Assembly (NCBI GenBank): GCA_947626955.1
Contig: CANQUB010000012.1
Coordinates: 1 to 36,288, forward strand
DNA length: 36,288 bases
Origin: an uncultured Clostridia bacterium
Lineage (GTDB): Bacteria; Bacillota; Clostridia; Christensenellales; UBA1242
Direction: 5' to 3'
This document shows positions 1-36,288 of the stretch, piece after piece (positions within the stretch are counted from its first letter, which is position 1; each line of letters begins with the position of its first letter). Under the pieces are notes generated by a model. It was given only the letters and a program-made list of their open reading frames with translations, was not told the DNA's origin and searched no databases. A program made the position numbers and the translations under genes.

Positions 1-84
1 AGGATGAAGCACAGCGCGCAGCTGAGCATTACGATAGTGGTGATAAAACAAATGAACTTTTTCATAGCCATTACCTCTATGAAA

Positions 85-113
85 ATAATAAGCACAAACG
101 TCAAAATTGTCAA
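85..113 (-). promoter_or_regulatory. Sigma-70 promoter of lipoprotein B
   Basis: Read on the minus strand, a consensus -35 TTGACA (108-113) is followed after exactly 17 bases by a -10 TATTAT (85-90). Transcription would run leftwards through base 1 and, in the circular genome, into lipoprotein B at 36276. The promoter has no nearby phage operator and points against the late genes, which suggests expression from the prophage. An identical copy drives lipoprotein A (34938-34966). Confidence 0.8.
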
Positions 114-160
114 CAAGCGGCAGAAAGGAGGAAGAAAATTTATTTCGGAGGAGGGCGAAA

Positions 161-391
161 ATGAAAGACTATGAATATTTCAAAGCGCACCGTGATGAGC
201 TGATAGAGAAATACCCCAACAAGTTTGTTGTCATCAAAAGTTGCGCCGTCGTCGCGGTGTATGACGCGTTTATGGAGGCATACAACGAAACGGTCAAGAC
301 CGAGGCGCTTGGCACGTTTATCATCCAACAGTGTGTAGACGATGACAGCACGGCGGCGCATTTTCATAACAGCAACGTTAAGTTTGCATGA
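161..391 (+). CDS. DUF5678-like small protein, copy 2
   Basis: This 76-residue protein starts at the ATG at 161 behind the ribosome site CGGAGGAGGG; the longer track ORF from a TTG at 107 is less likely. The core (KYPNKFVVIKSCAVVAVYDAF) has the short beta-rich pattern of DUF5678 proteins, roughly 'KYpgkwVAi..g.VvavgdtleEA', whose function is unknown. It lies wholly inside the repeat and is identical to the copy at 35014-35244. A terminator follows at once, so it is probably a single-gene unit divergent from the lipoprotein gene. The family assignment comes from memory of the motif and is moderate; the coding call is firm. Confidence 0.75.
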   Translation: MKDYEYFKAHRDELIEKYPNKFVVIKSCAVVAVYDAFMEAYNETVKTEALGTFIIQQCVDDDSTAAHFHNSNVKFA

Positions 392-414
392 GAAACACAA
401 TCAACAAAATCAAG

Positions 415-440
415 CGGGTGGCAAAAGCCATCCGTTTTTT
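415..440 (+). terminator. Rho-independent terminator after DUF5678 copy 2
   Basis: The stem CGGGTGGC (415-422) pairs with GCCATCCG (427-434) with one G-T wobble, an AAAA loop and six T after it. It lies just outside the repeat and is missing after the other DUF5678 copy. It separates the repeat-borne gene from the tail fibre operon. Confidence 0.85.
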
Positions 441-453
441 ATAGGAGGAATAA

Positions 454-1575
454 ATGCAAAACAAACAACTTCATGCGTTGAGGACTCTTGCGCTAAAGCT
501 GAACGTCAGCGGGACGGCGGAGGTCCTCGATGAGCAAAAGCTCTATCAAGGGAGCTATGGCTTCGTAAAATTGCAGGTGTATGCGCCAAAGACGCAGAAT
601 ACTGACACGCCCGTGTGTACGGTGTTTTGCACTACGGTGGACGAAAGGGGCGTGCGCGTTGTAAGCACCAAAAACCACTATTTGACCTACGTCGGCGAGT
701 TTGGTTTAAAAGACGGCACATACTTGCTGTTTGAGCGCTATTTGCCCAAAGACTTCACGGCAAAGGTAACCGAACCAAACGGGTTGACGATAACCGTCAA
801 TTATATGGACACCGCGCCAACGTTGGGTGAGGACGGCAGCGTGCTATATGAAGAAAACGGCGTGCAAAAGCGCCACGCGACGGATATGCTTGCGTCAAAC
901 GTATATACGACAACCGTCTATCCGGGCGGGTGGAACGACAACGGCGTCGATTTGGACATCAACTCGGCGGAGGCGGCGCAAATAGGCGTAAACACAAGCG
1001 ATATCGCCGAGCTGCAAGCCGAAGCGCTTGAGTTTAAAAACACGTTGGACGATTTCAAAGCCGATTTGCAGGCCACAAAGGATATTGCATTAAACCGCGA
1101 CAACTCTCGTGTGTTCGCCACCGTGGACGAGATGAACGAGTGGTTGAGCGTTCCGCAAAACGCGCAAAGTCTTGCAGTTGGCTCAAATTTGTTCATCGTG
1201 GACGCGGACGCTCCCGATTTTTGGTGGGACGGCTCTCAACCAATCGAAGAAAAGGACACGACGGACCTATCTATCTATTACACTAAAGACGAGGTCGAAA
1301 ACAAGTTGGTTGAGACAAAGCAGCAATTGCGTGAGCAATACGACTTTGATTATTTGACTACAACGCCCGATTCGAGCGCGCAGCGAGTTATAACGCTAAG
1401 CTATAAAGATTATAAAGAGCTGTCATACAAAGACCCAAACACGCTGTATATTGTGCCCGATGAATCTATATCGCAGAACCAAAATGGCGATATACAGGCT
1501 ATTTTGGCTAGGTTGACAGCCCTTGAGACGCGCGTGAACGAGCTTGAAAATCTTATAAAGGAGGCAAAACAATAA
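454..1575 (+). CDS. Baseplate/tail fibre protein, BppU-like
   Basis: This 373-residue protein starts behind ATAGGAGGAATAA. The N-terminal 130 residues form a beta-rich domain like the upper-baseplate (BppU/DUF2479-type) domains that anchor fibres. The middle has helical coiled-coil stretches (residues 180-210). A segment near 225-270 (VFATVDEMNEWLSVPQN, then NLFIVDADAPDFWWDG) is a sequence type common in Firmicutes phage fibres. The last 30 residues are a heptad coiled coil (LARLTALETRVNELENLIKEAK), a probable trimerisation end. The stop codon overlaps the start of the next fibre gene (TAATG), so the two are co-translated. The receptor or sugar target cannot be read from the sequence. Confidence 0.8.
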   Translation: MQNKQLHALRTLALKLNVSGTAEVLDEQKLYQGSYGFVKLQVYAPKTQNTDTPVCTVFCTTVDERGVRVVSTKNHYLTYVGEFGLKDGTYLLFERYLPKDFTAKVTEPNGLTITVNYMDTAPTLGEDGSVLYEENGVQKRHATDMLASNVYTTTVYPGGWNDNGVDLDINSAEAAQIGVNTSDIAELQAEALEFKNTLDDFKADLQATKDIALNRDNSRVFATVDEMNEWLSVPQNAQSLAVGSNLFIVDADAPDFWWDGSQPIEEKDTTDLSIYYTKDEVENKLVETKQQLREQYDFDYLTTTPDSSAQRVITLSYKDYKELSYKDPNTLYIVPDESISQNQNGDIQAILARLTALETRVNELENLIKEAKQ

Positions 1576-3062
1576 TGAGTATCTACAAAGGCGATAAGCT
1601 GGTGTCTGGCATATTGGGGCCAACGGGATTGCCCGGCGTTAATTCGTCCGGGGGCAGCGACGTGGGGTCGGTGATAATAAACATCTTGCCGGGCGCGTGG
1701 CAAAAACTTGGCGACGAATACATCCGCACCATAACCGCCAACGAACACAAAATGAGCGCTTCTGCGGCGCTGCTTGTGTATACGGCAATCTACAACGAGA
1801 GTTATACCGCGCTTGAAAAATTAGATTGCCAATCCGATGTGTCAGACGACGGCACCGTGGTTTTGCATTCAAACACGGCGTGGGAGGGCATTTGCGTCAT
1901 CGCGGGCGGCATTTCGCAAGCGACGGACGCCGTTGCAAGAAAAGCCATTGATGACGAGCAAAACCGCGCACAAGGCGCCGAGGCCGCTTTAAACGCGGCT
2001 ATAACATCAGAGTCGCAGCGGGCGCAGGGCGCCGAAGAGGCTACTTTAAACAGCGCCAAAGATTATGCGGATAGAAAAATTGCCGAAACGGTTGCCGCGT
2101 CTCAAAGATGGTTGCCCGCCGTAAGCGCGTTTGCAAATCTGCCCGCAATTGTGGACACGTCCACGACATATCTATGCCGCGTAATTGCCGACAACGACGT
2201 GTATCAATGCGTAGCGGGGCAAACGTCTTGGAGCAAATACTCCGACAATACCGACTATATCGACGAAGAGGAATTGTCAGATGCTATTGAACTTGAAAGG
2301 CAAAGAGCGGTCAACGCCGAAGAGACGTTGAGCGGCAAAATAGGCCTTGCTACCGCCAAGTTTAAGTGCTACAAGACAGAGGGCACGGCGAGCGCATACA
2401 CCGTCAACGACGAGGCCTTAGGGCATGAATATGTCAACGGGCTTACGTTTGAAATTTTGCCGCATATCGACTCAAACGAAGCTCCCACGCTTAACGTCAA
2501 TGGGCTTGGTGCGGCGGCGTTCTATGTCAAATCGCTTTCGGGCGCCACCAAGCGGCTGTTTGCAACGCTTACCGAGGGAGCGAGCTATATAGTGTCATAC
2601 AGCGCGTCCGACAGCGGTTGGGTAATACTTAATATAAGCTATCCCGACTATGCTGACGTTGAAGGCGCTCCGCCAATTTACGGCAGTACGGGGCAGTCTG
2701 AGACGGGGCTAATGCACCAAAAAGCTATAACCGAGGCAATAAACGCCGTTAGCGTCGCGGCAAGCGAGGCTCTTTCTGCCGAAACCGAAAGGGCGCAGGG
2801 CGTTGAAAGGTCTCTTGACGAGGCATTGCGTCTTGCGCAATCTACGGCGGCAGCTAAGTACACAAAGCCGACTGACGGCATTCCGACGTCCGACTTGGAC
2901 ACCGCCGCGCAAGGGGCATTGACTAAAGCCGATACGGCGGTGCAGCCAAACGACCTCGCTGCCGTCGCAAAGAGCGGTAGCTATAACGATTTAAACAACA
3001 AGCCCGCTTCGGTGTCTATATCAAAAGACTCATCGGGATATTGGCACATCAACGTGGGCTAA
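1575..3062 (+). CDS. Tail fibre protein with collagen-like leader
   Basis: This 495-residue fibre starts at an ATG overlapping the previous stop, with AAAGGAGG upstream. The N-terminus (MSIYKGDKLVSGI, then GPTGLPG) is the usual phage fibre anchor plus a short collagen-like Gly-X-Y stretch. Four 'RAQGAE'-type coiled-coil repeats (near residues 132, 147, 238 and 406) alternate with small beta domains. A late SGSYNDLNNKPA motif is widespread in tail fibres, and the chain ends in GYWHINVG. The next small gene has nearly the same ending. It is likely a trimeric side fibre for host attachment. Confidence 0.85.
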   Translation: MSIYKGDKLVSGILGPTGLPGVNSSGGSDVGSVIINILPGAWQKLGDEYIRTITANEHKMSASAALLVYTAIYNESYTALEKLDCQSDVSDDGTVVLHSNTAWEGICVIAGGISQATDAVARKAIDDEQNRAQGAEAALNAAITSESQRAQGAEEATLNSAKDYADRKIAETVAASQRWLPAVSAFANLPAIVDTSTTYLCRVIADNDVYQCVAGQTSWSKYSDNTDYIDEEELSDAIELERQRAVNAEETLSGKIGLATAKFKCYKTEGTASAYTVNDEALGHEYVNGLTFEILPHIDSNEAPTLNVNGLGAAAFYVKSLSGATKRLFATLTEGASYIVSYSASDSGWVILNISYPDYADVEGAPPIYGSTGQSETGLMHQKAITEAINAVSVAASEALSAETERAQGVERSLDEALRLAQSTAAAKYTKPTDGIPTSDLDTAAQGALTKADTAVQPNDLAAVAKSGSYNDLNNKPASVSISKDSSGYWHINVG

Positions 3063-3082
3063 AAATAAATGGAGGTGTAAAT

Positions 3083-3361
3083 ATGGCAACAACAAAAATA
3101 AGCGGAGACCTGTCGTTTTTTGACGGGTCTGTGCCAAAGAGCCTTGCAGAAGAGCTGCATAAACTTGAAAAACCCAGCGACGGCATAAGCAAAGATGACC
3201 TTGAAGAAACCATCAAGCAAAGCCTGGATAAGGCGGACAGCTCGGTGTCATACAACGACGTGCAAAATTTGACAGCGGAGCAAAAACGTCAAGCGCAAGC
3301 CAATATTGGGATATCCGTTTTTGTTGATGTTACGGGGTATTGGCACATCAATACAAAATAG
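3083..3361 (+). CDS. Small fibre-tip protein ending in GYWHIN
   Basis: This 92-residue protein starts at the ATG at 3083 with GGAGGTG upstream; the track start at 3041 reads through the end of the previous gene. It begins MATTKISGDLSFFDG, continues with a helical segment, and ends VTGYWHINTK. The ending matches that of the larger fibre gene just before it (GYWHINVG), which points to a shared C-terminal assembly or folding tag. It looks like a minimal fibre, perhaps produced by partial duplication of the upstream gene's 3' end. No domain with known function is visible. Confidence 0.7.
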   Translation: MATTKISGDLSFFDGSVPKSLAEELHKLEKPSDGISKDDLEETIKQSLDKADSSVSYNDVQNLTAEQKRQAQANIGISVFVDVTGYWHINTK

Positions 3362-3375
3362 TTGCGAGGTGTAAA

Positions 3376-4647
3376 ATGAGCTTTTATCTTAATGGAAATT
3401 TTATCGCAGACGGAACACCGTTTTATATAAACGGCACAAAAATAGATACAAAATTATTTCTAAACGATAACCTAATATGGTCGCCAAACGAGGAGGTAAA
3501 AATTATGGCACAATTGGTTCTTAACAAGATAAGTTATCACGGCAGAGGATGTATTGCGGACCTTCCTAACGAAATTACAAAAAGAAATTTTCAAAAGGCG
3601 TTGATTTGCGTAGACCCGGATTTTGTAAAATTCGATTATGTCCAAAACGTAACGAGCGTCCTTGCCACGGCGGGTATATCTTATGAACTCTATTCCGACA
3701 TTAAATCACCATATCCGACGATAGAAAGTATACAACACGGCGTAGAAACGTATAAACAATCGGGCGCGGACTGCATTATTGCTTTCGGCGGTGCAAATGC
3801 GATGAGCGCGGCAAAGGCGATAGGCATAGTCATAACCAACCCCGAATACGCAGATATACGCTCGCTTGAGGGCGTGGCAAATACGAGAAACGAGAGCGCT
3901 CCGATATTTGCCGTCCCCGCCGAATGTACGGCAGAAGAAATCACATACGTCTATAAAATTAAAGACGCTAAAAAATCGCGCATAATGTTATGTTTAGACG
4001 TCAATGCGCTACCTATTATGGCGTTTGTGGATAGCGACCTGTTCTTGGGCGAAAAGACTGTAATCGCCCAAGACGGGATGTATACGCTGTGCAATGCAAT
4101 AGAGGGATATTTAACAAAAGGCGCATGGGAAATGACGGACATGTTTTGCCTAAAGGCTATTCAGCTTATAGCAGATAATTTGCACGGCGCTGTTGCGCAA
4201 GACGCCAACAGCCTCGAAAAGATTGCGCTGGCGCAATACATATCGGGCATGGGATGGGGCAATGCCGGCGTCGGCTTGGCAAACGCTATGGCAGAACCTC
4301 TCGTCGCGATATACGATATGCCTAAGGGGGTTGCTTGCGGCATTTTACTGCCCGCTGTTATGGAATATAACGCCCCTGTAACGGGTGAAAAATATAAGGA
4401 TATAGCAAAAGCCATGGGTCTTGAGGGCGTGGACAGCATGGGACAAGATGAATATCGTAAAGCGGCTATAGACGGTGTAAAACGGTTGAGCGCAGACGTC
4501 GGCATACCCGAGAGCTTGAAAGAGTATCTAAAAGCAGAGGACATTTCATATTGCGCGCAGTCTGCGGCAAACGGAGTTTATACGTCCGGTAACCCAAGAG
4601 AGACCAGCGAGGAAGAAATTGCGCAAATTTATAGAGCTTTGCTGTGA
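3376..4647 (+). CDS. Tail-linked FucO-type dehydrogenase fold, catalytically dead
   Basis: From the ATG at 3376 (AGGTG upstream) a 43-residue beta-rich leader (LNGNFIADGTPFYINGT) of a type seen in tail proteins runs in frame into a 380-residue protein. That protein aligns over its full length with E. coli lactaldehyde reductase FucO (shared ADIRSLEG, NAIEGY/HAIEGY, TGEKY, GNPRE). A second start, ATG 3505 with a perfect AGGAGGT, sits exactly where FucO begins. All four iron ligands of FucO are replaced: D196 by Tyr, H200 by Asn, H263 by Asn, H277 by Lys. H267 is Glu, and the nucleotide loop GGGSPQD is GGANAMS. I infer a structural or receptor-binding role, not catalysis. FucO residues are recalled from memory, but the uniform three-residue numbering offset supports the alignment. 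Confidence 0.88.
   Translation: MSFYLNGNFIADGTPFYINGTKIDTKLFLNDNLIWSPNEEVKIMAQLVLNKISYHGRGCIADLPNEITKRNFQKALICVDPDFVKFDYVQNVTSVLATAGISYELYSDIKSPYPTIESIQHGVETYKQSGADCIIAFGGANAMSAAKAIGIVITNPEYADIRSLEGVANTRNESAPIFAVPAECTAEEITYVYKIKDAKKSRIMLCLDVNALPIMAFVDSDLFLGEKTVIAQDGMYTLCNAIEGYLTKGAWEMTDMFCLKAIQLIADNLHGAVAQDANSLEKIALAQYISGMGWGNAGVGLANAMAEPLVAIYDMPKGVACGILLPAVMEYNAPVTGEKYKDIAKAMGLEGVDSMGQDEYRKAAIDGVKRLSADVGIPESLKEYLKAEDISYCAQSAANGVYTSGNPRETSEEEIAQIYRALL
3491..3507 (+). promoter_or_regulatory. Internal ribosome site and second start of the FucO-like protein
   Basis: AGGAGGT at 3491-3497 lies seven bases before the in-frame ATG at 3505. This site is stronger than the one for the upstream ATG at 3376 and coincides with the start expected for a free FucO homologue. 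The gene may therefore give two products, with and without the 43-residue leader. Confidence 0.7.
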
Positions 4648-4657
4648 GGAGGTAACA

Positions 4658-5278
4658 ATGAAATATCAACTTATAAAAGGCGTTCAAAAGGGCGTAATAG
4701 TTGACCCAACGCCCGTATTAAAAGATGTCAAGGACACCTTCAAGGTGTCCTTTATTTTGCCTTGCGTGGGCGCATATATCGCATTGTTTAAAGGCGAGGA
4801 CGGCATCGAATATAAGGCGGCATTGCGCAACGGCGAGGTGATTTTTCCAAAGGCGCTACTTGCAAAAGAACAAACGGTCGAGGTGTGCGTCTGCATGATT
4901 GATAGCGATAAGATTGTAGATGCATGGCAGTGTCAGCCTCTCAAGGTAGGGGCGTTTCTGCAAATGAGACAAACAATGCGGCAGCTGTCGCCGGGTGTAA
5001 CTCTAGACGCGGTGTATCAACGCATTGCCGAGCTTGAAAACGACCATGCGGCCATCAGCAAAGATTTCGACGACCTAAAACAAAAATACGTCGCGCTGTT
5101 GCAAAAAAACAACATGGTTATAAAAGAGCTTACTGACCATATCGCTGGTTATACGCACATAAATGAACAGTTAAGTCTCAAAAATGACGAATATGCCAAT
5201 AAGTTAGCCCTGTTTGAAGCCGAGTTGCAGGATATAAAAACACAGGTGTTGCGCATCTTTGAAGCCTTAGAACAATAA
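4658..5278 (+). CDS. Baseplate/tail protein with coiled-coil C-terminus
   Basis: This 206-residue protein starts at ATG 4658 with GAGGAGGT; the ribosome site overlaps the previous stop codon. The N-terminal 100 residues are a beta-sandwich-like domain (DTFKVSFILPCVGAYIALF, then KEQTVEVCVCMID), similar in style to the baseplate domain of the gene at 454. The C-terminal half is almost continuous coiled coil (residues 125-206). It closes the fibre operon and probably links a receptor-binding part to the baseplate. A perfect hairpin resembling a terminator lies inside the coding region at 4730-4752. The exact function is unknown. Confidence 0.65.
   Translation: MKYQLIKGVQKGVIVDPTPVLKDVKDTFKVSFILPCVGAYIALFKGEDGIEYKAALRNGEVIFPKALLAKEQTVEVCVCMIDSDKIVDAWQCQPLKVGAFLQMRQTMRQLSPGVTLDAVYQRIAELENDHAAISKDFDDLKQKYVALLQKNNMVIKELTDHIAGYTHINEQLSLKNDEYANKLALFEAELQDIKTQVLRIFEALEQ
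4730..4752 (+). terminator. Terminator-like perfect hairpin inside a gene
   Basis: AAGGACACCTT and AAGGTGTCCTT form a perfect 11-base inverted repeat around one central base. As RNA it folds as a 9-bp stem with a UUCAA loop, followed by TATTTTG. It lies about 75 bases into the gene at 4658, so it could attenuate transcription into the rest of that gene and the membrane-protein genes. Confidence 0.4.
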
Positions 5279-5358
5279 TCGCAAAACGCAGGTGTGTCTG
5301 CAAAAAAAAATAATTCAATGCCACGTCTTGCACACAGGGCACGGCAAAAGGAGTTTTT

Positions 5359-5865
5359 ATGAACATCGAGCAAATCAAAGAAATCATCAATCCAATCGTC
5401 ATCTTTTTGACCAGCGGCACGGGCGCGTTGCTTATCGGCGTGGTGGTCAAAGCTATTGTCGCCGCCGTTGCTACCGTCAAGTCTAAAAAAGCGGCAAAGC
5501 TTACCGAGGCGGATAAACAGGACATCGCCAACAAGTTGCTGCAAGCAATGCAGGGTGGCCTCAAGGTGGATATGGACGCCGAACTTGACCGCGCGACCAA
5601 CAAACGAATGACCGCAATGGAAGAACGTCTGAATGAGTTTAGCGAGCTTATGAATAAGGTGATAAACGTGTCATCCGCGACAATGTCTGCCGTAGGCGAC
5701 TTCAAAACGATATCACAGGAAAGCCGTGAAAAAATCAAGGCGTTATCGGATGACGTTTCGTCTGCAAGAGCGGCTAAGTTTGAAGTGCCGGCAACGCCTA
5801 CGGTTGAGCTTAAAGTTCCCGCAGAAACAAGCTCAACTGGTGTTGACAAAAAGCCTAAGTATTGA
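5359..5865 (+). CDS. Single-span membrane protein, holin candidate
   Basis: This 168-residue protein starts behind AAAAGGAG. One strong membrane segment covers residues 11-40 (IVIFLTSGTGALLIGVVVKAIVAAVATV). A charged, helical cytosol-type domain follows, with a low-complexity tail rich in Pro, Thr and Glu. It is the first of three consecutive membrane-protein genes after the tail fibres, where lysis genes usually lie. A holin role is possible by position, but the protein is longer than most holins and carries no family signature I recognise. Confidence 0.55.
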   Translation: MNIEQIKEIINPIVIFLTSGTGALLIGVVVKAIVAAVATVKSKKAAKLTEADKQDIANKLLQAMQGGLKVDMDAELDRATNKRMTAMEERLNEFSELMNKVINVSSATMSAVGDFKTISQESREKIKALSDDVSSARAAKFEVPATPTVELKVPAETSSTGVDKKPKY

Positions 5866-5881
5866 TTTATGGAGGCAGATA

Positions 5882-6394
5882 ATGAAACACAATACGATTA
5901 CTTTGCTGCTTAAGGTTTTTGAGTATATCGCGCTTATTGCGCCGACCGCAGCTTATGCTATTTACAGCTATGTAACTACTTTGCAACACACAATGTCAAC
6001 GTCAAGCAAGGGTTGTTTTTGGACGCTGATTGCCGTGGCTATCATTGTAGGCGTGGTGTATGCGATATTTCGCAAACATTACGACAGATATGTGCAAGGT
6101 TACGTCCAACAGAAAACGGATCTCGAGACGAACCCCGCCAATGAACTATTGATTAAAAAGGTGGCGGAAAAAAAGGCGATAATCGAAAACGTAGATTATA
6201 TTGTCATTCTCATACCCGTTTTAATTGCGATGACGGTCGTTGCCGCCTTTCAAACCGCTATAGAACAATTGCTTGTTTTACTCAGCATTGTTGCGGGTAG
6301 CCTTGTCGCCAAGGTGGGTTTGCACCTTGTATGTATACGCGTGCAAAAGAAGTACATGCTCAAAGCCATTGCGGATAAGAAGAAGGAGGAATAA
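5882..6394 (+). CDS. Multi-span membrane protein, unknown
   Basis: This 170-residue protein starts at ATG 5882 behind GGAGGCAG; the track ORF from 5726 is an out-of-frame extension across the previous gene. Hydrophobic segments lie near residues 8-30, 42-62 and 98-145 (the last probably two spans), with charged loops and a lysine-rich C-terminus (KKKEE). It overlaps no neighbour and is closely spaced with the membrane proteins on each side, so the three are probably co-expressed. It could be a holin-like or pinholin-like protein, a spanin substitute or an exclusion protein. I do not recognise the family. Confidence 0.55.
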   Translation: MKHNTITLLLKVFEYIALIAPTAAYAIYSYVTTLQHTMSTSSKGCFWTLIAVAIIVGVVYAIFRKHYDRYVQGYVQQKTDLETNPANELLIKKVAEKKAIIENVDYIVILIPVLIAMTVVAAFQTAIEQLLVLLSIVAGSLVAKVGLHLVCIRVQKKYMLKAIADKKKEE

Positions 6395-6397
6395 GCT

Positions 6398-7387
6398 ATG
6401 CCCGAAATAGATAAAGACCGTCAAAGAACTTTTATATCTTCCACAAAGTCTATTATCAATATAGCTATAGTGGTGTGCGTGTCGATTGCGTTTTTGCTGG
6501 TCGGCATGTTTGTGCTGGACGGGGACAACGGCGCTCTTCAAACTGATAAGTCTTATTGGATGCAAAAGTTTTTGAGCGGCCTCGGCAGTCTACTTATAAT
6601 GTTTTCCTGCGCCAACATTGCAGAGGAAACCCTCAAAAAGCGCTCACAGCCATTTGCGGAAAAAATCGAAAGATTGGACGAACACTATGCTACCGTAATG
6701 CAAAACGGTGAAGTAGAAGCGCTCGAGCTGTTCTTGACAAATAAAAATAAACGCAATAAATATCGCGCACATTTGCGAAAATACAAATTTCTTTTGCGGT
6801 GGTTCGGCAAAATAGGCAAAAAAGAAAAAATAAAAGCATATTGCGAAAACAAGCTTGTCATGTCGCCGGCAGAAGTGTGGGATATGGAATCGCCGAAGAC
6901 ATTGTATCCAAAACTCACAGTTGATAAACTGTTTGCGGGGGCGTTGACAGTGCAAGATAGGGACGAATCGTCTGATATCAATATGCACCGCATGCGATAT
7001 GTGCTTGAAAAAATGCTGTGGAAAGCAATTTTTATTGTGGGCTTCGGCTGCTATGTACCCGACCTTGTGTACCACTTTACCGCATTCACGGTCGATATGA
7101 TTGTGCCTCTTATTTTCAAATTTGTAGTGATTTTGTGGGCGGTATATTCGGGCATAGTGTTCGGCTATCAAATGCTCGACCGTCTGCTTGTCGTTCTCAA
7201 ACGCAAGCTTGTGCTTTTTTCGGAGTTTCGCACCCGTACTGACGACGATACGGAAAAGACTTTGTATGACCGTTACAAAGTGGAAATTGAACCGGACAAA
7301 TTCGTTGAGAATATCAAAAAACGCCTAGCCGAAGAGGCATCTTCCGACACGCTTGCGCTGCCTGCAATTACAGGTTTTCGCGATTGA
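6398..7387 (+). CDS. Large membrane protein, unknown
   Basis: This 329-residue protein starts three bases after the previous stop, with AAGGAGGAATAAG overlapping that stop. Two membrane segments lie near residues 20-42 and 58-76, then a charged cytosolic-type region of about 130 residues, then two more spans near 207-262. A charged C-terminal domain completes it. This size and topology are unusual for a holin. The position after tail fibres and before the attachment region would suit either a lysis accessory or a lysogenic conversion gene. No enzymatic motif is visible. Confidence 0.55.
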   Translation: MPEIDKDRQRTFISSTKSIINIAIVVCVSIAFLLVGMFVLDGDNGALQTDKSYWMQKFLSGLGSLLIMFSCANIAEETLKKRSQPFAEKIERLDEHYATVMQNGEVEALELFLTNKNKRNKYRAHLRKYKFLLRWFGKIGKKEKIKAYCENKLVMSPAEVWDMESPKTLYPKLTVDKLFAGALTVQDRDESSDINMHRMRYVLEKMLWKAIFIVGFGCYVPDLVYHFTAFTVDMIVPLIFKFVVILWAVYSGIVFGYQMLDRLLVVLKRKLVLFSEFRTRTDDDTEKTLYDRYKVEIEPDKFVENIKKRLAEEASSDTLALPAITGFRD

Positions 7388-7420
7388 AATGTTGAATTTT
7401 TTGTGATATATTCACATAAC

Positions 7421-7467
7421 CACAATATCTAGTGGTATTTTTAAATATAAAACCACTAGATATTGTG
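7421..7467. repeat. 16-bp perfect inverted repeat
   Basis: CACAATATCTAGTGGT (7421-7436) and ACCACTAGATATTGTG (7452-7467) are perfect inverse complements around a 15-base AT-rich spacer. It could be a terminator for the gene ending at 7387, although it is AT-rich, or a protein-binding site in the attachment region. Confidence 0.8.
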
Positions 7468-7506
7468 CTATTGCGTCCCTTATTGTCTCCACCAGCGTAT
7501 TCGGAA

Positions 7507-7560
7507 AACCGCCAAAATATCTACTGTTTAGTAGGACTTTGGCGGTTTTTCTTTGTTTTT
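7507..7560. terminator. Bidirectional terminator
   Basis: AACCGCCAAA (7507-7516) pairs with TTTGGCGGTT (7538-7547), with a second small stem (CTAC/GTAG) inside. A T-rich run follows on the plus strand and an A-rich stretch precedes it. It sits between the convergent membrane-protein and integrase transcripts and probably stops both. Confidence 0.75.
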
Positions 7561-7647
7561 GTAAGCCTTGATTTTTGGCTATTTTATGCTGATTTTAGCC
7601 CATTTTTGATATTTTTTGTGATATTTTTTGTGATATTTTTTTTCGGG

Positions 7648-8760
7648 CTAATCTAAAGATTTTACTGCCAAAACAAGGTCTTGCGGCGTGAGGTGCGCAT
7701 AAGTTTTTACGACTTGCTCGACAGTGTCGCCTATCAGAGCGGCGACTACAACAAAATTTGTGCCGTTTGAAATGAGCATGGATACATAAGAATGTCTGAA
7801 ATCGTGCAACCGGATTTTAGGGAGCCCCGCAAGCACGGTATACTTGTTTTGCGCATTTTGGATAGCGTTTAGACTTATTGGCGCGTCCCCGCCGAAAATA
7901 TATTTATTTGGCAGATTGTTGTCTTGTTTATATTTTAGCCACTCGTTTAATATTGCGATGGTATGTTGGGGGAGCGGAACGGTATGTAGCTTATAGTTTT
8001 TGGTTTCGGTAATTTTATAAGCGCTGCCGTCCATTGTCTTGCGAGTATAAGTGCTCTTGACTTTGATGGCTTGCCCGTCAAAACATTCGGGCGTGAGGGC
8101 TTGCAGCTCGCCAATGCGCAGGCCGCTGAAAAACAGCACGTTGAACAGCGCCTTATATTTCAAGTCGGTTATTTGCCCGCTGAACTTTTCAAAGTCAGCT
8201 CTTGTCCAGATGGTATATTCTCTCTTTTGCAGTTTCTTTTTGGGAGGGTCTACATCCTCAAATATATTCTTGATTTTATATCGCTTTTGGCACCACAGTA
8301 AAAACGTCTTAAAATAGTTTCTGACGCGGATGAGCCTTTCAACGGAGTACGGCTCGCCGTTATTCTTCTTTTTGGCAAAAAGTTGCTCCTGCCACGTCAA
8401 AAGGTCGTCCGTTTTCAGAGTCGCCAAATCTTTTTTGGCGAAGAAATCGTCTACGTGCGTAGAAAACACGTGCGAGATGGTATACAGCGTGCTCTCTTTG
8501 GTTGAGACCTTTAAATAACCGTAATAATTATCGCGAGCGAACTCATAAAGGACCTTGCTCTTGCCGTCATATCGTTTAGGTGGAGCGATATAATGCGCCA
8601 TGAACTCGGTATAAGCAGCCTTTGCAAGGCGTTTGGTTTGATAGCCGCAAAGAGCCTTTTGAACCTCGCGGCCGTCTTCATTGACAATTCTAAAAATGAT
8701 GTCATAAACGACACCTTTCTTTTTTGTTTGCCTCTCTCGGAATGAAAATGAATAAGACAT
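7648..8760 (-). CDS. int: Tyrosine recombinase (phage integrase)
   Basis: This protein of about 370 residues catalyses integration and excision at attP/attB. An N-terminal AP2-like arm-binding region and a SAM-like core-binding domain (about 70-170) precede the catalytic domain. Visible catalytic residues are Arg215 (SGLRIGEL), His319 and Arg322 (LHDFRHS) and the nucleophile Tyr354 (KTYAHL). The second active-site histidine, usual in 'GH', is Asp (IGDTVEQ). I chose ATG 8760; the track start adds six residues through the previous gene. It is the last gene of the leftward repressor operon, four bases after the KilA-N stop, so it should be expressed with the repressors. Confidence 0.93.
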   Translation of the reverse strand: MSYSFSFRERQTKKKGVVYDIIFRIVNEDGREVQKALCGYQTKRLAKAAYTEFMAHYIAPPKRYDGKSKVLYEFARDNYYGYLKVSTKESTLYTISHVFSTHVDDFFAKKDLATLKTDDLLTWQEQLFAKKKNNGEPYSVERLIRVRNYFKTFLLWCQKRYKIKNIFEDVDPPKKKLQKREYTIWTRADFEKFSGQITDLKYKALFNVLFFSGLRIGELQALTPECFDGQAIKVKSTYTRKTMDGSAYKITETKNYKLHTVPLPQHTIAILNEWLKYKQDNNLPNKYIFGGDAPISLNAIQNAQNKYTVLAGLPKIRLHDFRHSYVSMLISNGTNFVVVAALIGDTVEQVVKTYAHLTPQDLVLAVKSLD

Positions 8761-8764
8761 AAAA

Positions 8765-9085
8765 TTACCTGCCCGCACTCGGAATAATACCTATGGCATT
8801 GAACTCCTCTTTCCACCTTTTTGGAGTCATCGTAAAGCGATTATACCCGACCTCTTCGGTTTTAATTATGCGCATTTGCACGGAATTAAAATTCGGATTG
8901 TGTATCTCCTCCCACAGACTGTAAAACTCAAATGAATCTTTATTGGACATCCAATTGCGCACAACTCCCGACGGGTCTTGCGGATTGTAGAACTTTGCCA
9001 TATCCGTAATTGAGATATAGTCTTCTTCATCGACCTGTTTGTATCTGACATCAATTCCTTTTACAATAACTTCTTTGTTTGTCAT
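8765..9085 (-). CDS. Truncated KilA-N domain protein
   Basis: This 106-residue protein starts behind AAAGGAG. The sequence YISITDMAKF, the following GVVRNWMSNKDS and the NPNFNSV motif are typical of the KilA-N DNA-binding domain. Family members normally run on for another 100-150 residues past 'NAIGI..KSGR', beginning with a YGGTYAH-type stretch. Here the chain stops right after IIPSAGR, and the TAA lies within the ribosome site of the integrase gene. It is a shortened form that might still bind DNA; a role as regulator or antirepressor is inferred from family and context. Confidence 0.8.
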   Translation of the reverse strand: MTNKEVIVKGIDVRYKQVDEEDYISITDMAKFYNPQDPSGVVRNWMSNKDSFEFYSLWEEIHNPNFNSVQMRIIKTEEVGYNRFTMTPKRWKEEFNAIGIIPSAGR

Positions 9086-9107
9086 GACTTACTCCTTTGT
9101 CAGATTC

Positions 9108-9746
9108 TCAAATATCTCTAATAAGCTTGACGGCTTTGCCGATGACGTGGCAGAACTCTAAGTCGGAGCCGGATATATGTTTTGTCTCATACTCGGGGTT
9201 GGCTGGGATGAGGTCAAGCCAATCTTCGCCCTCTTTATACACTACCTTTTTTATTGTAGCCTCGTCGCCGTTGTATGAAATCACGGCGGTGGTGCCACTG
9301 TCCACACTGTCGGTGCGCAGCACAAGCACCTTGTCGCCGTCCAAAAGCTTGGGATACATCGAATTGCCTCTTACTTGAAAAACAAGATAATCGCCGGCAG
9401 GCCTGCCGTTCAACATCTCAATCGGCAGTGTGATATATTCGCCCGTGCCAAACTCCTCAACTTGTCCGTCATAACCCGCCTTTATTGACCCGATGACAGG
9501 AAATTGCACGAGTGCGTCGGGTGTATAAGAACTTGACATCATAACAGGCGATGATGCTCCCGAACGCCCAAGTAGATAATCAACCGTTACGCCAAAATAA
9601 TCAGCTAATTTTATCACAGTAGCATTATCCGGGTCTCGTTGTCCTGTTTCATATAAAGATATAGTGCTTTCAGAGACGCCAATATCTTTGCCAAGTTGCT
9701 TCATCGTTATTTTTTTATTTTTTCTCAAAATTCGCAAATTTTTCAT
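9108..9746 (-). CDS. CI/LexA-like repressor 2 (XRE HTH plus S24 peptidase)
   Basis: This 212-residue repressor has an XRE helix-turn-helix at residues 5-60 (MKQLGKDIGVSESTISLYE) and a C-terminal S24 self-cleaving domain. The cleavage pair Ala90-Gly91 (IKAGYD), Ser129 (RGNSM) and Lys166 (ATIKK) form the full LexA-type set, so induction through RecA is likely. It starts one base after the stop of repressor 1, which suggests translational coupling. The longer track ORF (from 10154) is out of frame with repressor 1 and is an extension artefact. Together with repressor 1 it makes an unusual pair of complete paralogues. Confidence 0.92.
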   Translation of the reverse strand: MKNLRILRKNKKITMKQLGKDIGVSESTISLYETGQRDPDNATVIKLADYFGVTVDYLLGRSGASSPVMMSSSYTPDALVQFPVIGSIKAGYDGQVEEFGTGEYITLPIEMLNGRPAGDYLVFQVRGNSMYPKLLDGDKVLVLRTDSVDSGTTAVISYNGDEATIKKVVYKEGEDWLDLIPANPEYETKHISGSDLEFCHVIGKAVKLIRDI

Positions 9747-9747
9747 C

Positions 9748-10383
9748 TCAATAATACTTTCTCTTGATTTCACGTAGCACGCCCAGGATGTAGGCGTCGC
9801 CGTTTTGGAACTCCTGCTGTGATATAACATAGCTTTGCGCGGCAGGGTTGTCTGCCTTGAATAAAATAGATCCATTGGCTTGTGGCTCGTACCGTTTGAG
9901 GGTGGCATATTCGCCATTGAGGCACACTGCAACAATTTGCCCGGGTGTAGCGTAGTTTTGGTGTCTGATGATTGCGTATGACCCCGTGGTGATTTCAGGC
10001 GCCATGCTGTCTCCCTCAACGCGAAGAACAAAGTGATTGCCGTCGCCGTACTTTGGGTCTTCGTATATCCATTCATCAGTAGGGGACTGTGATGTGTTGA
10101 TAGGACTGCCAGCCGCAATCGCGCCATAAACGGGTAGGCGGATAGGGGACTCAAGGGGATAGACGTTCCGTACGTTTGACGGCAGGTTGGCTGTTAACGT
10201 TCGTCCAAGTAGATAATCAACAGAAACATCAAAATATGTAGCTAATTTATTTAATATATCGTATGGTGGTTTTGCAGTATCATTCTCATAGGCTGCATAG
10301 GCTTGCTGGGTAATTCCCAAAAATGCTCCCATTTGTGCCTGTGTTTTTTTTGCATTCTTTCTAAGGATTTTAAGATTATTCAT
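9748..10383 (-). CDS. CI/LexA-like repressor 1 (XRE HTH plus S24 peptidase)
   Basis: This 211-residue protein is the first gene of the leftward lysogeny operon. The HTH covers residues 5-60 (AQMGAFLGITQQAYAAYE), followed by the linker VDYLLGR, which is identical to that of repressor 2. The S24 domain keeps its cleavage site Ala91-Gly92 (IAAGS), Ser126 (EGDSM) and Lys163 (ATLKR). It should bind operators in the adjacent 10384-10564 region and hold the rightward promoter off. The recognition helices of the two repressors differ (SESTISLY versus TQQAYAAY), so they may bind different sites. Confidence 0.92.
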   Translation of the reverse strand: MNNLKILRKNAKKTQAQMGAFLGITQQAYAAYENDTAKPPYDILNKLATYFDVSVDYLLGRTLTANLPSNVRNVYPLESPIRLPVYGAIAAGSPINTSQSPTDEWIYEDPKYGDGNHFVLRVEGDSMAPEITTGSYAIIRHQNYATPGQIVAVCLNGEYATLKRYEPQANGSILFKADNPAAQSYVISQQEFQNGDAYILGVLREIKRKYY

Positions 10384-10403
10384 AAGATTTTCTCCTGTTA
10401 CTA

Positions 10404-10432
10404 TTTATAATTGTACAAATAAAATTTGTCAT
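10404..10432 (-). promoter_or_regulatory. Repressor maintenance promoter (leftward)
   Basis: On the minus strand, -35 ATGACA (10427-10432) and -10 TATAAA (10404-10409) are 17 bases apart. The palindrome TTGTACAA (10411-10418) lies in the spacer and is a likely operator for autoregulation. Confidence 0.65.
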
Positions 10433-10466
10433 TAACAATAAAATATCAAAAAAATCTACAAAAAAT

Positions 10467-10522
10467 AATTGTAAAAGGACTTGACAATTACAATTTAGAT
10501 TTGTATAATGCAGATATACAAA
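10467..10522 (+). promoter_or_regulatory. Rightward early promoter with operators
   Basis: A perfect consensus promoter, TTGACA (10481-10486), 17 bases, TATAAT (10504-10509), drives the Cro-like gene and the early operon. Overlapping inverted repeats AATTGTAA/TTACAATT (10467-10474 and 10488-10495) and TTGTAT/ATACAA (10501-10506 and 10516-10521) cover both promoter elements and are likely repressor sites. The GATATACAAA at 10513 recurs at 10836. Confidence 0.85.
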
Positions 10523-10564
10523 TGATGTTTGTAAAAATTGAGAACAAAAAATAGGAGGTAGTCA

Positions 10565-10759
10565 ATGAGTTTGAAAGAGTTGATGGCTAAAAACAATTTG
10601 ACTCAAGGGCAATTAGCCATGAAGGTCTCAGTTAGTCAACAGGCTGTAAGCCAATGGGAAAAGGGGCGTTCAGTGCCTCGCCGCAAGTTGTGGAGTCGCC
10701 TTGCGGTGGCGCTTGATTGCTCGGTAGATGACATTCTGAATTGTTTTCGCGAGAAATAA
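10565..10759 (+). CDS. Cro-like XRE regulator 1
   Basis: This 64-residue protein is almost entirely an XRE helix-turn-helix (LTQGQLAMKVSVSQQAVSQWEKG). It starts behind ATAGGAGG and is the first gene from the consensus rightward promoter, opposite the repressors, so it has the place of Cro. It resembles the second small regulator at 12070 along its whole length (both have LTQ/ITQ, a VSQ/LSQ helix, PR..L and a CF ending). The 120 bases after it contain two hairpins that may attenuate early transcription. Confidence 0.85.
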   Translation: MSLKELMAKNNLTQGQLAMKVSVSQQAVSQWEKGRSVPRRKLWSRLAVALDCSVDDILNCFREK

Positions 10760-10801
10760 AACAAAAACCGCCCGGGCCTTGCAACACTGGACGGTTAGGG
10801 T

Positions 10802-10851
10802 AGAGGGGGAACAACCTGCCTTCCCCTCTGCTCACGATATACAAAGTATAT
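10802..10851 (+). promoter_or_regulatory. Hairpin and repressor-like site downstream of cro
   Basis: AGAGGGG (10802-10808) pairs with CCCCTCT (10823-10829), without a T run. Just after it, ATATAC-AAA-GTATAT (10837-10851) is an inverted repeat containing GATATACAAA, which also occurs in the main operator (10513-10522). This suggests a secondary operator or attenuator before the gene at 10887. Confidence 0.45.
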
Positions 10852-10886
10852 AACGGGCAGGTAAAAAAGTCAAGAGGGAGTAAACA

Positions 10887-11378
10887 ATGACACTAAGAGA
10901 ATTATTGAAGAAAGACATCAATGTAGACTTTGAAAGCAATTTCACCGACGATTGGGCTATTGCATTTGTCGGACCTGTCAATCTGACTAAAGGTGGCGAG
11001 GCGCTATTCTCGGCTATCCTTGACAAAGAAGTAGACTTTATTGACGACGACCATGCTCAACTGATAGTTGACACCGACGAGGAGGACCTCTTGGCGAATC
11101 GCTTGTTTCGTTTCGCAGCCGGCTATTGTAGCGTAGAGATTTACGATAAGCTGTTTGTTGATGAACCCGTTCATAAAGCCATATCACGGGACGAGTTGTA
11201 TTACCTTTGCAATAAATATCAATGGTTCACCGCCGGAGACATTGACCAATATAACAAACTGTTTCAGAAGTGCGAAGCGGGAGCCAGTCTTGAAGAACTC
11301 GCCTTGATAATATGGCTATGCAGTAGCAACGCAACCGAAGATGAGATTTTGAAAATCTTGAAGACAGATTGTAATTGA
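10887..11378 (+). CDS. Conserved early protein, unknown function
   Basis: This 163-residue acidic protein starts behind AAGAGGGAG. Its N-terminus (MTLRELLKKDINVDFE, then WAIAFVGP and LTKGGEALFSAIL) matches a family of phage and mobile-element proteins of Firmicutes that I recognise only as hypothetical. A conserved-looking FAAGYCSVEIYDKLF block follows in the middle. No catalytic motif is visible. It follows cro on the early transcript and may be regulatory or host-directed. Confidence 0.7.
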   Translation: MTLRELLKKDINVDFESNFTDDWAIAFVGPVNLTKGGEALFSAILDKEVDFIDDDHAQLIVDTDEEDLLANRLFRFAAGYCSVEIYDKLFVDEPVHKAISRDELYYLCNKYQWFTAGDIDQYNKLFQKCEAGASLEELALIIWLCSSNATEDEILKILKTDCN

Positions 11379-11484
11379 TATAAAGAGAGGTAAAAGGCAA
11401 GAGAAAAACCTGCCACCAATAGACAGGCTTTTCAAAAAGTTTGAGACACCGAATTATCCTCCTCTCAATGATGTGGTAAGAAAA

Positions 11485-11616
11485 TCACTTACCTTTACGG
11501 GTTTGCGATAGAGCGCTTGCAGCACAAGTTTTAGAGGCCTTGCTGGTGCGACCATCGCGCAATACCTTGCTTGCAGTGCTTGCTACACGATGAGATGTTT
11601 GCTTAGTATTTGCCAT
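11485..11616 (-). CDS. Small conserved basic protein on the opposite strand
   Basis: This 43-residue, Ser/Lys/Ala-rich protein (MANTKQTSHRVASTASKVLR at the start, SALSQTRKGK at the end) is below the ORF-track size limit. The ribosome site TAAAGGAGGTAAAAGGCA is perfect and a good promoter lies upstream. I recall similar short 'ASKVLRD..TSK.SK..AGSALSQ' proteins encoded in many mobile elements, without a known role. It is transcribed against the early operon, so it is probably expressed in the lysogen. It may bind nucleic acid, given its charge; this is inference. Confidence 0.8.
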   Translation of the reverse strand: MANTKQTSHRVASTASKVLRDGRTSKASKTCAASALSQTRKGK

Positions 11617-11648
11617 TGCCTTTTACCTCCTTTATATAGATTATATAT

Positions 11649-11676
11649 AGTATACACTATTTTAGGAGCAAGTCAA
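11649..11676 (-). promoter_or_regulatory. Promoter of the small minus-strand gene
   Basis: On the minus strand, -35 TTGACT (11671-11676) and -10 TATACT (11649-11654) are 16 bases apart, directly before the strong ribosome site of the 43-residue gene. It overlaps the ribosome site of the divergent gene at 11677. Confidence 0.7.
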
Positions 11677-11883
11677 GTGGAAAAAGAAAAGGTAAAAGAG
11701 CAATTTATAACATTGCTGAAACAATCAAATATGTCCATTCAACGAATAGCCAAGGCGAGCGGGGTGAACCGTGGGACAATCAACAATTGGTATTACGGAA
11801 ACACAATGCCTACCATAGATAAGGCGGTTGCCGCATTGGAAGCCGTGGGATATAAGGTAACAGTGTCGGATAAGGAGGACTGA
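11677..11883 (+). CDS. Small helix-turn-helix protein
   Basis: This 68-residue protein probably starts at GTG 11677, eight bases after AGGAG; the track start at 11590 would run through the divergent promoter. Residues 16-45 form a helix-turn-helix (MSIQRIAKASGVNRGTINNWYYG), followed by a segment (KAVAALEAVGYKVTV) typical of short XRE-type regulators. It is divergent from the 43-residue gene and may control that shared promoter region. Confidence 0.75.
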   Translation: MEKEKVKEQFITLLKQSNMSIQRIAKASGVNRGTINNWYYGNTMPTIDKAVAALEAVGYKVTVSDKED

Positions 11884-11885
11884 AC

Positions 11886-12080
11886 ATGTTTAAGTGGATG
11901 ATATTTGAGAATTATATCCCCGGCGAGACCGAACGTGTATACCATGTCGGGCGCCAGATCAGGGAGGGAGAGCCGTTGCACAGCGGGAACATCGAATGGA
12001 GCGGCAGCGATCTCATGACTCGAAGTGAAGCAGAACAAGAGGCGGAGCGCCTCAATAAGGAGACTAGAGATGACTTTTAA
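11886..12080 (+). CDS. Small hypothetical early protein
   Basis: This 64-residue protein starts two bases after the previous stop. It has an N-terminal beta-rich part (MFKWMIFENYIPGETERVYHVGR) and a helical C-terminus (MTRSEAEQEAERLNKE). The layout resembles small phage proteins that pair a beta hairpin with a helix, but I do not recognise the family. Its last 11 bases overlap the next gene, so translation is coupled. Confidence 0.65.
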   Translation: MFKWMIFENYIPGETERVYHVGRQIREGEPLHSGNIEWSGSDLMTRSEAEQEAERLNKETRDDF

Positions 12081-12279
12081 AAAACTGTTGGAGTCAAAAA
12101 ACATTACTCAAGTAGAACTAGCAAGGGAACTTGGGCTTTCGCAAAGTGCAATATCACTTTATACTAGCGGGAAGCGAGCGCCACGCATTTTGTTATTGCC
12201 GCGAATTGCAGAAGCGCTGGGCTGCACTATGGAAGAGTTGCTCAAGTGTTTTGCGGACGGCAAGGAGGTAGACCAATGA
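12070..12279 (+). CDS. Cro-like XRE regulator 2
   Basis: This 69-residue protein starts at ATG 12070, inside the end of the previous gene, behind AAGGAGACTAGAG. Its helix-turn-helix (ITQVELARELGLSQSAISLY) and overall plan match the first Cro-like protein at 10565, so the two are probably paralogues. The stop overlaps the next start (ATGA). The duplication mirrors the two CI-like repressors on the other side of the switch. Confidence 0.8.
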   Translation: MTFKKLLESKNITQVELARELGLSQSAISLYTSGKRAPRILLLPRIAEALGCTMEELLKCFADGKEVDQ

Positions 12280-12578
12280 CATTTTGCGAGAGGGAAGAAA
12301 TGTTCAGCAAGGACGTGCTGACCATAAAGGACGTGCAGCAGTTGATGTGCATGGACTATACGACCGCAAGTCAATTCATTTTGCGCGTGAAGCGCAAGGT
12401 CGGAGACAGGTTGCGCGTAAGCGGCAAGTTGCATGTGCAAGATTATCTTGATTATATCGGGGTAGATGTAGACCGATATAGTCGTCAACCCAAGAACAAC
12501 GAGGTTGTGCTTGAGAAAATCGGCAATATAAGGCGTATGCTTGCGGACAAGGAGGGCAACGGCGATGCGGGCAAATGA
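12276..12578 (+). CDS. Excisionase-like helix-turn-helix protein
   Basis: This 100-residue protein starts at an ATGA overlap. The segment LTIKDVQQLMCMDYTTASQFILRV and the following GDRLRVSGKLHVQDYLDYIG have the pattern of MerR-like winged-helix proteins (excisionase/HTH_17 type). It may serve as Xis for the integrase or as an early regulator. The helical C-terminus (VLEKIGNIRRMLADKE) may form an oligomer. It overlaps the next gene by 14 bases. Confidence 0.65.
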   Translation: MTFCEREEMFSKDVLTIKDVQQLMCMDYTTASQFILRVKRKVGDRLRVSGKLHVQDYLDYIGVDVDRYSRQPKNNEVVLEKIGNIRRMLADKEGNGDAGK

Positions 12579-13191
12579 CTATGAGACGGTTGAATTGCTG
12601 TACGACAGCCCCGAATGGCTCAAATTCCGCACAGGGCGACTTGGCGGTTCGGACGCGGCAGCGGTGCTTGGTATATCGCCGTATAAGAGCAACGACCAAC
12701 TGTGGCGCGAAAAGAAGTACGGCGTGCAAAACGCCATATCCAACGACGCCATGACTTATGGCAAGCTGGCGGAAGCGCCTATCGTAGAGCTGTTTGGGTT
12801 GGACCATGCCAACGAATATACGGTATCAACGCACAAGGATATCGTCTTTGTAAAAGGCAAACTTATGGCGTCGGTAGACGGGCTGTTAACCGAGATAACG
12901 ACAGGCAGGTCGGGCATTCTTGAGGTGAAAACCGTTAATGCGCTAAAGGTGTGGACAAACTTGTTGCCGCAACATTACTACACGCAGATACTGCATTATT
13001 TCAACGTTTTGACCGACGCTGAATTTGCGGTGCTGCGGGCGTATTTCAAAAACCAAATGCTGTTTAGGGAGTTTCTTATCGAACGAGCAGATTGTGAATA
13101 CGACATCCGCTTATTGGCAGAAAAAGAGCTTGAATTTTTGGAATCGCTTAAAAACGACAATCCGCCGGCAAGGATATTGCCGCGCGTTTAA
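12565..13191 (+). CDS. YqaJ-type recombination exonuclease
   Basis: This 208-residue protein belongs to the YqaJ viral recombinase family (lambda exonuclease fold). The motif RLGGSDAAAVLGISPYKS near residue 25, the Glu/Val/Lys of GILEVKTVNA near 115 and the YYTQILHYFNVLTD segment are the active-site signatures of the PD-(D/E)XK nuclease. It would resect double-strand ends for the RecT annealase two genes downstream. I chose ATG 12565; the track start at 12541 has no ribosome site. Confidence 0.9.
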   Translation: MRANDYETVELLYDSPEWLKFRTGRLGGSDAAAVLGISPYKSNDQLWREKKYGVQNAISNDAMTYGKLAEAPIVELFGLDHANEYTVSTHKDIVFVKGKLMASVDGLLTEITTGRSGILEVKTVNALKVWTNLLPQHYYTQILHYFNVLTDAEFAVLRAYFKNQMLFREFLIERADCEYDIRLLAEKELEFLESLKNDNPPARILPRV

Positions 13192-13206
13192 CAGGAGGAA
13201 GATAAA

Positions 13207-14076
13207 ATGGAACAATTAACTTTCACTTTGGACGAGCCTATTACAAACCTCGTCCCAATCGCAATCAAATTCAACAAAGATGAGCTTATTGCAGGCATCT
13301 CGGAAATGGTTGAGCCGTATAACAACGCAATCTACGGTGAGGAACAAATCTCTGAGCTGAAAGAGGCGTTGGCGCGCATGCGTAAGCTGGACGCCGCATT
13401 AGACGGTGCGCGTAAGGACGTGCAAAAAGCGTACAACAAGCCGTTTGATGTGTTCAAGGCAGACGTTGAGGACGTGCGCAACATCGTTAAACAGGCGATA
13501 AACCAGCTCAGCGCACAAGCGGACGCGTACGAGCAAAAGCGCATAGATGAAAAGACCGAGCTCATCAAGCAATGCTGGGCGGAAGTAGTTGGCGAATACA
13601 ACGACGTCATCTCGCTGGACAAAGTGTGGGACGAGCGCTGGCTGAACAAGACCTACGACATGAAAAAAGTGCGCAAGGACATGACGGACTTTATAAGCAA
13701 CGTGGCTCAGAATCTTGAGACCATAAAGATGTTGAAGTCGCCCGATGAGCTTGTGCTTTTAAGCTTGTATTTCCGCACACTGTCCTTGGACAGCGCGTTG
13801 CGCGAGAATGAGCGCCTAAAAGCGGAAAGAGAGCAGGCGCGCATCTTTGCCGAAAGAGAACAGGCAAAGGCTAAAGTCGCCCAAGAGGCGGCACAGGCGG
13901 TTATAGAGCCTACCACAGTCATCGACGAGCAGGCTGCCGTTAATGAGGAGGAACAACAAGCTACCGCAGGCATGACGGTAGTGCTAAGGTTTGTGGATAT
14001 GACCGAGGCGCAGGCGAGAGATTTGTTGAGCTACATCAAATCAAGAGGTTTGAAATTTAAACGTATAAAAGAGTAA
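13207..14076 (+). CDS. DUF1351 family recombination-associated protein
   Basis: This 289-residue, mostly helical protein starts behind AGGAGGAAGATAAA. The arrangement (IKFNKDELIAGISEMVEPY, a long helical middle with EQKRIDEKTELI, and a C-terminal KSRGLKFKRIKE) fits DUF1351, which regularly lies between a YqaJ-type exonuclease and RecT in phages of Gram-positive hosts. A coiled coil covers residues 200-235. The C-terminal 40 residues (MTVVLRFVDMTEAQARDLLSYIK) look like a small alpha-beta module. It probably assists the recombination pair; the biochemical role is not established. Confidence 0.82.
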   Translation: MEQLTFTLDEPITNLVPIAIKFNKDELIAGISEMVEPYNNAIYGEEQISELKEALARMRKLDAALDGARKDVQKAYNKPFDVFKADVEDVRNIVKQAINQLSAQADAYEQKRIDEKTELIKQCWAEVVGEYNDVISLDKVWDERWLNKTYDMKKVRKDMTDFISNVAQNLETIKMLKSPDELVLLSLYFRTLSLDSALRENERLKAEREQARIFAEREQAKAKVAQEAAQAVIEPTTVIDEQAAVNEEEQQATAGMTVVLRFVDMTEAQARDLLSYIKSRGLKFKRIKE

Positions 14077-14088
14077 AGGAGCGAAATT

Positions 14089-15054
14089 ATGCAAAAAGCA
14101 ACCAACACATTGAGCAACAACGGCGGCGAGAAGAGACGTTTGTCGACCTATCTCGCCCAAGACCAAACCAGGAGGAGCCTTATAAACAGCATGGGCGAGA
14201 AAGAGGCGCAACGCTTTGTTTCATCGCTCTGCACCATGGCAAGTCAAATGCCGCAAATTAACGAATGCGACTATACGACGGTGGTTGCGGCAGGGCTTAA
14301 AGCCAACGAGCTTAAACTGCCGATGTCAAACCAACTTGGCTATTGCTATATATTGCCGTTTAAGGACAATAAAAACACGCGGTTGGTGGCAACGTTCATC
14401 CCCGGGTATAGGGGCTATATACAACTTGCCATAAGGTCGGGGCAGTATAGGCGCATAAACGTGCTGGAAGTTAAGCAGAGCGAGTTCAAGGGATGGAACC
14501 CGTGGACAGAGGAGTTATGCCTAAACATGGACTTTAGCAATATAAATCGAGACAAAGAACCCACGATTGGGTATGCTGCGTCATTCGAACTGCTTAACGG
14601 CTTTACCAAAACGATCTATTGGAGGAAGGAGCAAATGCTGGCGCACGCTGCGCGTTACAGCAAGGCGTTTCACCTTAATGCGGAAAAAGGCTTTGCGTCT
14701 TATGAAGACTATGTCGCGGGCAAATACCCCAAAGAGGACGAGTGGAAGTATAGCTCGTATTGGTACAAAGACTTCGACGGCATGGCGAAAAAGACGATGA
14801 TTCGTCAGCTCATCGGCAAGTGGGGCATTATGAGCGTGGACATGCAGACCGCGCTTGAGGTTGATATTGCCGCAGACAAAGCGCGCGAGGGCATGACCGA
14901 TTTTGACGACGCACCATTTTTGGACGTTGATACAGCTGCTTTTGCCGGACAGTCGGACGCTACTCTTGCGCTTGAAACGTCGTCTGAAGCCACCACGGGC
15001 GAAATAAGCGACGTTAACGCAACCGCCGACGACTTGTTTGGGGAGGCGGAATAA
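14089..15054 (+). CDS. recT: RecT single-strand annealing protein
   Basis: This 321-residue protein is a RecT family annealase. Family features include the motif AAGLKANELKLPMSN, the segment GYCYILPF, the RLVATFIPGYRGYIQLAIRSG block and KKTMIRQLIGKWG near residue 235. The start is at 14089 behind AAAGGAG. It works with the YqaJ exonuclease in annealing recombination, probably for replication and repair, and could also mediate exchange at the 420-bp repeats. The acidic C-terminus ending in DDLFGEAE resembles the SSB-like tails seen in phage recombination proteins. Confidence 0.93.
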   Translation: MQKATNTLSNNGGEKRRLSTYLAQDQTRRSLINSMGEKEAQRFVSSLCTMASQMPQINECDYTTVVAAGLKANELKLPMSNQLGYCYILPFKDNKNTRLVATFIPGYRGYIQLAIRSGQYRRINVLEVKQSEFKGWNPWTEELCLNMDFSNINRDKEPTIGYAASFELLNGFTKTIYWRKEQMLAHAARYSKAFHLNAEKGFASYEDYVAGKYPKEDEWKYSSYWYKDFDGMAKKTMIRQLIGKWGIMSVDMQTALEVDIAADKAREGMTDFDDAPFLDVDTAAFAGQSDATLALETSSEATTGEISDVNATADDLFGEAE

Positions 15055-15096
15055 AAGGCCACGAGACTTGTCTCAACGAAGAGTATAAAGGGAGCG

Positions 15097-15279
15097 GTGC
15101 CTGTTGTGCTGGTTAAAGAAAGCGGGGCGTTTAGCAGATTGTATAGCATTATAATAAACGACTCCGACGACTTTTCAAGGGTGCTGGACGGAAGCGCCGG
15201 GGCAACGATAATACCTACCGAAAGGGGGACGTTGCCCCATGCGTTCGGGGACTGGGAAATAAGGTGTAACTATGAGTAA
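15097..15279 (+). CDS. Small hypothetical protein, uncertain
   Basis: This 60-residue ORF begins at a GTG (15097 or 15106) close to AAAGGGAG and fills the gap between recT and the replication gene. It contains DFSRVLDGSAGATIIPTE. The spacing to the ribosome site is poor for the first start. It overlaps the first codons of the extended downstream ORF. I include it because the gap would otherwise be empty in a tightly packed operon. Confidence 0.45.
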   Translation: MPVVLVKESGAFSRLYSIIINDSDDFSRVLDGSAGATIIPTERGTLPHAFGDWEIRCNYE

Positions 15280-15361
15280 GCAAGCGAAGCCCGATTTGTG
15301 CGTCATTTGCTTTTTGCCGCCAAAGGGCAAGAAAAAAGGAAAGGTAATTAGGAGAGAAATC

Positions 15362-16057
15362 ATGGGTAAAGGATGGGTTAAGGTCTACCGTCAACTGTTA
15401 GAAAACCCTATCGTTACAAAAGACGCGGACCATATTGCAGTATGGATGGACCTCATGCTTAACGCTGCGCATGAAGATGTAGGCGCGCTGTTTAAGGGGA
15501 GCAAAATCGTACTGCATCCGGGGCAGCTTATAACGAGCGCCGCAGCCATTGCCGACCGTTGGAATATCGACAAAACAAAAGTACAGCGCGTTTTAAAGTC
15601 GTTTGAAAATGATATGCAGATTGCACAGCAAATGAGCAGTCAAAATCGCCTCATTACAGTATGCAATTGGGGCAATTACCAAAGCAAGAGTGCAACGCAA
15701 AATGCAACTCAAATGCAACGCGAGTGCAACGCCTATATAAACAAGAATGAAAGAAGACTGATAAAAATAATAAAGAATAATATATCACGCGCGTACGAGG
15801 GATTTATCCCGCATGAAGATATGGTGGATAAGGTGCTTGAGGCATTAGATTCGGCGGCAAATTGGGATGAGCCCAAAAATCTCAACGGCGCATTATACAG
15901 CGCGGACGACTTTGACAAACTGCTTAACATGCTTAGCCCAAACGACTATATCGCAATCATCAACAGGGTATTGCCCCACGTTAAAGAGGTTCGCGATTTG
16001 GACAATTACATATTAAGCGTAACGGTGGATAGATATGGGAAGTTATTGCAACAATAA
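15362..16057 (+). CDS. Phage replication initiation protein (DnaD-like N-terminus)
   Basis: This 231-residue protein most likely starts at ATG 15362 behind TTAGGAG, giving MGKGWVKVYRQLLENP. The track start at 15272 would add 30 residues. The N-terminal 100 residues are the winged-helix replication domain of Firmicutes phages (VWMDLMLNAAHE, LHPGQLITS, KTKVQRVLKSFEND, ITVCNWGNYQ). A polar linker rich in Gln and Asn and a helical C-terminal domain follow. It probably recognises the replication origin and loads helicase. No separate helicase loader is seen. The last 23 bases overlap the next gene. Confidence 0.8.
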   Translation: MGKGWVKVYRQLLENPIVTKDADHIAVWMDLMLNAAHEDVGALFKGSKIVLHPGQLITSAAAIADRWNIDKTKVQRVLKSFENDMQIAQQMSSQNRLITVCNWGNYQSKSATQNATQMQRECNAYINKNERRLIKIIKNNISRAYEGFIPHEDMVDKVLEALDSAANWDEPKNLNGALYSADDFDKLLNMLSPNDYIAIINRVLPHVKEVRDLDNYILSVTVDRYGKLLQQ

Positions 16058-16430
16058 ATCGCTTTGCCAAACCTGCTTCAACTTTGATTGCAGCTGGCAC
16101 AATTATTTCAAGCCCGTAGAGGGGTGGAGCGCCACTCCCACTATGCTAACTCACAGTGGGCAAACGATTGCGTCTTATCAAGTAAAAAAATGCCCGCAAT
16201 ACACAGCTAGGTCGCCGCAAATGGACGGGATTGTTGAATCGCAGAGCATTGCGGAAATAGCCGAATTTATATGCGTGAACCCAACCACGTTGTATAGGTG
16301 GATAAGGATAGGAGCCGTTGACGAAAAGCTTAAACAATATGGCATCAGCATAAAGGTTATCCCCGAAAACGAGCGATACGATAATACAAAGTATATGGTG
16401 ATAAAACGAGGTAAAAAAAATGATGGGTAG
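16035..16430 (+). CDS. Cysteine-rich DNA-binding protein
   Basis: This 131-residue protein starts inside the previous gene. The N-terminus has a cysteine cluster (CNNKSLCQTCFNFDCSWH), probably a zinc site, and another Cys near residue 53 (KKCPQY). Residues 68-95 form a helix-turn-helix (SIAEIAEFICVNPTTLYRWIRIG). The combination suggests a small zinc-containing DNA-binding protein in the replication region. I recognise the cysteine pattern from other phages of Firmicutes, without a defined function. Confidence 0.65.
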   Translation: MGSYCNNKSLCQTCFNFDCSWHNYFKPVEGWSATPTMLTHSGQTIASYQVKKCPQYTARSPQMDGIVESQSIAEIAEFICVNPTTLYRWIRIGAVDEKLKQYGISIKVIPENERYDNTKYMVIKRGKKNDG

Positions 16431-16659
16431 GCAGTTAAAATATCTAGTTACCGTACGGCAGGCAGACGGCGGATATAAATACGTCATACGCGAAGCTCAA
16501 AGCAAAGACATGGCATTTGGCGCAGCCGTGCAGGAGTTTGGGACCTTTAAAGTGGGCGGCGTCAGCGTATTGAGTACACGCAATGTAGAGCAGCTCCGCA
16601 TAATGCGAATTCCGCCGCTTGAAAACGATATGAGCCTGCCAAAATACATGGCAAAATAA
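16420..16659 (+). CDS. Small hypothetical protein
   Basis: This 79-residue protein overlaps the end of the previous gene by 11 bases; starts at 16420 and 16423 are both possible. It has a beta-beta-alpha plan (LKYLVTVRQADGGYKYVIREAQ, then KDMAFGAAVQEFG) that looks like a small single-domain fold. There is no recognised family. The operon position suggests an early accessory role. Confidence 0.6.
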   Translation: MMGRQLKYLVTVRQADGGYKYVIREAQSKDMAFGAAVQEFGTFKVGGVSVLSTRNVEQLRIMRIPPLENDMSLPKYMAK

Positions 16660-16681
16660 AGACATTTATGGAGGAAGATAA

Positions 16682-16984
16682 ATGAAAGATTACAGGTTGA
16701 GCGAGATACAAGCGAAATGCAAGGAAAGAAAGAAAAGCAGAATGTCTTGCGATGATTGCGAGTTCTATACACTTTGTTCTTGGCAAGGTTTTGGAGCGAT
16801 TAACATCGAGCCGCGCGATATGATAGAGTTGCCATACAAAGAGCGCAGGGTAGCTGAATATGGGAATATCTATTGGGACGTATATTTTAGAAACAAAAAA
16901 AGAGGTTACATTGACAATTTGAGTTTTTGGAACAAAGCCGAAGCGGACGCATTTTTGGAGCGATTAAAGGGGGATAAGAAATGA
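16682..16984 (+). CDS. Small cysteine-containing hypothetical protein
   Basis: This 100-residue protein starts behind GGAGGAAG. It has a basic N-terminus, then MSCDDCEFYTLCSW with three closely spaced cysteines that could bind zinc or a metal cluster. An aromatic beta-rich second half follows (YGNIYWDVYFRN). Its stop overlaps the next start (ATGA). The function is unknown. Confidence 0.65.
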   Translation: MKDYRLSEIQAKCKERKKSRMSCDDCEFYTLCSWQGFGAINIEPRDMIELPYKERRVAEYGNIYWDVYFRNKKRGYIDNLSFWNKAEADAFLERLKGDKK

Positions 16985-17514
16985 ACAAAGCAGTTTTATT
17001 ATCAATACAGCCTAAATGGTGTGAACTTATAGCAAACGGTAAAAAGACGGTAGAAGTGCGCAAAAGCAAGCCGACGTTGAAAACTCCGTTCAAGTGCTAC
17101 ATCTATGAAACAAAGGGTGTTTGCGAAGTGCCGCAATTTATAGATGAGGACGGTCATACAAGTTATCGTGGGAGAGGGCAAGTCATAGGCGAGTTTGTTT
17201 GCTATTACATAGACGAGTTTCAAGTCTTTAACAATGGTGCGGTGCAGAATTGGAACTATTATGACCTTGAAAAAAGCGGCTTGACTTATGAAGAAATAGC
17301 GACGTATATAGGGCGAGATAATATAGGCTATATTTGGCACATATCAGAGCTGAAAATCTACGACACGCCGAAAGAGTTGAGCGAGTTTAAGAGACCTTGC
17401 GATAGATTTTTAGACTGCTTCCTTTGTCGGCGACATATACGTGATGAGTTTGGTGGTTGCGACAGTAAAATACGTCGTCCGCCGCAAAGTTATATGTATG
17501 TGGAGGAAATATGA
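16981..17514 (+). CDS. ASCH domain protein
   Basis: This 177-residue protein begins with VLLSIQPKWCELIANGKKTVEVRKSKP, which is the signature of the ASCH/PUA-like RNA-binding fold common in phages. Members are proposed to bind or modify RNA; some hydrolyse modified nucleosides. A DNIGYIWHISELKIYD strand closes the domain near residue 125. A cysteine-rich C-terminus (CDRFLDCFLCRRHI, then GGC) may add a zinc site. It shares an ATGA overlap with each neighbour, so it is co-translated with the GNAT gene after it. The exact target is unknown. Confidence 0.85.
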   Translation: MNKAVLLSIQPKWCELIANGKKTVEVRKSKPTLKTPFKCYIYETKGVCEVPQFIDEDGHTSYRGRGQVIGEFVCYYIDEFQVFNNGAVQNWNYYDLEKSGLTYEEIATYIGRDNIGYIWHISELKIYDTPKELSEFKRPCDRFLDCFLCRRHIRDEFGGCDSKIRRPPQSYMYVEEI

Positions 17515-17858
17515 GAGAGGGGATGAAAATGACAGTTAAGCCGCTCACACTTCAAGTAGTTGAGTTTGCCGTAGATGGGCAGCATGTCGGCGGGGCGGAT
17601 ATAGAGGTGCAGGGCGACGAGGTGTGGTGCAACAACTTCGCAATTACGCCTGAGTTCAGAGGCAAAGGCTACGCCCAACAGGCCCTAAAAATGCTCATAG
17701 AACGTTTTGGAGTAAACACACGGACGTGTGCTGTTTATAAGGAAGCAGCCCTGCATATCTACGAAAAGTTTGGCTTTAGAATAGTGGACGAAGGGATGCA
17801 TGACTATGACGGGAAGTCGTATTTGTTGAAAAGGATTGTAGGTAAAAGAGAGGGGTAA
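17511..17858 (+). CDS. GNAT family acetyltransferase
   Basis: This protein of about 115 residues has the GNAT acetyl-CoA motif A (ITPEFRGKGYAQQALKMLIE) with the R-G-x-G-Y/A loop. It also has a motif B-like end (AALHIYEKFGFRIVDEG). Starts at 17511, 17523 and 17529 are possible; the first overlaps the previous stop. It is short but complete for the core fold. The substrate is unknown; a small molecule, a host protein or nucleic acid are all possible. It sits in the accessory end of the early operon. Confidence 0.85.
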   Translation: MREGMKMTVKPLTLQVVEFAVDGQHVGGADIEVQGDEVWCNNFAITPEFRGKGYAQQALKMLIERFGVNTRTCAVYKEAALHIYEKFGFRIVDEGMHDYDGKSYLLKRIVGKREG

Positions 17859-17859
17859 G

Positions 17860-18027
17860 ATGAAAACGGTTAAGATGGTAGCGGATATATTTTTGACAGC
17901 GGCATGGCTGGTGGTGTTTATCTTGGCGCGAGTTTTGGGGAACAGCGTTATGAGCGGGATAGGCATTGCAGGGGTGATAGTGTTTGCAACCCTGTCCGTT
18001 GCGGACGTCGCGCGCGCAAAAGAGTGA
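17860..18027 (+). CDS. Small two-span membrane protein
   Basis: This 55-residue protein is too short for the ORF track. It starts at ATG 17860, two bases after the previous stop, with GAGAGGGG upstream. Translation gives two hydrophobic segments (FLTAAWLVVFILARVLG and SGIGIAGVIVFATLSVADV) and a charged C-terminus. It is probably an inner-membrane protein with an exclusion or accessory role; no family is recognised. Confidence 0.6.
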   Translation: MKTVKMVADIFLTAAWLVVFILARVLGNSVMSGIGIAGVIVFATLSVADVARAKE

Positions 18028-18068
18028 GAAAAATGACGTTCGGGACTTGATAAATTTGGGGAGGATAT

Positions 18069-18509
18069 ATGCAAAAAATAAAGCACAGTGCGGATGATAA
18101 AATAAATATAGCGATTGAAGAGTTGCTGAGCTTTTGTAAATTGCAACGTCTTATCGCAAAGATGGAGCAGCGGCGTGAAGAGTTGCGCGAGCGGTATATC
18201 GGCGTGGGATGTCATGATTATGACACGGTGCGCGTCTCGGGCGGCAGGCAGGAAAACATACTTGTGAATATCGCTGTTGAGTGGGCGGACCTGGATGTCG
18301 AGATACACAACAAACATAGGGAGGTTGAGCGTTTGTGGATAACTATTCAAAACAAGCTGTTCAAACTTACCATGGTTGAGGGACGGGTGCTTGAGCTGTA
18401 TTATATAAAGGGCTATTCGAGGCAAAAGGTTGCCATGATTATGAATTATTCTGACGCCGGAGTCAGAAATATCAAGCGCCGAGCTCTAGAAAAATATGCA
18501 GAATTATAA
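18069..18509 (+). CDS. ArpU/RinA-like late transcription regulator
   Basis: This 146-residue protein has a helical N-terminus and a C-terminal sigma region 4-like helix-turn-helix (EGRVLELYYIKGYSRQKVAMIMNYSDAGVRNIKRRALEKY). This is the layout of ArpU/RinA-type regulators that switch on late genes of phages of Gram-positive hosts. It is the last early gene, and the expected late promoter lies just downstream. The start is at 18069 behind GGGGAGG. Confidence 0.85.
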   Translation: MQKIKHSADDKINIAIEELLSFCKLQRLIAKMEQRREELRERYIGVGCHDYDTVRVSGGRQENILVNIAVEWADLDVEIHNKHREVERLWITIQNKLFKLTMVEGRVLELYYIKGYSRQKVAMIMNYSDAGVRNIKRRALEKYAEL

Positions 18510-18513
18510 AAAT

Positions 18514-18546
18514 GTGTCCATAAGTGTCCGTATCGCGTGTTATTAT
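18514..18546 (+). promoter_or_regulatory. Candidate late promoter
   Basis: Tandem GTGTCC elements at 18514-18519 and 18524-18529 (10-base spacing, one helical turn) precede a -10-like TATTAT at 18541-18546. The site follows the ArpU-like gene directly and precedes the packaging genes. It is the best candidate for the binding site of that regulator; there is no good -35 at the normal distance, which fits an activator-dependent promoter. Confidence 0.55.
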
Positions 18547-18595
18547 GTTAGTGTGAAAATTTGAGGTGATGCTTCTCAAATAATTATCTTCCTGG

Positions 18596-18656
18596 GTAAA
18601 CCATTCTGACGACGCGGCATGCTCCCTCGGGTCGCAGTCAGAGTGGTTTTACTTTT
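18596..18656 (+). terminator. Long hairpin at the start of the late transcript
   Basis: GTAAACCATTCTGAC (18596-18610) pairs with GTCAGAGTGGTTTTAC (18637-18652) with wobble pairs and one bulge, enclosing 26 bases. CTTTTGG follows. It may be a terminator/antiterminator of the late leader, or a structured packaging (cos/pac) site, since it lies upstream of the terminase. Confidence 0.5.
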
Positions 18657-18688
18657 GGTTGCAAACTTGCGGGAGGTGTGATATAATT

Positions 18689-19303
18689 ATGGCTGATAAT
18701 AGGATAGCCTTTGGACTGTGTAAGAAGTATAACATACATTTGCCGGAAAATGCAAGCCCTAAAGAGGCTTGGGACGCATTAAGGGACGGGTTAGCGGCAA
18801 AAGGCATCGATGTAAATAAGATACTAAACGACCTTAACGAAGACCGTAAAGAGCGTTCTAAATCGGACGCTATGCGTGAAACTGCGTCAAAAGCTCAAGG
18901 CGACGCGGCAACAAAAAAGACCAACGACAAAGTCGTAGTGCCCATAGGGCGTGAAAAGGGTTGCACATACGTTCACAAGGACGGCACAAAAGAGTGGGTT
19001 CCAGATGGTGAAAGACCCAAATACAAGCCAAATGAGCAAAAAACGAAATCGGGTTCGGCAAAAGCAAACAACATCGTGATTTTGCCGCCGAAGGAATATG
19101 CAGCTGTGTGTAGTGCCGTAAGGACGAGATATGCAAATAAAATACCAGATAAAGGTTCTGTATTTTACGGCAATAACTATTATCGTTTTACCTATAACAA
19201 AAACGATGAAAAAATTGAATACGCTTTGAGTTTGCCCATCGAGAATAATGAAAAATATATAAATTGGTTGGAGGATAATAAAAATGGCAGAAAAAATAAC
19301 TGA
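18689..19303 (+). CDS. Putative phage-carried effector, unknown
   Basis: This 204-residue protein starts at ATG 18689 with GGGAGGTG. The N-terminus (DNRIAFGLCKKYNIHLPENASPKEAWDAL) resembles leaders of accessory proteins placed near phage terminase genes. A lysine-rich linker follows. A separate C-terminal domain begins near residue 130 (IVILPPKEYAAVCSAVRTRYANK) and contains GSVFYGNNYYRFTYNKNDEKIEYALSLP. The modular plan (leader, linker, small terminal domain) is like phage-borne toxins, but no nuclease or transferase motif is clear. It overlaps the small acidic gene after it by 20 bases. The function is not established. Confidence 0.6.
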   Translation: MADNRIAFGLCKKYNIHLPENASPKEAWDALRDGLAAKGIDVNKILNDLNEDRKERSKSDAMRETASKAQGDAATKKTNDKVVVPIGREKGCTYVHKDGTKEWVPDGERPKYKPNEQKTKSGSAKANNIVILPPKEYAAVCSAVRTRYANKIPDKGSVFYGNNYYRFTYNKNDEKIEYALSLPIENNEKYINWLEDNKNGRKNN

Positions 19304-19514
19304 ATTTACCGAGAATGAAGAGGCTCTGAAAATTTTGTTGCGCAATAGGCTGGATAGAGATGATTATCTTGGCACAATGCTTACTCTAATGGTCAATCAA
19401 AGCGATCCTGACGGCAATTGTAAAAAGCTGTATGACTATTTGCAGGAGCACCCAGACGCAACACGTGATGATATCTATGATAAAACGGATGAAATTATCG
19501 GTCTAATATACTAA
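19284..19514 (+). CDS. Small acidic protein, possible partner of the upstream gene
   Basis: This 76-residue, mostly helical acidic protein overlaps the end of the gene at 18689 and must be co-expressed with it. The size, acidity and overlap suit an immunity protein or chaperone for the upstream protein. No family is recognised, so the pairing is an inference from context. Confidence 0.55.
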   Translation: MAEKITEFTENEEALKILLRNRLDRDDYLGTMLTLMVNQSDPDGNCKKLYDYLQEHPDATRDDIYDKTDEIIGLIY

Positions 19515-19534
19515 GTGTAAGTAAAATTGCTAGT

Positions 19535-19550
19535 ATATTTTAAAATATAG
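19535..19550. repeat. 16-bp AT palindrome
   Basis: TATATTTTAAAATATA is a perfect palindrome, flanked by CTAG on the left and an AACTAG on the right. It lies in the 128-bp gap before the terminase and may be a protein-binding site or part of the packaging signal. Confidence 0.6.
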
Positions 19551-19594
19551 AACTAGAGCTAGTAAAATATAATTTAGCTTCTAAGCTTGTATAA

Positions 19595-19617
19595 GCCGTC
19601 CTACGGGGCGGTTTTTT
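19595..19617 (+). terminator. Terminator before the terminase genes
   Basis: GCCGTCC and GGGGCGG form a short GC-rich stem (one G-T pair) around TAC, followed by TTTTTT. It ends the accessory two-gene cassette. Packaging genes downstream need readthrough, antitermination or another promoter. Confidence 0.75.
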
Positions 19618-19642
19618 AATACGCAAAAGGGAGGTGATGAGA

Positions 19643-20008
19643 GTGGCTAAACAAGACGATAATTTGATACCGCAAGCGCACAAGTTAACTGTCGATGAAC
19701 AGTCGAAAGGCGGCAAAAAAAGCGGCGACGCGCGTCGCAAGAGAAAAGAGTTTAAAACGCTGCTTGAAACAGCGCTATGCGAACAGGTCGAAGTCAACGA
19801 AAAGGCAATGAGCAGGGCAGAAGCTATTGTTATTAGTTTGATAGCCAAAGCGGCGAGGGGTGATGTGCAAGCGTTTTTGGCTATACGAGACACAATAGGT
19901 GAGAAGCCCAAAGACAAGGTGGATGTAAAGGTGAACAACTCAGAAAGGGCAGCATATCTAAAGGCGGCAGAGGCAATCAAGACGTCAAAACGAGGCGATA
20001 GCGAATGA
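19643..20008 (+). CDS. Terminase small subunit-like protein
   Basis: This protein of about 121 residues most likely starts at GTG 19643, spaced correctly from GGGAGGTG; the earlier GTG and ATG codons lie within the ribosome site. The N-terminus (NLIPQAHKLTVDEQSKGGKKSGDARRKRKEFKTLLE) is typical of the small DNA-binding protein directly upstream of the large terminase in phages of Firmicutes. It overlaps terL by four bases (ATGA). It would recognise the packaging site and hand DNA to TerL. Confidence 0.75.
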   Translation: MAKQDDNLIPQAHKLTVDEQSKGGKKSGDARRKRKEFKTLLETALCEQVEVNEKAMSRAEAIVISLIAKAARGDVQAFLAIRDTIGEKPKDKVDVKVNNSERAAYLKAAEAIKTSKRGDSE

Positions 20009-21423
20009 AATTTAACGAAATAATTTGGACGGACAAAATGAGGGCAATCTTCGCCGACACCTCGCCCGTCATTCACCTTTGCGGCAGCATGGGGACGTCC
20101 AAGACCTTGGTCGCGGGGCTGTTGTTTTTTGACCGTATAATCAACGCGCCCGCGAACGTCAACCAGTTTGCCATAATAGGCGTATCCTCGGTGCTTGTCA
20201 AGAGAAACTTCGTGGATAAGGCCGACAGCCTTTATAACATCCACAGAGGGCTGTGCAGCGATTACAGCGACGGCGACAAGGTCGCGGCAGGCTCTCACTT
20301 TTGCATAAACGCGCCTACGGGCAAAAAAATAGTCTATCTCGCGGGGGCGGACAACAAGAGCAGTTATACCAACATTTTGTCGCTTGACCTTGGCGGGATA
20401 TTGCTTGACGAGCTGTCGGTGCTACACCCGGACGTGTGGCGCGAGGCTTATGGGCGCGTCCAGCGTCTTTCATACCCGGGCTGGCTTATCACCACCACCA
20501 ATGGTGGTAACCCTACGCAGGAGTTTTATACCGAGCTTGTAAATCACGCGACGGTGCAGTTTGCCGATACCGTGCCCAAAATAGAGCTGGACGACATGAT
20601 ACAAGACCGCCCGGACGAGCATTATTATCACTTCAATCTGCGAGACGACTGCCCACATAAGACCGCAGAGCACACTCAAAAATTGATGAACAGCTATCCG
20701 GTGGGCAGCTTTTATTATTACAGCAAGATACTTGGTTGCAGGGGCTACAGCGAGGGCGCCCTCTATGCGCCGCTGTTGGCAGACACCAAGACCGTAAATA
20801 TTGCAAATCTTAATCTTAACGCTTTTGAAGAAGTGATTGCGGCGGTGGACGTGGGCGCCAGCGTGAATGGGGACGACGCTTCGCGGTCTCACACAATAAT
20901 CGCCTTGGGCGGGTATACGCGGGGCTATCACAGGGTGGTGGTTATTGCCTCAAAGAAGATTGCTAGCATAGAGCACAGGGACATTATAGAAGAGGCGGAA
21001 AATTGGCTGTATCCGTTTTGGCTTAAGTTTTATGGCAAGCTGACGGCTATCATCATTGACAACGCAGATTATAAGCTTGTGTCCACGTGGCAGAACCACA
21101 GCCGATGGCGCGGCAAAATAACCGTGCGAGGCTGCATAAAAAACCACAAAAAGTTGTGCCCCAACTTGAGCACAAGAGCGGCTATCAAGTGTCAGCTTAT
21201 GATGACAAGCAAGCAATATCCGACGTCTCGAATTGTTTGGTGTGATGAGGACATGCTGAAAGCGCATCGTCAGATATTGCAAGACAAGGACGGCTCAGAG
21301 CTTGACCAGGGCGATATTTGGCAAGACTTTGCAGACTGCCTATCGTATATCATTTTGTGGCGCATGCCGCAGATAATGGCGGACTCAGCCCAAAACGAGA
21401 CGCAAAAAATCAAATTTTTTTAG
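20005..21423 (+). CDS. terL: Terminase large subunit
   Basis: This 472-residue packaging ATPase and nuclease has a Walker A loop at residues 27-34 (GSMGTSKT, with Ser in place of the second Gly), Walker B at 130-137 (GGILLDEL) and motif III TTTNGGNP near 163-170. The RNase H-like nuclease domain begins with AAVDVGAS (Asp282). A further acidic residue is in IIIDNAD. It is of the PBSX/SPP1 terminase type, so headful or cos packaging cannot be decided here. Base composition is higher in GC than that of the tail tip genes. Confidence 0.93.
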   Translation: MKFNEIIWTDKMRAIFADTSPVIHLCGSMGTSKTLVAGLLFFDRIINAPANVNQFAIIGVSSVLVKRNFVDKADSLYNIHRGLCSDYSDGDKVAAGSHFCINAPTGKKIVYLAGADNKSSYTNILSLDLGGILLDELSVLHPDVWREAYGRVQRLSYPGWLITTTNGGNPTQEFYTELVNHATVQFADTVPKIELDDMIQDRPDEHYYHFNLRDDCPHKTAEHTQKLMNSYPVGSFYYYSKILGCRGYSEGALYAPLLADTKTVNIANLNLNAFEEVIAAVDVGASVNGDDASRSHTIIALGGYTRGYHRVVVIASKKIASIEHRDIIEEAENWLYPFWLKFYGKLTAIIIDNADYKLVSTWQNHSRWRGKITVRGCIKNHKKLCPNLSTRAAIKCQLMMTSKQYPTSRIVWCDEDMLKAHRQILQDKDGSELDQGDIWQDFADCLSYIILWRMPQIMADSAQNETQKIKFF

Positions 21424-21432
21424 GAGGAAACA

Positions 21433-21690
21433 ATGAATACAAAAAAACAGTTTAGGCTATCAAAAAAGCCCGCCGAAAAACTTGAGCTTATGCTTAACGA
21501 GATTAAAAAAGGCATTCTAAACGTGTGCAATTTGCACACTTATGACAAGGCGCCGTCAATGACCAAAGCGGCGTTTGAGAGAGCATACATAGACAAGGTG
21601 CTTGGCGCAACTATGTCTATGCTGTCGCTGGACATAAAAACCATAGTAGCTGCGTTAGAGCAACAGCGAGTTAAAGAGGAGGACAAATGA
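21433..21690 (+). CDS. Small hypothetical protein in the packaging module
   Basis: This 85-residue helical protein starts behind TAGGAGGAAAC. It is basic at the N-terminus (KKQFRLSKKPAEKLELMLNEIKKG) and ends with an amphipathic helix. Its stop overlaps the next start (ATGA). No family is recognised. Confidence 0.65.
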   Translation: MNTKKQFRLSKKPAEKLELMLNEIKKGILNVCNLHTYDKAPSMTKAAFERAYIDKVLGATMSMLSLDIKTIVAALEQQRVKEEDK

Positions 21691-21977
21691 AAACTTATGT
21701 TAAAAACGGTCTTATGACAGTGGTTGACGATAACGACCCTCGCATAGCGGGGTATATCGCAAGCGGCTGGGCAGAGACGTCGGCGGTTAAAAAGCCAAAG
21801 AGCGTCGCCGATGAGAGAAGAGAGCAGGCGATAAAAGATATCAAGCAGGCAAACTTGCAGCATGACGTTGAAAGCAAGCCGCTTAACGAGGCGTTAAAGG
21901 CGGCAGAAAATGCTGCCGATGAAAGCGAGGCCGTCGATGACGGTCTTTTTTCTACCGTTGAGGAGAGCAAACAATGA
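21687..21977 (+). CDS. Small structural or assembly protein, unknown
   Basis: This 96-residue protein has a short N-terminal beta unit (VVDDNDPRIAGYIASGWAE) of the kind found in small head-completion proteins, and a long acidic helical tail rich in Ala and Glu. ATGA overlaps link it to both neighbours. It may be a head-tail accessory, but this rests on position. Confidence 0.6.
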   Translation: MKTYVKNGLMTVVDDNDPRIAGYIASGWAETSAVKKPKSVADERREQAIKDIKQANLQHDVESKPLNEALKAAENAADESEAVDDGLFSTVEESKQ

Positions 21978-22192
21978 GCGATGAATATGTGAGGTCGGAC
22001 AGTCTTATCTGCATACAAGACGCGACAGGGCAGCTTAAAACCGTGATATACGAGGGCGACTATGAGCGCATATACAAGCCACGCGGGTGGACCGTGATAA
22101 CTCAAGATTGGACTAAAGAGCGCGAGATACGCAAGCCTGTAAATATGCAAGCCGAACTAGAGCTTGAAAAACTTGCAAAGGGCGTTAGATAA
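21974..22192 (+). CDS. Small hypothetical protein before portal
   Basis: This 72-residue protein has a beta-rich core (SLICIQDATGQLKTVIYEGDYERIYKPRGWTVI) and a helical end. The 'YERIYKPRGW' unit resembles the 'IAGYIASGW' unit of the preceding gene, so the two may be distant relatives. It is co-translated with the upstream gene through an ATGA overlap. The function is unknown. Confidence 0.6.
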   Translation: MSDEYVRSDSLICIQDATGQLKTVIYEGDYERIYKPRGWTVITQDWTKEREIRKPVNMQAELELEKLAKGVR

Positions 22193-22215
22193 CAAACGTA
22201 GAGGTGAGTGCGATT

Positions 22216-23922
22216 ATGGAATTTAAAAATCAATATCAGATGAATTTAATATCTGCCGGCAAGACCAAACTATACAATCAAAGCGCCTTATGGGCATACA
22301 ACACCGCAAAATATCGCGCCCTCCTCTCAAATGACCCTACAATCATTAAGCGATTTTATAGAGAGGAGTCGGGCGTTTTTATGCTGGACGCCCACAATTT
22401 TTTTGAGAAAACGCGCTCGTTTTATTACGGCGACGGATTTAATGAAAACGCAGAAGAGTTCTTTGGCATTATCCCGATGATATGCGAAAGCATTGCAAAA
22501 ATGGTGTGCGGGGCGGGATATGAATTTTCGCCGTCTATCCCGGACGACATAAAGCAAAGGCTGCAAGTTATCTTGGACGACAACAATTTTGACACCGATT
22601 TTCCGAAAGCCAGCGTCAAAGAGACGATAGGCTTGGGCGACGCCGCTTGGCATGTGTTTTTCAACCCCGAGCTAAGCAGTTATCCGTTGATAGAGCTTGT
22701 GCCGGCAGAAAGGCTGTTTTTAAAACGAGTGAGCAACAGGATAGTTGAAATAGGCATTAAACAGCAGGTCTATATAAACGGCGAGGCGCAACCTTATGAG
22801 CTGCACACTATATACAAGAAACGCCGCAAAAAGATAGAAGTTAATGAGGTCTCTAAGTGGGTGGACGACGGCGTCGTGCAAAAAATAAAGATTTGGGACG
22901 GCAGACAATATATAGAGAACAACCCGCCGTTGCAGGATAAGATTTTTAAGGCGTACAACCTCAGCAGCGCCGAAACGGTTTTGCCGCTTGTGGATATCCC
23001 CGTCATATATTTGCCCAACACGCTCAATCACGCGCAGTCTATAGACAACAACGCGCGCCCTTATGGCATTGTGTTCGGCCTTGAAAGCGTCTCATCGGCT
23101 TTGGACGAGATATTGTCAAACTGTGTGGATACAGTGCGTAAGAGCTTTCCGTTTCTACTTATCGATGAACAAATGGTGCCAAGCGATTTGCGAGGCGACA
23201 AAAATCTTAGCGAATTTTCAACGCGCAAACACTCATATATGCTGCCCAAAAACGCGCAGGACGCAGACAAGCTGTTGCAACAGGTGCAAGCGAAGCTCAA
23301 TACGACCGAGTTTGTCGAGGCGGCAAAATTTCAGATAAACATCGCGCTTAATAAAGCGGGTATCAACGCCGCCACTTTGGGCTTGCAGTTGTCGGGACAT
23401 GTTGAGGCCGAAGCGACGCAAAACGCCAAAGAACGCAACAGTATCCGTACGCGCAACGCCATTGCAGCCGATTATGAAAGATACATATCAAATTTGTTTT
23501 CGGTGCTGTTGCAATACGAAGATTATATCAACGGCAACCCGATTGCGGTAGATCGCGCCACGGGTGAAGAGGCGCTCATCGCCGAAGACTATCACGGCAT
23601 AAAGGTCGCGTTTAGAAAATACATCGTTGACACTCCCGAAGAAGTATCCGAAGTGCTGGCACGCAAGGTGCAGGCAAATTTGATGAGCATATATGCTGCC
23701 GTCAGAGAACAGCATCCCGATTGGGATGACGAGGCTATCTATGACGAGGCAAACCTCATCTATGCCGAAAAGCAGGGCATGGCAATGCAGGTAGAGCCGG
23801 GCGAAGAAGCTGTTGACAACACGCTCAAGCCTTTGGGCCCGCATAAGGAGCCTGATGACGAGCAGCCGCAAGAAGAGGCCCCAAAAGACGAAAAAGAAGC
23901 GGAGGAAACGACAAATGGATAA
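22216..23922 (+). CDS. Portal protein
   Basis: This protein of about 568 residues forms the ring at the capsid vertex through which DNA passes. The start is at ATG 22216; the track GTG at 22204 lies within the ribosome site GAGGTG. The segment FFGIIPMICESIAKMVCGAGYEFSP and the long helical LQAKLNTTEFVEAAKFQINIALNKAGIN, followed by EATQNAKERNSIRTRNAI, are characteristic of SPP1-like portal proteins. The C-terminus is an acidic Glu/Pro-rich tail. It lies directly after terminase and before capsid genes, as expected. Confidence 0.88.
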   Translation: MEFKNQYQMNLISAGKTKLYNQSALWAYNTAKYRALLSNDPTIIKRFYREESGVFMLDAHNFFEKTRSFYYGDGFNENAEEFFGIIPMICESIAKMVCGAGYEFSPSIPDDIKQRLQVILDDNNFDTDFPKASVKETIGLGDAAWHVFFNPELSSYPLIELVPAERLFLKRVSNRIVEIGIKQQVYINGEAQPYELHTIYKKRRKKIEVNEVSKWVDDGVVQKIKIWDGRQYIENNPPLQDKIFKAYNLSSAETVLPLVDIPVIYLPNTLNHAQSIDNNARPYGIVFGLESVSSALDEILSNCVDTVRKSFPFLLIDEQMVPSDLRGDKNLSEFSTRKHSYMLPKNAQDADKLLQQVQAKLNTTEFVEAAKFQINIALNKAGINAATLGLQLSGHVEAEATQNAKERNSIRTRNAIAADYERYISNLFSVLLQYEDYINGNPIAVDRATGEEALIAEDYHGIKVAFRKYIVDTPEEVSEVLARKVQANLMSIYAAVREQHPDWDDEAIYDEANLIYAEKQGMAMQVEPGEEAVDNTLKPLGPHKEPDDEQPQEEAPKDEKEAEETTNG

Positions 23923-24538
23923 GGAACGTGGGCGTGATGTAGTTGACGGAGAGTACGGCGTTTGGCGCACCGTGTGTGGCAAGCGAGTTTTTATAAAAGA
24001 CGGGCAAGAGTTGAGCGATGCCATGCTCGAAAGCGGAAAATTCACAAAAAAAGCGATAGACGCTGTTGATGAGAATGAGAAAGACCCCAAAAAGCAGGAA
24101 ATGAAGAAGGAGCGAGGGGTTATTTCTAAGGATGAACTAAAGCAGTTTTTGGGCCCTGAATTCAAGGGACTAAAAGGGCAGGCGGCAATAGAAAAGGTCG
24201 CTCATGAGAAAAAGGGACATGTTAAAGGCGCGTTCCATAGAGAAGATATCGGGGATATTGATTTGGTCTGGGGGACTGATAAGGCTGGATTGCAGCATAT
24301 AATTTCTCGTCGACAAGAACAGGGCATTGATGTTTCAAGCTTTCTTGATGAAATAACAGATGTTGTTGAACACGGAAATTTTGGCGGACCCGCAAAGTCC
24401 CCGGACAGCTTTATATTCCGAACAGATAACAGAAGCGCTGTTATCAATTATACATACAAGGGGAACGACATCCAATATCTGCTGACCGCATTTGCGTCTA
24501 GCGGAGGAGGGCAAGGCAAGAAAAAACCGCCACAATGA
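23915..24538 (+). CDS. PBECR-like nuclease domain protein (virion effector)
   Basis: This 207-residue protein starts at ATG 23915 inside the portal gene end. Residues 9-30 (GEYGVWRTVCGKRVFIKDGQ) are a linker motif typical of phage minor capsid proteins. The C-terminal 100 residues (GHVKGAFHREDIGDIDLVWG, then AGLQHIISRR and ITDVVEHGN) match the phage Barnase-EndoU-ColicinE5-RelE-like (PBECR) nuclease domains. These are usually fused to the MuF head protein; here the MuF domain is absent. It may be a toxin packaged in the virion or used against competitors. A terminator follows directly. Confidence 0.75.
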   Translation: MDKERGRDVVDGEYGVWRTVCGKRVFIKDGQELSDAMLESGKFTKKAIDAVDENEKDPKKQEMKKERGVISKDELKQFLGPEFKGLKGQAAIEKVAHEKKGHVKGAFHREDIGDIDLVWGTDKAGLQHIISRRQEQGIDVSSFLDEITDVVEHGNFGGPAKSPDSFIFRTDNRSAVINYTYKGNDIQYLLTAFASSGGGQGKKKPPQ

Positions 24539-24552
24539 TGTGACGGTTTTAT
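24525..24552 (+). terminator. Terminator after the PBECR-like gene
   Basis: AAAACCGCCACA and TGTGACGGTTTT pair around ATGA with one mismatch and end in TTTTATT. The stem begins inside the last codons of the gene. Confidence 0.8.
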
Positions 24553-24719
24553 TAGGAATGTGCTTTGGATGGACGCATCTCCCACTCCAACGTGAGCACC
24601 CCATCATTCTAAGATACAGCGGATGCGATTTTCTGTATGTCGAAGCAATTTCTGTATTTATTATAAGCAGAGATTCAAAAAAAAGTCAATAGATTTTCCA
24701 AAAAAAATATGGAGGCAAT
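24553..24719 (+). promoter_or_regulatory. Leader region before the scaffold and capsid genes
   Basis: This stretch of 167 bases without a gene holds a possible long stem (GAATGTGCT against AGCAC and CATTC, with a bulge) and then an AT-rich part with TATTTATTATAAG, a possible -10. It lies between a terminator and the scaffold gene, so it probably contains the promoter for head structural genes. No clear -35 is visible. Confidence 0.4.
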
Positions 24720-25586
24720 ATGGATCATGATTTTAACGATGAAATTCTGACCTTTGATGAGCTCCTGGAGGACGACTACTACAAGTCCGAATTCGAAAAG
24801 AGAGTGCAGCAAAGGGTAGAAGAATACAGCAGCCACTCAGGCTTAAAAGGAGGAAACGATATGAACGATAACGAAACCGTTCAGAATGAGGAAATCGCGC
24901 AGACGGAGGCGGCAGAGAACGCCGAGCAACCCGTCAGCGCAAGCACGGCGGACGACTCATCCGCAATTAATGAGGCGGCAGAACGCAAACCTGCAGAGCC
25001 TGCAAGCGCCAACGAACCGATGAAAGAGATGTCGGCTGAACAATACGCCCGATACAATGAAACGCTTAGAAGCGTGTCTAAGACCGCCGCAGCGGGGCTT
25101 ACAACGCCTTACAACGCGTTTGACGACGGCGCTGTTAAAGCCGAGGTCAAAAGACAGATATTGGCGGGGGAAACTCCCGACGTGAAAGCGCTTGCAAAGG
25201 ATGTCATCGACAAGAGAACTCAGCAGGACGGCGGGGCGGTTAAGCCTCAGACAGCAGCACAGCCTGTTAAGCAATCAGACAACAGCGACGAGTTGTTGTC
25301 GCTAAAGGCAGAAAACGCCTTGCTTAAGGCCGGAATCAAACCCGACAGGATAGACGCGGCAAGAAAATTGTTTGTTGCCGAGGGCTTCGCCCTTGATAAG
25401 GCAAGCGAGTTTGTCGCCAAATATCCCGAATGGAAACAACAGCAAGAGGGCGGCTATGACATCAAAAAAGGCGCGCCTCTTGGCGGACCTACGGCGCCAA
25501 CTCCCAACGGGTCCGTAACGCTTAATGACTTTGAAAAAAAGGTCATGGCAGCACGAAAAGCAAGAGGGTTGGACTATAAAATTTAA
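24720..25586 (+). CDS. Scaffold protein
   Basis: This 288-residue acidic, helix-rich protein starts behind GGAGGCAAT. The N-terminus (TFDELLEDDYYKSEFEKRVQQRVEE) is the usual opening of scaffold proteins in phages of Gram-positive hosts. The middle is low-complexity (Ala, Glu, Ser), and a coiled coil (DELLSLKAENALLKAGI) comes before the C-terminal FEKKVMAARKARGLDYKI. It guides capsid assembly and leaves the mature head. An internal ATG at 24861 with AGGAGGAAACG could give a shorter form. Confidence 0.83.
   Translation: MDHDFNDEILTFDELLEDDYYKSEFEKRVQQRVEEYSSHSGLKGGNDMNDNETVQNEEIAQTEAAENAEQPVSASTADDSSAINEAAERKPAEPASANEPMKEMSAEQYARYNETLRSVSKTAAAGLTTPYNAFDDGAVKAEVKRQILAGETPDVKALAKDVIDKRTQQDGGAVKPQTAAQPVKQSDNSDELLSLKAENALLKAGIKPDRIDAARKLFVAEGFALDKASEFVAKYPEWKQQQEGGYDIKKGAPLGGPTAPTPNGSVTLNDFEKKVMAARKARGLDYKI
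24849..24863 (+). promoter_or_regulatory. Internal ribosome site in the scaffold gene
   Basis: AGGAGGAAACGAT precedes the in-frame ATG at 24861. It would give a scaffold product lacking the first 47 residues, as in phages that make nested scaffold proteins. Confidence 0.55.
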
Positions 25587-25601
25587 AAGGAGTAAAAAAC
25601 T

Positions 25602-26594
25602 ATGGCAATCACACTTGGTGATGCATTCCAAAATTGGAACAAAGATTCAAATATCCCCACCGATGGGGCTATGGTAGATGGCGGCGTTATAGCTATGCTT
25701 GAACCCAACCTTTTCCGCAACAAGGTAATGGTGCCCAACGTAACTTATTCAACCGACGTCGAAAGCTTGATGACCGACAACCGCTTTGCTGTCGCGTACA
25801 TCAGAAAACTTGACAAAATCAAAGTCAATATGTGTAAGGCAAGCGACCAAAACGCTTTTCGCGTTGTCGCTACGCAATCCGACGGCGAATTCCTCGAAAT
25901 TCGTTGTAATGACGTTCTGAAAGTCGCAGAAGTCGTCAACGAGCCTTTGGACAAAGCAAGAGTAAGCGGCAGAACGGCAGACCGCGTCGCGCTCGCGTCC
26001 GAGAGCTACGATGAGATAAAAGAGCTGCAATATCTCTCGTATCTTATCAACGGCGGTGGCTCTAACGACCCGACGGATGTAGGCGCTCCCGCCTCGCCCA
26101 ACACCAACGCTTGCACCAAAGACACCGTGCTTGACAACATCATTGACGACCGCACGATTCTTCGCAAGGCAGGCGCCGACCCCGACGTGCTGATTATGTC
26201 AGAGGATACCGACGCGGTGTTCCTCAAGTACTTGGGGCAAAAGACCTATTTCAGACCCGCAAGCGAGACCGAGGCTGCGGCGTTCGGTCAAGTCTTCGCG
26301 GGCACGCTGTTCAGCGGCAAGGTGAAAGTGTTTACCTCAAACGCCTTGGGGCAGGACAACTCGCTGCTGGTCGGCAAAGAGGCAAAAGACAAGACATGGG
26401 ACTGGTCGGCAATCGAGTATATCTTGTACGACCACAGGACGTTGAGCATTGTCAACGTCGCTCAGTTTATCGGCATAATCGACTATTCGGCTATCATCCA
26501 CAACAGCTCGCTTATTTCCATTCTCACGGTATGCGGCGGCCGCGTGAGAAACACTCAAAAAGCGATTGCGAAAAAGACTGCCGCAGGCGATTAA
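25602..26594 (+). CDS. Major capsid protein
   Basis: This 330-residue protein follows the scaffold directly, behind AAAAGGAG. The N-terminal arm, the E-loop-like region and the C-terminal beta segments (RPASETEAAAFGQVFAGTLFSGKVKVFTSNAL) fit the HK97 fold of Firmicutes phages with a separate scaffold. It would form the icosahedral shell. No protease gene is visible upstream, so maturation probably does not need cleavage. Confidence 0.85.
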   Translation: MAITLGDAFQNWNKDSNIPTDGAMVDGGVIAMLEPNLFRNKVMVPNVTYSTDVESLMTDNRFAVAYIRKLDKIKVNMCKASDQNAFRVVATQSDGEFLEIRCNDVLKVAEVVNEPLDKARVSGRTADRVALASESYDEIKELQYLSYLINGGGSNDPTDVGAPASPNTNACTKDTVLDNIIDDRTILRKAGADPDVLIMSEDTDAVFLKYLGQKTYFRPASETEAAAFGQVFAGTLFSGKVKVFTSNALGQDNSLLVGKEAKDKTWDWSAIEYILYDHRTLSIVNVAQFIGIIDYSAIIHNSSLISILTVCGGRVRNTQKAIAKKTAAGD

Positions 26595-26609
26595 GCATTT
26601 TACAACCAC

Positions 26610-26634
26610 GGAGCGGGGCTTTTTGCCTCGCTCC
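26610..26634 (+). terminator. Strong hairpin after the capsid gene
   Basis: GGAGCGGGGC (26610-26619) pairs with GCCTCGCTCC (26625-26634) with one G-T wobble and a TTTTT loop. No T run follows, so it may stabilise capsid mRNA or attenuate transcription. Confidence 0.65.
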
Positions 26635-26683
26635 TATCCTCACGATATTGTAGAGGGTGATGAAAAACAGCAAGGAGGGCATT

Positions 26684-27100
26684 ATGAGGCTTCTTTATGT
26701 AACCTATGGACATCACGGACATCGTGGGTATGATTATCTGACCGAAAAGCAATACAAGTCTGGCGACGTAGTTGTTGTGCCGGTGGAACATTACAAAAGT
26801 CATAAGCTTTATAATACGTTGGCTATTGTAGAAAAAACGTATGATTCAGAGAGTAAGCCTGCCCAAAAAATCATCAAATTTGATGAGGGCAATCGAGGCA
26901 AAGACGGGCGTTTTAAAAAACGAGTTAAAATAAAAACCATATCGCAGCGTTTTGAAGTTGCGCGAAGTATGGGGCTTGACGTAAAAGACGATCATGCGGT
27001 CGGCATTAGGACGCTGCCCGGATATTCCACAAGACTGAGCGACGACCAATGGCATAGCTCAAAACGCATGATATCAAGAGGAGGGGATGAAGATGTATAA
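26684..27100 (+). CDS. Small head or head-tail protein, unknown
   Basis: This 138-residue protein starts at ATG 26684 behind AAGGAGGG; the track start at 26657 lies earlier without a ribosome site. The N-terminus (RLLYVTYGHHGHRGYDYLT, then KSGDVVVVPVEHY) suggests a small beta-barrel with several histidines. The C-terminus is basic. It sits between the capsid and connector genes, so a head decoration or completion role is possible. The family is not recognised. Confidence 0.6.
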   Translation: MRLLYVTYGHHGHRGYDYLTEKQYKSGDVVVVPVEHYKSHKLYNTLAIVEKTYDSESKPAQKIIKFDEGNRGKDGRFKKRVKIKTISQRFEVARSMGLDVKDDHAVGIRTLPGYSTRLSDDQWHSSKRMISRGGDEDV

Positions 27101-27638
27101 CATAGACAACAGCAAGTTGGTTATACCGTTCTACGACGATATACCAAGCGACGCACAATATCCGTGTTCTACCGAGCGACTTGCATACAACAAAGACGAC
27201 CACCGCTATTATCTCACTGAGGCGGGGCTGTCTTATTACGGAGTGCAATGCGCGCCGTCCGAAGTTAAAAAGCTGATTAGGGCGGCTACCGAACACGTTT
27301 ACAGCTATATAGCTATAATGGCGCAAACCAAATATAACGTCATGTGTTATAGGATAGCTAAGAGCCTCTTCGGGCGATTTAAGAGCGCCAAAGAGGGCAG
27401 AAATGAATTTGAATATATGCTTGCCATACAGGCAGATTATATATCGGAGTTCGGCGACGCCAAAAAGACCCCGAAAATGGTGATAAGCCCCGAGACTGGG
27501 CGCGTAAAAGATAACGACCTAAATTGGTCTACGGGTTTTTGGCTTAGCGACGAAGTGCTCATTTGGCTAAAAAACAATAATCTAACCGACCCAAATATAG
27601 CATATTATCCGTGGCAAATACGTTGGGATGAATATTAA
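27093..27638 (+). CDS. Head-tail connector candidate
   Basis: This protein of about 181 residues probably starts at ATG 27093, spaced well from AGGAGGGG; the track ATG at 27087 is too close. It is rich in aromatic residues and helices (EVKKLIRAATEHVYSYIAIMAQ, then GRNEFEYMLAIQADYISEF). The position after the capsid gene and the helical plan suit a head-tail adaptor. It overlaps the previous gene slightly. No family is recognised with certainty. Confidence 0.55.
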   Translation: MYNIDNSKLVIPFYDDIPSDAQYPCSTERLAYNKDDHRYYLTEAGLSYYGVQCAPSEVKKLIRAATEHVYSYIAIMAQTKYNVMCYRIAKSLFGRFKSAKEGRNEFEYMLAIQADYISEFGDAKKTPKMVISPETGRVKDNDLNWSTGFWLSDEVLIWLKNNNLTDPNIAYYPWQIRWDEY

Positions 27639-27650
27639 GGAGGGCGCGCT

Positions 27651-28034
27651 ATGGCAGAATATCCGTTGTGGTCGCCCAATAAACGAGGCAAATTGTATAA
27701 GAGGTTTACGGACAATATCGACGTCAATATACAAGACAGGGACGACGTTATTGCTGTGCAGAAAAACTATTATGTGTGTAGGGACACGTTTCGGTGGGTG
27801 GATATTAACAACGCCGAAAAGGTGGAAGAACAGCCGCTTACGGGGCTTGCCGTCCCCAATGAGTATAGGACGATAAGGACAAACTCTAGGGCAAAATTCG
27901 ATGTAGGCGATATTGTTGAGTTGCCGGGGTTAGGGCTATATATCATACAAGACGGCATCCAAATAGGGTATGCCTATACGCCCAAGCGCGTGCAGACCTA
28001 TCAGAATCTATCATTGTCAAGCGTGGGTATATGA
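27651..28034 (+). CDS. Head closure/stopper-like protein
   Basis: This 127-residue protein starts behind AAGGAGGGCG. It is beta-rich with a late VGDIVELPGLGLYIIQDGIQIGYAYTPKR segment, like small beta-barrel head-closure or tail-adaptor proteins. It is followed by an overlapping gene (ATGA). The role is inferred from position. Confidence 0.55.
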   Translation: MAEYPLWSPNKRGKLYKRFTDNIDVNIQDRDDVIAVQKNYYVCRDTFRWVDINNAEKVEEQPLTGLAVPNEYRTIRTNSRAKFDVGDIVELPGLGLYIIQDGIQIGYAYTPKRVQTYQNLSLSSVGI

Positions 28035-28549
28035 TTAACTACAACACAAATTTAGGGATGAGAGATATTTTCTTAAACCCGGCATTAAAAGGTATCTTTC
28101 CGCAAATGGACGGCGTAAAGCTGCAAAATGTATATTCCTTTGCGGAGGTGGAAAAGCGTGTGCAAACATATTTGGCTCAAGTGCTAAACGCACGCTATGA
28201 CGACGACGGCGAACTTGTCGTCAAAGGCAAACACGAAACCGTTATAAATCGCGTAAAGCAGCTAACGCCCCTCATCGAGGGCTTTTTTAATAACATGCCC
28301 AAGATAGTTGCGGGAATACGACGAAACACGCCGCTGTATCTGCCTTATGCATCTATAGAACAATTAAAAAATTTGCATACCACAGCCCAAAAAATCAAAG
28401 CCATGCAGGCGGTAATGGACAATTTTCAATATCGTCATGACCTTGGGGCCGAAAACAGTATATCTAATGAGTCGGACGAGGTGTTTGCACGCAAGCAGAA
28501 AGCGTGGCAAAGAAAAGTGGGCTACAGCGGGAGGCTTAAACGAGTATGA
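28031..28549 (+). CDS. Tail completion or connector protein, unknown
   Basis: This 172-residue protein has no good ribosome site and depends on its ATGA overlap with the previous gene. It is largely helical (FAEVEKRVQTYLAQVLNARY, then RVKQLTPLIEGFFNNMPKIVAGI). A charged C-terminus ends the chain. It is probably structural, in the head-tail joining group. Confidence 0.5.
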   Translation: MINYNTNLGMRDIFLNPALKGIFPQMDGVKLQNVYSFAEVEKRVQTYLAQVLNARYDDDGELVVKGKHETVINRVKQLTPLIEGFFNNMPKIVAGIRRNTPLYLPYASIEQLKNLHTTAQKIKAMQAVMDNFQYRHDLGAENSISNESDEVFARKQKAWQRKVGYSGRLKRV

Positions 28550-29556
28550 AAAAAGTTGAAATCACGGCAGACGCCATTTTAAAATTGCTAAAGGGCATTT
28601 TTGAGGATGAAGATGTCAATTTTGTAATAAGCGATAACGACGCGTCCGAGTCGTCCGAATGGCGGGGCAAGACGGTTAACGAAGTGCTTAATATTGAGTA
28701 TTATACTTTTAAGCATCGTCCGTCTTCGAATCAAACCATTTTGAATGATATAGCGGCAAACGCGCCCAACAACAAGCTTGAGGCGTTGACGCGCTCTTTT
28801 TGCTTGTTGTCTATCAGCAACATAGAGCGGCTATATTCCAAGAACGAGGATATGGTTGCCGTTGACGTACTGTTGGAGTATTATGTCCAAACCGAAAAGG
28901 TAAAGCTGCTTGAAAAGCTTATCGAGTGCAGTTCGGCGGGGGTAAGCGGGCTTAGATTTGACTTTGATTTTGTCGGCGGCGAATTTTTGCATCATGACGC
29001 GAGCCATGAGGGCATAGAAAGGCGTAAGGCGGTGGTATTCTTCGGCGCGCTTACCGAAAGCGACGTTTTGCCAACTACGCCGTTTGGCGAAATGGTGGGG
29101 CTTGAAATCAAGGTGTCCGTGATGTTTTATCCGCCCGTATACAGCTATAGCGACTATACGGCTAGCTTTACTTTTGCCGACGAAGAGGGGCTGAAAACGG
29201 TTGAAGATATGCCGCTTAAGAGCATATCTATAGCACATGTCATGACGCAAGAAGCTGTCCCAAACATAGAAAATAATTGCAAGGTAGGCGCAATCAACCT
29301 GTCCGGTGCGACGTCGTTTGTTCTTGTTTTTGACGGATACGATAACGATTTTATCGATTACCTTGCCGATATGACGCTCAATTGCGACATCACCGACAAC
29401 AATATGCCTATAAACTTTACACTTAAGCGAGGCGAAAAGGCTTATACGCATATCGTGGTTATCAAAGACCACAAGATGGTCATAAACGCTGACACGGGCA
29501 ACGAGACTCATACCTTAACGCTTGTAAGGAGCGTTTCGGACGATGGGCGGAGGTAA
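28546..29556 (+). CDS. Tail protein (possible tail tube)
   Basis: This 336-residue protein overlaps the previous stop. A helical N-terminal third contains FCLLSISNIERLYSKNEDM. A beta-rich second part (residues 150-330) contains many alternating hydrophobic strands (GLEIKVSVMFYPPVYSYSDYTASFTF, then THIVVIKDHKMVINADTGN). By order it would be the major tail or tail-tube protein. The usual tail assembly chaperone genes with a frameshift are not found after it. Confidence 0.5.
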   Translation: MKKVEITADAILKLLKGIFEDEDVNFVISDNDASESSEWRGKTVNEVLNIEYYTFKHRPSSNQTILNDIAANAPNNKLEALTRSFCLLSISNIERLYSKNEDMVAVDVLLEYYVQTEKVKLLEKLIECSSAGVSGLRFDFDFVGGEFLHHDASHEGIERRKAVVFFGALTESDVLPTTPFGEMVGLEIKVSVMFYPPVYSYSDYTASFTFADEEGLKTVEDMPLKSISIAHVMTQEAVPNIENNCKVGAINLSGATSFVLVFDGYDNDFIDYLADMTLNCDITDNNMPINFTLKRGEKAYTHIVVIKDHKMVINADTGNETHTLTLVRSVSDDGRR

Positions 29557-29562
29557 ATATAA

Positions 29563-30135
29563 ATGGCATTGCACAATTTAAAAATAACGGTCATAGATGG
29601 CGGCAAAGCAGAGACTTCAGCGTTTGCGACGTCTTCAAATGCCGACACATCGTCTAAAAAGCGGAGCTCGTCCGGCAAAGACTCTACGATATACAATTTT
29701 TTTCACGTAAACCAAGGGCTTCGCGATAAGCTAAGTCAAGCCACGTCGCCAACGGTAGTGTTTAGCATACAGCAGGGGATGAACCTTGCCGTGCAAACAA
29801 CAAGAGCGGCTATAAACTACTATGTCAGCGACATAGGCAGGGCTAACGGCGACAGCAACTATCAAGCCATTGTCAATCGCGAAATGGAAAAGGTTACCGA
29901 CGCGCTCAGCGTAGGGCAAGGGTTTTGGAGTGGCGCGGTTGCAGGTTCTGCCATGGGCATTATAGGCGTTGCCGTAGGCGGTATCATAGGCGTAGCGTCG
30001 TCTGCGATAAACCTCGGCTTTAAATACGCAGAACGCGAGCGTGCCTATCAGCACGAGATGTTCAAAGAGCAAACTTCGCAAGCATACCAACTTGCGCGTG
30101 CCAATTACAGCGCTCTGACGGGGCGTGTGAGATGA
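29563..30135 (+). CDS. Glycine-rich membrane-active tail protein (minimal tape measure candidate)
   Basis: This 190-residue protein starts at ATG 29563 behind GGAGGT. The polar N-terminus is Ser/Lys-rich. Residues 123-158 form one long hydrophobic Gly/Ala-rich segment (SGAVAGSAMGIIGVAVGGIIGV). The C-terminus (YQHEMFKEQTSQAYQLARANYSAL) is an amphipathic helix. Such a segment is usual in tape measure or DNA-ejection pore proteins. It is the only candidate for a tape measure between the tail protein and the hub; at this length the tail would be very short. Confidence 0.5.
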   Translation: MALHNLKITVIDGGKAETSAFATSSNADTSSKKRSSSGKDSTIYNFFHVNQGLRDKLSQATSPTVVFSIQQGMNLAVQTTRAAINYYVSDIGRANGDSNYQAIVNREMEKVTDALSVGQGFWSGAVAGSAMGIIGVAVGGIIGVASSAINLGFKYAERERAYQHEMFKEQTSQAYQLARANYSALTGRVR

Positions 30136-30162
30136 AACAGAACAAAGCCCAGCAAAAAAATC

Positions 30163-30199
30163 TTGACACCAGTGGATAAAAGTATTACACTTGTAATAC
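30163..30199 (+). promoter_or_regulatory. Promoter and operator of the RelB/RelE unit
   Basis: A consensus -35 TTGACA (30163-30168) and a -10 TACACT (30186-30191) are 17 bases apart. A perfect inverted repeat, GTATTACA-CT-TGTAATAC (30182-30199), covers the -10 and fits an antitoxin operator. Confidence 0.8.
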
Positions 30200-30221
30200 A
30201 ATAAAGTAGGAGGTGCAAATT

Positions 30222-30458
30222 ATGGTTTTAACTTTAAGGGTAAACGATAAAGAGCGCGAGCTTATAGAGAAAACGGCTAAGGTTTATGGCATGAGCATGT
30301 CCGAGTTTATGCGCCATGCTATTTTTGAGAAGCTGGAGGACGAATTTGACCTAAAGGCTTACGAAGAAGCCAAAGCTGAGTATGACGCAAATCCTAAGGT
30401 CTATTCGCTTGATGAGGTAAGCAAAATGCTGGGTATTGAGGACGATATCAAAGGGTGA
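30222..30458 (+). CDS. RelB-type antitoxin (ribbon-helix-helix, DUF6290-like)
   Basis: This 78-residue protein starts at ATG 30222 behind AGGAGGTG. The N-terminus (MVLTLRVNDKERELIEKTAKVYGMSMSEFMR) is a ribbon-helix-helix DNA-binding domain. The C-terminus (YEEAKAEYDANPKVYSLDEVSKMLGI) is the toxin-binding part found in DUF6290/RelB antitoxins. It should repress its own promoter through the palindrome over the -10 and neutralise the RelE-like toxin six bases downstream. Confidence 0.9.
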   Translation: MVLTLRVNDKERELIEKTAKVYGMSMSEFMRHAIFEKLEDEFDLKAYEEAKAEYDANPKVYSLDEVSKMLGIEDDIKG

Positions 30459-30464
30459 TTTGCT

Positions 30465-30737
30465 ATGGACAAGCGATATTCGGTAGTTTTTTCGGAATAT
30501 GCCGTGAGGCAGTTTAAAAAGTTGGACAAGCAAACGCAGGTTATGATTCAGCGGTGGATAATAAAAAACCTCAGCGGCTGCGAAGACCCTCGCGCTCATG
30601 GCAAGGCGTTGACCGCCAACCGAACGGGGCAGTGGCGGTATAGAATCGGCGACTACAGATTGATCTGCGATATACAAGAAGAACTCATCCGCATTTTAGT
30701 GTTGGAAGTCGGGCACAGAAAAAACATATACGACTGA
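30465..30737 (+). CDS. RelE/ParE-type toxin
   Basis: This 90-residue protein is a full-length RelE/ParE superfamily toxin (YSVVFSEYAVRQFKKLDKQ, then WRYRIGDYRLICDI and VLEVGHRKNIYD). The basic, Arg-containing GDYRLICDI strand and the C-terminal GHRKNIY are the conserved elements for ribosome-dependent mRNA cleavage in RelE proteins. It is the second gene of a complete unit with its own promoter and terminator inserted between tail genes. It may stabilise the prophage or limit other phages. Confidence 0.9.
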   Translation: MDKRYSVVFSEYAVRQFKKLDKQTQVMIQRWIIKNLSGCEDPRAHGKALTANRTGQWRYRIGDYRLICDIQEELIRILVLEVGHRKNIYD

Positions 30738-30768
30738 CATCCGCTGCGGGCAATAAACAAAGCAAATG

Positions 30769-30795
30769 AAAGACGCTGTGAAAACGGCGTCTTTT
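30769..30795 (+). terminator. Terminator of the RelB/RelE unit
   Basis: AAAGACGCTG (30769-30778) pairs with CGGCGTCTTT (30785-30794) with one wobble, a TGAAAA loop and a further T. It closes the toxin-antitoxin unit just before the tail hub gene, which therefore needs readthrough or antitermination. Confidence 0.75.
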
Positions 30796-30816
30796 CATAT
30801 AAAAACGGAGTGAAAC

Positions 30817-33800
30817 ATGCAAAATTATTATTGGAAAGTGTATTTGTGGAAAGACGGCAAGAGGGGCGACGACCTCACCAAATACGTCATGGCGCCTATC
30901 TTTTTAGAGGATAAGCTTGACGAAACGCTTGATACGGGCGAGATTATTTTAAAACGCATGCCCATATCAACCAAAACGGCTTACCCGCCCAAAACCAAGT
31001 TCCGCATAGAATGCTACCTTGACAAGGAGCACACCCAACAGCTTGACCATTGGGATATGGTTGTTGAACACGACGATGTGGAAGAGTACGTCGGTTGCCC
31101 GGACATCTGCACCCACCGCATACACCTCATAGAAGCGTCCGTTATAGCCCAAGGCATGCACGTTGACAACATAGCGCTTACCTACGAGCTGCAGGACGTC
31201 GATTTGAATTATAAGGTGGTAAATGACAGTTCTGGCGACTCACTAGATGCACTTGATAGAATTGAGGCGCAAGGCAACGGATGGGAACGTATAATACATG
31301 AAAATCAAGTAATAACTAGAGAAATGCTTGATGAAGTGGAAAAAACGGGCAACAATGAATTTGTATATTTTATCAATTCATATAATTATGTATGGCGCGA
31401 CTATGATGATTTAAAGTCATTAAAGACAAGGTATAACGCCTTAAATTCACATAGCATTGAGTTTACAATTCCGACTTTAATAATACAAGGTGCTAAAGAC
31501 GGGGAATGGGTGGACATTTGCGAGGCTCAAACTGAAACAACAATAATTATAAAACATTGTAGAGGTGATGAGATTTTAAGTAGTAAAGAACAAAAAATTA
31601 TTTGTGGGCCCACTAATTTATCTGAAACAACAAGTTATCCCGAATTATATCAAGTAAGAGAAATGTCGGGTCGTCGAGAGTATTATCCTACATCAATAGA
31701 TGGAATATCTTCTTACACTTATCTTGAAAACGGGACTTGGAATGAGCCCTTTGATTTTTCCGATCATTATTCACTCATTGACGGAGGTCCGACTCGTTCT
31801 TGTATATTTACATGGGAAAATGCTCAAGCAAAAAGTAAACGAATTACACTTGAAACGGAAATATTAACCGATGCACAACTTGCAGCGCATGAATATTTTA
31901 AATATGAAATTCATACAAGGGTGTATGATGAGAAAGTGTGGGTGGATGCCGAAATTGATGGGGATACACAGCATGTAATGTTACAAAGGGTATTTCCAAC
32001 TTATTATGAGACGAGGTCGCAAATATGGTACTATAATGGCCAATTTCATGTTTCCAGTTATCAACTTGAAAATACTCCTACATATCACGAATGGGTAAAT
32101 TGCAACGATATTTATTTTACAGCAGATTTTGAAGTAGGGGACACATCAACATTTGTTGACGGAGGTGCATTCCTGAAAAAAGCTGCGCCATATAATTGTC
32201 TACAGTTTTTGCAAAAGGCGTTGCTTACTGTCGACACACAAGTACTAGATATAAGGACGGAGTCTCTTGACGGATTAAAAGACAAATATCCCATATATGT
32301 GGATAATTCAGCACCAGATTATTGGAAAAATCAACTTGAGTCATGTCAGATGAATGAAACGGTGTTTGAGCAAAAAAACTTATGGGAAGTGCTCATTCAG
32401 ATAGGCTATTATCGTCATGCTATTCCGTATTTGGAATTTGCGGAGGATGGGACAGACCGCTTTGTGTTAAAGTTTCATCAGCTTGGCGACACAAAGCAAA
32501 AGACGGATAGTAACACCAAAATAACGGTGTTCAATAGTCGGAATCTATCCGATTATTTCACGCAATATGACAGCTATGTTACCAACTTTTTTTCACCTCA
32601 AAACGAGGTGGAAGAGTGGCTCGTTCCTAAAACCAGCGACAGCTCATATCTTGTGTCAAACGACACAGCAGAAATTCATACTAAGTATCCGATACAAGGA
32701 ATCAAGGAATTTGATTTAATTTATAATGGGCGTTCACATTCGGCATTAAACATGATTTTTGAGAAGGCGGTGTATCAAGTTTTAACGCCTTCAATAGAAA
32801 TAAGACCATCGAAGGCAAGCGCATTATATTATTCTTTAGGGGATAACAAAATTTTAGGATTAACTTATATTCCCCCGAACAAAAATAACGGGGATGACTC
32901 ATTTGCCTTAAAAAATATTTTAAGCTTATTATTCGGAACGAACCCTAACGGGGATATAAAATTTAATGATATACTGTTCCATATTAAATATATAGCAAAG
33001 GATAGCCTTAGAATATCGGAAGTACGCCCAGATATATTTAAATACATGAGAAGTTCTATGTATGAGAAATATCCGCACCATGAGCAGTTTTACGGCCAGC
33101 AGGATAAAATTGTGGACAGCGAGAGGTTTAGCGCCAACCTGTTTGGCAAGCTGATAAGGGTCGGCAATGCCGTGTATCAGCGGCAAGAGTATGTCAGCAA
33201 TGCGCAAGACAGGAAAGAGAGCGGCGACCTTGTTATGCTGGGCGTAGAACCCTACTATGTTACAGCGGTTGAAAATGAATGTTATGCGGACGCAATGTTG
33301 CAAAAGGTAACTTACTCTAAAAACTTCAACCAGCTGTCTAATATTGTAACAATTCCTAGCGAGCCTCGATTTTATGAGGTGAGCGAAAGGTCAGAAGTTA
33401 GGCGAGAAGTCCGCATTTTGGACTTTTTAACATTAACAACCAATGAGAAAGCGCCTCAAAAATCATCGATGTTCATTAAGGATAAATATTGGCAAAATTT
33501 TGTAAGAGGAACTATTTTTGCGGATACAGCATTAGAACCCCCGAATTTTGCTTATACAAGATTTCAGGTCGATAAAAAGCGTAAGCGTGCAGGATGTTCT
33601 ATTCCCGATGAAAAGTTGTTTCCAAGTTGTGAGGTTGAACGAAAAGGGGAAAATAGTATAGTTCCTAAAGCTTCTAGTGATCATATCGATGTTGTTTGCC
33701 CTCTCATGTGTTTCCCCCTTAAAAACGCAATTGTTTTTGAATGGGATATGGACGACAATTTTAAGGCTGGAGATAGTATTGATACTCAAACAAACGAGGC

Positions 33801-34407
33801 AAATGATACACTAGATCAAGCTTATTTTTCGATGACTCCTGTTAGATATTGCGACATCTTTGGGCGCGCTGATTTGTTTAGATTTGGGCTGTTTTATAAA
33901 AAGAATTGGGATATAAATCAAATTCGACGTCTCCCGTTTGTGGACGAGTCGGACGATTTTTTTAATACAAACGAAGTAATGTTTGAATTGCCGCCCAATT
34001 ATGCTATTGCACTTGATAAAGATAATAGAGAGGCATTATCTTTTAACTATCAAATAAATATGGTGCATAACGACCAGTTTTTAACTTTTGCAAATTTATT
34101 TGGATCAAAGGGTAGTCGATTGCGGATGTGTTTATTAAACACGGAGGTTCCTAAGTTCTCTGAAACTGTCCCACTAAAGGAACCAAACTTAATATATGAT
34201 AATGTATCATATTCTTTTGACGAAGGCAGCAATGCATTGCATGTAAAAATCGAAGTCCCAACAGGGATAAATATTAGCCAAGTAAAATCAATTGTTTTAT
34301 ACGAGGAGGATGCAGCATCTAAATATGCATATATATGTAGAAATGTTGCAAATAGAGATGATAATGACAAACTTAAAGATTGGTGGATATACCCAGCTAT
34401 TGATTAA
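30817..34407 (+). CDS. Tail hub / tail-tip protein with variable C-terminus
   Basis: This 1196-residue protein starts behind ACGGAGTG. The N-terminal 130 residues (YWKVYLWKDGKRGDDLT, then HWDMVVEHDDVEEYVG and CTHRIHLIEAS) look like the conserved hub part of tail-tip proteins. AT-rich blocks (about 31210-32390, 32640-33050, 33340-34407) alternate with GC-richer conserved blocks, so the gene is a mosaic. The last 140 residues (YAIALDKDNREALSFNYQIN at the start, LKDWWIYPAID at the end) are homologous to the detached domain at 35270-35752. This domain is the probable receptor-contacting tip. Its stop overlaps the antisense lipoprotein A gene by 11 bases. Confidence 0.85.
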   Translation: MQNYYWKVYLWKDGKRGDDLTKYVMAPIFLEDKLDETLDTGEIILKRMPISTKTAYPPKTKFRIECYLDKEHTQQLDHWDMVVEHDDVEEYVGCPDICTHRIHLIEASVIAQGMHVDNIALTYELQDVDLNYKVVNDSSGDSLDALDRIEAQGNGWERIIHENQVITREMLDEVEKTGNNEFVYFINSYNYVWRDYDDLKSLKTRYNALNSHSIEFTIPTLIIQGAKDGEWVDICEAQTETTIIIKHCRGDEILSSKEQKIICGPTNLSETTSYPELYQVREMSGRREYYPTSIDGISSYTYLENGTWNEPFDFSDHYSLIDGGPTRSCIFTWENAQAKSKRITLETEILTDAQLAAHEYFKYEIHTRVYDEKVWVDAEIDGDTQHVMLQRVFPTYYETRSQIWYYNGQFHVSSYQLENTPTYHEWVNCNDIYFTADFEVGDTSTFVDGGAFLKKAAPYNCLQFLQKALLTVDTQVLDIRTESLDGLKDKYPIYVDNSAPDYWKNQLESCQMNETVFEQKNLWEVLIQIGYYRHAIPYLEFAEDGTDRFVLKFHQLGDTKQKTDSNTKITVFNSRNLSDYFTQYDSYVTNFFSPQNEVEEWLVPKTSDSSYLVSNDTAEIHTKYPIQGIKEFDLIYNGRSHSALNMIFEKAVYQVLTPSIEIRPSKASALYYSLGDNKILGLTYIPPNKNNGDDSFALKNILSLLFGTNPNGDIKFNDILFHIKYIAKDSLRISEVRPDIFKYMRSSMYEKYPHHEQFYGQQDKIVDSERFSANLFGKLIRVGNAVYQRQEYVSNAQDRKESGDLVMLGVEPYYVTAVENECYADAMLQKVTYSKNFNQLSNIVTIPSEPRFYEVSERSEVRREVRILDFLTLTTNEKAPQKSSMFIKDKYWQNFVRGTIFADTALEPPNFAYTRFQVDKKRKRAGCSIPDEKLFPSCEVERKGENSIVPKASSDHIDVVCPLMCFPLKNAIVFEWDMDDNFKAGDSIDTQTNEANDTLDQAYFSMTPVRYCDIFGRADLFRFGLFYKKNWDINQIRRLPFVDESDDFFNTNEVMFELPPNYAIALDKDNREALSFNYQINMVHNDQFLTFANLFGSKGSRLRMCLLNTEVPKFSETVPLKEPNLIYDNVSYSFDEGSNALHVKIEVPTGINISQVKSIVLYEEDAASKYAYICRNVANRDDNDKLKDWWIYPAID

Positions 34408-34918
34408 GAGGTGGAAAATTTGAAAAAATCAACTTCTCTTCATATCTTGTGGTTTTCTCGTATAAAACAATATATCCGCTTGCCTCAATAAAAGTACATG
34501 AAGGATAAGTTCTTTTTATTCTAGTCCAATCATCGGCATCCATGTATGGCATAACATATTGTTCTCTTTGTTCTATAAGGAACCAATCATCTTCCAATGG
34601 CGTTCCGGACAAAAATAAATTGTGATTTACATACATGGTGTGGTCCCCATGATAATATGCACTGAACTTGTAAAATTCAGACGTGCTGTCTTTTTCGGTA
34701 TAAGAAGCGGAAATAGACAATATGTCGTTGGTACCTTTGTAATAAGTTACAGACCAATCTATATTATTGATGGTTTCATTAAAATGATATGTGATTAAGT
34801 TCTGTGTAGGTTTATCCAGTTGCTCCGCATTTTCGTCGGAAGCGCATCCCGTCAGGATGAAGCACAGCGCGCAGCTGAGCATTACGATAGTGGTGATAAA
34901 ACAAATGAACTTTTTCAT
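34397..34918 (-). CDS. Prophage lipoprotein A (superinfection exclusion candidate)
   Basis: This 173-residue protein starts at ATG 34918, seven bases after AGAGGT; the track start adds 17 residues without a ribosome site. The signal peptide (MKKFICFITTIVMLSCALCF) ends in the lipobox LTGC with Cys25, so it is a membrane-anchored surface lipoprotein. The mature part is a polar beta-rich domain (DWSVTYYKGTNDILSISASY) with no family I recognise. It converges with the hub gene and has its own strong promoter in the repeat. Position and expression fit exclusion lipoproteins such as Ltp of phage TP-J34; this role is inferred. Confidence 0.8.
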   Translation of the reverse strand: MKKFICFITTIVMLSCALCFILTGCASDENAEQLDKPTQNLITYHFNETINNIDWSVTYYKGTNDILSISASYTEKDSTSEFYKFSAYYHGDHTMYVNHNLFLSGTPLEDDWFLIEQREQYVMPYMDADDWTRIKRTYPSCTFIEASGYIVLYEKTTRYEEKLIFSNFPPLNQ

Positions 34919-34937
34919 AGCCATTACCTCTATGAAA

Positions 34938-34966
34938 ATAATAAGCACAAACGTCAAAATTGTCAA
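34938..34966 (-). promoter_or_regulatory. Sigma-70 promoter of lipoprotein A
   Basis: A copy of the promoter at 85-113: TTGACA (34961-34966), 17 bases, TATTAT (34938-34943) on the minus strand. It gives independent leftward expression of lipoprotein A. Confidence 0.8.
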
Positions 34967-35013
34967 CAAGCGGCAGAAAGGAGGAAGAAAATTTATTTCG
35001 GAGGAGGGCGAAA

Positions 35014-35244
35014 ATGAAAGACTATGAATATTTCAAAGCGCACCGTGATGAGCTGATAGAGAAATACCCCAACAAGTTTGTTGTCATCAAAAGTTGCGCC
35101 GTCGTCGCGGTGTATGACGCGTTTATGGAGGCATACAACGAAACGGTCAAGACCGAGGCGCTTGGCACGTTTATCATCCAACAGTGTGTAGACGATGACA
35201 GCACGGCGGCGCATTTTCATAACAGCAACGTTAAGTTTGCATGA
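35014..35244 (+). CDS. DUF5678-like small protein, copy 1
   Basis: This 76-residue protein is identical to the product at 161-391, with the same ribosome site. Unlike copy 2 it has no terminator after it: the repeat ends 18 bases after its stop and the detached hub domain begins at once. A transcript from here would therefore run into that domain. Its role is unknown; two exact copies in one genome are a consequence of the repeat. Confidence 0.75.
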   Translation: MKDYEYFKAHRDELIEKYPNKFVVIKSCAVVAVYDAFMEAYNETVKTEALGTFIIQQCVDDDSTAAHFHNSNVKFA

Positions 35245-35262
35245 GAAACACAATCAACAAAA

Positions 35263-35752
35263 ACTTCCGATGGCTGTCATAACTCCGAACGAGAGCGACT
35301 GCATTGCTTATCTTCCATCTCCGTACACGATAGGACTAGATAAAGATAATCGAGAGGAGCTTTCTTTCAACTATCAAATAAATCTATTGCATCGACCGAC
35401 GGAGGACGACACCGAGGACTTTATTACTTTTCCGAATCTTTTTGGACAAAAAGACGGCCCATTAAAACTCTTCTTCATGAGAGAACCACAAAGCCTATTT
35501 AATGGGAACATTAAATTGACACTTAATAGCACATTGGCAATTGAGGAGTGGAATACCCCAATTGAACATGATGATATTAATGCAATTGAGATTAAAATTA
35601 CCGCGCCGAAGAATGTCGCAGTTAAAGATATTCAGTCAATTGCTCTATGTTCAGTCGATAAAGATAATAGGGTTACAGCATATATCGTCAAAAATGTTCA
35701 GGGATACTCTGATGATGAAAAATTAAAAAGTTGGTGGATATATCCTGTATAA
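35263..35752 (+). pseudogene. Detached hub C-terminal domain (silent cassette)
   Basis: From ATG 35270 an open frame of 160 residues is homologous to the last 140 residues of the tail hub: YTIGLDKDNREELSFNYQIN against YAIALDKDNREALSFNYQIN, a shared NLFG, SIALCSVD against SIVLYEED, and LKSWWIYPV against LKDWWIYPA. The middle is diverged. No ribosome site precedes the ATG (ACAAAAACTTCCG), and the domain begins exactly where the repeat ends. I read it as a silent alternative tip for the hub, with intact reading frame, rather than a decayed gene. It could also be translated as a small free tip protein. Confidence 0.8.
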
Positions 35753-35763
35753 TAACCCCACGC

Positions 35764-36276
35764 TTATAACTCAAATATTATATTTTTGAGGCATTTGGAA
35801 TTGCCTAAATCAAATCCGACGACGATGTATTGATAGTCAGAAGAATTTATGCGCGGAGGACGGTACTCGACACTTTCATTAGGGTGAATGATTGTGTCAT
35901 TGTTTTTAGTGAACCATGTGAAATATTCGTCATCAATATATGAAACGCCTGCAAACGCAATGTTTCCAAGTGGGAAAGGCATCGGTGAGAGGTTCTTGAC
36001 AATAAATACTTCGAGCTGCTCTCTATTGTCCCACCCGACAAAAGTTACCTCAGCCATGATAGAGTTATTAGAATAAAGTGTCGCGGTTTCACCTTTTTTG
36101 TAAACTTTCATCGGTGCAGGTGCTTGTGATTGTAACGATTCGAGTTGTTCTTGAAGCTCTGATATTTGATTTTTAAGGGCATCAATTTCGTCCTCCTGCC
36201 CGCATCCCGTTAGGATGAAGCACAGCGCGCAGCTGAGCATTACGATAGTGGTGATAAAACAAATGAACTTTTTCAT
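35764..36276 (-). CDS. Prophage lipoprotein B (superinfection exclusion candidate)
   Basis: This 170-residue protein starts at ATG 36276, as in lipoprotein A. The signal peptide is identical to that of A through the lipobox Cys25 (LTGC); the mature sequence is unrelated. It has a coiled-coil stalk (IDALKNQISELQEQLESLQSQ) and a beta-sandwich (GETATLYSNNSIMAEVTFVGW, then EVFIVKNLSPMPFPLG) that resembles DUF4352-type domains. Its promoter lies at 85-113 across the contig junction. It is paired head-on with the detached hub domain, as A is with the intact hub gene. An exclusion role is inferred. Confidence 0.8.
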   Translation of the reverse strand: MKKFICFITTIVMLSCALCFILTGCGQEDEIDALKNQISELQEQLESLQSQAPAPMKVYKKGETATLYSNNSIMAEVTFVGWDNREQLEVFIVKNLSPMPFPLGNIAFAGVSYIDDEYFTWFTKNNDTIIHPNESVEYRPPRINSSDYQYIVVGFDLGNSKCLKNIIFEL

Positions 36277-36288
36277 AGCCATTACCTC
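36201..36288. repeat. Direct repeat copy R2 (left part) and terminal overlap
   Basis: Bases 36212-36288 equal bases 1-77, so the two ends of the window overlap by 77 bases. This length equals a common assembler k-mer, which suggests a contig closed to a circle. Bases 36201-36211 extend the repeat leftwards and contain the one base that differs from copy R1. Confidence 0.9.

What the first reader, a model, noticed from the sequence alone, without database searches (positions are those of the whole stretch)
34843..34918. Lipoprotein homology ends exactly at the lipobox cysteine
The two lipoprotein genes share promoter, leader and signal peptide (one silent difference) up to the codon of Cys25 plus one base; the very next bases are unrelated. 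The recombination border thus coincides with the protein-processing border. This is what is expected of a module exchange that keeps expression and export constant and changes only the surface domain, like variable surface lipoprotein systems.
Basis: seen in the sequence. Interest (0 to 1): 0.75.

Follow-up and report, generated by a model that had tools for sequence, protein, structure and literature searches.

The report
Phage lipoproteins swapped at their anchor
Temperate phages of gut Clostridia carry, beside a tail gene, a lipoprotein gene whose promoter and export signal stay constant while the surface part is exchanged at the lipid-anchor cysteine; in several relatives the gene also looks switchable on and off by a run of C's, suggesting a changeable surface shield made by the resident phage.

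Summary
The two lipoprotein genes match, bar one silent base, up to the first base after the lipobox Cys codon, then are unrelated. But the shared block is 420 bp, not 88: the contig is circular (77-bp end overlap) and repeat R also holds a DUF5678 gene. What lies between the R copies is a cassette of a headless tail-protein C-terminal domain plus the second lipoprotein's mature part. One relative (L071) has an L046-like leader fused to an L033-like mature part, switching at -4..+7 nt from the Cys codon (0 of 2000 permutations): a second, independent lipobox breakpoint. L007 breaks earlier, at a poly-C tract, and carries another membrane protein. Unexpected: leaders of five relatives carry 9-14 C in frame-setting position, two assembled out of frame, so the gene is probably phase-variable there (not in the window). 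Best reading: a lysogenic-conversion/superinfection-exclusion lipoprotein with domain exchange at the lipobox, placed like T5 Llp. Function untested.

The parts
30817..34407 (+). tail gene (1196 aa); residues 1039-1196 are the C-terminal domain that has a second copy
   Evidence: relatives L007, L008, L009, L046 at 42-53% identity
34397..34924 (-). lipoprotein 1 (leader A, mature type 1), convergent with and overlapping the tail gene by 11 bp
   Evidence: homologue in L046, 36% identity, 2e-32
34843..35262 (.). direct repeat R, copy 1: lipobox Cys codon + signal peptide + RBS + promoter (minus strand), and DUF5678 gene (plus strand)
34938..34966 (-). sigma-70-type promoter TTGACA-17-TATTAT of lipoprotein 1
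   Evidence: 11 of 12 matches
35014..35244 (+). DUF5678 small gene (76 aa), inside R
   Evidence: PF18929 4e-5, just over its cut-off
35264..35752 (+). headless second C-terminal domain of the tail protein, open, no ribosome site seen; starts at the Leu-Pro domain border
   Evidence: 38-39% identity to the tail protein's C-terminus; no stop in 162 codons, 0 of 5000 shuffles open
35764..36282 (-). lipoprotein 2 (leader A, mature type 2: coiled coil then a predicted beta-rich part)
   Evidence: low-confidence model
36201..36288 (.). direct repeat R, copy 2, first part; continues at 1-409 on the circular molecule (36212-36288 = 1-77)
1..409 (.). direct repeat R, copy 2, remaining part (identical to 34854-35262)
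161..391 (+). second copy of the DUF5678 gene
412..440 (+). intrinsic terminator after R copy 2, absent after R copy 1
   Evidence: -17.4 kcal/mol, z -4.8, followed by a U run
454..1575 (+). baseplate (BppU-like) gene that borders the slot in most relatives of this group

Best explanation
The slot between the tail gene and the baseplate gene of this group of temperate phages holds a membrane-anchored protein expressed by the prophage from its own sigma-70 promoter, against the late operon. Its 5' module (promoter, RBS, signal peptide, lipobox) stays constant while the mature part is replaced by recombination whose border falls at the lipobox: shown for the window pair and for L071. The likely route is annealing-type recombination by the phage's RecT/YqaJ at the short conserved lipobox DNA or in flanking shared DNA, followed by selection, since only junctions that keep signal peptide, frame and Cys give an exported lipoprotein (inferred). 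In the window phage a recent recombination put two cassettes [tail C-terminal domain + lipoprotein] in tandem between 420-bp direct repeats, one complete and one with a headless C-terminal domain (structure shown; origin inferred). Inferred function: the lipoprotein sits on the lysogen's surface and blocks entry of competing phages (superinfection exclusion, as T5/BF23 Llp beside the receptor-binding gene), and exchange of its mature part changes which phages are excluded.
For: W1/W2 changepoint +3..+4 nt. L071: leader 59/75 nt identical to L046 but 18/84 from +9 after the Cys codon; mature 77/90 identical to L033; three-sequence changepoint -4..+7, 0 of 2000 permutations. Type 1 mature with leaders A (window) and B (L046); SecDF_P1-like mature (PF22599 3e-17, 2e-6, 3e-12 in L009, L033, L058) with leaders B and C. 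All are on the minus strand, convergent with the tail gene, with promoters TTGACW-(17-18)-TATAAT in the leader-B relatives. RecT (4e-36) and YqaJ (1.5e-19) in the phage; integrase and S24 repressor make it temperate. T5 and BF23 carry receptor-binding gene + adjacent receptor-blocking lipoprotein pairs whose lipoproteins are not homologous (PMC4728585).
Against: Only two breakpoints are resolved to the codon; the linker after Cys is so variable that diverged pairs of the same mature type also look unrelated there. L007 breaks at the poly-C tract. No exclusion activity is shown and no defence or Ltp family matches. The tail C-terminal domain is only moderately variable (43-48% identity) while residues 131-450 vary most (18-34%), so it need not be the receptor-binding part. 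The same tail family goes with type 1 and SecD-type lipoproteins, so a cognate tail/lipoprotein pair is not demonstrated. The tandem structure rests on one assembly.
Confidence: 0.6

Rival explanations
1. Selection filter only: recombination is illegitimate and random, and the lipobox border is simply where functional fusions survive, with no targeting and no special role.
For: Under uniform borders two hits within about 12 nt in 520- and 735-nt genes have p about 4e-4, but if only borders between the end of the leader and about 20 linker codons are viable p rises to about 0.03 (my arithmetic from the intervals). L007 shows a viable border elsewhere.
Against: Both resolved borders lie within 7 nt of the Cys codon rather than spread over the linker.
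Confidence: 0.45
2. Switchable two-cassette system: the headless C-terminal domain and lipoprotein 2 are an archive that is exchanged with the active tail end and lipoprotein 1 by recombination in R and in the conserved C-terminal motif.
For: Open headless domain starting at the domain border; 420-bp direct repeats; 63 nt at 81% identity shared by the two C-terminal domains; GC of active C-term/lipo1 (0.34/0.35) and of second C-term/lipo2 (0.38/0.39) agree within each cassette.
Against: Direct repeats give deletion, not reversible exchange; no relative has the duplication; no reads.
Confidence: 0.2
3. The tandem arrangement is a graph artefact of two co-existing phage variants that share R.
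For: MAG contig with an exact 77-bp end overlap, typical of a k=77 de Bruijn circle; R is longer than k, so the order of the two R copies depends on read pairing.
Against: The R/headless-domain junction itself must be present in reads; both lipoprotein genes and the domain are intact.
Confidence: 0.15
4. The lipoproteins are lysogenic-conversion factors for host fitness, not for phage exclusion.
For: SecDF_P1-like and coiled-coil/beta-rich mature parts have no known exclusion function.
Against: Conserved place next to tail genes as in T5 oad-llp, and probable phase variation in relatives.
Confidence: 0.3

Closest known systems
T5 oad-llp and BF23 hrs-llp module (receptor-binding protein + receptor-blocking lipoprotein)
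   Same: lipoprotein gene next to a tail gene; non-homologous lipoproteins in the same place in related phages (PMC4728585)
   Different: T5-like phages are lytic and infect Gram-negatives; here a temperate phage, own promoter, leader shared at DNA level, border at the lipobox, poly-C tract in relatives; tail partner not shown to bind a receptor
Ltp-type superinfection-exclusion lipoproteins (S. thermophilus TP-J34)
   Same: prophage-encoded lipoprotein built of lipid anchor, spacer and active domain (PMC3952083)
   Different: ltp lies in the lysogeny module and has the Ltp repeat domain; here beside the tail gene and no Ltp domain
Mycoplasma Vpma/Vsp variable lipoproteins
   Same: conserved 5' untranslated region and signal peptide, variable surface part (PMC2268961)
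   Different: there site-specific inversion by a dedicated recombinase; none found here; mature parts are wholly unrelated families
Homopolymer contingency genes (e.g. Bordetella, PMC1891110; Neisseria, PMC5084427)
   Same: C tract early in the reading frame sets ON/OFF in five relatives
   Different: carried by phages of Clostridia; absent from the window's genes

Membership tests
T5 Llp receptor-blocking lipoproteins | signal peptide and lipobox | tested here: met
   MKKFICFITTIVMLSCALCFILTGC
T5 Llp receptor-blocking lipoproteins | gene adjacent to the receptor-binding tail gene | tested here: inconclusive
   adjacent to a tail gene, but receptor binding of that tail protein is unproven
T5 Llp receptor-blocking lipoproteins | blocks the receptor of its own phage | not testable with these tools
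   needs expression and infection assays
Ltp-type Sie lipoproteins | Ltp repeat domain | tested here: not met
   no such Pfam match for either lipoprotein
Mycoplasma Vpma/Vsp-type system | conserved leader, variable mature part | tested here: met
Mycoplasma Vpma/Vsp-type system | inverted repeats / site-specific inversion | tested here: not met
   no inverted repeats of 25 nt or more in the window
Homopolymer phase-variable gene | mononucleotide tract early in frame, lengths differing among relatives, ON and OFF states | tested here: met
   for relatives L007, L009, L032, L046, L071, not for the window; length mixtures within one population not testable on assemblies
Homopolymer phase-variable gene | tract in the window's own lipoprotein genes | tested here: not met
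   no C/G run of 8 or more in the window

The most novel reading that the evidence does not exclude
Temperate phages of gut Clostridia carry a contingency locus for superinfection exclusion: a constant promoter/export leader with a poly-C ON/OFF switch, onto which unrelated surface domains (including a SecD P1-like one) are swapped at the lipobox by annealing recombination; the window phage holds two alternative [tail end + lipoprotein] cassettes at once.
Probability: 0.25. Interest if true: 0.8.

Novelty: new variant of a known kind. Interest (0 to 1): 0.6.

Why it matters
It gives a case where recombination borders in a phage surface protein fall at a protein-processing site in two independent lineages, and ties it to a tail-adjacent slot with an apparent ON/OFF tract. 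If right, prophages diversify and switch a surface shield without touching its expression or export, which makes exclusion specificity in uncultured gut Clostridia directly testable by swapping mature domains behind one leader.

Tried and rejected
Close relatives of the lipoproteins or the DUF5678 gene in viral contigs: none; headless domain: none. Annotated phages: no tail match. Structure models of both lipoproteins are too poor (pLDDT 52) for fold searches, so none were run. Tail profile against PHROGs and PDB: nothing. L053, a promoter-pattern hit, is a chance match inside a coding gene. DUF5678 homologues in G097 and G322 lie beside an aspartyl-protease-like gene, not beside a lipoprotein. 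Gapped global identities 'after Cys' are inflated by free end gaps; the ungapped, Cys-anchored counts were used instead.

Full report
Observation. Identity stops one base after the lipobox Cys codon, and the following 60 nt are near chance level; the likelihood changepoint is +3..+4 nt from the first base of the codon. The block is larger than it looked. The window is the whole contig C12 of a 1.2-Mb MAG, and its first and last 77 bases are identical, as for a circle assembled with k = 77 (inference). On the 36,211-bp circle the repeat R is 420 bp with one mismatch; it runs from the Cys codon through leader, promoter and a complete DUF5678 gene.

Anatomy. Between R copy 1 and R copy 2 lie a headless second C-terminal domain of the tail protein and the mature part of lipoprotein 2; before R copy 1 lie the complete tail gene and lipoprotein 1. 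The second C-terminal domain begins at the Leu-Pro that opens the domain in the relatives, is open for 162 codons (0 of 5000 shuffles) and has no ribosome site that I can see. It is 38-39% identical to the active domain, a distance similar to that between the active domain and those of other phages (43-48%), whereas R is almost identical. So R is young and the two cassettes are not a simple recent duplication: a recombination with a different phage, or homogenised repeats, is needed (inference). GC content agrees within each cassette (0.34/0.35 and 0.38/0.39), a weak hint that tail end and lipoprotein moved together. A strong terminator follows R copy 2 only.

Relatives. Profile searches gave phages with 42-53% identical tail proteins, and more distant ones, mostly with the order tail - slot - BppU-like gene. 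The slot holds a minus-strand lipoprotein convergent with the tail gene in L009, L032, L033, L058 and L071; in L046 it lies one small gene further on; L007 has a membrane protein of another kind; L008, L057, L061, L062, L063 and L073 have no lipoprotein there. Mature parts fall into types: type 1 (window lipoprotein 1 and L046, 36% identity), type 2 (window lipoprotein 2), and a SecDF_P1-head-like type (L009, L033, L058 by PF22599; L032 and L071 by alignment). Leaders fall into A (window), B (L046, L009, L032, L033, L071, and the start of L007) and C (L058). Type 1 occurs with A and B, SecD type with B and C, leader A with types 1 and 2, leader B with type 1, SecD type and the L007 protein. 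That is reassortment.

L071 is the sharp case. Its leader matches L046 at 59 of 75 nt and then, from +9, at 18 of 84; its mature part matches L033 at 77 of 90. Sites at which L046 and L033 differ switch from L046-like (15 of 21) to L033-like (72 of 77) at +6, support interval -4..+7, with no permutation of 2000 as good. A second lineage thus has its border at the lipobox. L046/L033 (protein-level local alignment ends at Cys-Gly) agrees but is less sharp. For W1/L046 and for L058 the border can only be bracketed between the Cys and the folded part. L007 is a counter-example: the same promoter and start run into a different transmembrane protein right after the C tract.

Poly-C tract. In L009 (10), L046 (14), L032 (9), L007 (9) and L071 (13) a C run follows the first 6-9 codons; in each of these loci it is the only C/G run of 8 or more in the DNA held. 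As assembled, L009, L046 and L071 read through; L032 and L007 are out of frame and would open with 10 and with 8 or 11 C. The contig of L071 begins exactly in its tract and repeats it later, as if the assembler stopped there. Consensus assemblies cannot show length mixtures, so phase variation is inferred. The leader-B promoter pattern is found in 2 of 396 genomes of the order, both in this slot, and in two of the viral contigs plus one chance hit. The window's leader A has no tract.

Mechanism. The gene has its own strong promoter opposed to the late operon, as expected of genes expressed by the prophage. The phage encodes RecT and YqaJ; such annealing systems can join DNA over short homologies (established knowledge). 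Lipobox DNA (GGNTGYG) is a stretch that otherwise unrelated lipoprotein genes share, so a junction there is both seeded and tolerated (inference). The exclusion function rests on analogy: T5 and BF23 keep unrelated receptor-blocking lipoproteins beside their receptor-binding genes (PMC4728585), and Ltp of TP-J34 consists of anchor, spacer and active domain (PMC3952083).

Verdict. The border is real, reproduced once independently, and part of a wider pattern of domain exchange in a tail-adjacent slot. Exactness at the codon may come from selection alone. Function and switching remain to be shown.

Noticed in passing
L062 15398-15407 and 16426-16434; L063 17083-17091, 18118-18127, 18730-18739: Tandem tail-collar-fibre-like genes each carry a run of 9-10 G, mostly a few codons after the start; two of the three in L063 are assembled out of frame and open with one G fewer or more. 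Looks like phase-variable tail fibres in phages related to the window's.
   Followed up: partly
window 3499-4647: Full-length iron alcohol dehydrogenase close to lactaldehyde reductase FucO (NCBIfam PRK10624 1e-138, below its cut-off) inside the phage baseplate region; the only such gene found in the host MAG.
   Followed up: partly
L009 11500-12288, L033 5178-5864, L058 11560-12144, L071 6783-7517: Phage lipoproteins whose mature part is a SecDF P1-head-like domain, possibly a decoy or modulator of the secretion machinery.
   Followed up: partly
L072 1-5525 and L071 7477-13001 (G474:C5): The contig carries the same stretch twice (identical over the 5525 bases compared) and starts exactly inside the poly-C tract of the lipoprotein leader.
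   Followed up: partly
L007 12147-12863: A PBECR3-type nuclease-domain gene (5e-11) sits between tail and baseplate genes, another cargo of the same slot.
   Followed up: no
L046 2456-6045: Tail gene split into two reading frames after about 170 residues by a stop/start overlap.
   Followed up: no
window 7421-7467: Imperfect self-match (88%) on the opposite strand just downstream of the integrase gene: possible attachment-site arm or terminator.
   Followed up: no
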